DNA of 52,798 bases from Pseudonocardia sp. KRD291 (GTDB lineage Bacteria > Actinomycetota > Actinomycetes > Mycobacteriales > Pseudonocardiaceae), in NCBI RefSeq assembly GCF_019263595.1, contig NZ_JADQDD010000009.1, forward strand, positions 1 through 52,798, given 5' to 3'. Below are positions 1 through 52,798 of this stretch, one piece after another; position 1 is the stretch's first letter; each line of letters opens with the position of its first letter. A model generated the notes under the pieces. It was not told where the DNA came from. It saw nothing but the letters and a program-made list of their open reading frames with translations, and ran no database searches. The translations under genes and the position numbers were made by a program.

Positions 1-444
1 GCGCGGAGGTGGCTGCTCGGAGCGTGGATCGCCGTTCGGCCCGGACGGCCTGCGGTTCGGCTGCGGTCCGGGGGGCCCGGGCGGTCCGGAGGGCCCGGGC
101 GGCGGGCCGTGCTGCGGCGCGCCGGTGGCCGGCGGGCCCGAGGGGCCCGGTCCGTCGGTGGGGCCCGCCCGCGGGGGGACGGGCCGCGGCGCCTGCCGCG
201 GCCCGGTGTCGCGGCCCCGGTCCTGCTCGCGCCGGTCCTGCTCGCGCCGGTCGGGATCGCGCGGGTCCGGGGCGTCACGCACCTCGTCGTCCCGGTTGCG
301 CGGCGGGCCCTGCTGTGATCCCTGCGGGGACCCCTGCTGCGGCCCCGGCGGGGGCTTCTGCGGCGGGCCGTTCGGGCGGTCGCCGCCACGTGGTCGATCG
401 TCGTCCACCCGGGGCACCCCCTGTCGTTCTCGGCACGACGGCAT
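1..444 (-). CDS. Partial Pro/Gly/Arg-rich disordered protein (N-terminal part, runs off left edge)
   Basis: A minus-strand reading frame is open from an ATG at 444 to the window edge, about 148 codons, with nearly all third positions G or C. That bias is strong evidence that this frame, rather than the overlapping ones, is the coding one. The product is low complexity: Pro, Gly, Gln, Arg and Asp dominate, with a direct repeat DRREQDRREQDR near the middle and PPGPSGPPGPPGPQP toward the edge. No signal peptide, membrane segment or catalytic motif is visible, so the functional domain, if any, must lie beyond the edge. A stop lies in frame 15 codons upstream of the ATG, which limits the start. 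The ribosome binding site is weak. Function is unknown; such tails are common on actinobacterial envelope or regulatory proteins. Confidence 0.5.
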   Translation of the reverse strand, partial: MPSCRERQGVPRVDDDRPRGGDRPNGPPQKPPPGPQQGSPQGSQQGPPRNRDDEVRDAPDPRDPDRREQDRREQDRGRDTGPRQAPRPVPPRAGPTDGPGPSGPPATGAPQHGPPPGPSGPPGPPGPQPNRRPSGPNGDPRSEQPPPR

Positions 445-575
445 CCCGGTGTCCGGGGCGTCGGAACCGCCGGGGGGTGCGTCGAATCAGTGCGCGGCCC
501 CGTCGCCGGCGTCGGTCCTGTCGAGAGTACTGCCTGTGATCACGATCTCCGTGGGCCCCCACCCACCCGTGTGGG

Positions 576-1565
576 TCACTGGTAGGAGACGAATACCGGC
601 GACGTGGGACCCACCGTGACCGTCTGCTTCGGGGTGAACATGGGGGTGTCCTCGTCGAGGAAGTTCTTCCATCCCCACCACAGCCCCTTCGGCCCCGGCG
701 CGGTGTGCAGCGTGTTCCAGGTGCCCATCTTCACGTCCGGGGTGCCGAAGCCGTCCGCGTGCAGGACGGTCGCGAGCTCGGGGTGCGAGGTGACCAGCGT
801 CTGCCGGTCGGAGATCATCGGCGCCCGGAACTGGTGGATCATGAAGACCTTCTGCGGGAGGTTCTTCTGCTTCGTCAGCGCGGCCAGCCAGGCCGACGTC
901 TTGTTGATCTCGGCGGCGGTCACCGTCCCCACCTGGACGTTGTGCCGCTGGTTCGGTCCCAGGCGCCACTCCGGGTCCAGCGCCAGGCCGACGTTGGGGC
1001 GCGCGAGCAGCGGCGCGTAGAGCTTGGCCTGGCTCAGGAAGTCGGCCCGGCCGGGCTGCAGGTCCAGCACGACGTAGACGCCGTTGCGGGCCGCCTCGTC
1101 CACCCAGGGCGTGAGATCGGCCACCGTGGACTCCGCGGAGTAGTCGCCGTCGGCCCCCGCGACCGAGTCGGCGACCGTGGCGATCAGCTCGAACGCCGGG
1201 ATCACCGGCTCGGTGCTGACCGGGTCGAAGTCGGCCGCGAGATCCTTGGCGCGCGCGATCGACTGCGCGATGCCCTGCTCGCCGAGCACTCCCATGCCGG
1301 GGGTGTCGGGGTGCCCGTAGAGCGCCACCATCCGGCGTCCCGGGAAGAGCTGGGTGCCGCCACCGGGTAGCTGCGGGACCGGCGGCGGGGCGGCCTTCGT
1401 CGTCGTGGGCGGCGGTGTCGCCGCGGCATCCGGACGCCGGGGCTGCGCCTGCGACGTCGAACACGCCGCGAGCAGCGCGAGGACGGCGATCACGGCGGCC
1501 GCCGCGACGCCGCGACGGGGGAGGTGACGGAGAGTGGACGCGCGAGGTAACCCGGAAGAATTCAC
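576..1565 (-). CDS. Secreted lipoprotein with probable TIM-barrel-like domain, function unknown
   Basis: A 329-residue protein starting at GTG. Residues 1-35 form a lipoprotein signal: basic start, hydrophobic AAAAVIAVLALLAAC and a lipobox ending at Cys, so the mature protein is expected to be anchored to the outer face of the membrane. A Pro/Thr-rich linker (about 40-65) follows. The globular part begins FPGRRMVALYGHPDTPGMGV and contains VYVVLDLQPGRADFL, VGLALDPEWRLG and KVFMIHQFR, alternating beta strands and acidic residues that resemble a glycoside-hydrolase-like TIM barrel. That fold call is from pattern only; substrate and activity are unknown. The start lacks a clear ribosome binding site. 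It lies 93 bases downstream of the LytTR regulator on the same strand but need not be co-transcribed. Confidence 0.8.
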   Translation of the reverse strand: MNSSGLPRASTLRHLPRRGVAAAAVIAVLALLAACSTSQAQPRRPDAAATPPPTTTKAAPPPVPQLPGGGTQLFPGRRMVALYGHPDTPGMGVLGEQGIAQSIARAKDLAADFDPVSTEPVIPAFELIATVADSVAGADGDYSAESTVADLTPWVDEAARNGVYVVLDLQPGRADFLSQAKLYAPLLARPNVGLALDPEWRLGPNQRHNVQVGTVTAAEINKTSAWLAALTKQKNLPQKVFMIHQFRAPMISDRQTLVTSHPELATVLHADGFGTPDVKMGTWNTLHTAPGPKGLWWGWKNFLDEDTPMFTPKQTVTVGPTSPVFVSYQ

Positions 1566-1658
1566 CGGTCACCAGGCTAGGTGACGACCGTGCCCGCCGT
1601 CATCACGCCACGCGGGCGACAGGACGCGGACGGTGACCGCGGTGCCGGGTACTACGCG

Positions 1659-2756
1659 TCAGGGCCGGATCGGCCCGTCCGGCCCGTCCTCCGGGCCGCG
1701 CGGCGGGCGCTGTGGGCGTCCCCGCAGGATCCGCTTGAGCCCGGCGGTGTGCCGGCGGCTGACCGGGAGCTCGATCGCGGTCGCGCCCTGGCCGAGCCGT
1801 ACCACGTACCCGGAGCCCGCCATCCGCAGCTCGGTGATCAGGTGCAGCGCGACCAGGTAGGCCCGGTGGATGCGAACGAACCCGGCCTCGCCCCAGCGGT
1901 CCTCGAGCACCGAGACCGGGATCCGGACGAGATGGCTTCCGTCGGTGGTGTGCAGACGGGCGTAGTCGCCCTGCGCCTCGACGAACCGGATCGACGACCG
2001 GGGCACGATCTTGGTGGTGCCGGCCAGCTCGACCGGGATCACCTCGTCGTCGCCCGTCTCCGGGGCGACGCGCTTCTGCTGCGCCGCGACCGCGGACGGC
2101 GTGACCGGCCCGCGCGCGCCGCGCAGGGCGATCGTGCGGTCCAGGGAGCCGGCCAGGCGCTCGCTGCGCAGCGGCTTGAGCAGGTAGTCGACGGCGCCCA
2201 CCTCGTAGGCGTCGACGGCGCGGTCGTCGTGCGCGGTGACGAACACGATCGGCGGCGGGTCGGCCATCGCCGACAGGACGCGGGCCAGCTCCAGGCCGTC
2301 CAGTCCGGGCATCCGGATGTCGAGGAAGACCACATCCACCTTGACCGGGGCGCTGCCGTCGGCCGGGTTGCCGTGCAGGATCCGCAAAGCCTCGGTCGCG
2401 TTCGCGGCGGTGTGCACGGTGCCGACCCGGGGGTCCTCACCGAGCAGGTGGGCCAGCTCCAGCAGGGCCGGCTCCTCGTCGTCCACGGCCAGTGCCGTCA
2501 GCGCGCCGGAGGCGACCGGCGGCGCGGGAGGCGGTGACGCGGGCCGGTCGGCGGGCGCCAGCCCGATCGGGCGGTGGTTGCCCGGGTCGTAGCCGGGGGG
2601 CGCGTAGCCGCCGGGCGGGTACCCGCCCGGCGGGTATCCGCCCTGGCCGTACCCGGCCGGGCCCGGCCCGTCGGCCGCGACGCCGCTCGGCGCGAAGCCG
2701 CCCGAGGCGGACGACGACCCGCCGGAAGCGTGCCCACCCCGCACGTGGCTGTACAC
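1659..2756 (-). CDS. LytTR-family response regulator with Gly/Pro/Tyr-rich N-terminal extension
   Basis: A 365-residue cytoplasmic DNA-binding response regulator. The receiver domain spans about 86-205: acidic pocket VDDEE at 91-95, phospho-acceptor Asp146 in VVFLDIRMPG and Lys194 in YLLKPL. A LytTR DNA-binding domain spans about 238-350 (VELAGTTKIV, FVEAQGDYARLHT, GFVRIHRAYLVAL). The GTG start at 2756 is preceded by a strong GAGGAGGAG ribosome binding site, so the odd 80-residue N-terminal extension with GGYPPGGYPPGGY repeats is part of the protein. LytTR regulators usually pair with a LytS-type sensor kinase; none is in this window, so it is an orphan here. Targets are unknown; LytTR regulators often control cell-surface functions. 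Confidence 0.93.
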   Translation of the reverse strand: MYSHVRGGHASGGSSSASGGFAPSGVAADGPGPAGYGQGGYPPGGYPPGGYAPPGYDPGNHRPIGLAPADRPASPPPAPPVASGALTALAVDDEEPALLELAHLLGEDPRVGTVHTAANATEALRILHGNPADGSAPVKVDVVFLDIRMPGLDGLELARVLSAMADPPPIVFVTAHDDRAVDAYEVGAVDYLLKPLRSERLAGSLDRTIALRGARGPVTPSAVAAQQKRVAPETGDDEVIPVELAGTTKIVPRSSIRFVEAQGDYARLHTTDGSHLVRIPVSVLEDRWGEAGFVRIHRAYLVALHLITELRMAGSGYVVRLGQGATAIELPVSRRHTAGLKRILRGRPQRPPRGPEDGPDGPIRP

Positions 2757-3024
2757 GGCTCCTCCTCGCCGCGGGCCCCTGCCCGCTGCCCGGTGACTGC
2801 CAGCACACCGTAGCGAGCGTGCGCGCCGTCACCTGCAGGCGGTCCTGGCTCGTCGATCAGCCTGACCGGGGTGCTCCGTTCGGGTGTGGACGAGCGCGGG
2901 CCGTGATCACCCGTACGGCCCGACGGGGACAGGGTCGCCCGATGGGAACAGGGTCGCGGATAAAGTTGTTGAGCGTGCACATACCTGGCGCAGAACCTGT
3001 GCCCCATCGAAGGAGGAGGCCCCC

Positions 3025-4128
3025 GTGCAGTTCGGGATCTTCAGCGTCGGCGACGTCACCCCGGACCCGACGACCGGGCGCGAGCCGACCGAGCACGAGC
3101 GGATCCGCTCGATGACCACGATCGCCGAGCACGCCGAGGCGGTCGGCCTGGACGTGTTCGCCACCGGCGAGCACCACAACCCGCCGTTCGTGCCGTCGTC
3201 GCCGACGACGCTGCTCGGCTACATCGCGGCCCGCACCGAGCGGCTGCTGCTGTCCACCTCGACGACGCTGATCACCACGAACGACCCGGTGAAGATCGCC
3301 GAGGACTTCGCGATGCTGCAGCACCTGGCCGAGGGCCGGGTGGACCTGATGCTCGGCCGCGGCAACACCGGCCCGGTCTACCCGTGGTTCGGGAAGAACC
3401 CGGCCGACTCGGTGCCGCTGACGGTGGAGAACTACCAGCTGCTCCGACGGCTCTGGGACGAGGACGTGGTGAGCTGGGAGGGGCGCTTCCGCACGCCGCT
3501 GTCGAACTTCACCTCCACCCCGCGCCCGCTCGACGGCGTCGCGCCGTTCGTCTGGCACGGCTCGATCCGCACGCCGGAGGTGGCCGAGGTCGCCGCCTAC
3601 TTCGGGGACGGCTTCTTCGCCAACAACATCTTCTGGCCCGCTTCGCACTACGAGCGCCTGATCGGGCTCTACCGCGAGCGCTGGGAGCACCACGGGCACG
3701 GCCCGGGCGAGAGCGCCGTCGTCGGGCTGGGCGGGCAGTTCTTCATGCGTCGCAACTCCCAGGACGCGTGGAACGAGTTCCGGCCCTACTTCGACAACGC
3801 CCCGGTCTACGGGCACGGGCCGTCGATGGAGGACTTCACCTCGCAGACCCCGCTGACCGTGGGCAGCCCGCAGCAGGTGATCGACCGGACGCTCACCTTC
3901 CGTGAGCACTTCGGCGACTACCAGCGCCAGCTGTTCCTCGTCGACCACGCCGGTCTGCCGCTCAAGACGGTGCTCGAGCAGCTCGACCTGCTCGGCGAGA
4001 TCCTCCCGGCGATGCGCGCGGAGTTCGAGTCCCGCCGTCCGCTCGGGGTGCCGTCGGACCCGCCGAGCCACGCCCACCGCGCGGCGGCCCGGACGGCCGT
4101 GTCGCAGGCCGACGTCGCCGTCGGCTGA
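3025..4128 (+). CDS. LLM-class (luciferase-like) flavin-dependent oxidoreductase
   Basis: A 367-residue luciferase-like monooxygenase of the F420/FMN-dependent TIM-barrel superfamily. Family features include N-terminal MQFGIFSVGD, GLDVFATGEHHN around residue 41, a strand with TSTTLITTNDPVKIAEDFAMLQHLAEGR split across residues 75-105, GRGNTGPVYPWFG, and VWHGSIRTPE near 170. The GTG start at 3025 is chosen because GGAGGAG ends 6 bases upstream and translation from there gives the usual N terminus; upstream in-frame codons give only low-quality sequence. It stands alone: divergent from the LytTR regulator and followed by a strong hairpin terminator. The substrate cannot be read from the sequence, and flavin versus F420 use is uncertain. 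Confidence 0.93.
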   Translation: MQFGIFSVGDVTPDPTTGREPTEHERIRSMTTIAEHAEAVGLDVFATGEHHNPPFVPSSPTTLLGYIAARTERLLLSTSTTLITTNDPVKIAEDFAMLQHLAEGRVDLMLGRGNTGPVYPWFGKNPADSVPLTVENYQLLRRLWDEDVVSWEGRFRTPLSNFTSTPRPLDGVAPFVWHGSIRTPEVAEVAAYFGDGFFANNIFWPASHYERLIGLYRERWEHHGHGPGESAVVGLGGQFFMRRNSQDAWNEFRPYFDNAPVYGHGPSMEDFTSQTPLTVGSPQQVIDRTLTFREHFGDYQRQLFLVDHAGLPLKTVLEQLDLLGEILPAMRAEFESRRPLGVPSDPPSHAHRAAARTAVSQADVAVG

Positions 4129-4136
4129 GTCGCTCG

Positions 4137-4176
4137 CCCGTCCGCCCGGTCCATGGTCCCGGACCGGGCGGACGGG
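4137..4176 (+). terminator. Hairpin terminator after the LLM oxidoreductase gene
   Basis: A perfect 16-bp inverted repeat (CCCGTCCGCCCGGTCC and its complement) encloses the 8-base loop ATGGTCCC and begins 8 bases after the stop codon at 4128. There is no T-run, which is normal for GC-rich actinobacterial terminators. Confidence 0.75.
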
Positions 4177-4318
4177 GCCGTCCCCTGCCTTCGGACGGGA
4201 CCGCGCGCCTCCAGTAGTGGCACCGGGTGCCGAATCGCTAGTGTGCCGGGATCGAGGCCGACACACACTCCCGGGCGGAGCTCGCGGAGCGGGGTAGCAG
4301 AACTGCGAAGGGGCAGGC

Positions 4319-5536
4319 ATGGCGAGCACGAAGGACTGGTTCGAAACCGTCGCGGAGGCCCAGCGGCGGGCCAAGAAGCGCCTGCCGAAGTCGGTCTACT
4401 ACGCGCTGGTCGCCGGGGCCGAGCAGGGCATCACCCTGAGCGACAACGTGGGCGCGTTCGACGAGCTGGGGTTCCGCCCGCACATCGCGGACCTGCCCGC
4501 GGTGCGGGACCAGAAGACCACGGTGATGGGCCAGGAGATCGACTTCCCGGTCGTCATCTCGCCGACCGGCGTGCAGGCCGTGGACCCGGAGGGCGAGGTC
4601 GCGGTCGCGCGGGCGGCGGCGAGCTCGAACATCCAGAACCCGCTGAACCCGGAGCAGACGGTCTCCACGGCGATGGGGCTGTCCTCGTTCGCCTCGCGCT
4701 CCATCGAGGACGTGTGCGCGGTCAACGACAAGGTGTTCTTCCAGGTGTACTGGGCGGGCTCGCGCGAGGACATCCTGGCCCGCGCGATGCGCGCGAAGGC
4801 GGCCGGTGCGAAGGCGCTGATCGTCACGCTGGACTGGACGTTCGCCACCCGCCGGGACTGGGGCAGCCCGCCCATCCCGGAGAAGATGGACCTCAAGGCG
4901 ATGCTCCAGTTCGGCCCGGAGGCGATCGTCCGGCCGAAGTACCTGCTGGACTGGGTGAAGACCGGCAAGCTGCCCGACCTGACCACCCCGAACATGGCCT
5001 CGCCCGGACAGGACCCGCCGACGTTCTTCGGCGCCTACGGCGTGTGGTGGACCTCCCCGCTGCCGACCTGGGAGGACATCGCCTGGCTGCGCGAGCAGTG
5101 GGGCGGACCGTTCATGCTCAAGGGGATCACGCACCCGGACGACGCGCGCCGCGCCGTCGACGCCGGCGCCACCGCGATCTCGGTGTCCAACCACGGCGGC
5201 AACAACCTCGACGGCACCCCGGGCTCGATCCGCGCGCTGCCGGCGATCGCGGACGCGGTCGGCCACGAGATCGAGGTGCTGCAGGACGGCGGCATCCGCC
5301 GCGGGGCCGACGTGGTCAAGGCGCTGTCGCTGGGCGCCCGGGCCTGCATGATCGGCCGCGCCTACCTGTGGGGGATGGCCGCGCAGGGTGAGCGCGGGGT
5401 GACCAACGTGATCTCGATCCTCTACAAGGGGATCGACGAGGCACTGCTGGGCCTGGGCAAGAACTCCATCCACGAGCTCTCCCGGGACGACCTGATCATC
5501 CCGGAGAACTTCGCCCGGAACAGCGCCAAGATCTAG
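4319..5536 (+). CDS. mftD: MftD-like FMN-dependent alpha-hydroxyacid dehydrogenase-family protein
   Basis: A 405-residue protein of the LldD/glycolate-oxidase FMN family. It shows the pattern I associate with MftD, the pre-mycofactocin synthase once called LldD1: WFETVAEAQRRAKKRLPKSV at the N terminus, TTVMGQEIDFPVVISPTGVQ, VMGLSSFAS-type strand, PTWEDIAWLRE, GGPFMLKGI, catalytic-region SVSNHGGNNLDGTP, FMN phosphate site DGGIRRGADVVKAL and GRAYLWG. MftD oxidises the peptide-derived precursor of mycofactocin, a redox cofactor. No mftA, B, C, E or F gene is in the window, so it is either an orphan or a paralog acting on another substrate. An insertion, NIQNPLNPEQTVST (about 103-116), sits between two strands that abut in the family. 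AGGCAGGC-like sequence precedes the ATG weakly. Confidence 0.8.
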   Translation: MASTKDWFETVAEAQRRAKKRLPKSVYYALVAGAEQGITLSDNVGAFDELGFRPHIADLPAVRDQKTTVMGQEIDFPVVISPTGVQAVDPEGEVAVARAAASSNIQNPLNPEQTVSTAMGLSSFASRSIEDVCAVNDKVFFQVYWAGSREDILARAMRAKAAGAKALIVTLDWTFATRRDWGSPPIPEKMDLKAMLQFGPEAIVRPKYLLDWVKTGKLPDLTTPNMASPGQDPPTFFGAYGVWWTSPLPTWEDIAWLREQWGGPFMLKGITHPDDARRAVDAGATAISVSNHGGNNLDGTPGSIRALPAIADAVGHEIEVLQDGGIRRGADVVKALSLGARACMIGRAYLWGMAAQGERGVTNVISILYKGIDEALLGLGKNSIHELSRDDLIIPENFARNSAKI

Positions 5537-5542
5537 CCGGGC

Positions 5543-6445
5543 TCAGGAGGGCAGCACCGGGAAACCGACCTTGGTCAGCTCCTCGGAGAGGTCCCAGAGC
5601 CTGCGCCGGACGTCGCGGTCGTGCGAGGCGGCGTTCGAGCCGACCGGGCGCGGGCTGCCCCGGACCTCGCCGGGCCCGTCCGGGCCGATGTACATCCCGC
5701 CGGGCAGGTCGGGGACCGTCGCCGCGTAGAGCGAGGGCAGCGCGCCGGCCTCGCCGGACTGCCCGAGCACCCGGGTCAGCAGCGCGACCGGGCCGTCCTG
5801 GAACGTCTCGGTGCGACCCTGCAGGTTCGTGGTGGCGAACCCCGGGTGCGCGGCCATCGACCGCAGCGGTGACCCGGCGGCGGTGAAGCGGTACTCCAGC
5901 TCGTAGGCGAACATCAGGCACGCCAGCTTGGACTGCCCGTAGGCGGTCCAGCGCTCGTAGCGGCCGTTGTCGAAGTTCGGGTCGTCGAGCCGGATCCTGC
6001 CGAACGTGTGCGCCAGGCTGGACAGGGTCACCACCCGGTCGGTGATCCGGTCCAGCAGCAGCCCGGTCAGCGCGAAGTGCCCGAGGTAGTTCGTACCCAG
6101 CTGCATCTCGAACCCGTCCGCGGTCCGCTGCTGCGGGATCGCCATCAGCCCGGCGTTGTTGACCAGCACGTCGATCGGGCCCTCGACGCCGGCCGCGAAC
6201 TCGCGCACCGACGTCAGGTCGGCCAGGTCCAGACGGCGCACCGACGCGGCGCCGCCCAGCTCCGCGGCCACCGCCTCGCCCTTCTCGACGTTGCGCACGG
6301 CCAGCACGACGCGCGCGCCCGCGTGCACCAGGGCCCGGGCGGTGGCCAGGCCCAGCCCGCTGTTCGCCCCGGTCACCACGACCGTCCGGCCCTGCTGGGG
6401 CGCGATGTCGGCGACGGTCCAGGCGGTGCGGGAGGACGAGAACAT
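5543..6445 (-). CDS. Short-chain dehydrogenase/reductase (protochlorophyllide/retinol reductase-like)
   Basis: A 300-residue classical-fold SDR. The NAD(P) motif TGANSGLG is at 25-32, NNAG at 96-99, catalytic Ser142/143 in TLSSL and YGQSK with Tyr169 and Lys173. The inserted segment between the catalytic serine and tyrosine (RIRLDDPNFDNGRYERW) and the long C-terminal cap are typical of the retinol-dehydrogenase/WWOX-like SDR branch, usually NADPH dependent. ATG at 6445 is preceded by AAGGAG at a good distance. The gene is convergent with the MftD-like gene, the stops being only 6 bases apart. The physiological substrate is unknown. Confidence 0.92.
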   Translation of the reverse strand: MFSSSRTAWTVADIAPQQGRTVVVTGANSGLGLATARALVHAGARVVLAVRNVEKGEAVAAELGGAASVRRLDLADLTSVREFAAGVEGPIDVLVNNAGLMAIPQQRTADGFEMQLGTNYLGHFALTGLLLDRITDRVVTLSSLAHTFGRIRLDDPNFDNGRYERWTAYGQSKLACLMFAYELEYRFTAAGSPLRSMAAHPGFATTNLQGRTETFQDGPVALLTRVLGQSGEAGALPSLYAATVPDLPGGMYIGPDGPGEVRGSPRPVGSNAASHDRDVRRRLWDLSEELTKVGFPVLPS

Positions 6446-6591
6446 GGTGCTCCTTCGACGGGGCGGGCGCGGACCGTGGGTGGCCGCGGGATCCCCCGGT
6501 GTACCCGAAGCCGGGCCGATCGACGCGCCGTCCGGGGTGCGTCACGGCCGGGCGGGGGGCACCCTCGTCAGCAGGATCGAGGAGGTCGCTC

Positions 6592-7794
6592 ATGGCGTAC
6601 TACCGGCGGTGCGGCGAGGTACCGCCCAAGCGGCACACCCAGCACCGGCGTCCGGACGGCGGGCTCTACCGCGAGGAGCTGATGGGCGAGGAGGGGTTCT
6701 CCTCGGACTCGTCGCTGCTCTACCACTGCGGTGTGCCGTCGGCGATCGTCGACGCGACGCCGTGGGAGCTGCCCGACGTCGGCACCACCGAGAACCGTCC
6801 GCTGCTGCCCCGCCACCTCAGGCTGCACGAGCTGTTCGGCGACGACGGCACCCGCACCGACGTCGTGTCCGGGCGGCGGCTGGTGCTGGGCAACGCCGAC
6901 GTGCGGATCTCCTACGTCGTCGCGTCCGGCCCGTCGCCGCTCTACCGCAACGCCGTCGGCGACGAGTGCGTCTACCTGGAGTCCGGCGCCGCGACCGTCG
7001 AGACGGTGTTCGGCACGCTGGAGGCCGTGGCCGGGGACTACGTGCTGCTGCCGCGCTCGACCACGCACCGCTGGCTGCCGACCGGCGCGGAACCGGTCCG
7101 GGCCTACGCGATCGAGGCGAACTCGCACATCGCGCCGCCGGAGCGCTACCTGTCCCGGTTCGGCCAGCTCCTCGAGCACGCGCCGTACTGCGAGCGCGAC
7201 CTGCACGGACCGCAGGGCCCGCTGCTCGTCGAGGGTCCGGAGGCGGACCGGGAGACGGAGGTGCTGGTCAAGCACCGCGGCAGCAGGGGGATCACCGGGA
7301 CCCGCTACGTCTACCCGACACACCCGTTCGACGTCGTCGGCTGGGACGGGTGCCTCTACCCGTACACGTTCAACGTCGCCGACTTCGAGCCGATCACCGG
7401 GCGGGTGCACCAGCCGCCGCCGGTGCACCAGGTCTTTGCCGGACGCAACTTCGTGGTCTGCAACTTCGTGCCGCGCAAGGTCGACTACCACCCGCTGTCG
7501 GTGCCTGTGCCCTACTACCACTCCAACGTGGACTCCGACGAGGTGATGTTCTACTGCGGCGGGAACTACGAGGCGCGCAAGGGCTCCGGGATCGGGCAGG
7601 GCTCGGTCAGCCTGCACCCCGGCGGGCACTCGCACGGCCCGCAGCCCGGGGCGGTGGAGCGGTCGCTGGGCGCGGAGTACTTCGACGAGCTCGCCGTCAT
7701 GGTGGACACGTTCGCCCCGTTGGAGCTGGGCGAGGGCGCTCGCGCCTGCGAGGACCCCGGCTACGCCTGGACCTGGGCCGCCGCCCGTTCCTGA
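6592..7794 (+). CDS. hmgA: Homogentisate 1,2-dioxygenase
   Basis: A 400-residue cupin-fold Fe(II) dioxygenase that opens the ring of homogentisate to maleylacetoacetate in tyrosine and phenylalanine catabolism. The diagnostic C-terminal block is present: SDEVMFYCGGNYEARKGSGI, then GSVSLHPGGHSHGPQPGAVE, which carries the iron-binding His/Glu set and the substrate loop; HPFDVVGWDG and PPPVHQVFAG also match the family. The ATG at 6592 follows GAGGAGG by 6 bases; a longer in-frame extension upstream has no such site. No maleylacetoacetate isomerase or fumarylacetoacetase gene lies beside it, so the rest of the pathway is elsewhere. It is convergent with the PepSY gene. Confidence 0.95.
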   Translation: MAYYRRCGEVPPKRHTQHRRPDGGLYREELMGEEGFSSDSSLLYHCGVPSAIVDATPWELPDVGTTENRPLLPRHLRLHELFGDDGTRTDVVSGRRLVLGNADVRISYVVASGPSPLYRNAVGDECVYLESGAATVETVFGTLEAVAGDYVLLPRSTTHRWLPTGAEPVRAYAIEANSHIAPPERYLSRFGQLLEHAPYCERDLHGPQGPLLVEGPEADRETEVLVKHRGSRGITGTRYVYPTHPFDVVGWDGCLYPYTFNVADFEPITGRVHQPPPVHQVFAGRNFVVCNFVPRKVDYHPLSVPVPYYHSNVDSDEVMFYCGGNYEARKGSGIGQGSVSLHPGGHSHGPQPGAVERSLGAEYFDELAVMVDTFAPLELGEGARACEDPGYAWTWAAARS

Positions 7795-7800
7795 CCCCGC

Positions 7801-9234
7801 TCACCCGGCCGCGACGGGGTCCTCGCTGCGCAGGGACTGGACCACGGCGTCGACCAGCAGGAACACGATCAGCGACGCGCCCAGGACCGGCAGCGCCAGC
7901 CCGACCACGACGGCGACCGCCCCCACCGTGAGCACCGCCGAGAACGTCGGACGCGACCGCGCGCCCGGCGGCCCGGCGAACCCGCCGCGGGTCGGACGGC
8001 GCAGCCACCACATCCGGTAGCCCCACACGACCAGGCAGATGATCCCGAGCGCGAGCACGGCCAGCAGGATCTGGTTGGCCACCCCGAACAGCAGGCCCAT
8101 GTGCGCGTCGATCCCCCAGCGGGCCAGCTTCGCTGCGACCGGCCAGTCCGCGAAGCGCAGCTGGTCGACGACGGCGCCCGAGGACGGGTCGACGGCCACC
8201 GAGTCCTGCTGGGTGGGCCAGCTCCGCGTGGTCTGGGTGACCGTCCAGGCCCCGCCCGGGTCGGCCGGGACGATCTCCACCGGCCCGGCCATCCCGGTGC
8301 CGCGCGCGGCGGCCAGCACCCGGTCGGACTGCACGGCGACGCTGTCGGCCGGGCTGGGGGCGACCGGACCGGTGGCGACCGGGCCGGCGCCGGGGTCGGC
8401 TGCGGCGGGCAGCGTGTCGCTCACCGACGGCGTCGTCCAGTCGAACGCGGAGCGCATCGTGTCCACGTTGGCCCCGGCGAACTGCGACCAGGTCAGGCCG
8501 GTCGCGGACAGGAACAGCATCCCGACCGCCGCCCACAGCCCGACCGAGCCGTGCCAGGACCGCAGCCGCGCCCGTCCCGGCCCGGTGTCGCGCGGCAGCA
8601 GCGTCCGGCGCACCCGGTGCGCCCTGCGCCTGCGCACCACCCAGATCACCAGACCGCTCAGCGTCAGCACCCACAGCCAGGACGCGGCGAGCTCGGAGTA
8701 GATCCGCCCGGGGTCCCCGAGCAGCAGCGAGCGGTGCAGGTTGTCGATCGTCGCCCGGAACGGCATCCACTCGGTGTAGGTGTCGACGGTGGCGCGCGCC
8801 CCGCCCGTCGACGGGTCGACGAACACGGTCCGCGCGTAGCTCGGCTCCAGGCCCGCGTCGAACGAGACACGCGTCGTCGCGCCCGGCTCGGGCGCCGGAC
8901 GGACCGCGGTGACCGGCAGCCCCGGCTGTGCCGCCATCGCGGCGGCGACCTGGTCGCGCACCGGCACCGCGGGTCCGGTGACCGGGGCGGTGAGCACGTC
9001 GGCGTAGAGCGCGCGGTCGATCTGCGGGGTCAGCGTGTAGAGCAGGCCGGTGACGGCCGCGACCAGCAGGAACGGTCCGACGAACAGCCCGGCGTAGAAG
9101 TGCAGCCGCATCAGCAGCGGGCGCAGACCGGCCCACCAGGTCTCGACGCCCGACCGCGGCGGACGTGGCCCGGGGCCGGGGTCGGACGGCGGGTCCGGTT
9201 CGACCGGGGGCCGGGTACGCGTGGTCTCGGACAT
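7801..9234 (-). CDS. PepSY-associated membrane protein
   Basis: A 477-residue integral membrane protein of the PepSY_TM family. After a Pro-rich cytoplasmic start, a first helix spans about 41-65 (LHFYAGLFVGPFLLVAAVTG), preceded by the conserved RLHFYAG. An extracytoplasmic PepSY-like region with PSTGGARATVDTYTEWMPF and NLHRSLLLG follows, then helices near 184-202, 234-252 and two or three toward the C terminus (AHMGLLFGVANQILLAVLAL, GYRMWWLRRP). Family members are found with iron or copper uptake and reduction systems. Here it lies in the same orientation as the DUF5134 and sigma-factor genes, which supports a metal or envelope-redox role. The substrate is unknown. Confidence 0.88.
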   Translation of the reverse strand: MSETTRTRPPVEPDPPSDPGPGPRPPRSGVETWWAGLRPLLMRLHFYAGLFVGPFLLVAAVTGLLYTLTPQIDRALYADVLTAPVTGPAVPVRDQVAAAMAAQPGLPVTAVRPAPEPGATTRVSFDAGLEPSYARTVFVDPSTGGARATVDTYTEWMPFRATIDNLHRSLLLGDPGRIYSELAASWLWVLTLSGLVIWVVRRRRAHRVRRTLLPRDTGPGRARLRSWHGSVGLWAAVGMLFLSATGLTWSQFAGANVDTMRSAFDWTTPSVSDTLPAAADPGAGPVATGPVAPSPADSVAVQSDRVLAAARGTGMAGPVEIVPADPGGAWTVTQTTRSWPTQQDSVAVDPSSGAVVDQLRFADWPVAAKLARWGIDAHMGLLFGVANQILLAVLALGIICLVVWGYRMWWLRRPTRGGFAGPPGARSRPTFSAVLTVGAVAVVVGLALPVLGASLIVFLLVDAVVQSLRSEDPVAAG

Positions 9235-9354
9235 CGGGGTGCGGCGCTCCTCGAGTCGGCGGGATCGGCGGGCGTTCGGGCATGCGGACCCCGGCCCGGG
9301 ACTCCGGGCCGGAGGGGTCTGACGTGGTACCGGGAGGTCAGGGCCGCCGGCGGG

Positions 9355-10128
9355 TCACCAGCCGGCGACCATCGCCAGCAGCATCGCGATCATGCCCAGC
9401 CCCATCAGGGCGTGACAGCCCGCGTCGGAGCGGGGCCCGAGCAGGCGGTGCGTCGCGAGCGCGGCGACGGTGGCGGTAGCGGCGGGTGCGGCGGTGGCGA
9501 CGGCGGTCCCGCCACCGGTCGGGACCGGCTCGGCCGCCGCCTCGGTCGTCGTGACCTCGGGCAGCGGCGCCCCGGCGACGACGGTCCGCCCGCGCAGGCC
9601 GCGGACCGTCCAGAACACCGACGTGGCCAGCAACGCCGCGCACGCCCCGATCGTGACCACGACGGCCCACGCGGCCGGGCCGGCGTGCGCGCCCATGTCC
9701 ATCGCGGCGCCGTCACCGCCACCGTGCCCGCTGTGTCCCCCGTGGCCACCGGCTCCGGCGACCACCGGCGTCGGCATGATCAGCGGCATCGCCGCGAGCA
9801 TCCACACCATCGCCGCGGCCATCAGCGCGTGCGCCGACCCGCCTGCGCAGCCGTGCGATCCGGTCCGGTAGCGCCGCACCGCGTCCAGCACGAAGTAGCC
9901 GGTGAACACCGAGAACGCGACGATCTGCACCGTGACGCCGGTGGTGCCGGCCCACGACCAGGTCATCACGACCATCGCCACGCTCATCAGCAGGTGCGCC
10001 AACTCCGCCATCCGCCGCGACGGCGGCAGCGGCCCGGTCATCGCCGCCGACCAGCGCACCAGTGCGTAGGCGCCGGTCGCGGCGAAGACCACCGACAGGG
10101 CCAGGGCCAGGGGCAGGGATGTGATCAC
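9355..10128 (-). CDS. DUF5134 membrane protein with three His/Met helix motifs
   Basis: A 257-residue polytopic membrane protein. GTG at 10128 is chosen because AAGGAG lies 5 bases upstream and the protein then starts directly with a helix. A motif H-x-L-M-x3-M-x2-M occurs three times, at His45 (HLLMSVAMVVM), His100 (HALMAAAMVWM) and His239 (HALMGLGMIAM), each inside a membrane helix. A loop at 127-148 (GGHGGHSGHGGGDGAAMDMG) is rich in His, Asp and Met. These features fit binding of a soft metal such as copper. DUF5134 itself has no assigned biochemical function that I know of. It lies about 120 bases downstream of the ECF sigma gene on the same strand, so it may belong to that regulon. Confidence 0.85.
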   Translation of the reverse strand: MITSLPLALALSVVFAATGAYALVRWSAAMTGPLPPSRRMAELAHLLMSVAMVVMTWSWAGTTGVTVQIVAFSVFTGYFVLDAVRRYRTGSHGCAGGSAHALMAAAMVWMLAAMPLIMPTPVVAGAGGHGGHSGHGGGDGAAMDMGAHAGPAAWAVVVTIGACAALLATSVFWTVRGLRGRTVVAGAPLPEVTTTEAAAEPVPTGGGTAVATAAPAATATVAALATHRLLGPRSDAGCHALMGLGMIAMLLAMVAGW

Positions 10129-10251
10129 GTCGTCTCCTTCGTCGTGCACGGCAGTGGTCGTACGGAACCCGCGTCCGGTTCCTACGACTTGTCGCGCACG
10201 GTCGAGGTGATCGCCGTGGGCGCCGTCCTGCGTCGAGTGGTCGCGGAGCGT

Positions 10252-10839
10252 TCAGGCCCCGTCACGACATCGCCCGGGGGACGCGCCGCCGCTGCGGTCC
10301 GCGTCCAGCGCCTCGACCAGGTCCTCCCGGGCACGCGCCACCCGCGACCGGATCGTGCCCACCGGGCAGCCGCAGACCTGCGCCGCCTCGGCGTAGCTCA
10401 GGTCCAGCATCTGGGTCAGCACGAACGCCTCCCGGCGCTCGTCGCCCAGCCCGTCGACCAGGGCCCGGAGCAGGACCGCCTCCTGCGCGCCGGTGCGCGC
10501 GGGCGCGGCCCGGTCGAGCAGGCCCTCCCAGTCGTCGGCGCCCTGGGTGCGCGGCCGGCGCACGGCCGTGCGGACCGCGTCCACCGAGACCCGGCGGGCC
10601 ACCGAGAGCAGCCAGGTGCGGGCGGACGCGCGGGCGGCGAACGTCGGCAGCGTGCGCAGGGCCCGCAGGTAGGTCTCCTGGGCGAGGTCCTCGGCGTCGG
10701 CGGGCCCGGACAGGTGCACCAGGAACCGGTGCACGTCGGCCTGCGTGGCCCGGACGAACGCGGCCAACGCCTCGGTGTCGCCCCGGCCCGCGGCGAGCGC
10801 CCACGCCGTCACCGTGGCGTCGTCGGGGCGCTGGGACAT
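10252..10839 (-). CDS. ECF RNA polymerase sigma factor (SigC-like)
   Basis: A 195-residue extracytoplasmic-function sigma factor. Region 2 includes FLVHLSGPADAEDLAQETYL with the usual acidic DLAQE core-binding motif. Region 4 includes DLSYAEAAQVCGCPVGTIRS, a helix-turn-helix for -35 recognition. I chose ATG at 10839, which gives the standard short N terminus MSQRPDDATVTAWALAAGRG; in-frame GTG codons 3 and 6 bases further upstream are alternatives. The gene is divergent from a zinc-finger membrane anti-sigma factor with about 100 bases between them. SigC-like naming is from overall resemblance and is tentative; mycobacterial SigC has been connected with copper acquisition, which suits the neighbours. 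Confidence 0.93.
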   Translation of the reverse strand: MSQRPDDATVTAWALAAGRGDTEALAAFVRATQADVHRFLVHLSGPADAEDLAQETYLRALRTLPTFAARASARTWLLSVARRVSVDAVRTAVRRPRTQGADDWEGLLDRAAPARTGAQEAVLLRALVDGLGDERREAFVLTQMLDLSYAEAAQVCGCPVGTIRSRVARAREDLVEALDADRSGGASPGRCRDGA

Positions 10840-10940
10840 GGTCACCACCGTAAACGCACGCCCGGTATGCGCCGTAATCGGCGTGGTCACGATCACCGCC
10901 GGCCGGGAACTCCGGGCGCCCCGTCGGCGACCATAGGGAC

Positions 10941-11783
10941 ATGAAGGACGTCCCAGGCCCGAGCGGCCCCGGCTCGGACATCCCCGGATCGGACATCTCC
11001 GACGCGGGTGCCCCCGTCTCGTGCTCGCACTGCCGTGAACGGGTCTCCGCGCGTCTGGACGGCGAGGACGACGCGTCGTCCCCCGCGGTGGACGCCCACC
11101 TGCAGCGCTGCCCGGACTGCCGCGCCTTCGCCGACCGCGCGGCGGCCGTGACCCGGCTCGCCCGGACCGGAGCCGCGGAGTCCGGGCCCGACCTGGTGGC
11201 CTCGGTGCTCGAGGCCGCGGCCGGCCTGCGCCCGCTCGCGCGCCGCCGCCGGGCCGGGGTCGCGGTGCGGGCCGGACTGGGACTGGTCGGGGCCGGGCAG
11301 GTCGCGCTGGCCACCGCCGGGGTCCTGGGTGCCGCGATCGCCGGGACCGGCGAGATGCACATGGGCGGGGCGAGCGCCGAGCACTTCGCGCACGAGAGCG
11401 CCGCCTGGAACCTGGCGCTCGGGATCGGGTTCGCGGCCGTCGCGCTGGGCCGGTCCCGGCTCGTCGCGGGACTGCTGCCGGTCCTCGGGGCGTTCGTCGG
11501 GGTGCTGGCCGTGCTCAGCGTCGTCGACCTGGTGGCCGGCCGGGTGGACCCGGCCCGCCTGCTCTCGCACGGCCTGCTGGTTCTCGGCCTGGTGCTGCTG
11601 CTCCTGCACCGGCGGGTGCTGCGCGACGGCGGCGGTCGCGCGGTCGCGCCGCCGCGGGCGGGCCCGGTGCGCCCGGAGGAGCCGCTGCCCTGGCCCGGGA
11701 CGGTGGCGGGGCCGGGAGCGGTCGCCCACGCCTCCCACGTCGCGCCCGCCGACCGGCCGGGCGCGGGCCGCGAGGCCGCCTGA
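10941..11783 (+). CDS. Membrane zinc-finger anti-sigma factor
   Basis: A 280-residue protein with an N-terminal zf-HC2/ZAS domain: Cys28-x2-Cys31 and His53-x3-Cys57-x2-Cys60 (HLQRCPDC), the classical anti-sigma zinc site. It is followed by a basic linker and several membrane helices (about 105-135, 155-172, 175-195, 203-220). The first loop contains GEMHMGGASAEHFAHESAAW at 138-156, a Met/His cluster that could sense metal or redox state. The tail is Pro-rich. Its position, divergent from the ECF sigma gene, makes it the likely partner that holds the sigma factor at the membrane. A divergent arrangement is less usual than the common sigma/anti-sigma operon. Confidence 0.88.
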   Translation: MKDVPGPSGPGSDIPGSDISDAGAPVSCSHCRERVSARLDGEDDASSPAVDAHLQRCPDCRAFADRAAAVTRLARTGAAESGPDLVASVLEAAAGLRPLARRRRAGVAVRAGLGLVGAGQVALATAGVLGAAIAGTGEMHMGGASAEHFAHESAAWNLALGIGFAAVALGRSRLVAGLLPVLGAFVGVLAVLSVVDLVAGRVDPARLLSHGLLVLGLVLLLLHRRVLRDGGGRAVAPPRAGPVRPEEPLPWPGTVAGPGAVAHASHVAPADRPGAGREAA

Positions 11784-11814
11784 GCCCGGCCGTCGTCGAG
11801 GTACCGTCCCCGCG

Positions 11815-12498
11815 ATGGGGACACCCAAGGCGTGGCTGAGCTGGTCCTCGGGCAAGGACGCGACGTTCGCGCTGCACGCGCTCCGGTCGGCCGGCGAGGT
11901 CGAGGTGACCGGCCTGCTCACCACCGTCGCCCGCCCGGCGAGCGGTGACGGCCGGTCGCGGGTCCCGGTGCACGACGTCGCCCAGCCGCTCGTGCAGGCC
12001 CAGGCCGACGCGCTCGGGCTGGCGCTGCACGCGGTCGAGCTGCCGTCGCCGTGCCCGAACGATGCCTACCGCGAGCGCACCGGCGCGGCGCTGCAGCGGG
12101 CCCGCGCCGACGGCGTCGCGCACGTCGCGTTCGGGGACCTGTTCCTGGCCGACGTCCGGGAGTTCCGCGAGCAGTCGTTGCGGGGGACCGGCGTCGGTCC
12201 GCTGTTCCCGCTGTGGGGCCGCGACACCGCCGCACTGGCCGCCTCGATGGTCGCCTGCGGGCTCCGCGCCGTCGTGACCTGCGTGGACCCCGCCCGGGCG
12301 CCCGCGTCGCTGGCCGGGCGCTGGTTCGACGAGTCGTTCCTCGACGACCTGCCCGACGGGGTCGACCCGTGCGGGGAGAACGGCGAGTTCCACACGTTCG
12401 TCACCGACGGGCCGGGCTTCGCGCGTCCGGTACCGGTCGAGGTCGTCTCGACGGGCGAGCGGGACGGCTTCGTACAGGCCGAGATCCGCGCGGCCTGA
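11815..12498 (+). CDS. PP-loop ATP-dependent ligase/hydrolase, Dph6 (diphthine-ammonia ligase)-like
   Basis: A 227-residue cytoplasmic PP-loop (adenine nucleotide alpha-hydrolase) protein. The PP-loop SWSSGKDAT is at residues 9-17, and the C-terminal PCGENGEFHTFV is a hallmark of the Dph6/MJ0570 branch. In eukaryotes and archaea this family amidates diphthine on elongation factor 2. Bacteria have no diphthamide, so the bacterial substrate is unknown and the diphthine name should not be taken literally. ATG at 11815 lies 31 bases after the anti-sigma stop, so co-transcription is plausible. No strong ribosome binding site is seen. Confidence 0.88.
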   Translation: MGTPKAWLSWSSGKDATFALHALRSAGEVEVTGLLTTVARPASGDGRSRVPVHDVAQPLVQAQADALGLALHAVELPSPCPNDAYRERTGAALQRARADGVAHVAFGDLFLADVREFREQSLRGTGVGPLFPLWGRDTAALAASMVACGLRAVVTCVDPARAPASLAGRWFDESFLDDLPDGVDPCGENGEFHTFVTDGPGFARPVPVEVVSTGERDGFVQAEIRAA

Positions 12499-12538
12499 CG
12501 CCCGCCCCTGTCTGCGCCCCTGTCTGGGCCCGGGCCGC

Positions 12539-13750
12539 TCAGCCGATCAGGTCCCGCAACGCCGAGAGCCCCGCGTGCACCTCGGCGAAGCTCGTGGACA
12601 GCGGGGACAGCCCGATCCGCAGGCCGTCCGGCGCGCGGAAGTCGGGGATCACGCCGCGGTCCCACAGCGGGGCGAGCAGCTCGGCGAAGCCGGGGCGGAC
12701 CAGCGTCACGTGTCCGCCGCGACGGGCGTGCTCGCGCGGGGAGGCGACCGTGACACCGCGCGGCACCAGCCAGGCGTCGGTCAGGGCCAGGGCGTAGTCG
12801 GTCAGGCGCAGCGACTTCTCCCGCACCGCGTCGATACCGGCCTCGGCGAGCATGTCCAGCGACACCGTCAGCGGCAGCATCGCGAGCACCGGCGGCGTCC
12901 CGGACAGCAGGCGCCGCACACCCGGCTCCGGCTCGTAGCCCGCGGCCATCGCGAACGGGTCCCGGCGACCCGTCCAGCCCTGGATCGGCTGGTCCAGGTC
13001 CGGGAGCAGGTCCCGGCGGGCGTAGCCGAACGCGGGGGAGCCGGGCCCGCCGCACAGGTACTTGTAGGTGCAGCCCACGGCCAGGTCGACGCCCCACGCG
13101 TCCAGCTGCAACGGCACCGACCCGGCGGAGTGGCTCAGGTCCCACAGCGCCAGGGCGCCGGCGTCGTGCGCGACCGCGGTGATCGCCGCCGCGTCGGCGA
13201 CCCAGCCGGAGCGGTAGGCGACGTGGCTGAACGTCACCAACGCGGTGTCCGGCCCGACCGCGTCGGCGACCTGCTCCGGGGTGATGCCGGTGGCCGGGTC
13301 GGTCTCCACCCAGCGCAGCGTGAGTCCGCGTTCGGCGGCGATCCCCTCGACGACGTAGCGGTCGGTGGGGAAGTTGTCGGTGTCGAGCACGATCTCGCGC
13401 CGGCCCGGGCGTGCGGTGACGGCGGCGCGGGCCAGCTTGTAGAACAGCACCGTCGTCGAGTCGGCGACCACCGTCTGCCCGGGGGCCGCGCCGAGGGCCA
13501 GGGCGCCGATCCGGTCGCCGAGCGTGCCGGGCTGCTCCCACCATCCCTCGTCCCAGCCGCGGATCAGCCGGGTGCCCCAGTCCTCGCGCACGAAGCGCTC
13601 GATCCGCTCCGCGGTCAGCGCGGGCGGGCGGCCCAGCGAGTTGCCGTCGAGATAGGCGACGACGTCCGGTGCGGGCACGAAACGGTCCCGGAACGACGCC
13701 AGCGGGTCGGCCGCGTCCCGGCGGTCGGGAGCGAGATCGGTGTCGGTCAC
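12539..13750 (-). CDS. kynU: Kynureninase
   Basis: A 403-residue PLP-dependent enzyme that cleaves kynurenine to anthranilate and alanine in tryptophan breakdown. Family blocks are present: AYLDGNSLGRPP at 32-43, DSTTVLFYKL for phosphate and substrate contacts, FSHVAYRSG near 174-182, ALWDLSHSAG with the PLP-binding Asp204, and Lys230 in GCTYKYLCGGPGSPAF, which forms the Schiff base. Length matches the family. Start is GTG at 13750, without a clear ribosome binding site. It is divergent from an acyl-CoA dehydrogenase gene 63 bases away. No tryptophan dioxygenase or formamidase gene lies alongside in this window. Confidence 0.95.
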   Translation of the reverse strand: MTDTDLAPDRRDAADPLASFRDRFVPAPDVVAYLDGNSLGRPPALTAERIERFVREDWGTRLIRGWDEGWWEQPGTLGDRIGALALGAAPGQTVVADSTTVLFYKLARAAVTARPGRREIVLDTDNFPTDRYVVEGIAAERGLTLRWVETDPATGITPEQVADAVGPDTALVTFSHVAYRSGWVADAAAITAVAHDAGALALWDLSHSAGSVPLQLDAWGVDLAVGCTYKYLCGGPGSPAFGYARRDLLPDLDQPIQGWTGRRDPFAMAAGYEPEPGVRRLLSGTPPVLAMLPLTVSLDMLAEAGIDAVREKSLRLTDYALALTDAWLVPRGVTVASPREHARRGGHVTLVRPGFAELLAPLWDRGVIPDFRAPDGLRIGLSPLSTSFAEVHAGLSALRDLIG

Positions 13751-13813
13751 CGGGCCATCATGGGCCCGGTGAGGCCGGCGACCACACCCCGGCCCACGTG
13801 CGACGATCGGCGC

Positions 13814-14995
13814 ATGGACTTCGAGCTCTCCGAGACCGCGGCCGCCGTGCAGAAGGGTATGCGCGAGCTGTGCGCGGACTTCGGCACCGACTACTGGTCG
13901 CGCTGCGACGCGCAGGAGCGCTGGCCCGAGGAGCTGTGGACCGAGCTCGGCCGCGGCGGCTGGCTCGGGCTAGCCGTGCCCGAGTCCTACGGCGGCGGCG
14001 GGCTGGGTCTGATGGAGCTGGCCGTCGCGATGGAGGAGCTCGCCGCGTCCGGCGCCGGGACCGCGGGCGCGTTCCTCTACCTGCTCACCCCCGGCTTCGG
14101 CGGGGTGACGGTCTCCCGGCACGGCACGGAGGCCCAGAAGCGCGACCTGCTGCCCGGGATCGCCGCCGGCACCACCCAGACCTGCTTCGCGCTCACCGAG
14201 CCCGACGCCGGCAGCAACGCCCTCGCGATCTCCACCACGGCCCGCCGCGACGGCGACGACCTGGTGCTGCGCGGCCAGAAGATCTGGATCTCCGGCGTGC
14301 AGCGCGCCGACTGGATGCTGGTGGTCTGCCGGACCACACCGGCAGCCGAGGCCGGCGGGCGCACGTCCGGCTTCTCGGTGCTGCTCGTCGACGTCCCGGA
14401 GGCCGAGGCCGCCGGAACCCTGCAGTACACGCCCATCCACAAGGCCGGGAACCGGATCGTCAAGTCCAACCAGGTGCACTTCGACGACGTCCGGGTGCCC
14501 GCCGACCGCGTCCTCGGCGAGATCGACGCCGGGTTCGCCGTGCTCTGGGACATCCTCAACCCGGAACGGGTGCTGGCCGCCGCCGGCGGCGTCGGCACCG
14601 CCGAGCTGGCGCTGCGCCTGGCCGTCGGCTACGCCCGAGAGCGGGAGGTCTTCGGACGCCCGATCGGCGCCAACCAGGGTCTCGCCTTCCCGCTGGCCCG
14701 GGTGAAGGCCCAGACCGAACTGGCCCGGCTGATGACGCACAAGGCGGCGTGGCTGTACGACCACGGCCGCCCGTCCGGCGACGAGGCCAACATCGCGAAG
14801 CTGACCGCGGCCAACGCCGCCTGGGACGCGGCGGACAGGGCCTACCAGACCTACGGCGGAATGGCGTTCTCCGAGGAGTACCCGATCGCCCGCCTGCACC
14901 GCGACGCGCGGATCGCGAAGAACATCCCGGTCGCCGAGGAGCTCGTCCTGGCCCACATCGCCACCCAGGGCCTGGGCCTGCCGCGCAGCTACTGA
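13814..14995 (+). CDS. Acyl-CoA dehydrogenase family protein
   Basis: A 393-residue FAD-dependent acyl-CoA dehydrogenase. N-terminal helical domain MDFELSETAAAVQKGMREL; FAD and substrate strand CFALTEPDAGSNALAIST; GQKIWISGVQRADWMLVV; C-terminal helical domain with GRPIGANQGLAFPLARVKAQ and QTYGGMAFSEEYPIARLHRD, where the Glu in the EEYPI block is near the usual catalytic-base position. It removes two hydrogens from an acyl-CoA and passes electrons to ETF. The chain-length preference cannot be told. Start is ATG at 13814. It stands alone, divergent from kynU. Confidence 0.94.
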   Translation: MDFELSETAAAVQKGMRELCADFGTDYWSRCDAQERWPEELWTELGRGGWLGLAVPESYGGGGLGLMELAVAMEELAASGAGTAGAFLYLLTPGFGGVTVSRHGTEAQKRDLLPGIAAGTTQTCFALTEPDAGSNALAISTTARRDGDDLVLRGQKIWISGVQRADWMLVVCRTTPAAEAGGRTSGFSVLLVDVPEAEAAGTLQYTPIHKAGNRIVKSNQVHFDDVRVPADRVLGEIDAGFAVLWDILNPERVLAAAGGVGTAELALRLAVGYAREREVFGRPIGANQGLAFPLARVKAQTELARLMTHKAAWLYDHGRPSGDEANIAKLTAANAAWDAADRAYQTYGGMAFSEEYPIARLHRDARIAKNIPVAEELVLAHIATQGLGLPRSY

Positions 14996-15054
14996 ACCCA
15001 GCGGCCACCGTGCGTCCGGCCGAGGCGATGCTACAAATGTGCGACACTCGTCGC

Positions 15055-15315
15055 ATGCCCGAGATTCCCTCGCGTGAGCTGCGCAACGACACGGCGGGCG
15101 TGCTGCGCCGGGTCGAGAGCGGTGACGAGTTCGTCGTCACCCACCGGGGGAGGCCGATCGCGTCGCTCGTCCCGTTCCAGCGGTCCCGTCGGGGCTGGCT
15201 GCCCCGAGCCGAGTTGGTACGCCGCCTCGGTATCGCCCAGAGCGATCCCGGGCTCCGTTCGGACCTGGATGCGATCGCCGGGGACACGACCGACGATCTC
15301 GGTCCCGTCCGTTGA
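15055..15315 (+). CDS. Phd/YefM-type antitoxin of a type II toxin-antitoxin pair
   Basis: An 86-residue antitoxin. Residues 1-45 match the prevent-host-death (Phd/YefM) DNA-binding fold: IPSRELRNDTAGVLRRVESG followed by FVVTHRGRPIASLVPF. The C-terminal half (about 46-86) is acidic and flexible, as expected for the part that wraps the toxin. ATG at 15055 is preferred; an in-frame ATG at 15028 would add nine residues. The stop overlaps the first possible start of the PIN-domain toxin, so the two genes are translationally coupled. TACAAA at 15031-15036 could be a -10 element. The gene appears intact while its toxin partner is broken. Confidence 0.9.
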   Translation: MPEIPSRELRNDTAGVLRRVESGDEFVVTHRGRPIASLVPFQRSRRGWLPRAELVRRLGIAQSDPGLRSDLDAIAGDTTDDLGPVR

Positions 15316-15731
15316 CGGGGGCCGGGACCGGGACCGTGCGCCGCGGGGTCCTCGACACGAGCGTCTTCATCGCGGTGGAGGGCGGCCGTCCGCTGAACGA
15401 GGACGAGCTGCCGGACGAGTCCGCGGTCTCCGTCGTCACCCTGGCCGAGCTGCAGGCCGGGGTGCTCGTGGCCGCCGACACCGACACCAGGGCACGCCGG
15501 ATGGCGACGCTCGACGCGTTGTCCGACGTGGAGGTCCTGCCGGTGGACGAGCAGGCCGCGATGGTCTGGGCGCGCATGCGCGTGCACCTGGTCGAAGCCG
15601 GTTGACGGGTCAACGTCAACGACCTGTGGATCGCCGCATCCGCGGCCGCACACGGTCTGCCCGTCGTCACCCAGGACGAGGACTTCGCGCCCCTCGACGG
15701 TGTGGCGGGACTCGTGGTCGTCCGGGTGTAG
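15312..15731 (+). pseudogene. VapC-like PIN-domain toxin interrupted by an in-frame TGA
   Basis: A PIN-domain ribonuclease toxin of about 130-139 codons. The N-terminal part, with metal-binding Asp in GVLDTSVFIAVEGG and VVTLAELQAGVLVAADT, is joined by an in-frame TGA at 15603-15605 to the rest of the family pattern: RVNVNDLWIAASAAAHGLPV, then TQDEDF and GLVVVRV before TAG at 15731. The conserved NDLWIAA...D.DF acidic residues lie after the stop. In relatives an Arg commonly precedes RVNVNDLW, so CGA to TGA is the simplest change. GTG at 15336 is the likelier start than TTG at 15312. The truncated product would lack half of the catalytic acids and is probably inactive unless the stop is read through. 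Confidence 0.88.
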
Positions 15732-15776
15732 CGCTGCCGCGGACGACCGGCGGCCGTCACGGCGGACGGGCGTCGA

Positions 15777-16940
15777 TCAGGCCTGCCCCGCCGTGCGGGA
15801 GGCCAGCAGGCGAAACGCGGGGGTCGGGAGCTCCGGAGCGAGGTCGACCGCGCACGTGCGGTCGAGGATCCGCAGTGTCTCCGGGCAGGCCTTCGGGCTG
15901 TGGTCGACGTCGCGGGCGGCCCAGCCGTACGGGTCCATCCCCGGGTGCCACGGGTTGCGCGAGCGCACCGAGCGCCAGTTCGTGTAGACGTGCCGGCCGG
16001 TGTCGGCGAGGCGGTGCACCCCGCGGCGGGCACCGAACGTCACCGCGTCGGACTCCTCGGTGAACGCGACGGCCAGGCCGGTCGCGGTCTCGGGGTCGTG
16101 GTGCGGGACCAGGTGCGAGCGGCCTGCGCCGAGCGTGCCGCGCAGCGCGTCGACCATGATCCGGCGGTGCCGCCTGCGGCGGGCCAGCTGGGCGTCGAGC
16201 CCGGCGAGCTGCGGGCGGAGCACGGCCGCGGACAGCTCGGGCATCCGCAGGTTCACCCCGACGATCAGGGCGCTGTCGTCGCCGGTGAAGCCGGGGCGCT
16301 CGTAGCTGCCCACGTCGTGGTACATCGAGGCCCGCTCGGCGAGCGTACGGTCGTTGGTCAGGACCGCACCGCCCTCACCACTGCGGATGTTCTTGTGCTG
16401 GTTGAAGCTGAAACACCCGGCATGCCCGATCGAGCCGACCCGGCGGCCCCGGTAGGTCACGCCCACCGCCTGGCACGCGTCCTCGATCACGGTCAGCCCG
16501 TACTCACCGGCGACGGCCATGATCGCGTCCATGTCGCAGACCAGGTTCTGCATGTGCACCGGGATGACGGCGCGGGTGTGCGCGGTGACCTTCCGCTTGA
16601 GGTCGATCGGGTCCAGGGTCAGCGTCTCGTCGACCTCGACCAGCACCGGCACGGCGCCGACGGCCAGCGGCGCGGCGGCGGTCGAGACCCAGGTGTAGGC
16701 GGGGACCAGGACCTCGTCGCCGGGTCCGATCCCGGCGCCGACGAGGGCGGCGATCAGGGCGCTGGTCCCGCTGTTCACCGCGAGCGCGTGCTCCACGCCG
16801 ATCACGCTGCGCAACTCGTCCTCGAACCGGGTGACCTCGGACCGTCCCCCACCGGTGTACCGCCCCAGCTCGCCGCGCCCCAGTACACGGACGGTGGCGG
16901 CCATACCCCGCGCGGTCGTGGCCATCGCCGCGAGACCCAT
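15777..16940 (-). CDS. DegT/DnrJ/EryC1/StrS-family aminotransferase
   Basis: A 387-residue PLP-dependent aminotransferase of the sugar/cyclitol type. Family landmarks: SEVTRFEDELRSVIGVEHAL with NSGTSALIAAL, GDEVLVPAYTWVSTAAAPL, VIEDACQAVG, and FSFNQHKNIRSGEGGAV, whose Lys in NQHKNI is the Schiff-base lysine. The HKNI form rather than HKQI or SKNL is a small variation. Such enzymes aminate keto sugars for surface glycans or natural products. ATG at 16940 is preceded by AGGGAGAG. It is divergent from a GMC oxidoreductase, with 152 bases between, which hints that the pair works on one sugar-like substrate. No glycosyltransferase or nucleotide-sugar gene is adjacent. Confidence 0.92.
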   Translation of the reverse strand: MGLAAMATTARGMAATVRVLGRGELGRYTGGGRSEVTRFEDELRSVIGVEHALAVNSGTSALIAALVGAGIGPGDEVLVPAYTWVSTAAAPLAVGAVPVLVEVDETLTLDPIDLKRKVTAHTRAVIPVHMQNLVCDMDAIMAVAGEYGLTVIEDACQAVGVTYRGRRVGSIGHAGCFSFNQHKNIRSGEGGAVLTNDRTLAERASMYHDVGSYERPGFTGDDSALIVGVNLRMPELSAAVLRPQLAGLDAQLARRRRHRRIMVDALRGTLGAGRSHLVPHHDPETATGLAVAFTEESDAVTFGARRGVHRLADTGRHVYTNWRSVRSRNPWHPGMDPYGWAARDVDHSPKACPETLRILDRTCAVDLAPELPTPAFRLLASRTAGQA

Positions 16941-17010
16941 ACTCGAGCACTCTCCCTGGACCGGCACGCTGCCGGAGTCAAACGCCCATACCACCTGAAT
17001 CAGACAGCAA

Positions 17011-17019
17011 TAAGGTTAG
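17011..17019. promoter_or_regulatory. Possible IdeR/DtxR half-site in the aminotransferase/GMC divergent region
   Basis: TAAGGTTAG differs by one base from the half-site TTAGGTTAG of the actinobacterial iron-regulator box. It sits in an AT-richer patch (16995-17025) of the divergent intergenic region. The second half of the box is not conserved, so this is weak. Confidence 0.2.
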
Positions 17020-17092
17020 CTACCGTCTCCCGGGCGCCCCGAACCGGCCACCCCGGTCAGGGTCACAGCGAGCCGGAAGGACGTGTCAGGCG

Positions 17093-18748
17093 ATGTTGAT
17101 GGACGCGCGTCGGGCGCTGCCCGGCTCCTCGTTCGATGCCGAGGTCTGCGTGATCGGCAGCGGCCCGGCGGGGGCGACCGTGGCGGCCGAGCTGGCCGAC
17201 CGCGGGCTGCGGGTCATCGTGCTGGAGGGCGGCGGCGCGGGCCGGGACCGCACCGCGGAGGACACGTACCGCGGGGTGGCCGGCGAGGGCGCGCACGACC
17301 CGCTCGAGACGGTCCGCCAGAAGCGCCTCGGCGGGACGAGCGCGGTGTGGGGTGGACGCTGCGCCCCGCTCGACGACGTCGACTTCACCGAGCGCGAGTG
17401 GCTCCCGGACACCCGCTGGCCGATCCCGCACGATGAGCTGCGCCGCTACTACGGCCGGGCCCAGCGTCACCTCGACGCCGGGGACTGCGAGTACTCCGCG
17501 GCCGCGTCCGGTTTCCCGGAGGTCCCGTCCGACGTCGCGGCGGACGCCGCGGGGACCGAGGTGCTCCGCTGGGACGACCTGTGGCGCTGGAGCCCCCCGA
17601 CGGCGTTCGCCCCGCGGATGCGCGCGCTCGCCGGGACCGGCCGGATCCGGTTGTTCACCCACGCCACCGTCGCGCGGCTCGATCGCGACCCGGTCAGCGG
17701 GGCGGCCACCGAGGCCGTCGTCGTGCCCCGCCGCGGCCAGGAGGTCCGCGTCCGTGCGCGCGAGTTCGTGCTGGCCGCAGGCGGTCTGGAGTCGACCCGG
17801 ATCCTGCTGGCCTCGGACGGCTACGGCGGCAGCGGGCTGGGCGCGGGCATCGGCAACGCCTACGACCAGGTCGGACGGCACTACATGACGCACCCGGTCG
17901 GTGAGGTCGGGCGCCTGGGGCTCACCGCAGCCGGACGGGCGCTCGGCCTGGGCTACGCGGTCACCCCGGAGGGCGTCTACGCCCGGCGGATGCTCTCGCT
18001 GGCTCCGTCGGTGCAGGCCGAGCAGGGCCTGGGCAACCTCAAGGCGGCGGTCTGGTTCGCCGACCCGAAGGACCCCTCGCACCACGACGCGCTGCTCTCG
18101 ACGTTCGCGCTCACCTACTGGGGCATGGGCCGGGCCCGGGCCGGGTTCAAGTCGGCCGGCACGCACGCCCAGTACACGTCCACGACCGGGATCTCCCGGC
18201 ACGTCCGCAACGTGGCAGGCGACCCCGCCCGGGTCGTCCGGTTCGCCCGGGGCTGGGCCCGGCCCCGGCTGACCGGCGCGCGGCACCTGCCCTCGTTCAT
18301 GCCGCTCGACTCGAGCCGCTGCCGGCTGCGCTTCGACGCCGAGCAGACCCCGTCCGCGGCCAACCGGGTCACCCTGGACCGCGAACGCGACGCGCTGGGG
18401 CAGTGCCGGCTGCGGGTGGACTACGCGGTGTCCCCCGGCGACCGGCAGAGCATCGCCACGTCGCTGACACTGATCGGCAAGGAGCTCGAGCGCACCGGCC
18501 TGGCCACCGTCGACCTCTCCGACGTCGAGCGGGTCGGGGACGCGCCGATGACCGACGGCACCCATCAGATGGGCCTGCTGCGGATGTCGGACTCGCCGCG
18601 CGAGGGCGTCGTCGACGCCCAGTGCCGGGTGCACGGCAGCCCCAACGTGCACGTCGCGAGCAGTGCGGTGTTCCCGTCGTCCGGGGCGGTCGGGCCGACG
18701 CTGGCCTTGGTCGCGATGGCCTGCCGCACCGCCGACGGGATCAGCTGA
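17093..18748 (+). CDS. GMC-family FAD-dependent oxidoreductase (glucose-methanol-choline type)
   Basis: A 551-residue flavoenzyme. FAD-binding motif VIGSGPAGATVAAEL at 20-34 followed by VIVLEGGG; RLGGTSAVWGGRCAPLD, the GMC glycine-rich flavin loop in its variant form; FVLAAGGLESTRILL near 224-238; and the C-terminal active-site segment THQMGLLRMSD plus ASSAVFPSSGAVGPTLALVA. The HQMG form in place of the classical HPxG points to the branch found in polysaccharide and natural-product loci. ATG codons at 17093 and 17099 are both possible; GGAAGGA lies 13 bases before the first. Oxidation of a sugar or alcohol hydroxyl for the divergent aminotransferase is an inference from neighbourhood only. 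Confidence 0.9.
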   Translation: MLMDARRALPGSSFDAEVCVIGSGPAGATVAAELADRGLRVIVLEGGGAGRDRTAEDTYRGVAGEGAHDPLETVRQKRLGGTSAVWGGRCAPLDDVDFTEREWLPDTRWPIPHDELRRYYGRAQRHLDAGDCEYSAAASGFPEVPSDVAADAAGTEVLRWDDLWRWSPPTAFAPRMRALAGTGRIRLFTHATVARLDRDPVSGAATEAVVVPRRGQEVRVRAREFVLAAGGLESTRILLASDGYGGSGLGAGIGNAYDQVGRHYMTHPVGEVGRLGLTAAGRALGLGYAVTPEGVYARRMLSLAPSVQAEQGLGNLKAAVWFADPKDPSHHDALLSTFALTYWGMGRARAGFKSAGTHAQYTSTTGISRHVRNVAGDPARVVRFARGWARPRLTGARHLPSFMPLDSSRCRLRFDAEQTPSAANRVTLDRERDALGQCRLRVDYAVSPGDRQSIATSLTLIGKELERTGLATVDLSDVERVGDAPMTDGTHQMGLLRMSDSPREGVVDAQCRVHGSPNVHVASSAVFPSSGAVGPTLALVAMACRTADGIS

Positions 18749-18784
18749 GCGCTCGTCCCGTCGGGGGTGCCCCGCGAGGCAGCG

Positions 18785-19036
18785 TCAGGCCCCGACGTTG
18801 TCCGGGGCGGACTTGCGACCCACCGCGCGGCCGACGAAGAACCCGATCGCGAGCCCGACCAGCGCTCCGACGATGAAGATCCCGGCCAGGAAGCCGAAGA
18901 CGGCCTTGCCCAGCTTCTGCAGGAACCCGGCCGCCTCGGTGTGCTGGGCGGCGTCCGCGAGCACCGCGTGCGAGGCGTGCGCGTCGGCGTACTGGGCGAG
19001 CAGCGGGCCGTGGTCGGCGACGAGCGTCATCAACAT
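18785..19036 (-). CDS. Small single-pass membrane protein with glycine zipper
   Basis: An 83-residue protein, unrecognised as a family. Residues 1-45 are amphipathic and Ala/His-rich; residues about 50-74 (VFGFLAGIFIVGALVGLAIG) form one membrane helix with Gly/Ala spaced every third or fourth position, a glycine-zipper pattern that favours self-association. A basic tail GRAVGRKSAP would lie in the cytoplasm. ATG at 19036 or 19030 could start it. It is convergent with the GMC gene and lies 102 bases from a tandem-repeat tract. Function unknown. Confidence 0.65.
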   Translation of the reverse strand: MLMTLVADHGPLLAQYADAHASHAVLADAAQHTEAAGFLQKLGKAVFGFLAGIFIVGALVGLAIGFFVGRAVGRKSAPDNVGA

Positions 19037-19137
19037 GGCCGACACCCTCGCACAGCTCCCGGCACCCTGCGCTCCGGTGTCCGTGCTGGTCAGGAGGCCG
19101 ACCCGGACGGATGACCCAGGTCCGGACGATCCGGACA

Positions 19138-19183
19138 GCGGATCTCCACAGCGGATCTCCACAGGGGATCTTCACAGCGGATC
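19138..19183. repeat. 13-bp tandem repeat, about 3.5 copies
   Basis: GCGGATCTCCACA occurs twice exactly (19138-19150, 19151-19163), then as GGGGATCTTCACA (19164-19176), then GCGGATC begins a fourth copy. It lies in the gap between the small membrane protein gene and the stop of the DICT-GGDEF gene. Confidence 0.9.
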
Positions 19184-19199
19184 GGTACGGGGGTCGGGC

Positions 19200-20339
19200 T
19201 CACTGCCGGGCGCGCAGCACCGTGACCGGGATGCCGGCCTCGGTCGCCCGGTCCAGCGCGGCCCAGAGCTCCCCGAGCGGCAGCGGCCGCGTGCGGGTGC
19301 GGGTGATCACGGCGGTGGCCGGGGTCGGGACGAACGGGTAGGTGCCCGACAGCGCACTGACCGTGGCCTGCATGCGTGCCGCCTCCTCGGCGAGGCGTTC
19401 GACGTCGCGCGAGGGCAGCACGAGCAGGAACTCCTCGCGTCCCACCCGCACCGCCCGGTCGGCCGGGCCGGTGCGCTGGCGCAGGATCCGCGCGACCGAC
19501 TGCAGGATCGCCAGCTCGGCGCGGAACCCGAAGCGGTGCCGGACGCCCGCCAGTTCGTGCACGCGCAGCAGCACCAGGCCCAGCGGCAGGGTCCCGGTGG
19601 CCGACCGGTCGGTCCAGCGGTCCAGGAACGCCCGGGTCGCCAGCCCGCTGCGCGGGTCGCGCTCGGCGCCGGGGGAGACGTCGTCGAGCTGGTCGGCGAT
19701 GTGGTCGGCGCGCCGGCGCTCCTCCGAGAGGAGGGTCAGCAGCACGGTCGTCGCCGCGTCGTGGCGGGTGTCGGTCTCGGTCCCCGGGATCGCGACGACG
19801 CGGCCGAGCACCTCGTCGAGCGCGCCGTTCTGCCCGGCGGTCATCCGCGAGCCCATCGTGGTGCGCAGCCGCATCAGCTCGGTGTAGGCGTCGCCGCGAC
19901 GGAACGACCACCGCCCGGAGAACAGCCGCCCGCGCTCGAGCGACCGTGCCGCGCCGTCGACCTGCTCCAGGTCGCGGGCGACGAGCGTGGCCCCGGAACG
20001 GGGGGAGAGCACGGTGACGCTCCACTCCCGCGCCAGCGGGTCGTCCTCGCCCAGCAACACGTGCGAGACGCCCGGTGGCAGGCGCGGCGGTACGTCCCCG
20101 ACGAGACCGATCACCGTCACCTCCGCCACCCGGGCGATCCGGGCGTAGAGATCGGCCTCCCGCTCGAAGTAGGACGGGCGCTGGAACATCGCGACCACGG
20201 CCAGCGGGGCGTCCCGGGCGGAGGCGAGAGCGAACTCCTCGATCGCGTGCGACGTCGCGACGAGGAGCGGCTTGGTCACTGTGCGTAGCGAGGTGCCGGA
20301 CGGGGCGAGACCGCGCGCCGGGTCACAGTCACGCAGCAT
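19200..20339 (-). CDS. DICT sensory domain protein with degenerate GGDEF domain
   Basis: A 379-residue cytoplasmic signalling protein. The N-terminal half (about 23-160) matches the DICT sensory domain: KPLLVATSHAIEEFALASAR, VAMFQRPSYFEREA, VTVIGLVGD, VSHVLLGEDDPLAREWSVTV and SLERGRLFSGRWSF. The C-terminal half (about 225-375) has a GGDEF fold: DPRSGLATRAFLDRW in the place of DxLTGLxNR, and RVGREEFLLVLP where the GGDEF signature belongs. Replacement of GGDEF by VGREEF probably abolishes diguanylate cyclase activity, leaving a nucleotide-binding or structural role. ATG at 20339. Partners are unknown. Confidence 0.87.
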   Translation of the reverse strand: MLRDCDPARGLAPSGTSLRTVTKPLLVATSHAIEEFALASARDAPLAVVAMFQRPSYFEREADLYARIARVAEVTVIGLVGDVPPRLPPGVSHVLLGEDDPLAREWSVTVLSPRSGATLVARDLEQVDGAARSLERGRLFSGRWSFRRGDAYTELMRLRTTMGSRMTAGQNGALDEVLGRVVAIPGTETDTRHDAATTVLLTLLSEERRRADHIADQLDDVSPGAERDPRSGLATRAFLDRWTDRSATGTLPLGLVLLRVHELAGVRHRFGFRAELAILQSVARILRQRTGPADRAVRVGREEFLLVLPSRDVERLAEEAARMQATVSALSGTYPFVPTPATAVITRTRTRPLPLGELWAALDRATEAGIPVTVLRARQ

Positions 20340-20456
20340 GTGGGCCCCCTCGGCGGTCGGCGCCCCCTCGTGCTGCTCACCTGGGTGGCGGTACGGATCT
20401 CCCTGTTGAACACAGAGTGTGCCCGACGGGCGTCCGCTGCGCCCACCTACGGGTGG

Positions 20457-21971
20457 TCATCGGGTCCTCCGGTGTCCGCGCGGGACCGGCCGTGGACCGG
20501 AGACCCCGCAGTGCCTGCCCTCCTCGACCGGAGCGGCGGCGCGAGGCGCCCGCGGTGTGCGCAGCAAGGTCGCCGAGAGCGCGGCGCCGCCGAGGAGCAG
20601 GCCCGCGGCCACCGTCATCGCGGTCCGGAACCCGGCGCCGAACGCGACCGGGTCGGTGTAGTCGTCGCCGGCGATCCCGGCCAGCGCCGGGACCAGGGCC
20701 ACGGCGAGCAGCCCGGCGGCGCGGGCGACGGCGTTGTTCACCCCGGAGGCGACGCCGGCGTGCCGGTCGTCCGCGGCGTCGAGGACGGCGGTGGTCAGCG
20801 GGGCCACCGCCCCGGACAGCCCGAGGCCGAACACGACCACGGCCGGCAGCACGTCGAGCAGGTAGGAGGAACCCGGGCCGATCCGGGTCATCAGCCCGAT
20901 CCCGGCCGCGGCCACGAGCAACCCGACGGTCATCGGGATCCGCGGCCCGATCCGGGCGCCGAGCGCGCCCATCCGGGCCGAGAGCAGCAGCATCAGCGCC
21001 GTGACCGGCAGCAGCGCGGTCCCGGCGGCGAGCGGGCTGAACCCGGACACCACCTGCAGCTGCAGCACCAGCAGCACGAACAGCAGCCCGAGCGCGGCGT
21101 ACATCAGCAGCGTGATCACGTTCGCGGCGGTGAACCGTGGGTTCGCGAACAGGTCACCCGGCACCAGCGGCGCCGGTGCGCGCCGCTCGACGAGAGCGAA
21201 CGCCACCAGCGCGGCGACACCGGCCAGCCCCGACACGAGCACCCCCACGCTCGCGCCGTCGGTCCCGGCCGCGGTCAGCGACCAGGTCAGCGCACCCAGC
21301 CCGGCGACCGCGAGCACGGTGCCGGGGACGTCGAGGTGGGTCGCGGCGCTCTCGTCGCGCGACTCCGGGACGTGGCGCAGCGCGACCAGGACCACGACCG
21401 CGGCCAGTGGCAGGTTGATCAGGAACACCGCCCGCCAGTTCCACTCCACCAGCCAGCCGCCGACGAACGGCCCGAGCGCCCCGGCCACCCCGCCGAGGCC
21501 GGACCAGGCCCCGATTGCGGCCGCCCGGTCGCGCCCGTGGAACGACGCCGAGATCAGCGCCAGGCTCCCCGGGGTCAGCAGCGCCCCGCCGACACCCTGC
21601 AGCGCCCGCGCCGCCACGAGCACCTCGATCGAGGGGGCCAGCCCGCAGAGCAGCGACGCGACGGCGAACCACACGGCCCCGGTCAGGAACACCCGCCGCC
21701 GCCCGAACCGGTCGCCCAGCGAGCCGCCGAGCAGGATCAGCCCGGCCAGCGTCAGGGTGTAGGCGTTGATCGTCCACTGCAGACCGGCGAACGAGGCGTC
21801 GAAGTCGGCGCCGATCCGGGACAGGGCGATGTTGACCACGGTCGAGTCCAGCATCGCCATCCCGGACCCGAGCACGCAGGCGAGCAGCACCCACCGTCCG
21901 GCGGGCGTACCCAGGCGCATGCCCGCGCTGCCCGCGGGGCCGTCACCGGACGGTTCGGTCACATCGGCCAT
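20457..21971 (-). CDS. MFS drug-exporter, DHA2 (EmrB/QacA) family
   Basis: A 504-residue, 14-helix major facilitator exporter driven by the proton gradient. Motif C-like and DHA2 landmarks include LGSGMAMLDSTVVNIALSRI in helix 1, WTINAYTLTLAGLILLGGSL, GDRFGRRRVFLTGAVWF (motif A), ARALQGVGGALLTPGSLALI and GPFVGGWLVEWNWRAVFLIN. ATG at 21971 is chosen for the AGGAG 9 bases upstream; GTG at 22004 is possible. A long basic C-terminal tail follows the last helix. Substrate unknown. No adjacent TetR or MarR regulator is present, and the gene upstream on the other strand is an S10 peptidase. Confidence 0.93.
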   Translation of the reverse strand: MADVTEPSGDGPAGSAGMRLGTPAGRWVLLACVLGSGMAMLDSTVVNIALSRIGADFDASFAGLQWTINAYTLTLAGLILLGGSLGDRFGRRRVFLTGAVWFAVASLLCGLAPSIEVLVAARALQGVGGALLTPGSLALISASFHGRDRAAAIGAWSGLGGVAGALGPFVGGWLVEWNWRAVFLINLPLAAVVVLVALRHVPESRDESAATHLDVPGTVLAVAGLGALTWSLTAAGTDGASVGVLVSGLAGVAALVAFALVERRAPAPLVPGDLFANPRFTAANVITLLMYAALGLLFVLLVLQLQVVSGFSPLAAGTALLPVTALMLLLSARMGALGARIGPRIPMTVGLLVAAAGIGLMTRIGPGSSYLLDVLPAVVVFGLGLSGAVAPLTTAVLDAADDRHAGVASGVNNAVARAAGLLAVALVPALAGIAGDDYTDPVAFGAGFRTAMTVAAGLLLGGAALSATLLRTPRAPRAAAPVEEGRHCGVSGPRPVPRGHRRTR

Positions 21972-22151
21972 GGCGAGAGTCTCCTCGCCCGGGGTGCCCG
22001 ACACACGACCGAGGCCGGCTCCGCATCCCGGCAGGCCGGAATGTCGTGTACGTCACAATCATGTTGAGTGTGCCGTGACGGCACGGTCTCTGCTGCTCCT
22101 ACCGCCGGAGTACCCCGCCCCGGAACCGACCAGGGAGCTCGAGAACACGAC

Positions 22152-23636
22152 ATGAGTGACGAACAGCAGGGCAACGCCGACCACCAGCCGCCGTCCGGTG
22201 CCTCGACGACGGGCACGTGGAACGGCGTCGACTACACCGCGACGGCGGCGTGGGCGGTGCTGCGGAAGAAGGAGAAGCCGGCGGCGGAGATGTTCTCGGT
22301 CTCCTACGTCGCGAGCTCGCCCGGTACGGACCGGCCGGTGACCTTCGTGTTCAACGGCGGTCCGGGGGCGTCGTCGGCGTACCTGCACATCGGACTGGTC
22401 GGCCCGCAGCGCGTCGAGCTGCCCGCGGACGGGACGGTCCCGCCGATGCCGCCGCGGATGGTGCACAACGAGGAGTCGTGGCTCGGGTTCACCGATCTCG
22501 TGTTCATCGACCCGATCGGCACCGGCTTCAGCCGGGTGATCGAAACGGCCGACACGGCCGACGACAAGACCGACAAGACCGACCCGGGGGAGTACTTCGG
22601 CGTCACCCGCGACCTCGAGGCGATCTGCGAGTTCATGGGCCGCTGGCTCTCGGACAACGGCCGCTGGGGCTCGGCGGTGTTCATCGCCGGTGAGAGCTAC
22701 GGCGGCTACCGCACCGCGCGCCTGACCCGGATGCTGCACGAGACGACCGGGATCGGCCTGAGCGGTGCGCTGCTCATCTCGCCGGCACTGGAGTTCGGCG
22801 GGCTCACCGCGCTGATGGGCCGGGGGGACTACGAGGTGCTGCCGTGGGTCGACATCCTGCCGACGATGGCGCTCACGGCCGTGCACCACGGGCGCTCGCG
22901 GGCGTTCGCGCCCGGCACCGCGGTGGCCGACGTCCGGCGCGGGGCGGAGGAGTTCGCGACGGGCGACTACGCGGTGTTCCTGACCCGCGGCGCCGCGATG
23001 CCGGCCGACGAGCGTGAGCGCGTGCTCGCCCGGCTGGCGGACCTGATCGGTCTCGAGCCGGAGTTCGTGGCGCGCGCCGAGGGCCGTGTCCGCGTCGACC
23101 AGTTCGCCCGGGAGCTGCTGCGCGACGAGCGGAAGGTGCTGGGGCGTTACGACGGGACGGTCACGACCGCGGACCCGTACCCGGACCGCTCGATGTTCGA
23201 GGGCGCCGACCCGACGCTGAGCTCGATCAAGTCCGCGTACACGATGGCGGTCAACCAGCACCTGCGCTCGACGATCGGGGTCGAGACCGACCGCGAGTAC
23301 TCGCTGCTCAACCTCGACGTCGTGCTGGGGTGGAAGGACGACGCGAGCGTCATCTACAACCTGCCGGTGCAGGGCGCCACCGACGACCTCCGGTACGGGA
23401 TGGCGGTGAACCCGCACATGCGGACGTTCATCACGCACGGCCGCTACGACCTCGTCACCCCCTACTACACCTCCGACCGGCTGCGGAACCTGATGCGCCT
23501 CGACCCGGGCGTCGCGGACCGGTTGACCGTCCGCCACTTCGAGGGCGGGCACATGTTCTACGCGTGGCAGGAGAGCCGGCGGGCCTTCACCTCCGCGGTG
23601 GCCGGGTTCGTGGCCGAGGCCGCGGGACCGCGCTGA
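22152..23636 (+). CDS. S10-family serine carboxypeptidase-like protein
   Basis: A 494-residue alpha/beta-hydrolase-fold peptidase of family S10. Landmarks: VFNGGPGASSAYLHIGLVGP (oxyanion and substrate loop, about 67-86), VFIDPIGTGFSRV, nucleophile Ser182 in IAGESYGGYRTARL, catalytic Asp in ITHGRYDLVTPYY and His in FEGGHMFYAW. No signal peptide is seen, so it is expected in the cytoplasm, unlike the secreted or vacuolar eukaryotic enzymes. Bacterial members of this type are poorly characterised. ATG at 22152; GGGAG lies somewhat far upstream. A GMC oxidoreductase follows 52 bases later on the same strand. Confidence 0.93.
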   Translation: MSDEQQGNADHQPPSGASTTGTWNGVDYTATAAWAVLRKKEKPAAEMFSVSYVASSPGTDRPVTFVFNGGPGASSAYLHIGLVGPQRVELPADGTVPPMPPRMVHNEESWLGFTDLVFIDPIGTGFSRVIETADTADDKTDKTDPGEYFGVTRDLEAICEFMGRWLSDNGRWGSAVFIAGESYGGYRTARLTRMLHETTGIGLSGALLISPALEFGGLTALMGRGDYEVLPWVDILPTMALTAVHHGRSRAFAPGTAVADVRRGAEEFATGDYAVFLTRGAAMPADERERVLARLADLIGLEPEFVARAEGRVRVDQFARELLRDERKVLGRYDGTVTTADPYPDRSMFEGADPTLSSIKSAYTMAVNQHLRSTIGVETDREYSLLNLDVVLGWKDDASVIYNLPVQGATDDLRYGMAVNPHMRTFITHGRYDLVTPYYTSDRLRNLMRLDPGVADRLTVRHFEGGHMFYAWQESRRAFTSAVAGFVAEAAGPR

Positions 23637-23637
23637 C

Positions 23638-23652
23638 CGGGCGCTGCGCCCG
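23638..23652 (+). terminator. Short GC hairpin after the S10 peptidase gene
   Basis: CGGGCG-CTG-CGCCCG forms a 6-bp stem with a 3-base loop one base after the stop codon. It is short and may only attenuate transcription into the next gene. Confidence 0.3.
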
Positions 23653-23688
23653 AGGCCCATCATCACGACTGCGGCAGGGAGACTTCAG

Positions 23689-25233
23689 TTGTACGACACG
23701 ATCGTGATCGGGGCGGGGTCCGCGGGTGCGGCCGTCGCCTCCCGGCTCACCGAGGACGAGCACCGACGCGTGCTGGTGCTCGAGGCGGGGCCCGACTACC
23801 GCTCCGCCGACGCGTCCGAGGGCCTGCGGAGCATCGAGCCGGGCAGGATCAGGCTGGCGATCGAGCTGGCGAACTCGCACACCTTCCCGAACCTGCAGGC
23901 CACGAGGTCGAGAGTGCAGGGCCCGATGACCTACGTCCGGGGACGCGGAGTGGGCGGGAGCTCGGCGATCAACGGGCTGTTCGCGATCCGTCCGACCGTG
24001 GACGACCTCGACGGCTGGGCGGCCCGCGGCTGCACCGGGTGGGGCTACGACGACGTGCTGCCCCTGCTGAACACGCTCGAGAACGACCAGGACTTCGCCG
24101 GCGAGGCCTACCACGGCGCCGATGGCCCGACACCGGTGATCCGGCCGCGCCGCGAGGACTTCGCGACGGTCGAGTCGGCCCTCGACGGCATCACCGAGCG
24201 CATGGGCCACCCGTGGGCGCCGGACCACAACGCGCCCGGCTCGACCGGCGTCTCGCCGTACGCGTTCACCAGCTTCGGGCGGTACCGGGTCTCGACCAAC
24301 GACGCGTACCTCGAACCGGCCCGCGACCGTCCCGGCCTGGAGGTCGTGGGCGACGCGCTGGTCGACCGGATCCTGTTCTCCGGCCACCGGGCGGTCGGGG
24401 TGAGCGCGGTCGTCGGCGGGGAGCGGACCGAGTTCCGGGCGGCCGAGATCGTGCTCTGCGCCGGAGCGATCCACTCACCGGCGGTCCTGCAGCGCTCCGG
24501 CGTCGGCCCGGCTGCGGACCTGCGGGAGCTGGGCATCGACCCGGTCGCCGACCTCCCGGTCGGGCACGGTCTGCAGGACCACCCCGGGATCACGATGGTG
24601 CTCGCGATGGACGAGCCGCCGGACTTCGGGACCCGGCCGCAACGCGGGCAGCTGTGCCTGCGCTTCACCACCGGCGTCGGCGACGAGACCAACGACGCGA
24701 TGATCGCGACGCCGGGCGCGCTCGGCATCGGCGTCCCGGCCGCCGGGATCATCGGCTGGGGCAACCGGGTCACCTCGACCGGGCGGGTCCGGCTGGCCGG
24801 CACCGATCCCACCCTCGACCCGAGGGTCGACTTCAACATGCTCTCCGACCCCGACGACATGCGCCGCTTCCGCGCCGTCGTCGACGAGCTGCGCTCCTTC
24901 GCCGCACAGCCGGAGCTGCGCAAGATCGCCGCCGCGATCATGCTCGGCGGGGACATGGTCGATCCCGCCACGACGATGTCGGACCGCGAGTTCGCCGAGT
25001 TCGCCCTGGCCAACGTCATCGACACGGTGCACGCGAGCGGGTCCTGCCGGATGGGTGACCCGGGCGACCCGGACGTCGTCGTCGACCCGCACGGCCGCGT
25101 CCTGGGCCTCGACGGGCTGCGGGTCGCCGACGCGAGCGTCTTCCCGTGGGTGACGCGGGCGAACACCAACCTCACCGCGATCCTCGTCGGCGAGAAGATC
25201 GCGCAGTCGATACGTCAGGGGGACGACGCCTGA
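23689..25233 (+). CDS. GMC-family oxidoreductase (choline dehydrogenase-like)
   Basis: A 514-residue FAD enzyme of the glucose-methanol-choline family. FAD motif VIGAGSAGAAVASRL at 6-20, LVLEAGP; GMC signature 1 around YVRGRGVGGSSAINGLFAIR; signature 2 LCAGAIHSPAVLQRSGVGPA; HGLQDHPG; active-site block VHASGSCRMGDPGDPDVVVD and TRANTNLTAILVGEKIA. The TTG start at 23689 is chosen because CAGGGAG lies 7 bases upstream and the FAD motif then starts at residue 6. It oxidises an unknown primary alcohol. In actinomycetes one GMC branch (MftG) serves mycofactocin; nothing in the local context proves that here. Confidence 0.93.
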   Translation: MYDTIVIGAGSAGAAVASRLTEDEHRRVLVLEAGPDYRSADASEGLRSIEPGRIRLAIELANSHTFPNLQATRSRVQGPMTYVRGRGVGGSSAINGLFAIRPTVDDLDGWAARGCTGWGYDDVLPLLNTLENDQDFAGEAYHGADGPTPVIRPRREDFATVESALDGITERMGHPWAPDHNAPGSTGVSPYAFTSFGRYRVSTNDAYLEPARDRPGLEVVGDALVDRILFSGHRAVGVSAVVGGERTEFRAAEIVLCAGAIHSPAVLQRSGVGPAADLRELGIDPVADLPVGHGLQDHPGITMVLAMDEPPDFGTRPQRGQLCLRFTTGVGDETNDAMIATPGALGIGVPAAGIIGWGNRVTSTGRVRLAGTDPTLDPRVDFNMLSDPDDMRRFRAVVDELRSFAAQPELRKIAAAIMLGGDMVDPATTMSDREFAEFALANVIDTVHASGSCRMGDPGDPDVVVDPHGRVLGLDGLRVADASVFPWVTRANTNLTAILVGEKIAQSIRQGDDA

Positions 25234-25257
25234 CGTATCGGCCCGGGGACGCCGCGG

Positions 25258-28200
25258 TCAGCGTGGTTCGAGGTGCCCGAACCGGTGCCGGGTGCGGCTG
25301 ATCGCCTGCTCGCGCAGCACGGTCAGCAGCTCGCGGCGTCCGTCGAGAAGGACGGCGGAGTCCAGGACGGACGCCCCGGCCCCGGCCGCGGCCACCCGCA
25401 GCTCGTCCGGCACCGCGCCCAGCGCCCGGATCCGCTCACCCGGCTCAGGGGTCAGGTCCGGTCCGCGGTGCACGGCACCGGGCAGTGCCCCGTCCGGGAC
25501 ACCGGGCCCGTGCAGGCGCACCGGGACCCCGGCGCTCGCCGCGGCGAGCAGCACCCGCAGCACGTCCGCCCGGCGCGCCCCGTCCCCGGCCCACAGGGTC
25601 AGCGACGGCAACGGCCGGTAGCGGAACACGTTGCTCTCCGCGGCCAGCCCGGTCGGGTCGTGCTCGACGGAGAACTCGGCGCGCCAGGCGGCGGCGTCGG
25701 ACGCGGCGGCCCGGCGCAGCCGGTCCCGGTCCGCCGGGTCCAGGTCGGCGGCCGCGGCGAGCACCCGGTCGGCTGCCGGGCCGGACGCGGCTTCCTCTCC
25801 GGCCGGTGCGGCCGGGGCGTCGTGCCAGGTGCCGAACTGGGCCACGTAGTTGGGCCCGCCGGGCTTCGCGCCCGGGCCCAGCACCGAGCCGTTCCAGCCG
25901 CCGAACGACTGGCGCGCCACGATCGCGCCGGTGATGTGCCGGTTGACGTAGGCATTGCCGACCTCGACCCGGTCGAGCCAGTGGGCGATCTCGTCCTCGT
26001 CGAGGGATGCGATGCCGCCGGTGAGGCCGTAGCCGGTGCCGTTCTGCCAGTCGATGGCCTGGTCGAGGTCGCGGGCGGCCATCAGCCCGACTACCGGCCC
26101 GAAGCACTCCGTGCGGTGGAACCAGGACCCCGGCGAGACCCACGCGCGCACTCCCGGGCTCCACAGCCGCTCGCCGAGCCGCCGCGGGCGCACCAGCCAC
26201 CGCTCACCCGGCTCCAGGGTGGTCAGCGCGCGGTGCAGCTTCTCCGGCGGCTCGTCGATCAGCGGGCCCATCGTGGCCGCCAGGTCGGTGCCGGGGCCGA
26301 CCTGCAGCGACCGGACGGCGTCGACGAGCTGGCGCCGCAGCCGCCGTCCGGTCGCGGAGCCGGTCGCGGCCGGCCCGACCAGGATCGCCAGTGACGCCGC
26401 CGAGCACTTCTGGCCGGCGTGCCCGAACGCGGAGCGGACGAGGTCGGCGACGGCCAGGTCCGGGTCGGCGGCCGGGGTGATCACCAGCGCGTTCTTGCCG
26501 CTGGTCTCGGCGACCAGGTTCAGGTCGGGGCGCCAGGACCGGAACAGCGCCGCCGTCTCCGACGCCCCGGTCAGCACCACCCGGTCGATCTCCGGGTGGG
26601 TGACGAGCCGGCGTCCGGCGTCGGCCTCGTCGGTGGGCAGCAGCTGCAGCGCGTCGCGGGGGATCCCGCCGCGGTGCAGCGCCGCCACCCCGGCCTCGGC
26701 GCAGGCCTGCACCTGGGGCGCGGGCTTGAGCAGCACCGGCGCGCCGGCCGCGAGCGCGGCCAGGGCGCCACCCAGCGGGATCGCGACCGGGAAGTTCCAC
26801 GGCGGCGCGACCGCGACGACCCGGCCCGGGGTGAACGGGGCGCCGTCGAGCTCGGTCGCGCGCTCGGCGTAGTACGCGGCGAAGTCGATCGCCTCGGAGA
26901 TCTCCGGGTCGGCCTCGGCGACCGTCTTGCCGCCCTCGGCGATCATCACCGCGAGCAGGGTGCCGCGGGCGGCGGCCAGCGCACGGGCGGCCCGGCGCAG
27001 GACCGCGGCCCGCTCCGCGGCCGGGACGTCGCGCCAGCCGGACCCGGCCGCCCGGCGCACGGCCGCGTCGACCTCGGCCGGGTCGGTGACGACCGCGGTC
27101 CGACGGACGGCCACGCCCGGCCCGCTCCCTCCGGTCGCCACCGCGGCCTCGGCCGCCCGGCGCGCCCACACCCGGTTGGCCGGCAGCGACGGGTCGGTGT
27201 CGGGCTCGTTGCCGAACCCCGGCGGGACCGGGCCCTCGGGCATCGGCCCGTCCGCGCCGACCGGCGCCTGCACCGTCCGGTCCTGGGTGCGGTGCGGGGT
27301 GTCGGCGACGGCGTCGCGGTCCCGGACCGAGGCCAGGAACCGGTCCAGGTAGGACGACGGCCCGGCGTCCGGCGCGAACAGCGTGTAGAGGTAGCCCTCC
27401 GGTGACGCGTTCTCCTCCAGCCGCCGGACCAGGTAGGACACCGCGGTGTCGAAGTCGCCGCGGTGCACGACCGGGGTGTAGAGCACCAGCTTCGAGCCCG
27501 GCCCGGACTCCGGGAGGTCCCCGGCGACGGCCCGGGCGAACGCGGGCGCCATGCCCTGCAGCATCTCCAGGTCGAGCTGCCCGCGCGCGCCGCGTGCCTG
27601 CGCCAGCTCCAGCGCGAGCGCGACGTGGTGCAGGTGGTGCGAGGCGACACCGAGCCGCAGCGCGTGCCGCCCGTCGACCGCGGCGCCGCCAGGAACCCGG
27701 TGCCCGCCGATCGCGCGGTCGAGCAGCCGGACGTAGTTGGCGTCGACCTCGGCCTTCGTCGCGTACGGAGCCTGCGGCCAGTCGTGCACACCCGCGTCGA
27801 CCCGCTCCATCGCCAGGTTGGCGCCCTTGACCAGTCGGACCTTGACCGGCGCGCCACCGTCGGCGGCGCGGCGCGCGGCGAACCGGCCGAGCTCGTCCAG
27901 GGCGGCGACCGAGTCCGGCAGGTAGGCCTGCAGCACGATCCCGGCCGGGAGGTCGCGGAACTCCGGACGCGAGAGCAGCGCGGTGAACAGCGCGACGGTC
28001 AGGTGCAGGTCCTTGTACTCCTCCATGTCCAGGTTCACGAAGACGCCGTGCTCGCGGGCCGCGCGGTAGAGCGGCAGCAGACGCTCCACGAGCCGGTCCC
28101 GGTTCCCCTCCAGGTCCCACGGCACCAGCTGCGACGCCACCGAGGAGGCCTTCACCGACACGTGGTCGACGCCCGGGCGGCGCAGCAGCGCGATCGTGCG

Positions 28201-28758
28201 CGCCAGGCGGCGGTCCGCCTCGCCCTCGCCGAGCACCGCCTCACCGAGCAGGTTGAGGTTGAGCCGGTGCCCCTGCGCCGCGGCGGCGTCGAGGCGCCGC
28301 GCCAGTGCGCGCCCGCCGGCGTCGACGATCAGGTGGCCGACCAGGCTGCGCAGCCGGGCCCTCGCCGCCGGGACGACGACGTGCGGCAGCATCGGCGCGA
28401 GACGGCCCCCGGCCCGCAGGAGCAGCCGATCGAGGCCGCCGACGAACGACGGCAGGTCCGCGCCGGCACCGGCGAGGCGGGCCAGCTCGCGGGCGGCGAC
28501 CCGGTCGTCGGCGGGCCGGGCGACCCGGTCGACGAACCGCATCGTGAAGTCCACCCCGGCCGGGTCGTGCATCAGCGCCGCGAGCCGCGCCGTCGGGTCC
28601 CGGTCCGCGCGGCCCGCGTCGCCTGCGGGATCGGAGCCGGTCTGCTCGGTCCACCGGCGCACGCGCTCGACGACGGAGGGGACGAGGTCGTCGGGCACAG
28701 TGCTCCCTGCGGTGGCGGAGCTCCCGGCGGTGGCGGACGACGTGGCGCGCTCGGTCAT
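25258..28758 (-). CDS. putA: Bifunctional proline dehydrogenase / L-glutamate gamma-semialdehyde dehydrogenase
   Basis: A 1166-residue protein oxidising proline to glutamate in two steps. The FAD proline dehydrogenase domain (about 40-480) contains VSVKASSVASQL, FVNLDMEEYKDLHLT, VLQAYLPDS, RLVKGANLAMERV and GVASHHLHHVALAL. The NAD aldehyde dehydrogenase domain (about 560-1010) contains VAPPWNFPVAIPLGGALAAL, VVLTGASETAALF, AETSGKNALVIT and the nucleophile Cys785 in FGHAGQKCSAAS. A C-terminal region of about 150 residues follows. There is no ribbon-helix-helix domain at the N terminus, so unlike the enterobacterial protein it cannot repress itself; the divergent AraC gene is the probable regulator. 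ATG at 28758 is preferred over GTG at 28779. Confidence 0.96.
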   Translation of the reverse strand: MTERATSSATAGSSATAGSTVPDDLVPSVVERVRRWTEQTGSDPAGDAGRADRDPTARLAALMHDPAGVDFTMRFVDRVARPADDRVAARELARLAGAGADLPSFVGGLDRLLLRAGGRLAPMLPHVVVPAARARLRSLVGHLIVDAGGRALARRLDAAAAQGHRLNLNLLGEAVLGEGEADRRLARTIALLRRPGVDHVSVKASSVASQLVPWDLEGNRDRLVERLLPLYRAAREHGVFVNLDMEEYKDLHLTVALFTALLSRPEFRDLPAGIVLQAYLPDSVAALDELGRFAARRAADGGAPVKVRLVKGANLAMERVDAGVHDWPQAPYATKAEVDANYVRLLDRAIGGHRVPGGAAVDGRHALRLGVASHHLHHVALALELAQARGARGQLDLEMLQGMAPAFARAVAGDLPESGPGSKLVLYTPVVHRGDFDTAVSYLVRRLEENASPEGYLYTLFAPDAGPSSYLDRFLASVRDRDAVADTPHRTQDRTVQAPVGADGPMPEGPVPPGFGNEPDTDPSLPANRVWARRAAEAAVATGGSGPGVAVRRTAVVTDPAEVDAAVRRAAGSGWRDVPAAERAAVLRRAARALAAARGTLLAVMIAEGGKTVAEADPEISEAIDFAAYYAERATELDGAPFTPGRVVAVAPPWNFPVAIPLGGALAALAAGAPVLLKPAPQVQACAEAGVAALHRGGIPRDALQLLPTDEADAGRRLVTHPEIDRVVLTGASETAALFRSWRPDLNLVAETSGKNALVITPAADPDLAVADLVRSAFGHAGQKCSAASLAILVGPAATGSATGRRLRRQLVDAVRSLQVGPGTDLAATMGPLIDEPPEKLHRALTTLEPGERWLVRPRRLGERLWSPGVRAWVSPGSWFHRTECFGPVVGLMAARDLDQAIDWQNGTGYGLTGGIASLDEDEIAHWLDRVEVGNAYVNRHITGAIVARQSFGGWNGSVLGPGAKPGGPNYVAQFGTWHDAPAAPAGEEAASGPAADRVLAAAADLDPADRDRLRRAAASDAAAWRAEFSVEHDPTGLAAESNVFRYRPLPSLTLWAGDGARRADVLRVLLAAASAGVPVRLHGPGVPDGALPGAVHRGPDLTPEPGERIRALGAVPDELRVAAAGAGASVLDSAVLLDGRRELLTVLREQAISRTRHRFGHLEPR

Positions 28759-28857
28759 GAAGCAAGCATCCTCACCCACGCGGGGTCCGTCTTGTCTTCG
28801 TCCGACGCGCCCCCCGTGGCCGTGTTACCAGGCCCGGCCGTGCGGCAGGCTCACGGT

Positions 28858-29574
28858 GTGGATGCCTTCTCGGACCGGGGCGCGGCGGTGCTGGTCGATC
28901 TGTTCGGTGAGCTGACCGGCGTCATGTTCTGCGCCAAGGACCTCAGCGGCTGCTACACCGCCGTCAACGACGCGTTCGCCCGGCGGGCCGGTGAGCGCAG
29001 CAGCAGCGGCGTCGTGGGCAAGCGGGCGGTCGACCTGTTCGTCCCCGCACTGGCCCAGCGCTACGAGGAGCAGGACGCCGCGGTCATCGCGCACGGCAGG
29101 CCGCTGCGGCACGAGCTCGAGCTCATCCGCCGTTTCAACGGCACCCCCGGCTGGTACCTGACGGCGAAGTTCCCGCTGCACGACTCCGCCGGTGCGGTCG
29201 CCGGGGTGGTGAGCGTGTCCGAGGACATGCGCAGCGCGCTCGAGTCCGACCCGGCGATGCCGGCACTCAACCGCGTGGTCGACCTCGTCGGCGCGCGCGT
29301 GTCCAGCCCGCCCCGGCTCCCGGAGATGGCGGCGGCCGCGGGGTGCTCACCGACCGTCCTGGAGCGGCGCATGCGCCGGGTCTTCGGCCTGGCCCCGAGC
29401 CAGTTCGTCCTGAAGACGCGCATCGACCACGCCCGCACGCTGCTCGCGGAGTCGGCCATGACCCTGGCCGAGATCGCCCAGGAGTGCGGCTTCCACGACC
29501 AGCCTGCGTTCACCCGCCAGTTCGCCCGCCTGGCCGGTGAGACCCCGGGCCAGTACCGCCGCCGTCTGCGGTGA
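28858..29574 (+). CDS. PAS-domain AraC-family regulator, probably of putA
   Basis: A 238-residue transcription factor. The N-terminal half (about 8-115) is PAS-like: LTGVMFCAKDLSGCYTAVND, AFARRAG, GKRAVDLFVP, ELELIRRFNGTPGWYLTAKF and VAGVVSVSEDM. The C-terminal half (about 135-238) is an AraC-type double helix-turn-helix: PEMAAAAGCSPTVLERRMRR, FVLKTRIDHARTLLAESAMT and LAEIAQECGFHDQPAFTRQF. GTG at 28858 is chosen because it puts the PAS domain at the N terminus; earlier in-frame starts exist. It is divergent from putA with 99 bases between, the usual arrangement for a dedicated activator. The ligand is presumably proline or a product, by inference. Confidence 0.9.
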   Translation: MDAFSDRGAAVLVDLFGELTGVMFCAKDLSGCYTAVNDAFARRAGERSSSGVVGKRAVDLFVPALAQRYEEQDAAVIAHGRPLRHELELIRRFNGTPGWYLTAKFPLHDSAGAVAGVVSVSEDMRSALESDPAMPALNRVVDLVGARVSSPPRLPEMAAAAGCSPTVLERRMRRVFGLAPSQFVLKTRIDHARTLLAESAMTLAEIAQECGFHDQPAFTRQFARLAGETPGQYRRRLR

Positions 29575-29593
29575 GCCACCGGATCCTCCGGTG

Positions 29594-30598
29594 TCAGCGT
29601 CCGGCGCCGAGCAGGACTCCCGTGACCAGCAGCAGTGCGCAGATCACCAGATGGACGGCACGGTGTTCGGCGAGGATCGCGATGAACTCGCGGATCGTGG
29701 CGCTGGGCCAGTAGTAGCGGGCCGTGGCCGCCCCGAGGACCTGGCCGTTCAGTCCGGCTCGTCGCGCCATGAGTGCGGCGCGGAAGACGTGGTAGTCGTT
29801 CGTGACCACCACGCAGCGGTGGTCGGGCGCGTGCCGGGCCATGATCGTCCTGCTGTAGCGGAGGTTCTCCAGTGTCGTGGTGGACAGCGTCTCCCGGAGG
29901 ATCGATTCCGGTGGCACGCCGTGCGCGGCGAGGTAGTCGGCCATGGCCTCGGCTTCGGCGACCGGCTCGTCGGCTCCCTTGCCGCCGGAGGTGAGCAGGA
30001 CGGGGGCGCCGCCCTCGCGGATCGCCTCGTCCCGTAGCGACATCGCCTTGTGCAGCCGTGCGGCGAGCAGGGGCGGGACCTGTCCCCTGATCAGCCCGGA
30101 TCCGAGTACGACGACGAAGTCGATGCCGGGCCGGGCGGCGATCCGGGCGTACACGACGGCGTAGAGCAGGAAGCTGCAGAACAGGAACCCGAGGTAGACC
30201 GCGACGAGCAGGACGGCGATCGTGATCGGCCCGATGATGCGGTCGTTCGTGGAGTAGACGAACACCAGGAGGGACAGGACGACGAGACAGGCGAGCCCGG
30301 CGAGCAACGACAGGAGGTTCGCCGGGCGCCTGCCCTCTCTGCGGATCATCGTGACGCCGTTGACCAGGAGGAAGCCCGTGAGCACGATCACCGCGAGCAG
30401 CGCGGTGAGAGCACCGAGGACCGTGACGACATCGAGCACCCCGACCTCGAAGCGTGACACGTCGCCGAGCAGCCCGAGACCGAGGCACACGAGCGCCAGC
30501 CCGAGCAGTACCGCGTTGCGGAAGCGCCGACGCTCACGGACCGTGCCGATCACGAAGGCCAGGACGAACAGTGCGGAGAAGGCGTAGAGGAGATGCAT
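29594..30598 (-). CDS. YdcF/DUF218-family membrane protein
   Basis: A 334-residue protein. Residues 1-150 hold about four or five membrane helices (MHLLYAFSALFVLAFVIGTV, AVLLGLALVCLGLGLLG, ALLAVIVLTGFLLVNGV, LSLLAGLACLVVLSLLVFV). The C-terminal domain is DUF218: FVVVLGSGLIRGQVPPLLAA, LLTSGGKGADEPVAEAEAMA, STTTLENLRYSRTI and VVTNDYHVFRAALMARRAG, and a last helix ends the protein. DUF218 proteins are linked to envelope processes such as vancomycin resistance (SanA), without a settled reaction. ATG at 30598 follows the preceding gene's stop by 4 bases, so the two are co-transcribed. Confidence 0.92.
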   Translation of the reverse strand: MHLLYAFSALFVLAFVIGTVRERRRFRNAVLLGLALVCLGLGLLGDVSRFEVGVLDVVTVLGALTALLAVIVLTGFLLVNGVTMIRREGRRPANLLSLLAGLACLVVLSLLVFVYSTNDRIIGPITIAVLLVAVYLGFLFCSFLLYAVVYARIAARPGIDFVVVLGSGLIRGQVPPLLAARLHKAMSLRDEAIREGGAPVLLTSGGKGADEPVAEAEAMADYLAAHGVPPESILRETLSTTTLENLRYSRTIMARHAPDHRCVVVTNDYHVFRAALMARRAGLNGQVLGAATARYYWPSATIREFIAILAEHRAVHLVICALLLVTGVLLGAGR

Positions 30599-30602
30599 GC
30601 GC

Positions 30603-31148
30603 TCACCCGGAGCCGACGGCGCGGTGCAGGGACCGGGAGCGGAACATCCAACCCGCCGCCGCGGCGAGGACGAGGTACACGACGACGTAGACGACGTTCG
30701 CCACCGAGGCGCCGGTGTCGAGCGGGCCTTCCGCGGCGCTGCCGGCGGATGCGATCGACGGGATCGCGTTCCAGGTCGTGTGGAACGCACACGACGCCCA
30801 CAACCCGCCCCCGGACAGCGCGATGAACGCCAGCAGTAGCCCGAGCGCGACCGCGGTCGCCACACCGGCCACGACGCCGAGCGCGGGGCGGCGTACCCGG
30901 AAACCGAGGTCGGCGACGCCGTGTGCGGTCCGCAGCCGTAGCCACACCGCCGGCGCGACCGCCGGGGGTGCGAAGGCCACGACGTTCGACAGGGCCAGCG
31001 CCGGCCAGCCCGCATCCGGCAGGCCGAGCACCGCGTTCACGCCGAGCCACAGGCCCTGGCCGGTGGCGAGGAGCGCGACGACGAGAACGGTCGCGCCCGA
31101 CACCCGTGGCCACCGACCCGCGGCGCGATCCTGCGAACCGGACTGCAC
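30603..31148 (-). CDS. CPBP-like membrane protein lacking the EExxxR protease motif
   Basis: A 181-residue, roughly five-helix membrane protein. GLWASCAFHTTWNAIPSIAS near residue 113 resembles the third conserved motif of CPBP (CAAX/Abi) intramembrane proteases, with the His and Asn of that motif. The first motif, EExxxR, which supplies the catalytic glutamates, is absent: the helix before this motif passes directly from RVRRPALGVVAG to the His motif. The protein is also shorter than typical members. It is therefore either a degenerate CPBP or a distant relative without protease activity. GTG at 31148 follows GGGGAGGTG. It is coupled to the YdcF gene. Confidence 0.6.
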   Translation of the reverse strand: MQSGSQDRAAGRWPRVSGATVLVVALLATGQGLWLGVNAVLGLPDAGWPALALSNVVAFAPPAVAPAVWLRLRTAHGVADLGFRVRRPALGVVAGVATAVALGLLLAFIALSGGGLWASCAFHTTWNAIPSIASAGSAAEGPLDTGASVANVVYVVVYLVLAAAAGWMFRSRSLHRAVGSG

Positions 31149-31176
31149 CGGCGCACCTCCCCGATCCGTCCGAGTC

Positions 31177-31197
31177 GACCGTCCGAACCGGACAGTC
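31177..31197. promoter_or_regulatory. 21-bp inverted repeat, TetR-type operator candidate
   Basis: GACCGTCCG-AAC-CGGACAGTC is an inverted repeat of 9-base arms with one mismatch, 28 bases upstream of the CPBP-like gene. The form resembles TetR-family operators in actinomycetes. No TetR gene is in the window. Confidence 0.5.
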
Positions 31198-31275
31198 CTG
31201 TCTAGGCGATCTTTGGGAACATAGCCGGGACCGACGCCCGGGCCGGGCGGACGACACCTGGACGAGGGACAGGGC

Positions 31276-32326
31276 TCACCCGGTCCAGCGCTCGCGCACA
31301 GCGTCCGGGCCCCGAGCCCGGCGCGCTCGGGCCGGCTGCCGCATCGGCGCGGGCGACCACCAGCTGACGGTGCGCAACACCCACTCCGCCGGGCCGTAGC
31401 GGAACCGGGTCGTCCACCATCGGCCGGCCAGGACCTGCCCCACCACGATCACGCAGGCCAGGACCAGTGCCACCCCGTAGCTGTCACCGTCGGCGAGCCC
31501 GAGCGGGCCGGTGGCGGCGGCGACCACGAGCGTCGCGGACAGGTAGTTGGTCAGGGACAGTCGTCCCAGCGGTGCGAGCACACCGGACAGAACGGCCCCG
31601 AGACGGCCGTGGAGCAGCAGGACCAGACCCGCACAGTAGGTGACGGCGAGCGCTAGGCCTGCGATCGCGGAGACGCGGCTGAACCCGCTGTTCGCGATGT
31701 CGCCCACCTGCAGGACGAGCAGCGGGACGGTGAGCGCCACCGCGCCGACGAGCACGAGCGTCCACCGCCACCGGACCGGCCGGTCCAGCGCAGCGGGTAG
31801 CCCGTAGCGCGCCGACGCCAGGCCCAGCAGAAACAGTCCGGGAACGAGCCCGAGTCCCGCGATGCCCGCGACGAGCGGCACCGCGGTACCGGCCAGCCCG
31901 CCGAGCAGGACCACCACGCGCGGCAGCCAGGTTGCCGGGAGCAGTACCACGAGACCGACGAGTGCGTAGGGCAGCAATGCTTCCCCGGGCTGCAGCAGCT
32001 GGTGTGCTGCTCCGATCACCCCGAGGGTCAGCAGCCGCCTGAGCAGGACCACCCTCGGACGCTCCGTGCGCCCGACCGCCCGATCGACGATCAGCGCGGT
32101 GCTCAGGCCGAACAGGAACGAGAACAACGGGAAGAAGCGCTCCTGGACCAGGAGGTCGAGCCACTGGTCGGCGGCTCCCCGCCGTGGGCGTCATCGCGGC
32201 GATCGACGGGAGGTTGACCAGCAGGATCCCGCACAGTGCGACACCGCGCAGGGCGTCCAGCGTGTCGATGCGCCCGGGGCCGGGGTGGGTGTGACGGGCG
32301 ACCGTTGTCGGCGAGAGGGTGGGCAC
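31276..32326 (-). pseudogene. DUF418-family membrane protein disrupted by a single-base frameshift
   Basis: Two overlapping minus-strand frames together make one DUF418 protein. The first, from GTG at 32326, encodes RIDTLDALRGVALCGILLVN and LPSIAAMTPTAG, the classical N terminus. The next frame carries AADQWLDLLVQERFFPLFSF, then FLFGLSTALIVDRAVG, about six membrane helices, and the DUF418 C-terminal pattern GRLSLTNYLSATLVV and WWTTRFRYGPAEWVLRTVSW. The switch falls at a run of four C on the plus strand (32177-32180). Removing one base restores an unbroken protein of about 349 residues. This is either a real inactivating mutation or a homopolymer sequencing error. DUF418 proteins are transporters or envelope proteins of unknown function. 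Confidence 0.87.
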
Positions 32327-32330
32327 GAGA

Positions 32331-32456
32331 TCATGATGCGTACCCGGGGACGTCCAGGGCTTCGGCTCGGAGACCGATCTCGTGGGCCGACGGCTCGTCC
32401 TTCCGGCCGAGGTCGTACCGCCGCCGGCCGGTGTCGGTGCCGATCGCCTCGTGCAC
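32331..32456 (-). other. Possible 41-codon small gene or remnant before the DUF418 gene
   Basis: A minus-strand frame from GTG at 32456 to TGA at 32331 encodes VHEAIGTDTGRRRYDLGRKD and more, ending DVPGYAS, with mostly G/C third positions. It stops 4 bases before the DUF418 start. No ribosome binding site is convincing and no family is recognised. It could be a leftover C terminus or a short leader gene. The remaining sequence up to 32615 shows nothing else. Confidence 0.2.
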
Positions 32457-32615
32457 GGGTGCTCCGCCCTGCCGGAGGCCGGCCTACGCGCTCATCCGGT
32501 CGTCAGGACGTGACCGTGATCGGTCGTCGGCGGTAACTCCGGCGGGCCGGAGGTGGAACACTCGGGGAGGGATTGGCGTCCACCTCTGACATGGCACAGG
32601 GAGACTGCGATCGGC

Positions 32616-34037
32616 ATGGTGACCCTGACAGCGCAGGAAGAGGTGACCGCGTCCCCGAGCGTCGTCTTCGGGCTGTTCGGCGCCGGCACCGGCGCCGGGT
32701 GGATCTTCGATGCCCATTGCGACGACGTCGTCCCGGGCGCACCGGTCACTCTCCGAGTGCCGCTCGAACGATCCGACGGACGCGTCGAGCTCCTCGGTCG
32801 CATCGGATGTGTGGAGCAGAACAGACTGATCGAGATCGTCCACACGCAACCGTGGCAAGGACGAACAGTTCTCCGTTTCTCCGGCATCGGACCGAACCGC
32901 ACACAGGTCCGTCTGCAGGCAGAACTCGACGACCAGGGCCTGGCCTGGTTGATGCGCCGCCGTGGCCATCCGGTCGCCATCGAGCGCTCAGGAAACCCAC
33001 GCCTCGGCCTACTGACATCAAAATCGGGGCCGGGCAACCTGTTCGCAATGGCGTCGGACCACATGGCGACGCTGGCACTCGAGGAGGTCAACGCCGAGGG
33101 AGGTCTGCGGGGGCGGCCGGTCGAGCTTCAGGTCGGCGACGACCGGACTGATCCGGAAGAGGGAGCTGCTGAAGCGCGTCGGCTGATGGCAGAGGGCTGC
33201 CGGACGATCCTCGTCGCGACCACTTCGGCCACCTACGTAGCGGTGTCGCAACGCTTGGCCGACGACGAGGTCCTCCTCGTCCAGACCGTGATGAACGAGG
33301 GTGGCGACTCCGGCAGGCTGCGAGTTCAGCTGGGGGAGCGGCACGTCGACCAGATCCGCGGCGCCGCAGGACCCATGATGCGGGCAGCAGGCGGGCGGCG
33401 CTGGTTCCTGGCAGGGAACGACTACTGCTGGCCGCGCAGCACGAACGCCGTAGCCCGCGACGTTCTTCCGCCGGTCGGTGGGCAGATCGTGGGGGAGCGG
33501 TTGGCCTCGCTCGGTACGACCGACTTCGCATCGCTGATCGAGGCGATCGACCGCTCGAAGGCGGACATCACCCTGTCCACGTTCGTCGGCGCGGACGCGG
33601 CGGCCTTCCAGCGCCAACTCCACGAGTACGGACTGCACGATCGCTGCCTGACACTGGCGCCGGCGATGGATGAGTCGACGATCGCTCGAATCGGCGCTGC
33701 GGGTACCGCCGGCCTGCACACCGTCTCGGGCTACATCGAGTCCCTGGACAACGTCGGCAACACGGGGTTGCTCGAACGCTACCGCGAGCGGTTCGGCCGG
33801 TGGGCCCCGCCGTTGTCGACGCTGAGCGAGTCGGTGTTCGAGGCTGTCCACATCTGGTGGACGGCTGCGAGGCGGGCTCGCACGGACGAGCCGGCCGCCG
33901 TCGCGGCGGCCATGCACAACGGCAACTTCGAGCTACCACGTGGCACGGTCAGGCTCGACGGAGACGGCGACGTCCATCAGCAGCTCTACGTGGCCGAAGC
34001 GGTGGGCACGGATCTTCGTATGGTCGCCCGGTGCTAG
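32616..34037 (+). CDS. Fusion of SRPBCC-like domain and AmiC/amide-binding periplasmic-type protein; candidate nitrile/amide sensor
   Basis: A 473-residue protein with two domains. Residues 1-125 look like an SRPBCC/START ligand-binding or polyketide-cyclase fold: VTLTAQEEVTASPSVVFGLF, WIFDAHCDDVVPGAPVTLRV and FSGIGPNRTQVRLQAELDD. Residues about 130-473 form a type I periplasmic-binding fold of the AmiC/short-chain amide kind: LFAMASDHMATLALEEVNAE, GGLRGRPVELQVGDDRTDPE, RRWFLAGNDYCWPRS, LSTFVGADAAAFQRQL and ESVFEAVHIWWTAARRA. There is no signal peptide, so it should act in the cytoplasm, as AmiC and the NhlC-type regulators of nitrile hydratase do. It converges on the nitrile hydratase operon and shares a CTAG stop with it. 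Its base composition is visibly lower in GC than its neighbours. Start ATG 32616 follows AGGGAG. Confidence 0.85.
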   Translation: MVTLTAQEEVTASPSVVFGLFGAGTGAGWIFDAHCDDVVPGAPVTLRVPLERSDGRVELLGRIGCVEQNRLIEIVHTQPWQGRTVLRFSGIGPNRTQVRLQAELDDQGLAWLMRRRGHPVAIERSGNPRLGLLTSKSGPGNLFAMASDHMATLALEEVNAEGGLRGRPVELQVGDDRTDPEEGAAEARRLMAEGCRTILVATTSATYVAVSQRLADDEVLLVQTVMNEGGDSGRLRVQLGERHVDQIRGAAGPMMRAAGGRRWFLAGNDYCWPRSTNAVARDVLPPVGGQIVGERLASLGTTDFASLIEAIDRSKADITLSTFVGADAAAFQRQLHEYGLHDRCLTLAPAMDESTIARIGAAGTAGLHTVSGYIESLDNVGNTGLLERYRERFGRWAPPLSTLSESVFEAVHIWWTAARRARTDEPAAVAAAMHNGNFELPRGTVRLDGDGDVHQQLYVAEAVGTDLRMVARC

Positions 34038-34540
34038 GTGCCGAGCACCGCCGGTGACACCGCGACCGGCTCACGCCGTGGTCGGTGGTGGTCGGCGTTG
34101 CGCGGGGTGGCGAGCACCTCGCTGGTGCGGTCCTCGAGCGCGACCGGGTCGGACAGCGCGCCGTTGGAGGCGAGCACGGTCTCCAGCGCGTTGAGCCAGT
34201 GCTCGTAGTAGTTCCACGGCTCGCCGCCGGAGCCGTCCTCCCACTGCCGGATCGAATCGATCAGCGAGAGCTGGAACTCGCTCCACCCGTAGTGGCCCTC
34301 GTGGTACGCGGCGACGGCCATCGCGAACGCGCGCAGCTCCCACGGCTCGTCGAAGCCCTTGTCCGCCTGCGGCATGTCGCAGAGCAGCGTCTGCACCCGA
34401 CGACGCGCGTCCCCGAGCTCGGTGCCGTCCTGCCGGTAGCCGGTCCGGCCCTGTCCCACCTCGGTGGCGTCGAGGTCCTCGTAGGGTTCCCCGTCGGCGA
34501 ACGGGAGGTGCCCGTGGCCGTGCCCGTGGTCGGCCGCCAT
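34034..34540 (-). CDS. Nitrile hydratase accessory (activator/cobalt-insertion) protein
   Basis: A 168-residue protein of the P14K/NhlE family, related to the N-terminal part of the nitrile hydratase beta subunit: FDEPWELRAFAMAVAAYHEG, WSEFQLSLIDSIRQWE and WNYYEHWLNALETVLASNG. In characterised systems this partner carries cobalt and the oxidised cysteines into the alpha subunit by subunit exchange. The N terminus [14 protein letters not shown] has four alternating histidines (5, 7, 9, 11), a possible metal-delivery site. ATG at 34540 overlaps the alpha-subunit stop (TGATG), so translation is coupled. The stop at 34034 is the reverse reading of the CTAG that ends the convergent fusion gene. 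Confidence 0.93.
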   Translation of the reverse strand: MAADHGHGHGHLPFADGEPYEDLDATEVGQGRTGYRQDGTELGDARRRVQTLLCDMPQADKGFDEPWELRAFAMAVAAYHEGHYGWSEFQLSLIDSIRQWEDGSGGEPWNYYEHWLNALETVLASNGALSDPVALEDRTSEVLATPRNADHHRPRREPVAVSPAVLGT

Positions 34541-35160
34541 CAGGGCTGCTCCGGGTCGCCGACGCCGATCATCGACTCGCGGGTGACCAGCGCGGCGAGC
34601 TGCTCTTCGGACCAGCCGTCGGTGCCGGCCGGGCGCTGCGGCAGCACCCAGTAGCGCATCTCCGAGCTGGTGTCCCAGACGCGGATCTCGACCGAGTCCG
34701 GCACGTCGAGGCCGAACTCGTCGCGCAGCACCGTGCGCGGCTCGCGCACCATCCGTGCGCGGTAGGCGGGCTCCTTGTACCAGTTCGGCGGCAGGCCCAG
34801 GACCGGCCACGGGTAGCAGGAGCACAGCGTGCAGACGATGGCGTGGCGGACCTGGTCGGTGTTCTCGACGGCGACCATGTCCTCACCCTGCAGGCCGCTG
34901 ATCCCGAGCTCGGCGCAGGCGGTGGAGGCGTTGTCCAGCAGGCGCTCCCTGAACTGCGGGTCGGTCCAGGCATTGGCGACGACCTTCGCGCCGAGCTGGG
35001 GGCCGACCTCGTTCTCGTAGATCTCGGCGAACCGGTCCACCGCGGCGGTGGTCATCAGGCCCTTCTCGATCATCAGGGACTCGATCGCCTTCACCCGCGC
35101 GGCGATCTGCGCCTGATGGTCGGCGGCCGGAACACTCTGCGCCGTGTTCGGTGCATTCAT
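34540..35160 (-). CDS. nthA: Nitrile hydratase alpha subunit, cobalt type
   Basis: A 206-residue alpha subunit of nitrile hydratase, which hydrates nitriles to amides. The metal claw [10 protein letters not shown] is at 109-118, with Cys110, Cys113, Ser114 and Cys115 as ligands; Cys113 and Cys115 are expected to be oxidised to sulfinic and sulfenic acid. Thr in CTLCSC marks the cobalt type; iron enzymes have Ser there. Other blocks: [56 protein letters not shown] and [23 protein letters not shown] at 35160 lies 24 bases after the beta stop. The beta-alpha order is the one usual for cobalt-type operons. Confidence 0.97.
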
Positions 35161-35184
35161 GATGTGCGTTTCCTTCGTTCGTGG

Positions 35185-35877
35185 TCAGGAAGCGGCCGGG
35201 ACGATGTAGGGCTCCCAGACGTCGAAGGTGCTCGTCCCGTTCGGTTCGGCCGCCTCGGCGCCCCAGAGGTCCTCGGCCGTGAACTGCACGGTGTAGACGT
35301 GCTCGGACGTCTCGTCGAGGCTGTTGCCGGCCGTGTCCGGGTAGACCATCTCGCCGTGCGCCATGACGATGACGCCGGTCTTGCCGCGCACGTAGCCCGC
35401 CTTGCGGGTGTGCCCGCGCGGCGCGTCGGAGACGACGGTGACCCGGTCGCCCACCGAGAACGTCGCCGCCTTGCCGGTGTCGCGGGAGGCGGGCGCCCCG
35501 GCCGGGACGACGGCCTCGATGAACGCGACCAGCTCGCCGTCCGGGTCCTTGTCCTCGGGCAGCGGAGCGTCCGGGTTCTCCAGGTAGTACCGCGTGCGCT
35601 CATCGACCTCCGCGAGATCCCAGTGACCGGTGCGGATGCCGTGGTGCTGGACCGAGTGCAGCCAGTGCTCGTAGTAGGGCGAGGTCAGGTACTCGACCGG
35701 GTCCATCTGCTCCATGCCGTAGCGGAACGCGTCGACGCCGAACATGCCGGCGCGGAACGCCATCGGGAACAGCGTGTGGGCGTGCTTCTCCCACTCCGCC
35801 TTCCAGACCGGCTCCTCCGGCGGGGGTGCCACGGCCCCGAGGCCGTCTCGCCCGCCGAGATCGTGGATGCCGTTCAC
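35185..35877 (-). CDS. nthB: Nitrile hydratase beta subunit
   Basis: A 230-residue beta subunit. N-terminal MNGIHDLGGRDGLGAV is the family signature; WKAEWEKHAHTLFPMAFRAG, YYEHWLHSVQHHGIRTG and the SH3-like C-terminal domain FSVGDRVTVVSDAPRGHTRK, GVIVMAHGEMVYPDT, VYTVQFTAEDLWG complete it. With the alpha subunit it forms the heterodimer whose interface holds the active site. GTG at 35877 is preceded by GGGAGG 6 bases upstream. It overlaps the amidase stop as GTGA, so the amidase and hydratase are translated in a coupled way. Confidence 0.96.
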   Translation of the reverse strand: MNGIHDLGGRDGLGAVAPPPEEPVWKAEWEKHAHTLFPMAFRAGMFGVDAFRYGMEQMDPVEYLTSPYYEHWLHSVQHHGIRTGHWDLAEVDERTRYYLENPDAPLPEDKDPDGELVAFIEAVVPAGAPASRDTGKAATFSVGDRVTVVSDAPRGHTRKAGYVRGKTGVIVMAHGEMVYPDTAGNSLDETSEHVYTVQFTAEDLWGAEAAEPNGTSTFDVWEPYIVPAAS

Positions 35878-37430
35878 GCGTGTCCTCCCGATGTGGACGC
35901 GGCGAGGGCCGGCGGTGCGGGGAACCCACCGACCGCCTGCTCGTAGGCGTGCGCCGCGCGGAGCACGGTCGCGTCGTCGAACTGCCGCCCGACCAGCATC
36001 AGTCCGGCCGGAAGCCCGTTGACCAGGTCGGCCGGGACCGAACAGGCCGGGTGGCCGGTGACGTTGAAGGGGGCCGTGTTCCCGATCATCGACAGGGCCG
36101 TCGGCAGATAGGTTTCCAGTGGCGCGTCGTAACCGACGATCTCCTGCGCCGTGAACGGCAGGGTCGGCATGACGAGGATGTCGTACGCGGAGAGCGCGTC
36201 GTCGTAGGCCTTGCGCAGCTCGAAGGCCAGGTTGCGGGCCATCGCGTAGTACTTGCCGCCGCCGAGCTGGAACGTGTACGTGCCGGACAGCCCGACCAGC
36301 TTGACCGTCTTGGACAGCTCGGCGCCGCGGGTGATCCGCTGGGCCGCGTAGTGCGCGATCAGCTCCGGGTCGTAGAGACCCTGCGAGTTCATGCCGTAGC
36401 CGTTTCCCGCGATCATCTGGAACGCGGCGCCCTCGGTGGCGATCACGTTCCAGAGTGCCATGGCGTCGGTGTGCCACGGGATCGAGACGTCGTCGACGGT
36501 GGCACCGGCTCCGCGAAGCGCGTCGATCGCGGCGCGCACCGACTGGTCCACGCCGGCCTCGCTCTCCGGACGCCCGAACCCCTCGGCCACGACGCCGACG
36601 CGCAGTCCTTCGGCTCCTCGACCGAGCGCAGTCGCGTAACCCACCGGTTCGATCGAGGTGGGCTGACGCGGGTCCTGGCCGTCCACGCCGGCGAGTACCT
36701 CGAGCATCGTCGCGGCGTCGGCGACGGTGCGGGTCATCGGTCCGAGGTGGTCGATCGTCTGCTCGATCGGGAACGCGCCGGTGTAGGGAACCAGGCCGTG
36801 CGTGGGCTTGTGCCCGACGCCGCCGGAGAACGACGCCGGGATCCGCACCGATCCGCCCTGGTCGCCACCGAGCGCGAGATCGACGGCACCGGTCACGACG
36901 AGCGCGACGCTGCCGCTCGACGAGCCACCGGAGTTGCGCGTCGGGTCCCACGGGTTGCGCACCGGCGCCGGCCGCGACGTGAAGCTGCCGCCGGAGAAGC
37001 ACAGGTCCTCGCACACGGACTTACCGGCGATCGTCGCACCCGCTTCGAGCAGCCGGGTGACCACGGTGGCGTCGCGGCGCGGGACGAAACCCTCGACCGT
37101 GGCGGAGCCGTTGGCCATCGGTACGCCCGCGACACTGACGTTGTCCTTGATCACCACGGTCTTACCGGCCAGCGGACCGTCGGCGGCGCCGGAGATCGAC
37201 GTCGTCACCGCCCAGGCGCCGAGCGGGTTGTCCACGGGCGCTGACCATGGCCTGTCCGGGGTGGCCGGAGCAGTCGCCTCGTACAGCTCCTCGACGCGTT
37301 CCGAGGCGGCCAGCGTCCCGGCGACCGCGGGCCCGTACTCCTCGATCTCGGTGGGCGTGAGCCCGAAACGGAAACTCTCGTTCAGCGCCGTCAGGCGCGC
37401 CGAGTCTGGGGGAGGGATCGCCACGGGCAC
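35874..37430 (-). CDS. Amidase (amidase-signature family) for nitrile-derived amides
   Basis: A 518-residue amidase-signature enzyme that hydrolyses the amide made by nitrile hydratase to acid and ammonia. The Ser-cisSer-Lys triad is visible: Lys95 in VVIKDN, the cis-Ser in NSGGSSSGSV at about 170, and nucleophile Ser194 in GGDQGGSVRIPAS. The N-terminal alpha-helical extension (1-75) is like that of the Rhodococcus enantioselective amidases associated with nitrile hydratases. GTG at 37430 follows GAGGAG by 6 bases. It is the first gene of the amidase-beta-alpha-accessory operon and has its own promoter-like sequence upstream. Confidence 0.96.
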   Translation of the reverse strand: MPVAIPPPDSARLTALNESFRFGLTPTEIEEYGPAVAGTLAASERVEELYEATAPATPDRPWSAPVDNPLGAWAVTTSISGAADGPLAGKTVVIKDNVSVAGVPMANGSATVEGFVPRRDATVVTRLLEAGATIAGKSVCEDLCFSGGSFTSRPAPVRNPWDPTRNSGGSSSGSVALVVTGAVDLALGGDQGGSVRIPASFSGGVGHKPTHGLVPYTGAFPIEQTIDHLGPMTRTVADAATMLEVLAGVDGQDPRQPTSIEPVGYATALGRGAEGLRVGVVAEGFGRPESEAGVDQSVRAAIDALRGAGATVDDVSIPWHTDAMALWNVIATEGAAFQMIAGNGYGMNSQGLYDPELIAHYAAQRITRGAELSKTVKLVGLSGTYTFQLGGGKYYAMARNLAFELRKAYDDALSAYDILVMPTLPFTAQEIVGYDAPLETYLPTALSMIGNTAPFNVTGHPACSVPADLVNGLPAGLMLVGRQFDDATVLRAAHAYEQAVGGFPAPPALAASTSGGHA

Positions 37431-37460
37431 TCCTCGGACTAGCTGGGCGGACAGGAGTGA

Positions 37461-37489
37461 AAGCTAGAAGGCCCGGTCGGTCATGTCAA
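37461..37489 (-). promoter_or_regulatory. Candidate promoter of the amidase/nitrile hydratase operon
   Basis: On the minus strand, a perfect TTGACA (-35, plus-strand 37484-37489) is followed after 17 bases by TAGCTT (-10, 37461-37466), ahead of the amidase start at 37430. Confidence 0.55.
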
Positions 37490-37494
37490 TGCGC

Positions 37495-37511
37495 CGTGAC
37501 GCGTTGTCACG
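37495..37511. promoter_or_regulatory. Inverted repeat next to the nitrile operon -35 element
   Basis: CGTGAC-GCGTT-GTCACG is a perfect 6-bp inverted repeat with a 5-base spacer, centred about 17 bases upstream of the -35 element. It could bind the ArsR-type protein or an activator. Confidence 0.45.
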
Positions 37512-37601
37512 AGATCGTCTGCGGAACCCGGTCGAGCCGGCTCAGTCTCGCGGCAGCCTGCCGTCCGCCCGAAGGCACGTCCGGACGGCGGGCCGGTTCG
37601 G

Positions 37602-37970
37602 CTATCCGGTCTTCGCGACGTGTCCCTCGCCCCGCGTCTCGACCGCGGACCGCGCCTCGTCCAACGACTCGCGGAACAGTCCGTGCAGCAGGCGTATGAC
37701 GTCGGCCGCCGCACCGGAGGGGTCGATCGCGTAGAAGCGGAATCGGCCGGCTCTGCGCTCGGTCACGAGACCGGCGATCCGCAGTACCCGCAGGTGGGTG
37801 GACACGGCGGTGCGCCCGACGGTGTGGATCTGCTCGGCGAGCGCTCCCGCGCTGAGCTCATCGTGCTCGGCGAGCACGCTGAGGATCTCACGGCGCACGG
37901 GATCGGCGAGGGCGTCGAACGCCAGGTCGGCGCCGAAGCTCGTGCCCGACCTGTCACGCCCTGCCGACAT
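37602..37970 (-). CDS. ArsR-family winged-helix regulator of the nitrile locus
   Basis: A 122-residue transcription factor. The winged helix-turn-helix spans about 12-95: FDALADPVRREILSVLAEHD, LSAGALAEQIHTVGRTAVST, HLRVLRIAGLVTERRAGRFR, FYAIDPSGAAADVIRLL. It contains no cysteine, so it lacks the CxC metal site of classical ArsR sensors and may respond to a protein partner or an organic ligand. ATG at 37970 lacks a clear ribosome binding site. It lies on the same strand between cbiO and the amidase gene, where cobalt nitrile hydratase loci often keep a repressor such as NhlD. Regulation of both the cobalt importer and the hydratase operon is an inference. Confidence 0.9.
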   Translation of the reverse strand: MSAGRDRSGTSFGADLAFDALADPVRREILSVLAEHDELSAGALAEQIHTVGRTAVSTHLRVLRIAGLVTERRAGRFRFYAIDPSGAAADVIRLLHGLFRESLDEARSAVETRGEGHVAKTG

Positions 37971-37978
37971 AAGCCCAC

Positions 37979-38000
37979 GATAGCCCAACCGGGCCCTATC
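37979..38000. promoter_or_regulatory. Weak inverted repeat upstream of the ArsR gene
   Basis: GATAG and CTATC arms 12 bases apart lie 9 bases before the ArsR start, where autoregulation would act. The arms are only 5 bp, so chance occurrence is quite possible. Confidence 0.25.
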
Positions 38001-38123
38001 GGTGAGGTGACCCGGCACCCCCCACGTGGGTCGGCGTGGCTCGAACGCACCGGGCGCTCGGCGGCGGCTCGGGCGGGCCTGCGGTACCGGCGCGACGGCG
38101 ACCGTGGCCCGCGGAGCCGGCGC

Positions 38124-39005
38124 TCACGGCGGGGAAACCTGGTCGGGTGCGAGCCCGAGGGCCGCCTGAGGGCGGAGGGTTCGGCGCAGGTCCAGAAGGT
38201 CCTGCAGCTCGGCCGCGGTGCGCGGCACGGCGTCCGAACCCGCCTCGCGCAGCAGGCTGCGGACCCCCGGCCCCCACGCCGGACCGAGCCGCGAGGCCGC
38301 CAGCAGGTCGGCGTCCGCGAGCACGTCCTCGGCGGCCGCGAGGTGCACCCGCCCGGCACCGACGACGGCGACCTCGTCGGCCCAGCGGTAGGCGAGATCG
38401 ACGTCGTGGGTGGAGAGCACGATCGTCGTGCCCGCGTCGTGCAGCACGGCGACCGTCTCCATCAGGGCCTCGACGCCCGCGGGGTCGAGGCCGGCGGTCG
38501 GCTCGTCGAGCACCAGCAGCCGCGGCCGCATCGCCACCGCCCCGGCGATCGCGACGCGCTTGCGTTGCCCGAACGACAACAGGTGGGTGGGTTTCGCGGC
38601 CAGGTCGGTGATCTCGAGTGCGGCCAGCGCGGCGGACACCCGCTCGCGCACCTGCTGGGCGTCGAGTCCCAGGTTGAGCGGACCGAACGACACGTCCTGG
38701 GTGACGTCCGCGGCGAACAGCTGGTCGTCGGGGTCCTGCAGGACGAGCTGCACCTGTTCGCGCAGGCGGGCCAGGCCCCGGCGGCTGCGCCGCAGCGGGT
38801 GTCCGTCCAGGAGGACCTCGCCGGCCGTCGGCTCGACCAGCCCGACGAGCAGGCGGAACAGCGTGGTCTTACCGCCGCCGTTCGGGCCGAGCACCGCGAT
38901 CCGGCGACCGGCGTGCACGGCGATGTCGGCGCCGTCGAGCACCGGGTGCCCACGCTCGTAGGCGAAGCCGAGCCCGCGTGCCTGCAGGACCGGGACCCCG
39001 CTCAC
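38124..39005 (-). CDS. cbiO: Cobalt ECF transporter ATPase
   Basis: A 293-residue ABC ATPase that powers cobalt uptake with CbiQ. Walker A is LGPNGGGKTTLFRLL at about 36-50, the Q-loop is QLVLQDPDDQLFAADV, the signature LLSFGQRKRVAIAGAV and Walker B PRLLVLDEPTAGLDP, with switch His in LSTHDVDLA. The FGQRKR form of the signature is typical of CbiO-type subunits. A C-terminal extension of about 70 residues has no recognised motif. GTG at 39005 overlaps the cbiQ stop (GTGA), giving coupled translation. Confidence 0.95.
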   Translation of the reverse strand: MSGVPVLQARGLGFAYERGHPVLDGADIAVHAGRRIAVLGPNGGGKTTLFRLLVGLVEPTAGEVLLDGHPLRRSRRGLARLREQVQLVLQDPDDQLFAADVTQDVSFGPLNLGLDAQQVRERVSAALAALEITDLAAKPTHLLSFGQRKRVAIAGAVAMRPRLLVLDEPTAGLDPAGVEALMETVAVLHDAGTTIVLSTHDVDLAYRWADEVAVVGAGRVHLAAAEDVLADADLLAASRLGPAWGPGVRSLLREAGSDAVPRTAAELQDLLDLRRTLRPQAALGLAPDQVSPP

Positions 39006-39745
39006 AGCACGCTCCTCAGCTCGAGCACCACCGCGGTCACCGCGACCAGCAGGGCGGCCGTCGCCGCGACGAACGGCCGTGACACCGGACGGGACACGAC
39101 CTGCACCCGCAACTGCCCGTCGTAACCCCGCGACGCCAGCCCCTGCTCGAGACGACGCGCCCGGTCGAACGCCCGCAGGAACACCGACGCGCCCTGCCCG
39201 GCCAGGGACCGGTACGTCGTGCGCCAGGTGCGGAACCCGAGGCGCAACGCCTGTGCCTCCCGCACCACCCGCAGCGACTCCAGCAGCAGGAACAGCAACC
39301 GGTAGATCAGGCTCGCGATCTCGATGACGGCCGCCGGGACACCCACCCGCTGCAGCCGCGGCAGCAACTCGGCCAGCGGCGTGGTCGCCGCGAACAGCAG
39401 CAGGCACAGCAGGGCCGCGACCGCCCGCGCGGTCAGCTCGGCGGCCGGGACCAGTCCGCCCGGGTTCCAGGCCGGCCACGGCGTCCCGCCGACCGTCACC
39501 AGCAACGGGGCGGCGCCGACGAGCACGAACCCGAGCGGCACCCGGGCCGCCCGCCACACCACGCGCCCGGCGACGCCGGCCGGTCCGAGCAGCAGCCCCA
39601 GCGCGACCGGCGCGCAGACCGCCGCGCCCGGCCACGGGGGCAGGGCGACGGCGAGCACGAGCAGGCCGAGCGAGAGGAACGCCTTCTCCCCGGGATGGCG
39701 CGCGCGCCAGCGGTTCGTGTACGCGGCGACGTCCAGCGGCAGCAT
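39002..39745 (-). CDS. cbiQ: Cobalt ECF transporter transmembrane subunit
   Basis: A 247-residue T-component (CbiQ/EcfT) with about six helices. The coupling-helix motifs contacting the ATPase are visible: ALRLGFRTWRTTYRSLAG and RARRLEQGLASRGYDG (the A-R-G type motif). N-terminal MLPLDVAAYTNRWRARHPGE has the AYTNRWR block of CbiQ proteins. ATG at 39745; it begins 10 bases after cbiN stops. It links the cobalt-binding CbiMN unit to CbiO. Confidence 0.93.
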   Translation of the reverse strand: MLPLDVAAYTNRWRARHPGEKAFLSLGLLVLAVALPPWPGAAVCAPVALGLLLGPAGVAGRVVWRAARVPLGFVLVGAAPLLVTVGGTPWPAWNPGGLVPAAELTARAVAALLCLLLFAATTPLAELLPRLQRVGVPAAVIEIASLIYRLLFLLLESLRVVREAQALRLGFRTWRTTYRSLAGQGASVFLRAFDRARRLEQGLASRGYDGQLRVQVVSRPVSRPFVAATAALLVAVTAVVLELRSVL

Positions 39746-39754
39746 CTGTCTCGA

Positions 39755-40099
39755 TCAGTCGTCGGCGGTCTCGGGCCCGACGCCGTCCGCGCTCCGACCG
39801 GCCTCCGCAGGGCGGTCGGCGCCCAGGCGCCGCTTCGTGCGCACCACGCCGAAGTAGTAGCCGACCACGCCGGCGCCGAGCGCGGCCTGCAGGGCGAACA
39901 GGCCGGACTCGATCTCCCCGGACGGGGGCTCGTAGAGCGGTGCGAACCACGGCTCGTAGTCCGGGTGCGACTCGGTGATCGCCTCCTCGGCCTGCCCGTC
40001 CGAGCCGGCGAACTCGCCGTCGACGAACACCACCGGGAACGCCACGAGGACCACGACGGCCACCAGGAGCAGCCAGTTCAGCAGCGTCGAACGCGTCAT
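39755..40099 (-). CDS. cbiN: Cobalt transport auxiliary subunit
   Basis: A 114-residue two-helix protein: [20 protein letters not shown] at the N terminus, an extracytoplasmic loop with [20 protein letters not shown] and [20 protein letters not shown], and a second helix [13 protein letters not shown]. The loop is the CbiN signature and helps load Co(II) onto CbiM. Presence of CbiN rather than NikL or NikN supports cobalt over nickel. ATG at 40099 overlaps the cbiM stop (ATGA). Confidence 0.95.
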
Positions 40100-40785
40100 G
40101 CCGTGACCTCCGTCGGCTCGGACGGGCGCTTGAGCAGCCCCAGACGTTCCAGCTCGGCCGGGCTGACCCGCACCAGCAACCGCACCACGAGCACGGTCAG
40201 CAGCCCTTCGCTGACCGCCAGCGGGATCTGGGTCACCGCGAAGATCGACCCGAACTTCAGCACCGAGCCGAGCACGCCGGACGTCGCGTCCGGGAACGCG
40301 AGCGCCAGCTGCGCGCTGGTCACGCAGTACGTCGCCAGGTCGCCGAGCGCGGCGGCGAAGAACACCCCGAGCCCGAGCCCGCCGCCGACCGAGCGGACCA
40401 GCCGGTAGACCCCGTACGCGACCCACGGCCCGACGACCGCCATCGAGAACGCGTTCGCCCCGAGCGTGGTGAGCCCGCCGTGGGCCAGCAACGTGGCCTG
40501 GAAGAACAGGACGATCGTGCCCAGCAGGGCCATCACGGGTGGTCGGAACAGGACGGCCCCGAGACCGGTCCCGGTCGGGTGCGAGCACGACCCGGTGACC
40601 GACGGGATCTTCAGGGCGGACAGCACGAACGTGAACGCGCCCGCCGCACCGAGCAGCAGCTTGGACTCCGGGTTGTCCCGGACCTGCCGCACGACCGCCC
40701 GCGCCCCGTGCACGACGAACGGGGCCGCCACGACCGTCCAGGCCGCCGCGTGAAGCGGCGGAAGATAGCCCTCCGCGATGTGCAC
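40096..40785 (-). CDS. cbiM: Cobalt ECF transporter substrate-binding subunit
   Basis: A 229-residue integral membrane S-component. The GTG at 40785 is chosen because it gives [10 protein letters not shown]: in CbiM/NikM the second residue must be His, since the N-terminal amine and His2 ligate the metal. Longer in-frame starts would bury it. Other blocks are [31 protein letters not shown] with the metal-binding His, [20 protein letters not shown] and [18 protein letters not shown]. It heads cbiMNQO, apparently one operon. No cobalamin riboswitch is seen upstream, so control seems to be by protein, matching a role in supplying the nitrile hydratase. Confidence 0.95.
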
Positions 40786-40816
40786 GAACCCTCCACCGGT
40801 CGATGACAGCCGCCGA

Positions 40817-40846
40817 AGCATAGGTTCGACCGAGCTGAATACTCAA
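40817..40846 (-). promoter_or_regulatory. Candidate promoter of cbiMNQO
   Basis: On the minus strand TTGAGT (-35, plus-strand 40841-40846) and TATGCT (-10, 40817-40822) are separated by 18 bases, about 30 bases upstream of the cbiM GTG. Confidence 0.45.
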
Positions 40847-40862
40847 CACATGAACTGCTCAT
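40836..40862. promoter_or_regulatory. Two small dyads overlapping the cbiM -35 element
   Basis: TGAATACTCA (40836-40845) and ATGAACTGCTCAT (40850-40862) are two adjacent dyads with TGA/TCA arms in an AT-richer patch, one covering the -35 element. ArsR/SmtB operators often contain TGAA/TTCA arms, so the nearby ArsR protein is a candidate binder. Confidence 0.4.
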
Positions 40863-40913
40863 CAGGTGGTGACGTGGTGAAGCCCGTCGGCCGCGTCGCC
40901 GGCGCGAATCGGC

Positions 40914-41435
40914 TCAGCCGACGACGACGGGCAGGTCGGCGTCGGCGGTCCACTCCGAGAGCGAGCCGTCGTAGACGGCGACCTCGGTGCCGGTCACGAG
41001 GTAGGCGGCGAAGGCGGGCAGGGTGGCCGCGATCCCGCCGCCGCAGTAGGTGACGGCGCGCTCGGTGTCTGTGAGCCCGGACCCGCGGAGATTGTCCGCG
41101 AGTGCGTCCCGGTCCAGGAACCGCCCGGTCGTCCGATCGACGCTGTCGCCGGTCTCGACGGTGAGCCCGGCCTCCCGCCAGGCCTGCAGCCCGCCGTCGA
41201 GCACGGAGACCCGGTCGTGGCCGAAGACCCGCAGCAACCACCAGACACGGGTCGCCCACGCCGCGAACCGCGCGCCGGGGAGGTGCTCGGCGAGGAACTC
41301 GTCACGGTGCGGGTGGACGGTGTAGGGGACCCCGTCGGACGTGGTGCTCAGGTGGGTTGACGCATCGAGGACCACGACGTCGTCTTTCAGAGCGGCCAGG
41401 TCGTCGGCGGAGAGCAGCGACGGTATGGAGGGCAC
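40914..41435 (-). CDS. Shortened rhodanese-like sulfurtransferase
   Basis: A 173-residue protein resembling two-domain thiosulfate/3-mercaptopyruvate sulfurtransferases, usually about 280 residues. Present are the N-terminal VVVLDASTHLSTT, EFLAEHLPGARFA, then ATRVWWLLRVFGHDRVSVLD, GLQAWREAGLTVETG and the C-terminal active-site loop AVTYCGGGIAATLPAF with catalytic Cys, then VAVYDGSLSEW. Two blocks appear missing in frame: about 50 residues between GARFA and WATR near residue 58, and about 60 residues before the active-site loop. The reading frame stays open, so it may be a decayed but translated gene or a compact natural form. GTG at 41435. Confidence 0.75.
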   Translation of the reverse strand: MPSIPSLLSADDLAALKDDVVVLDASTHLSTTSDGVPYTVHPHRDEFLAEHLPGARFAAWATRVWWLLRVFGHDRVSVLDGGLQAWREAGLTVETGDSVDRTTGRFLDRDALADNLRGSGLTDTERAVTYCGGGIAATLPAFAAYLVTGTEVAVYDGSLSEWTADADLPVVVG

Positions 41436-41491
41436 GGCGCGGATGCTAAACCGCCGAGATCAGTCTCGACCCGCGCTCGTGGGGTCATCGT

Positions 41492-41579
41492 TGGTGTCCG
41501 AGGGGGGACTTGAACCCCCACGCCCGTTAAAGGGCACTAGCACCTCAAGCTAGCGCGTCTGCCATTCCGCCACTCGGAC
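41492..41579 (-). tRNA. tRNA-Leu (anticodon GAG)
   Basis: An 88-base tRNA on the minus strand. Acceptor GTCCGAG pairs with CTCGGAC, then discriminator A and an encoded CCA. The anticodon stem CTAGC/GCTAG holds loop TTGAGGT with anticodon GAG, read as leucine CUC/CUU. A long variable arm (about TGCCCTTTAACGGGC) and the T arm GGGGGTTCAAGTCCCCC fit a class II leucine tRNA. Confidence 0.97.
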
Positions 41580-41680
41580 ATCCACGGCGCATCGTGCCGC
41601 CGTGGATCACAGCGTACCGGAGGCCCGTCGGGGGGTTGACGACCGGTGGCACCCGAGGGGCCGGTGGTAGGAAGACGGGC

Positions 41681-43009
41681 ATGACGGCCACGCACGACGA
41701 CCCCAGCTCCGCCGAGGCCGAGGTCGTCGACCTCTGCTCCGAACTGATCCGCATCGACACCACCAACACCGCCGACCCGGAGACCCTGGCCGGCGAGGCC
41801 GAGGCCGCCGAGTACGTGGCGGGCAAGCTGCGCGAGGTCGGCTACGAGGTCGAGGTGCTCGAGTCCGGGGCGCCCAAGCGGATGAACGTCATCGCCCGGC
41901 TGGAGGGCTCCGACCGCTCGCGCGGCGCGCTGCTGCTGCACGGGCACCTCGACGTCGTCCCGGCCGACCCGTCCGAGTGGTCGGTGCACCCGTTCTCCGG
42001 CGCAGTGCAGGACGGCTACGTGTGGGGCCGCGGCGCGATCGACATGAAGGACATGGACGCGATGATGCTGGCGGTCGCCCGCCGCTTCAAGCGCGAGGGC
42101 GTGGTGCCCCCGCGCGACATCGTGTTCGCCTTCGTCGCCGACGAGGAGGCAGGCGGGAAGTTCGGCGCGCAGTGGCTCGTCGAGCACCGCCCGGACCTGT
42201 TCGAGGGGTGCACCGAGGCGGTCGGCGAGGTCGGTGGGTTCTCCCTGACCTACGGCGAGGACCAGCGCGTCTACCTGATCGAGTCGGCCGAGAAGGGCAT
42301 GGCCTGGATGCGGCTGCACGCGCGTGGCAAGCCCGGGCACGGCTCGTTCCTGCACGACGAGAACGCCGTCACCCGCGTCGCCGAGGCGGTAGCGCGGCTG
42401 GGCAACCACACGTTCCCGCTGGTCGTGACGGACACGGTGGCGGCGTTCGTCGAGCGGATGCGCGAGCTCACCGGGCAGGACTTCCCGTCCGACGACCTGG
42501 AGGGCGCGCTGGCCAAGCTCGGCCCGATAGCCCGGATGGTCGGCGCGACGGCCCGCGACACCGCGAACCCCACCATGCTCCACGCCGGATACAAGGCCAA
42601 CGTCATCCCGTCCACGGCCGAGGCGGTGATCGACTGCCGGGTGCTGCCCGGCCGGCGCGAGGCGTTCCTGCGCGAGGTCGACGAGCTGCTCGGCCCGGAC
42701 GTGACGCGGGAGTGGGTGATGGACCTGCCGGCGGTGGAGACCCCGTTCGAGGGCGCCCTGACCGAGGCGATGCAGGCCGCGCTGCGTACCGAGGACCCGA
42801 CCGCGGAGATCGTCCCGTACATGCTCTCCGGCGGCACCGACGCGAAGTCCTTCGCGAGCCTGGGCATGAACTGCTACGGCTTCGCGCCACTGCGCCTGCC
42901 CCCGGACCTGGACTTCTCGAGCCTGTTCCACGGCATCGACGAGCGGGTCCCGGTCAGCTCCCTGACTTTCGGAACCAGAGTCCTGGACCGGTTCCTGCGC
43001 ACCTCCTGA
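41681..43009 (+). CDS. M20/M25/M40-family metallopeptidase (dipeptidase/deacylase type)
   Basis: A 442-residue di-zinc hydrolase. Metal and catalytic residues occur in LLLHGHLDVVPAD (first His and Asp), GRGAIDMKDMDAMM (bridging Asp), VADEEAGGKFGAQWL (catalytic Glu and ligand) and the C-terminal LFHGIDERVP (last His). The lid domain includes GKPGHGSFLHDENAV. Family members cleave dipeptides or N-acyl amino acids; the substrate here is not evident. ATG at 41681 is used; the upstream GGTGGTAGGAAG is a weak binding site. It starts about 100 bases beyond the tRNA gene on the other strand. Confidence 0.94.
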   Translation: MTATHDDPSSAEAEVVDLCSELIRIDTTNTADPETLAGEAEAAEYVAGKLREVGYEVEVLESGAPKRMNVIARLEGSDRSRGALLLHGHLDVVPADPSEWSVHPFSGAVQDGYVWGRGAIDMKDMDAMMLAVARRFKREGVVPPRDIVFAFVADEEAGGKFGAQWLVEHRPDLFEGCTEAVGEVGGFSLTYGEDQRVYLIESAEKGMAWMRLHARGKPGHGSFLHDENAVTRVAEAVARLGNHTFPLVVTDTVAAFVERMRELTGQDFPSDDLEGALAKLGPIARMVGATARDTANPTMLHAGYKANVIPSTAEAVIDCRVLPGRREAFLREVDELLGPDVTREWVMDLPAVETPFEGALTEAMQAALRTEDPTAEIVPYMLSGGTDAKSFASLGMNCYGFAPLRLPPDLDFSSLFHGIDERVPVSSLTFGTRVLDRFLRTS

Positions 43010-43057
43010 CCCGGGCACGGGGAGACGGACCGGGGCCTCTGGTGACAAGGTGGGGGC

Positions 43058-43828
43058 ATGGATCTTTCGGGGAAGGTCGCGCTGGTCACCGGCGGAGCGT
43101 CCGGGATCGGCGCGGCGGCGGTGGAACGGCTCGTCGCGGCCGGCGCGCAGGTCGCGGTCGCGGACCGCGACGCAGACGGTGCCGCGGCGGTGGCCGGCAG
43201 GCACGGCGGCCTGGCGCTGCCCGGTGACGTCACCGACCCGGCCGCGATGCCGGCCGCGGTGGCCGCGACCGAGGAGCGGTTCGGGCGCCTGGACGTGGTG
43301 CTGCTCAACGCCGGGGTCACCTCCGGGCAGTCCGGCATCACCGACCTCGACGTCGAGGCCTACCGGCGGATCGTGGGCGTCAACCTCGACCACGTCGTGT
43401 TCGGCCTGAACGCGGCCGTGCCGGCGCTGCGCCGGGCCGGCGGCGGGCACGTCGTCGCGACGGCGTCGCTGGCCGGTCTCGTCGCGCTGCCCGGCGACGC
43501 GCTCTACACCGCGACCAAGCATGCCGTCGTCGGCTACGTCCGGGCCGCGGCACCGACCCTGGCGCCGGAGGGGATCCGGGTGAACGCGGTGTGCCCCGGG
43601 TTCGCCGACACCCCGCTGATCGCCAACGCGAAGCCGCAGTTCGGCGAGTTCCCGCTGCTGACCGCGGACGACGTGGCCGGCGCCGTGGCCGACATCATCG
43701 AGCGCGCAGAGCCGGGGGAGTGCTGGTTCGTCCAGCCCGGCCGCGAGCCCGCGCCGTACGGGTTCCGCGGCGTGCCGGGACCCAAGAATGCCGCGAAGCC
43801 GCCCGAGGTCACCTGGGCCGACCACTAG
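43058..43828 (+). CDS. Short-chain dehydrogenase/reductase
   Basis: A 256-residue classical SDR. TGGASGIG at 11-18, an acidic residue Asp36 after strand two (VAVADRD) that favours NAD(H), LNAG at 83-86, catalytic Ser137, Tyr150 and Lys154 (YTATK), and PGFADTPL. The tail FVQPGREPAPYGFRGVPGPK is an extension seen in 15-hydroxyprostaglandin-dehydrogenase-like actinobacterial SDRs. It begins 48 bases after the peptidase gene and may be co-transcribed. Substrate unknown. Confidence 0.92.
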   Translation: MDLSGKVALVTGGASGIGAAAVERLVAAGAQVAVADRDADGAAAVAGRHGGLALPGDVTDPAAMPAAVAATEERFGRLDVVLLNAGVTSGQSGITDLDVEAYRRIVGVNLDHVVFGLNAAVPALRRAGGGHVVATASLAGLVALPGDALYTATKHAVVGYVRAAAPTLAPEGIRVNAVCPGFADTPLIANAKPQFGEFPLLTADDVAGAVADIIERAEPGECWFVQPGREPAPYGFRGVPGPKNAAKPPEVTWADH

Positions 43829-43873
43829 AAACCTCTTGACCTCGAGTGCGGTTCAGCTCGCATCCTCGACGGC

Positions 43874-44248
43874 ATGGCTGAGCTGAACCACACCATCGTC
43901 CATTCCCACGACAAGCGGGCCGGCGCTACGTACCTGGCCGAGATCCTCGATCTGAAGGCGCCGGCCGAGTTCGGGCCGTTCCTGGCGGTCGAGGTCGCCA
44001 ACGGCGTCACCCTCGACTACGCCCAGTTCGGCGGCGACGTCGCGGCCCAGCACTACGCGTTCCTGGTCACCGACGACGAGTTCGACGCCGCGTTCGCCCG
44101 GATCGTCGCCCACGGCCAGACCTACTGGGCCGGGCCCGGTCACCAGGGTGAGAACGAGATCAACACCAATGACGGCGGGCGCGGGGTCTACTTCGACGAC
44201 CCGTCCGGGCACGTGATGGAGATCCTCACGGTGCCCTACGGCGGCTGA
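43874..44248 (+). CDS. VOC-superfamily (glyoxalase/bleomycin-resistance fold) protein
   Basis: A 124-residue protein with the paired beta-alpha-beta-beta-beta modules of the vicinal oxygen chelate fold: MAELNHTIVHSHDKRAGATY, LAVEVANGVTLDYAQFGG, HYAFLVTDDEFDAAFARI, and the C-terminal GRGVYFDDPSGHVMEILTVP with the metal-ligand Glu. His6 (LNHTIV) may be the first metal ligand. The reaction is not predictable. It lies 45 bases after the SDR gene. Confidence 0.9.
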   Translation: MAELNHTIVHSHDKRAGATYLAEILDLKAPAEFGPFLAVEVANGVTLDYAQFGGDVAAQHYAFLVTDDEFDAAFARIVAHGQTYWAGPGHQGENEINTNDGGRGVYFDDPSGHVMEILTVPYGG

Positions 44249-44283
44249 CCGCCCGCCCCGCCTGCCAGCAGGGACCCGGGAGC

Positions 44284-44553
44284 CTAGAAGGACAGCTCCG
44301 GCTGCAGCGGGTGCGTGCGCCTGCGCCGTAGCACGACCTTGCGCACGTTGCCCGGGTAGAGCCGCACCCGCGAGAGCTCCCAGCCGGAGAACTCGGCCTG
44401 GACGGCCAGACGGACGGCGGCGGTGAGACGGGAGACGTCCCCGTCGATCCGCACCGGGCGGTACTCCCACCGGTCGTCGGTCCAGCCCTCGCCGTCCCGC
44501 CTCCCGGCCGAGGGATTCCCCTCGCCTGCGTCCTCCGGCTCTGCTCCGCTCAC
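44284..44553 (-). CDS. DUF5703-family small protein
   Basis: An 89-residue cytoplasmic protein. The conserved part is WEYRPVRIDGDVSRLTAAVR, then AEFSGWELSRVRLYPGNVRK and VVLRRRRTHP, which matches actinobacterial DUF5703. GTG at 44553 is chosen because AGGAGGCGCC directly precedes it. No function is known to me. It is convergent with the VOC gene. Confidence 0.85.
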   Translation of the reverse strand: MSGAEPEDAGEGNPSAGRRDGEGWTDDRWEYRPVRIDGDVSRLTAAVRLAVQAEFSGWELSRVRLYPGNVRKVVLRRRRTHPLQPELSF

Positions 44554-44722
44554 GGCGCCTCCTGGTCGTACGGGTGGTGCTCGCTCCGGTGGCACTCGGG
44601 TGAACACCGGGTGTCGAGGTCCACCATAGGTGCGCGGCCGGTCCCCGGCCAGGCACCGGCGGGCACACCCGGTTCCGCTGAACCGTCCCCGGGACGCCAC
44701 CGCGTCGGTAGTCTCCCCGGCC

Positions 44723-45133
44723 ATGACCGGTGCGGTGCCGCGGATCGCCAACACCCATCTCCAGTCGTCGGTGGACGACGTCATCATGCGAGTCGACCGG
44801 GACTCGGTCCTCGGCGCGCGGAAGGTGCTGTTGGAGGAGGCGGAGGAGCTGCACCGGGCGATGACGGACGCCACTCGCTATCAGCCGACGATGCCCGCGC
44901 CGGGCCGGATGGGTGCCCCGGGGCAAGGGGTATGGGTCGGCCGGTGCAGCGACGATCCGATCTCGGCCCCGGCGCAGATCTCGTTCAATCACAAGATCGC
45001 AGCCGCACTGGAACCCTGCTGGCGGTACATCGAGGACCTGCGCCTGGCCGGAGCGCAGCTGGCCGAGGTCGCCGAGCGCTACGGACACACCGAGCAGGAG
45101 ATCGAGGATCACTTCAGGTCTGTCACCCGATGA
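44723..45133 (+). CDS. Small helical protein coupled to a DUF3558 lipoprotein
   Basis: A 136-residue protein without a family I can name. It appears mostly helical: VDDVIMRVDRDSVLGARKVL, LEEAEELHRAMTDAT, and C-terminal YIEDLRLAGAQLAEVAERYG, HTEQEIEDHF, with a Gly/Pro-rich middle. The two-helix layout and context resemble the PE/WXG100-like partners that often precede DUF3558 genes in Pseudonocardiaceae, but no WXG or PE motif is seen. Its stop overlaps the next start (ATGATG region), so the pair is translationally coupled. ATG at 44723 follows no clear binding site. Confidence 0.75.
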   Translation: MTGAVPRIANTHLQSSVDDVIMRVDRDSVLGARKVLLEEAEELHRAMTDATRYQPTMPAPGRMGAPGQGVWVGRCSDDPISAPAQISFNHKIAAALEPCWRYIEDLRLAGAQLAEVAERYGHTEQEIEDHFRSVTR

Positions 45134-45735
45134 TGTTGCTCCGGGCGCTTGTGACCTCGTGTGTGTTGGTCTCGATGCTGTTGCTCTCCTCCTGCGGAGA
45201 TCTGCAGGGACGTGGTGACGGAGCGCCGTCAGAGCGAGGCTTCCCCCCGCGGCCGTCGGACCTGGCGATCGCGAACGTGGATCCGTGCGAATCTCTCGAC
45301 GACAAGCAGATCGCGGAGCTCGATGTGACGGCTCCCCGGCCGAACGCGAGCACGCCTGGTGCGCCTGCTTGTGACTTCCTCGCCGCCGATCTCCGGTTCT
45401 GGGGGATTCGCGTCACCTCGGGTGTTCCCGCCAACGCCTACCTCCCGGGGGACCCCGGCTATCAGGGCGATCAGCTCGGGTACGTCGGACCCAGAATGAC
45501 GACCGTGGACGGCTTCGGCGCCGTCGAGTTCGTGAACGGAGTGACTGCATCCAGTTCCGACTGTGTGCTCGCCGTCGACGCTGCTCCGAACGTGACGTTG
45601 CTGATCGACTACCTCGACACGTCGAGCAGGGCGACTCTGGACCGCTCCGTCGGTAGCCGCGCCGAAGGGTGCGCCCAGGCGTCCCGGGTGGCGGCGATGG
45701 TCATCGAGACGGCTCGGGCCCGCGTAGGGGCTTGA
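45130..45735 (+). CDS. DUF3558-family lipoprotein
   Basis: A 201-residue lipoprotein. Signal MMLLRALVTSCVLVSMLLLS with lipobox LLSSC, then a mature domain with the DUF3558 pattern: IANVDPCESLDDKQIAELDV, a Cys pair (PACDF), and C-terminal DCVLAVDAAPNVTLLIDYLD and EGCAQASRVAAMVIETARAR, containing Cys residues likely to form disulfides. DUF3558 proteins are exported and common in actinomycetes, function unknown. ATG at 45130 or 45133. Base composition is a little less GC-rich than that of its neighbours. A GC palindrome follows the gene. Confidence 0.87.
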   Translation: MMLLRALVTSCVLVSMLLLSSCGDLQGRGDGAPSERGFPPRPSDLAIANVDPCESLDDKQIAELDVTAPRPNASTPGAPACDFLAADLRFWGIRVTSGVPANAYLPGDPGYQGDQLGYVGPRMTTVDGFGAVEFVNGVTASSSDCVLAVDAAPNVTLLIDYLDTSSRATLDRSVGSRAEGCAQASRVAAMVIETARARVGA

Positions 45736-45752
45736 CCCCACCCTCGACCGGC

Positions 45753-45766
45753 CCCACCGCGGTGGG
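45753..45766. terminator. GC palindrome after the DUF3558 gene
   Basis: CCCACCGCGGTGGG is a perfect 14-base palindrome starting 17 bases after the stop codon. A zero-loop palindrome makes a poor hairpin, so a terminator role is only possible. Confidence 0.3.
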
Positions 45767-45805
45767 CGTCACGAAATGGCTCGTAGGACCGCCAGAACGT
45801 GACGC
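45766..45805. repeat. Structured hairpin element, copy 1
   Basis: A 40-base element: arms GCGTCACG/CGTGACGC (8 bp, perfect), internal bases AAA and GAA, an inner stem TGGC/GCCA and a 10-base loop. It is very like copy 2 at 45838-45878. Confidence 0.85.
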
Positions 45806-45837
45806 TCGTTCGGCCGCACGCCCCGGGGTGGGGTCGG

Positions 45838-45878
45838 GCGTCACGAAATGGCTGGTAGAGGCGCTAGAAACGTGACGC
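45838..45878. repeat. Structured hairpin element, copy 2
   Basis: A 41-base element with the same outer arms GCGTCACG/CGTGACGC, internal AAA and GAAA, inner stem TGGC/GCTA (one G-U pair in place of G-C) and a 10-base loop. The shared start reaches GGGCGTCACGAAATGGCT. Confidence 0.85.
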
Positions 45879-45914
45879 TCGCCGCCCGGATCGGGCTCGA
45901 CGGGCCGATCGTTG

Positions 45915-45962
45915 CGGCACGGCGGCACGGCGGCACGGCGGCACGGCGGCACGGCGGCACGG
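45915..45962. repeat. 8-bp minisatellite, six exact copies
   Basis: CGGCACGG is repeated six times without error, ending 18 bases before the stop of the aldo/keto reductase gene. Confidence 0.95.
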
Positions 45963-45980
45963 CCGGGGAGGACGTACCGC

Positions 45981-46943
45981 TCAGACGGGCTCGCTGACGT
46001 CGTCGAGGGCGGTACGGATCTCGGCCGGGAGCACCAGCCGCTCGGCAGCCATCGACGCGCGCAGCTGCGCCGCGTCCCGGGCCCCCACGACGGCGGCGGC
46101 CACCCCGGGGCGGTCCCGCACCCAGGCCAGGGCCACCGACAGCGGTGAGGTCCCCAGGCCGTCCGCGGCGGTGAGCACGGCCTGCACGATCCGCGTCGAG
46201 CGCTCGGTGCGCCGGGCCTCCACGTACCCGGCCAGTACGGCCGATGCGGCGCGGGAGTCGGCGGGCGTGCCGTCGGTGTACTTCCCGGTCAGCACGCCGC
46301 GCCCGAGCGGCGCCCAGGCGATGAGGCCCAGCCCGTGGTGCTCGGCGGCCGGGAGCAGCTCGATCTCCGGGCGCCGCGCCAGCAGCGAGTACTCGACCTG
46401 CGCCGAGACCGGCCGGGCGACGTTGCCCAGCGGTGTCGACCGTTCGACGACGGTGGCGAGCTGCCAGCCGCGCGGCGCGACCAGCCCGGCGTAGCGGACC
46501 CGCCCGGAGTAGACGGCGATCTGGACCGCGGACAGCGTCTCCTCCAGCGGTACCCGGGTGTCCCACCCGGGGATCTGCCACAGGTCGAGGTGGTCGGTGC
46601 CCAGCCGGCGCAGGGTCGCGTCCAGGCAGCTCAGCAGCGTGGCCCGGGAGGCGTGCTCACCGAGCGGCCCGGGCGGCGGGGAACCACGCCCGGCGACGAC
46701 CAGGTCGTCGCGGCGCACCACGTCGCCGAGCAGGCCGCCCAACACCTGCTGCGCGGTGCCGCCGCCGTAGTCGTCTGCGGTCTCGACGAGCGTGCCGCCC
46801 TCCTCGACGAACGCGCGCAGCTGCTCACCGGCCGCCTCGACGTCGGTGTCGTCCCCCCAGGTCATGGTGCCGAGGCCGATGCGGGACACCTGGAGCCCGC
46901 TGGCGCCGACCGGTCTGCGTTGCACGGGGCGGAGCGTAGGCAT
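45981..46943 (-). CDS. Aldo/keto reductase-fold protein with most of the catalytic tetrad missing
   Basis: A 320-residue TIM-barrel protein of the AKR superfamily: [16 protein letters not shown] near the N terminus, [76 protein letters not shown] and the NADPH-site block [20 protein letters not shown]. Normal AKRs use Asp, Tyr, Lys and His. Here the Asp place is Glu54 ([10 protein letters not shown]), Tyr59 remains, the Lys place reads AGR at 84-86 and the His place is Pro125. Reduction by the usual mechanism looks unlikely; cofactor binding may persist. ATG at 46943 is assumed. It is divergent from uppP. Confidence 0.88.
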
Positions 46944-47131
46944 CCCGGTCCCGCTCGCGCCGGTCGGACGCGCCGGTGCGGCGACGGCGGACCGCCGGCG
47001 GGCGGCGGAGGTGCGGGCTGGTGCGCCGAGCGGAGCGGCCACGGACCGCGCATCCGCCCACCGGTACCGTGACCGCCCGTGATCGACCGCCGCCCCGACG
47101 CCCGCAGCGTCCAGCCCCGAACGGGCCGCCG

Positions 47132-47953
47132 ATGAGCTGGCTCGAGGTGATCGTCCTCGGGCTCCTGCAGGGGCTCACGGAGTTCCTGCCGATCTCGTCG
47201 TCGGCGCACCTGCGGATCGCCTCCGGGGCGTTCTTCGGCAACGACCCGGGAGCCGCGTTCACCGCCGTCTCCCAGATCGGCACCGAGGCCGCCGTGATCG
47301 TCTACTTCGCGCGCGACATCTGGCGGTTGGTCGTCGCCTGGTTCCGGGGCCTGGCGAACCGGGACGCCCGCGACGACCCGGACTACCGGATGGCCTGGCT
47401 GGTGATCATCGGCTCGGTGCCGATCGCCGTGCTGGGTGTGCTGTTCAAGGACCAGGTCGAGACGGTCGCGCGGAACCTCTGGCTGGTCGCGACCACACTG
47501 ATCGTGTTCGGCGTGCTGCTCGGCCTGGCCGAGCGGTTCGGGCGCCAGGAGCGGGAGATCTCGCAGATCACCCTCAAGGACGGCATCCTGCTCGGGCTGG
47601 CGCAGGCGATGGCGCTGATCCCCGGCGTGTCCCGTTCCGGCGGGACGATCACGGCCGGTCTCGCGCTGGGCCTGACCCGCCCGGCGATCGTGCGCTACTC
47701 GTTCCTGCTGGCCATCCCGTCGGTGTTCGGCGCCGGGATCTTCCAGCTCCCCGACATCGCCGCGGGCGACGGGCCGAGCGCGGTGCAGATGGTGGTCGCG
47801 GTCGTGATCGCGTTCGTCGTCGGCTACGCGGTGATCGCCTGGTTGCTCAGGTTCGTCGAGAACAACACCGTGTACGTGTTCGTGGCCTACCGGATCGCGC
47901 TCGGTGTCGCGCTACTCGCCGCGCTGGCGATCGGAGCCGTCGCGGCAACATGA
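47132..47953 (+). CDS. uppP: Undecaprenyl-diphosphatase
   Basis: A 273-residue polytopic membrane phosphatase (BacA family) that recycles undecaprenyl diphosphate to the lipid carrier used for peptidoglycan and surface glycans. Both signature regions are present: [18 protein letters not shown] (Glu and PxSSxxH near residues 13-30) and [19 protein letters not shown] with the catalytic Ser/Arg. About eight helices are seen. Overexpression of this family gives bacitracin resistance. ATG at 47132 is the natural start; the sequence upstream has no good ribosome binding site. It lies 188 bases from the divergent AKR gene. Confidence 0.96.
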
Positions 47954-48022
47954 CGCCCGCGCCGAGGCGACCTGACCGCCTCCGCGGACCCGCCGACCAC
48001 CCGGCACGTAGGCTCGGCGGCC

Positions 48023-48763
48023 GTGACCACGCTGATCCTGCTCCGGCACGGACGCTCGACGGCGAACGTCTCCGGCGTCCTCGCCGGACGCACCCCCGGT
48101 GTCGAGCTCGACGAGCGGGGACGCGAACAGGCCGACAAGGTCGTCGAGCGCCTCGCCACGCTGCCGATCTCCGCGGTCGTCACCTCGCCGATGACCCGCT
48201 GCCGCCAGACCGTGGCCCCGCTGGCCGCGGCGCGGGAGCTGGAACCGGTCGTCGAGGACGACCTGGCCGAGGTCGACTACGGCTCCTGGACCGGCCGGGC
48301 GATCAAGGACCTCGTCTCCGAGCCGCTGTGGAAGGTCGTGCAGGGGCACCCCTCGGCGGCGGTGTTCCCCGAGGGCGAGGGACTGGCCGGGATGCAGGCC
48401 CGCGCCGTCGCGGCGGTCCGCCGCCAGGCCAAGCGGATCGCGGACGAGCACGGCGAGAACGCGATCTGGGTCGCCTGCAGCCACGGCGACGTCATCAAGG
48501 CCGTCCTGGCCGACGCGCTGGCCACCCACCTGGACAACTTCCAGCGGATCATGGTCGACACCTGCTCGGTCAGCGTCGTGCTCTACACCGAGCTGCGCCC
48601 GTTCGTGGCCCGCGTCAACGAGCAGTCCGGTGACGTGGCGAGCCTGATCCCGCCGGAGCCCAAGGCCGACGAGGCCACGGACGACGCGGACACGGCCGCC
48701 GACGGCGGGGCGGCGGCGCCCTCGGCCTCGGACGCCGTCATCGGGGGCTCCACGAACGCGTGA
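48023..48763 (+). CDS. Histidine phosphatase superfamily protein (MSMEG_4193 type)
   Basis: A 246-residue phosphoglycerate-mutase-like phosphatase. The phospho-acceptor His is in LILLRHGRSTAN; SPMTRCRQTVAPL, DYGSWTGRAIKDL and the second His in VACSHGDVIKAVLADAL complete the active site. The last 40 residues are Ala/Asp-rich and disordered. It starts at GTG 48023 and is the first of a three-gene group with the DUF3090 and SCO1664-type genes, a conserved actinobacterial arrangement usually followed by the mycothiol ligase gene mshC. Confidence 0.93.
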   Translation: MTTLILLRHGRSTANVSGVLAGRTPGVELDERGREQADKVVERLATLPISAVVTSPMTRCRQTVAPLAAARELEPVVEDDLAEVDYGSWTGRAIKDLVSEPLWKVVQGHPSAAVFPEGEGLAGMQARAVAAVRRQAKRIADEHGENAIWVACSHGDVIKAVLADALATHLDNFQRIMVDTCSVSVVLYTELRPFVARVNEQSGDVASLIPPEPKADEATDDADTAADGGAAAPSASDAVIGGSTNA

Positions 48764-48871
48764 CCCCGGCGTGATCCTGCTCGCACGGTCGCGGGGGAAG
48801 GCGCTGGTCCCGGGACCGCCACCGACCGCGGGGATGCCGCCGGACCGGGCGTGAACTATCGTGGAGTGGTC

Positions 48872-49450
48872 ATGTCACGCGTCATCCACGTCTTCCGCCA
48901 GCCCGACCGTTTCGTGGCCGGGACCGTCGGCGAGCCCGGCGACCGCTCCTTCTACCTGCAGGCGATGGAGAGTTCCCGGACGATCAGCGTGCTGCTGGAG
49001 AAACAGCAGGTCTCGGTCCTGGCCGAGCGCATCACGGCGCTGCTCGGCGAGGTCGGCAAGCGCTTCGGCGACGACGTGGCCGCGGAACCCGCCACCGGTG
49101 GGTCGGACTCGGACCCGCTGACGGTGCCGCTGGAGGAGGAGTTCCGGGTCGGGACGATGGGCCTGGGCTGGGACGCGGACTCGAGCTCGATCGTCGTGGA
49201 GCTCCTGGCGGTGAGCGAGGAGGAGATCGACGAGTCGGTCGTCCTCGACGACACCGAGGAGGGTCCGGACGCGCTGCGGGTGTTCCTGTCGCCGTCGGCG
49301 GCCCGGGCGTTCGCCGACCGCGCGGAGAAGGTCGTCTCGGCCGGGCGCGCGCCCTGCCCGCTGTGCGCGGAGCCGCTGGACCCGGAGGGTCACGTGTGCG
49401 TGCGCCTCAACGGCTACCACGAGCGCAACCCCGTGACCGAGGCCGAATGA
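48872..49450 (+). CDS. DUF3090-family protein with zinc ribbon
   Basis: A 192-residue cytoplasmic protein. MSRVIHVFRQPDRFVAGTVG and RSFYLQAMESSRTISVLLEK match DUF3090; the C terminus has CPLCAEPLDPEGHVCVRLNG, a CxxC...C zinc-ribbon-like site with a probable histidine ligand. ATG at 48872 is preceded by GTGGAGTGG. Function is unknown; it is nearly always found between the histidine phosphatase and the SCO1664-type gene, suggesting the three act together. Confidence 0.93.
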   Translation: MSRVIHVFRQPDRFVAGTVGEPGDRSFYLQAMESSRTISVLLEKQQVSVLAERITALLGEVGKRFGDDVAAEPATGGSDSDPLTVPLEEEFRVGTMGLGWDADSSSIVVELLAVSEEEIDESVVLDDTEEGPDALRVFLSPSAARAFADRAEKVVSAGRAPCPLCAEPLDPEGHVCVRLNGYHERNPVTEAE

Positions 49451-49475
49451 CGCCGCTGCGCACGAGATCGCCGCG

Positions 49476-50351
49476 TTGAGCGTTCCCGACCTGCGTGACC
49501 CCGCCGTGCACACGGTGCTGGCGAAGGGGCGCATCGAGATCACCGGGCGCCTCGTCGACGCCTCGAACGCCACCCTGTTCGGCACCGTGAGCGCCGACGG
49601 CGTGGACATGCGCTGCGTCTACAAGCCGGTCCGCGGCGAGCGTCCGCTCTGGGACTTCCCGGACGGCACGCTGGCCGGGCGCGAGGTGGCCAGCTACCTG
49701 ATCTCCGAAGCGTCCGGGCTGCAGGTGGTCCCGCCGACCCTGCTGCGCGACGGGCCGTTCGGACCGGGCATGGTCCAGGCGTGGGTCTCCGCCGGTGACG
49801 ACACCGCGATCAGCGACCCGGACGACGACGACCTCGACGGTGACCTGGACGGCGAGACGATCACCCTCGCCGCGGCGTCGCTGGTCGAGCTGTGCGGGCC
49901 GGCCGACGTCCCGGACGGCTGGCTGCCCGTGCTGCGGGCCCGCGACGGCGCCGGGGACCCGGTCGTCCTGGTGCACGCCGACGACCCCCAGCTGCGCCGG
50001 ATGGCGCTGTTCGACGTCGTGGTGAACAACGCCGACCGCAAGGGCGGGCACGTCCTGGTCGGTGGCGACGAGCGCGTCTACGGCGTGGACCACGGCCTGA
50101 CCCTGCACACCGAGGACAAGCTCCGCACGGTCCTGTGGGGCTGGGTCGGCGACGAGCTGCGCGGCGAGCTGATCGAGCCGTTGAGGACCCTGCGTCGCAA
50201 GCTGGCCGGCGACTTCGGCGACGAGATCGGCGAGCACGTGACCCGCCGCGAGGTCGCTGCGCTGCGCTCCCGGGTGGACCGGCTGATCAACGAGCCCCGG
50301 TTCCCGGAGCCGAACGGGTACGGGCCCGCGATCCCGTGGCCGGCGTTCTGA
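49476..50351 (+). CDS. SCO1664-family protein (PI3/4-kinase-like fold)
   Basis: A 291-residue protein. VDMRCVYKPVRGERPLWDFP contains the ATP-site lysine of the kinase-like fold, REVASYLISEASGLQVVPPT follows, and FDVVVNNADRKGGHVLVGG with VYGVDHGLTLHTEDK carries the catalytic Asp and the metal-binding Asp. Real activity is not established. The TTG at 49476 is the natural start by spacing to the DUF3090 stop (25 bases), without a strong binding site. An Asp-rich patch (DPDDDDLDGDLDGE) interrupts the domain. Its stop codon lies at the edge of a 15-bp tandem repeat tract. Confidence 0.9.
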   Translation: MSVPDLRDPAVHTVLAKGRIEITGRLVDASNATLFGTVSADGVDMRCVYKPVRGERPLWDFPDGTLAGREVASYLISEASGLQVVPPTLLRDGPFGPGMVQAWVSAGDDTAISDPDDDDLDGDLDGETITLAAASLVELCGPADVPDGWLPVLRARDGAGDPVVLVHADDPQLRRMALFDVVVNNADRKGGHVLVGGDERVYGVDHGLTLHTEDKLRTVLWGWVGDELRGELIEPLRTLRRKLAGDFGDEIGEHVTRREVAALRSRVDRLINEPRFPEPNGYGPAIPWPAF

Positions 50352-50409
50352 GGTTCCAGCGTCCGAGGGTGCAGGGTCCGAGGTTGCAGGGCCCGACGTT
50401 CTAGGGTCG
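50350..50409. repeat. 15-bp degenerate tandem repeat, four copies
   Basis: GAGGTTCCAGCGTCC, GAGGGTGCAGGGTCC, GAGGTTGCAGGGCCC and GACGTTCTAGGGTCG follow each other without gaps and fill the space between the SCO1664-type gene and the alpha/beta hydrolase gene. They start inside the stop codon of the first. Confidence 0.85.
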
Positions 50410-50414
50410 CGGGC

Positions 50415-51272
50415 GTGGATGCCCTGACACCGACCCGCGTCACCCTTCCCGACGTCACCCTCTCGGTCCTGGACGAGGGCTCCGGACCGGCGGTGCTCCT
50501 GCTGCACGGCTGGCCGGACCGGGCGCTGATGTGGGAGCACCAGATCCGCGCGCTGGCCGCGGCCGGGTACCGCGTGATCGCCCCCGACCTGCGCGGGTTC
50601 GGCGACAGCGACCGGCCCGAGGGCGTCGAGCAGTACACCCTGCGCCGCACCGCCGGCGACGTCCTCGCGCTCGCCGACGCACTCGGCGTCGAGGAGTTCG
50701 CGCTGGCCGGGCACGACTGGGGCGCCTCGCTCGGGTGGGCGGTCGCGACGTTCTCCGAGCGGGTCAGCCGCTACGCCGCATTCTCGGTCGGGCACCCCGG
50801 CGCGTTCCGGAGCGCGGGCCTGGAACAGAAGTCGCTGTCCTGGTACATGCTCTGGTTCCAGTTCCCGGGCGTCGCCGAGTCGGTCCTTCCGGCCGACGAC
50901 TGGGCGTTGCTGCGCAGCTGGGCGCACCCGGGCGCGGCCCCCGACGACCCCGCCGCTGCGCGCCAGGTCGCCGACCTGTCGCGGCCGGGCGCGCTGACCG
51001 CGTCGCTGAACTGGTATCGCGCCAACATCGACCCGGCGACGTTCGTCGGCGTCGAGCCGCCGCCGTTGCCGCGGATCTCCCGCCCGGTGTTCGGGGTGTG
51101 GAGCAGCGCCGACATGGCCCTGACCGAGGAGCAGATGACCCGGTCGGCCGAGTTCGTCGACGGCCCGTTCACCTACCGGCGGGTCGACGACGTCGGGCAC
51201 TGGATCCCGGTCGAGGCCCCCGAGCGCACCGCGGAGCTGCTCACCGAGTTCCTCGCCGCACCCGGACGGTGA
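50415..51272 (+). CDS. Alpha/beta-fold hydrolase, epoxide-hydrolase-like
   Basis: A 285-residue alpha/beta hydrolase. Oxyanion motif LLLHGWPDRALMW at 29-41, strand APDLRGFGDSDRPEG, nucleophile Asp in AGHDWGASLGWAVA, and catalytic His in VDDVGHWIPVEAPERTA. An Asp nucleophile with HGWPD is typical of epoxide hydrolases and haloalkane dehalogenases; WSSADMALTEEQ supplies the acid region. Substrate unknown. The GTG at 50415 is supported only by the position of the domain. It sits where mshC is found in many relatives. Confidence 0.92.
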   Translation: MDALTPTRVTLPDVTLSVLDEGSGPAVLLLHGWPDRALMWEHQIRALAAAGYRVIAPDLRGFGDSDRPEGVEQYTLRRTAGDVLALADALGVEEFALAGHDWGASLGWAVATFSERVSRYAAFSVGHPGAFRSAGLEQKSLSWYMLWFQFPGVAESVLPADDWALLRSWAHPGAAPDDPAAARQVADLSRPGALTASLNWYRANIDPATFVGVEPPPLPRISRPVFGVWSSADMALTEEQMTRSAEFVDGPFTYRRVDDVGHWIPVEAPERTAELLTEFLAAPGR

Positions 51273-51410
51273 CGAACCGAACTCCGAACGGGTCGGCACC
51301 TGCTCGCGCATGCGCCCCCGCGCCGGGCCAGGATGGACGGTGGACGTGGGGGCGCCCGTCGAACCGGGTGGTCGTCCCTCGCGAGAGCACCGAGCACAGG
51401 GAGGAACGCG

Positions 51411-52798
51411 ATGGCGGAGAAGAGCCGGATCGGCGTCACCGGGCTGGCGGTCATGGGGGCCAACCTGGCCCGCAACATGGCCCGCCGAGGGTTCCCGGTG
51501 GCCGTGCACAACCGCACCACCTCGAAGACGACCGAGTTCATGAAGGACTTCGGCGACGAGGGCCCGTTCACCGGCGCGGAGACGCTGCAGGAGTTCGTGG
51601 ACGCCCTCGAGACGCCGCGCAAGATCGTCGTCATGGTCAAGGCCGGTAAGCCGGTGGACGCGGTGATCGACGAGCTCGCCCCGTTGCTCGACGCCGGCGA
51701 CATCATCATCGACGCCGGCAACTCGCACTTCCCGGACACCGACCGCCGGACCGCGTACTGCGCCGAGCGCAACCTGCGCTTCATGGGGATCGGCGTCTCC
51801 GGCGGCGAGGAGGGCGCCCTGCTCGGGCCGAGCATCATGCCCGGCGGCGACACCGCGGCCTACTCCGAGGTCGAGGAGATCCTGACGGCGATCGCCGCGC
51901 AGGTCGACGGCACCCCGTGCTGCACGCACGTCGGGCCCGGCGGGGCCGGGCACTACGTGAAGATGGTGCACAACGGCATCGAGTACGCCGACATCCAGCT
52001 CATCGCCGAGGCCTACGACCTGCTCACGCACGTCGCGGGGCTCTCCGCGCCGGAGATCGGGAAGATCTTCGAGGAGTGGAACTCCGGTGACCTGGAGTCG
52101 TTCCTCTGCGAGATCACCGCCAAGGTGCTGGCCAAGACCGACGACACCACCGGCGGTCCGCTGGTCGACGTGATCGCCGATCAGGCCGAGCAGAAGGGCA
52201 CCGGCCGCTGGACGGCGATGAACGCGCTCGAGCTGGGGGTGCCGCTGACCGGCATCACCGAGGCCGTGTTCGCCCGCACCCTGTCGTCACTGGCCGACGA
52301 GCGCAGGCACGCGTCGACGACGCTGGCCGGGCCGACCCCGGGCGGCGGCGCGAACCGCGACGACCTGGTCGAGGACATCCGCCAGGCGCTCTACGCGTCC
52401 AAGGTGGTCGCCTACGCGCAGGGCTTCGCGCAGATGCGGGCCGCCTCGTTGGAGAACGACTGGGACCTCGACCTGGGCTCGATGGCCACGATCTGGCGCG
52501 GCGGGTGCATCATCCGGGCACAGTTCCTCAACCGGATCCGCGACGCCTACGCCGAGCACCCGGACCTGGACAACCTGCTGATGGTCCCCTACTTCACCGA
52601 GGCCGTCGCGAACGCGCAGGACGCGTGGCGACGGGTGGTGACCACGGCGACCGAGCAGGGCGTCGCGATCCCGGCGTTCTCGAGCAGCCTGTCCTACTAC
52701 GACGGCTACCGTCGCGAGCGCGGCCCGGCGAACCTGATCCAGGGCCTGCGCGACTACTTCGGCGCGCACACCTACCGCCGCACCGACACCGACGGAAC
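51411..52798 (+). CDS. gnd: 6-phosphogluconate dehydrogenase, decarboxylating (3' end beyond the window)
   Basis: At least 462 residues, open at the right edge. It oxidises 6-phosphogluconate to ribulose 5-phosphate and CO2 with NADP(+) in the pentose phosphate pathway. Cofactor motif IGVTGLAVMGANLARNMARR at 7-26 with HNRTTSKT after strand two; IIIDAGNSHFPDTDRR; signature FMGIGVSGGEEGALLGPSIM; catalytic Lys in GPGGAGHYVKMVHNGIEYAD; substrate block IADQAEQKGTGRWTAMNALE; and WRGGCIIRAQFL near the end. It is the long (about 470-residue) form, so only a few residues are missing. ATG at 51411 is preceded by GGGAGGAA 6 bases upstream. Confidence 0.97.
   Translation, partial: MAEKSRIGVTGLAVMGANLARNMARRGFPVAVHNRTTSKTTEFMKDFGDEGPFTGAETLQEFVDALETPRKIVVMVKAGKPVDAVIDELAPLLDAGDIIIDAGNSHFPDTDRRTAYCAERNLRFMGIGVSGGEEGALLGPSIMPGGDTAAYSEVEEILTAIAAQVDGTPCCTHVGPGGAGHYVKMVHNGIEYADIQLIAEAYDLLTHVAGLSAPEIGKIFEEWNSGDLESFLCEITAKVLAKTDDTTGGPLVDVIADQAEQKGTGRWTAMNALELGVPLTGITEAVFARTLSSLADERRHASTTLAGPTPGGGANRDDLVEDIRQALYASKVVAYAQGFAQMRAASLENDWDLDLGSMATIWRGGCIIRAQFLNRIRDAYAEHPDLDNLLMVPYFTEAVANAQDAWRRVVTTATEQGVAIPAFSSSLSYYDGYRRERGPANLIQGLRDYFGAHTYRRTDTDG

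Follow-up and report, generated by a model that had tools for sequence, protein, structure and literature searches.

The 52,798-nucleotide stretch of Pseudonocardia sp. KRD291 DNA analysed here (the window) carries a cbiMNQO importer cassette and a nitrile-degradation gene set head to tail on one strand, and we consider it somewhat probable (about 58%) that these are two complete, separately regulated modules, with the importer feeding a shared cobalt pool and the adjacency arising from local rearrangement. One module would comprise an ArsR regulator, an AmiC-like amide sensor, an amidase, a cobalt nitrile hydratase and its activator, with its own promoter before the amidase gene, and would be of the Rhodococcus low-molecular-weight type. 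The other would be the Pseudonocardia CbiMNQO importer under its own ArsR/SmtB-like operator. The importer would supply the cell's cobalt pool, from which the activator would take cobalt to metallate the hydratase and on which cobalamin synthesis would also feed; regulation would be by metal for the importer and by amide for the hydratase module. The rearrangement would be local to this lineage, and the gene order not that of a conserved operon.

Gene content of the locus

Profile searches identified the following genes (scores are in bits against the family cut-off).

40096..40785, minus strand: cbiM, substrate-binding membrane subunit of the predicted cobalt ECF importer (TIGR00123, 276.9 against 184.15; PF01891)
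39755..40099, minus strand: cbiN, second part of the S unit (TIGR01165, 113.7 against 104.85; PF02553)
39002..39745, minus strand: cbiQ, transmembrane coupling subunit (TIGR02454, 147.8 against 111.8)
38124..39005, minus strand: cbiO, ATPase (TIGR01166, 262.7 against 211.8)
37602..37970, minus strand: ArsR/SmtB-family regulator without cysteine (NF033788, 71.9 against 55)
35874..37430, minus strand: amidase (NF005565, 717.4 against 545; PF01425)
35185..35877, minus strand: nthB, nitrile hydratase beta (TIGR03888, 239 against 152.2)
34540..35160, minus strand: nthA, cobalt-type nitrile hydratase alpha (TIGR01323, 302.6 against 249.85; motif VCTLCSCY)
34034..34540, minus strand: nitrile hydratase activator, P14K/NhlE type, with His-rich N-terminus DHGHGHGH (TIGR03889, 73.2 against 46)
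32616..34037, plus strand: AmiC-like ligand sensor, convergent with the activator (PF13458, Peripla_BP_6, 2.2e-71)

The NCBIfam cut-offs were applied to CbiM, CbiN, CbiQ, CbiO, ArsR, the amidase, both hydratase subunits and the activator, and all of these genes exceeded them on one strand, as had been predicted from the letters alone; their identities exceed chance. The GTG start of cbiM at 40785 (N-terminus M/VHIAEG) agrees with the end originally given for the locus. Between cbiO and arsR, on the same strand, lie 153 bp (37971-38123), and the gap between arsR and the amidase gene spans 37431-37601. Pfam was run on 41 of the 48 called genes, four of which matched no family. The sensor gene, missing from the original prediction, encodes a Peripla_BP_6 domain and an unassigned N-terminal part of about 125 residues.

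All four importer subunits lie in a single cassette, and the small subunit is CbiN rather than NikN/PDGLE by its PF02553 and TIGR01165 matches, which points to a cobalt-type ECF importer with cobalt as the probable ion. PDGLE is present in the genus's other ECF system, as seen in one relative. The alpha and beta subunits, the activator and the CTLCSCY motif together identify a cobalt-type nitrile hydratase, the motif being read in this way in PMC2667541. The predicted pairing of such a hydratase with a cobalt-type ECF importer is thus borne out at the level of gene content, and the enzyme would be expected to contain cobalt and hydrate nitriles.

Conservation of the two gene sets in relatives

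Comparison of gene order in relatives, proposed as a check on the original prediction, upheld only part of the arrangement. Of the 20 Pseudonocardia hydratase stretches fetched, 15 carry the full six-gene set (ArsR, sensor, amidase, nthB, nthA and activator), but none contains cbiM. Likewise, no CbiM, CbiN or CbiQ was found in 100 fetched hydratase stretches (six loci were fetched twice, and 36 stretches are shorter than 20 kb). The relatives' loci have sensor homologs between arsR and the amidase gene, and their ArsR orthologs accompany hydratase genes and not cbiMNQO; by these comparisons, the ArsR regulator and the AmiC-like sensor belong to the hydratase module. The His-rich N-terminus of the activator is also common to close hydratase relatives.

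The cbiMNQO cassette was recovered at 29 loci in 28 Pseudonocardia relatives, with the same four genes, the same operator type and CbiM 74-88% identical to that of the window. Unlike the window's cassette, these lie away from hydratase genes, none of which was seen in any of the 29 fetched stretches (five are shorter than 20 kb, two of them short, at 5 and 7 kb). The cassette follows a different ArsR gene in 14 of the 29 loci and precedes a DUF3099-cluster gene in 15, one member of each having been checked with Pfam. This recurrence away from hydratase genes marks cbiMNQO as a cassette belonging to the genus itself. In the CbiM tree, the window's protein falls among Pseudonocardia rows, outside a Rhodococcus plasmid clade with 100/99 support; the tree carries a long-branch warning, puts the window's CbiM in no strongly supported set, and places the Rhodococcus clade itself among Pseudonocardia rows with weak support.

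This juxtaposition is known from one draft genome of 525 contigs, and an assembly artefact at the cbiO-arsR junction was therefore weighed. We regard it as very improbable: a search within the window found no repeat of at least 40 bases at the junction, the repeats present (one direct and two inverted pairs, 73-78% alike) lie elsewhere, the genes and both promoter elements are intact on each side, and the assembly has a completeness of 96.5 and a contamination of 1.69.

Separate promoter elements

Two putative promoter elements were located by position weight matrices built with the window held out.

40841..40872, minus strand: putative cbiM operator/promoter element, TGA..GTTCA half-sites adjoining a TTGAGT -35-like box
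37482..37505, minus strand: putative amidase/hydratase operon promoter element, AACGCGTCA-N6-ATTGACATG

Both scans covered the full 52.8 kb, and each element was the window's best match. The cbiM matrix, learned from 29 relatives, scored 22.2 bits against a mean of 4.8 and a maximum of 15.3 in 200 Markov controls; the amidase matrix, learned from 14 hydratase loci, scored 30.2 bits with one background and 31.5 with another, the latter against a mean of 11.8 and a maximum of 23.3 in 200 such controls. The cbiM operator is kept genus-wide in Pseudonocardia. It was not found at the arsR and amidase promoters, nor was the amidase element found at cbiM; in place of a shared promoter or operator, each gene set has its own element with no match at the other, and therefore two regulatory units are juxtaposed. 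The co-regulation implied by the original prediction is not supported by this pattern. Transcription may nevertheless run on from cbiO through arsR to the amidase gene, or a relay may link the regulators. Searching 15 sequences upstream of arsR for motifs yielded no convincing candidate, a simple promoter scan gave no strict sigma-70 site, and the one terminator-like site inside cbiM was equalled in number by shuffles.

Cobalamin context and candidate regulators

The window's only Rfam match is a tRNA, with no cobalamin riboswitch (RF00174), and Pfam identified no cob gene in the 41 called genes (of 48) to which it was applied, in keeping with the absence of both noted earlier. Over this coverage, the window lacks the adjacent riboswitch or cob genes that would mark a B12-regulated importer. 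Elsewhere in the genome, contigs C468 and C141 carry riboswitches and cob genes; cobN is among the genome's cob genes, and a genome search returned a single CbiN match. In the relatives, gene clusters, riboswitch coordinates and a selection of Pfam scans showed neither a cob gene nor a riboswitch beside the cassette, and by eye no riboswitch in the genus adjoins cbiM among the matches listed.

Riboswitch control of cbiM was ruled out, there being no riboswitch in the window or, among the matches listed, beside cbiM. The window's ArsR was rejected as first choice for the importer's regulator because its orthologs accompany the hydratase and the cbiM element is missing at the arsR and amidase promoters. 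An ArsR of the DLCVSDL type precedes cbiM in 14 of the 29 loci and may be the importer's sole cognate regulator; among the matches listed, genomes that lack this cbiM also keep it, and its copy in the present genome is on C211, with neither cbi genes nor a cbiM element.

These observations bear on the original proposal that the cassette takes the place of NhlF, with a role dedicated to the nitrile hydratase and regulation in common with it. The shared strand, the short cbiO-arsR gap, the lack of a riboswitch in the window and of a cob gene in the 41 genes scanned, and similar pairings on Rhodococcus plasmids and, operon-like, on a Parageobacillus plasmid all speak for it. However, the conserved elements are separate, the cassette stands apart from the hydratase in 28 relatives, and three relatives have the cassette without an nthA of at least 65% identity among the matches listed. 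Since cob genes lie elsewhere and the genome has a single CbiN-type importer, a dedicated role is unlikely.

Co-occurrence and linkage

Among the rows listed for the genus, 26 genomes have both the importer and a close nthA, 3 the importer only, 12 nthA only and 21 neither (p = 1.9e-5, in a test that ignores phylogeny). The thresholds, at least 74% for CbiM and at least 65% for nthA, were set after the data were seen, and the counts were entered by hand, with one genome scored from nthA fragments (G320) and one decayed cbiM scored as absent (G315). The arrangement named beforehand as telling against a dedicated importer, the cassette beside cob genes in relatives lacking nthAB, was not found in strict form: G277, G305 and G307 have cbiM without an nthA of at least 65%, yet keep a distant alpha-family gene (51-57%) among the matches listed. 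Conversely, the importer is absent altogether from G319, G294 and G278, which have the closest nthA (85-87%) among the matches listed, and therefore the hydratase does not require the importer.

The cassette might instead serve general cobalt nutrition, mainly B12, its position beside the hydratase being a functionless coincidence. By our own arithmetic (about three hydratase genes in a genome of about 7 Mb), coincidence within 10 kb on either side has a chance of about 1% per genome, giving about 0.25 cases over 29 genomes, and on the window alone the adjacency does not hold as beyond chance. Sixteen other genomes have both genes on a single listed contig, with 92 kb between the closest pair. 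An order-wide sample included 80 searched CbiN-bearing genomes; 34 of these have a hydratase alpha gene, and none has it near CbiN (nearest same-contig pair about 486 kb, by eye). Plasmids, for which 40 of 179 records were listed, give a mixed picture: on the 12 records common to both listings, importer and hydratase lie within 10 kb on 8 and more than 100 kb apart on 4. No CbiM match is listed on derivative plasmid M8-33, though nthA is, and no hydratase gene lies within 7 kb of the cbiMNQO of a Rhizobium plasmid among the matches listed. Against coincidence stand the co-occurrence within the genus and the tight linkage (3-9 kb) on some Rhodococcus plasmids and the Parageobacillus plasmid, which involves other hydratase types and a different CbiM clade. 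We consider pure coincidence rather unlikely.

Because of the genus co-occurrence and the plasmid proximity in Rhodococcus and Parageobacillus, a functional link between importer and hydratase is plausible within the two-module reading. Cobalt supply to the hydratase is thus a reasonable part of the original idea, but not the dedicated role; for the importer and the nitrile set, the picture of useful neighbours fits better than that of a single dedicated machine.

Nitrile hydratases are used in acrylamide and nicotinamide production, where cobalt supply matters. We tentatively suggest, as a possibility falling short of even odds, that ECF importers were recruited at least three times independently to nitrile loci (this Pseudonocardia, Rhodococcus plasmids and a Parageobacillus plasmid) as a second, convergent cobalt route beside NhlF, and that they are co-inherited in Pseudonocardia even when unlinked. 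If ECF importers repeatedly adjoin hydratases, the four-gene cassette would be a candidate component for improving production strains; Rhodococcus strain M8 already has such a cassette. Whether cobalt import follows nitrile use or only the need for metal can be tested directly through the two conserved promoter elements.

Comparison with known nitrile hydratase loci

The low-molecular-weight locus of Rhodococcus rhodochrous (pNit, ATCC BAA-870), a type that includes the J1 nhl locus, clusters ArsR, AmiC-like sensor, nthB, nthA, activator and amidase genes as the window does. There, a NiCoT permease gene (NhlF type) lies between activator and amidase; the window instead has cbiMNQO upstream, no NiCoT motif in six frames, and a sensor gene that is downstream and convergent. 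The statement that Rhodococcus uses NhlF stands for the pNit locus but is incomplete: in at least seven Rhodococcus plasmid records, such as M8 p1, cbiMNQO lies 4.5-9.1 kb from nthBA and activator genes of another hydratase type, presumably the high-molecular-weight type. M8 p1 resembles the window in having a substrate-binding-domain (sensor) gene and a nearby ArsR gene, and differs in its MarR regulator, in cbiMNQO divergent from the sensor gene, and in having no amidase among the genes listed for the stretch. The Rhodococcus plasmid nthA is 57-58% identical to the window's, and the plasmid CbiM forms a clade that excludes the window's and, by inspection, is without the Pseudonocardia operator.

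The Parageobacillus thermoglucosidasius plasmid (NZ_CP063415.1) differs in its Firmicute host, its sigma-54 type sensor-regulator and its downstream cbiMNQO, which a ferredoxin gene separates from the amidase gene in the operon-like order nthB-nthA-activator-amidase-ferredoxin-cbiMNQO. As in the window, its hydratase, activator, amidase and cbiMNQO genes all lie on one strand.

Gene content and order

The window contig belongs to a 6.57-Mb draft genome of 525 contigs. On its minus strand we found, in this order, a rhodanese-like gene, cbiM, cbiN, cbiQ, cbiO, arsR, an amidase gene, nthB, nthA and the activator gene. Every importer and hydratase gene passed its curated family cut-off in a profile search, and the family assignments at the locus are ordinary. 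The alpha subunit contains VCTLCSCY, a motif type that a passage of PMC2667541 assigns to cobalt-type enzymes. The window has no cobalamin riboswitch and no NiCoT motif, and a scan of 41 of its 48 called genes showed no cob gene. The original prediction was right about the locus as observed. Three features are detailed as follows.

32616-34037, plus strand: AmiC-like sensor, convergent with the activator gene
34034-34540, minus strand: activator, with a His-rich N-terminus
40914-41435, minus strand: rhodanese-type sulfurtransferase, upstream of cbiM

In the sensor, an N-terminal part of about 125 residues without a family assignment precedes the Peripla_BP_6 domain, and no signal peptide was evident by eye. 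Next to a full-length homolog, the sulfurtransferase is missing two internal segments, both in frame, and looks decayed. That intact homolog, in P. parietis (L104, about 4155-5000), is the most similar in the genus among the matches listed (75% over residues 99-173), and its gene and the AmiC-like sensor gene of a nitrile hydratase (NHase) cluster are transcribed divergently.

The hydratase module in relatives

Twenty Pseudonocardia stretches around nthA were picked from the high-identity end of the matches listed; 15 carry arsR, the AmiC-like sensor, amidase, nthB, nthA and activator as a full set in that order, and the other five carry parts of this six-gene module. The locus on pNit, the plasmid of Rhodococcus rhodochrous ATCC BAA-870, has the same genes plus a NiCoT permease. 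Because this set recurs in the relatives and on pNit, comparative gene content assigns the window's ArsR and AmiC-like sensor to the hydratase module. The original prediction had listed the ArsR gene between the two systems, which goes with the hydratase, but had missed the sensor, whose downstream, convergent position is shared with Rhodococcus pPE111.

Among 100 NHase stretches (80 from GTDB genomes and the 20 from Pseudonocardia, with six loci in both sets), the window's CbiM, CbiN and CbiQ found no match, nor did three divergent CbiM queries, and NiCoT-like motifs occur in three (L097, L163, L184). Linkage to a cobalt permease, whichever its type, is therefore uncommon among these stretches. 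A fourth NiCoT-like regex match, in L182, is probably a chance frame.

Among the activators compared, the His-rich N-terminus, which could hold cobalt, is confined to the window and close NHase relatives, namely G278 (L018/L086/L167), G294 (L165) and Actinomycetospora (L117); most other Pseudonocardia activators begin near RQDATELGDARRRV. The genome also has a second, more distant hydratase set (C194:3271-3960, L042), with beta and activator-like genes and an nthA 55% identical to the window's.

The importer cassette in relatives and in this genome

Counting the window's own, 29 of the 62 Pseudonocardia genomes encode a CbiM that shares 74% identity or more with that of the window. We fetched 29 cbiM loci from the 28 other genomes, with up to 10 kb per side (two stretches were 5 and 7 kb), and none of the 29 has a match to nthA, nthB, the activator or the window's arsR and amidase. 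In this comparison of gene order, which the original prediction had called for, the importer stands without hydratase genes in 29 of 29 loci and accompanies the hydratase in 0 of the 100 NHase stretches; this speaks against a dedicated importer. The surroundings of cbiMNQO vary by lineage: in 14 of the 29 loci the gene directly upstream encodes another ArsR (DLCVSDL type), and a DUF3099-cluster gene lies downstream in 15, one member of each cluster having been checked with Pfam. In the window's genome, a DLCVSDL-type ArsR gene and a DUF3099-like gene lie on contig C211, where the importer is absent. In G315 (C347, L207), a cbiMNQO remnant with its operator kept lies between such an ArsR gene and a DUF3099-like gene; it appears to be a cassette undergoing decay in situ.

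The window's genome has one CbiN match and a second CbiM, cut by a contig end (about 36% identity over 145 residues). In G276, the second CbiM type has a PDGLE subunit instead of CbiN, which is a nickel-type arrangement. Genes for cobN, precorrin-8X methylmutase, a corrin methylase, a CobB/CobQ-type amidase and a corrinoid adenosyltransferase lie on C468 and C141, as do the genome's three riboswitches. Because cbiMNQO is the sole cobalt-type ECF importer in a cell seemingly making B12, it probably does not serve a single enzyme alone. Dedication to the hydratase in place of NhlF, as originally proposed, is unsupported, given the sole importer, the cob genes elsewhere and the unlinked cassette in relatives. 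Most likely, the importer serves the hydratase from a shared pool, which cbiMNQO would fill and from which the hydratase would be supplied.

Promoter elements of cbiM and the amidase

A motif trained on 29 upstream regions of the relatives' cbiM, with the window held out, has the consensus TCAACAATTGAAGAACTGTTCAGGCTTGCAGG; its half-sites adjoin a -35-like box and resemble the kind bound by ArsR/SmtB proteins. The best match in the 52.8 kb lies upstream of cbiM (40872-40841, minus strand; 22.2 bits), followed by the same site on the other strand (13.3) and by 9.2 elsewhere; the scores of 200 Markov sequences averaged 4.8 and reached 15.3 at most. Because 26 of the 29 training sites outscore it (the other three loci score 12.7 to 18.9), the window's site is a recognisable but weaker member of this predicted operator family. 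The decayed G315 copy, also held out, scores 39.4.

The amidase motif, trained on the regions upstream of 14 amidase genes in NHase loci, has the consensus AACGCGCCAGTACCCATTGACATG, and its best match in the window lies about 50 bp before the amidase (37505-37482, minus strand; 31.5 bits, against a Markov maximum of 23.3). At the window's amidase and arsR, the cbiM motif has scores of 1.0 and -17.6; at its cbiM and arsR, the amidase motif has scores of 6.0 and -8.0. Judged by these separate motifs, each without a match at the other gene set, we read importer and hydratase as two adjacent regulatory units, and the implied co-regulation is not supported. Near the arsR start, the amidase motif is absent in the window and recurs in reversed orientation in several relatives (L086, L176, L177, L181, L183), which would fit ArsR autoregulation there.

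At the G321 hydratase locus (L184:16344-17899), a NicO/NiCoT permease gene is followed by an ArsR gene, and a cbiM-operator-like element (15.7 bits) lies about 65 to 100 bp upstream of the permease.

Significance of the adjacency

By itself, a single coincidence in 29 genomes would not be surprising. Where both genes share one listed contig, as in 16 other Pseudonocardia genomes, they are never closer than 92 kb. An even, order-wide sample of 397 genomes has CbiN in 82; NHase was looked for in 80 of them and present in 34, the nearest same-contig pair, read off by eye, being about 486 kb apart. Pure chance is nevertheless opposed by plasmid linkage and by co-occurrence in the genus, where 26 genomes have both the importer and a close nthA (at least 65% identity), 3 the importer only, 12 nthA only and 21 neither (Fisher p = 1.9e-5, uncorrected for shared ancestry and with thresholds chosen afterwards). 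The three importer-only genomes keep alpha-family genes of 51-57% identity among the matches listed.

Plasmids and comparison with known systems

Plasmid records matching nthA numbered 179 (40 of them listed) and those matching CbiM 37; among the matches listed, at least 12 have both. In eight of these 12 (seven Rhodococcus, including strain M8, and one Parageobacillus) the two genes lie within 10 kb, and in the other four they are more than 100 kb apart. The CbiM of four sampled linked Rhodococcus records and of two other Rhodococcus plasmids form one clade (100/99); the seven linked records probably reflect one event. The window's CbiM falls outside this clade, its own exact place lacking strong support. 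The Parageobacillus record carries nthB, nthA, activator, amidase, ferredoxin and cbiMNQO on one strand.

On pNit and an R. qingshengii plasmid, cbiMNQO has as neighbours genes for an aliphatic amidase, for a sensor-like protein with a substrate-binding domain and for a MarR protein. On a Rhizobium plasmid, an amidase accompanies cbiMNQO, and the genes listed within 7 kb include no NHase. A similar sensor and a MarR also lie near cbiMNQO at five Pseudonocardia loci (L048, L054, L061, L062, L066); in L048 the amidase was identified as FmdA. A tubulin-like protein that begins with a His-rich stretch (L072:14902-16407) lies near amide-use genes and cbiMNQO, as do proteins annotated tubulin-like on two Rhodococcus plasmids (L190, L191).

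No title or abstract opening in the searched literature, with subscription papers outside its scope, pairs nitrile hydratase with CbiMNQO or an ECF importer. PMC7689651 describes CbiMNQO and NhlF as well as CblA, a regulator of the ArsR family that controls the R. rhodochrous hydratase in dependence on cobalt. CblA may be what the ArsR gene next to the hydratase of strain M8 (genome in PMC7953298) encodes. Cobalt transport genes are mentioned for the pNit nitrile cluster in a passage of PMC6941271. The pairing of importer and hydratase is a rare, recurrent variant of the known hydratase-plus-cobalt-permease theme.
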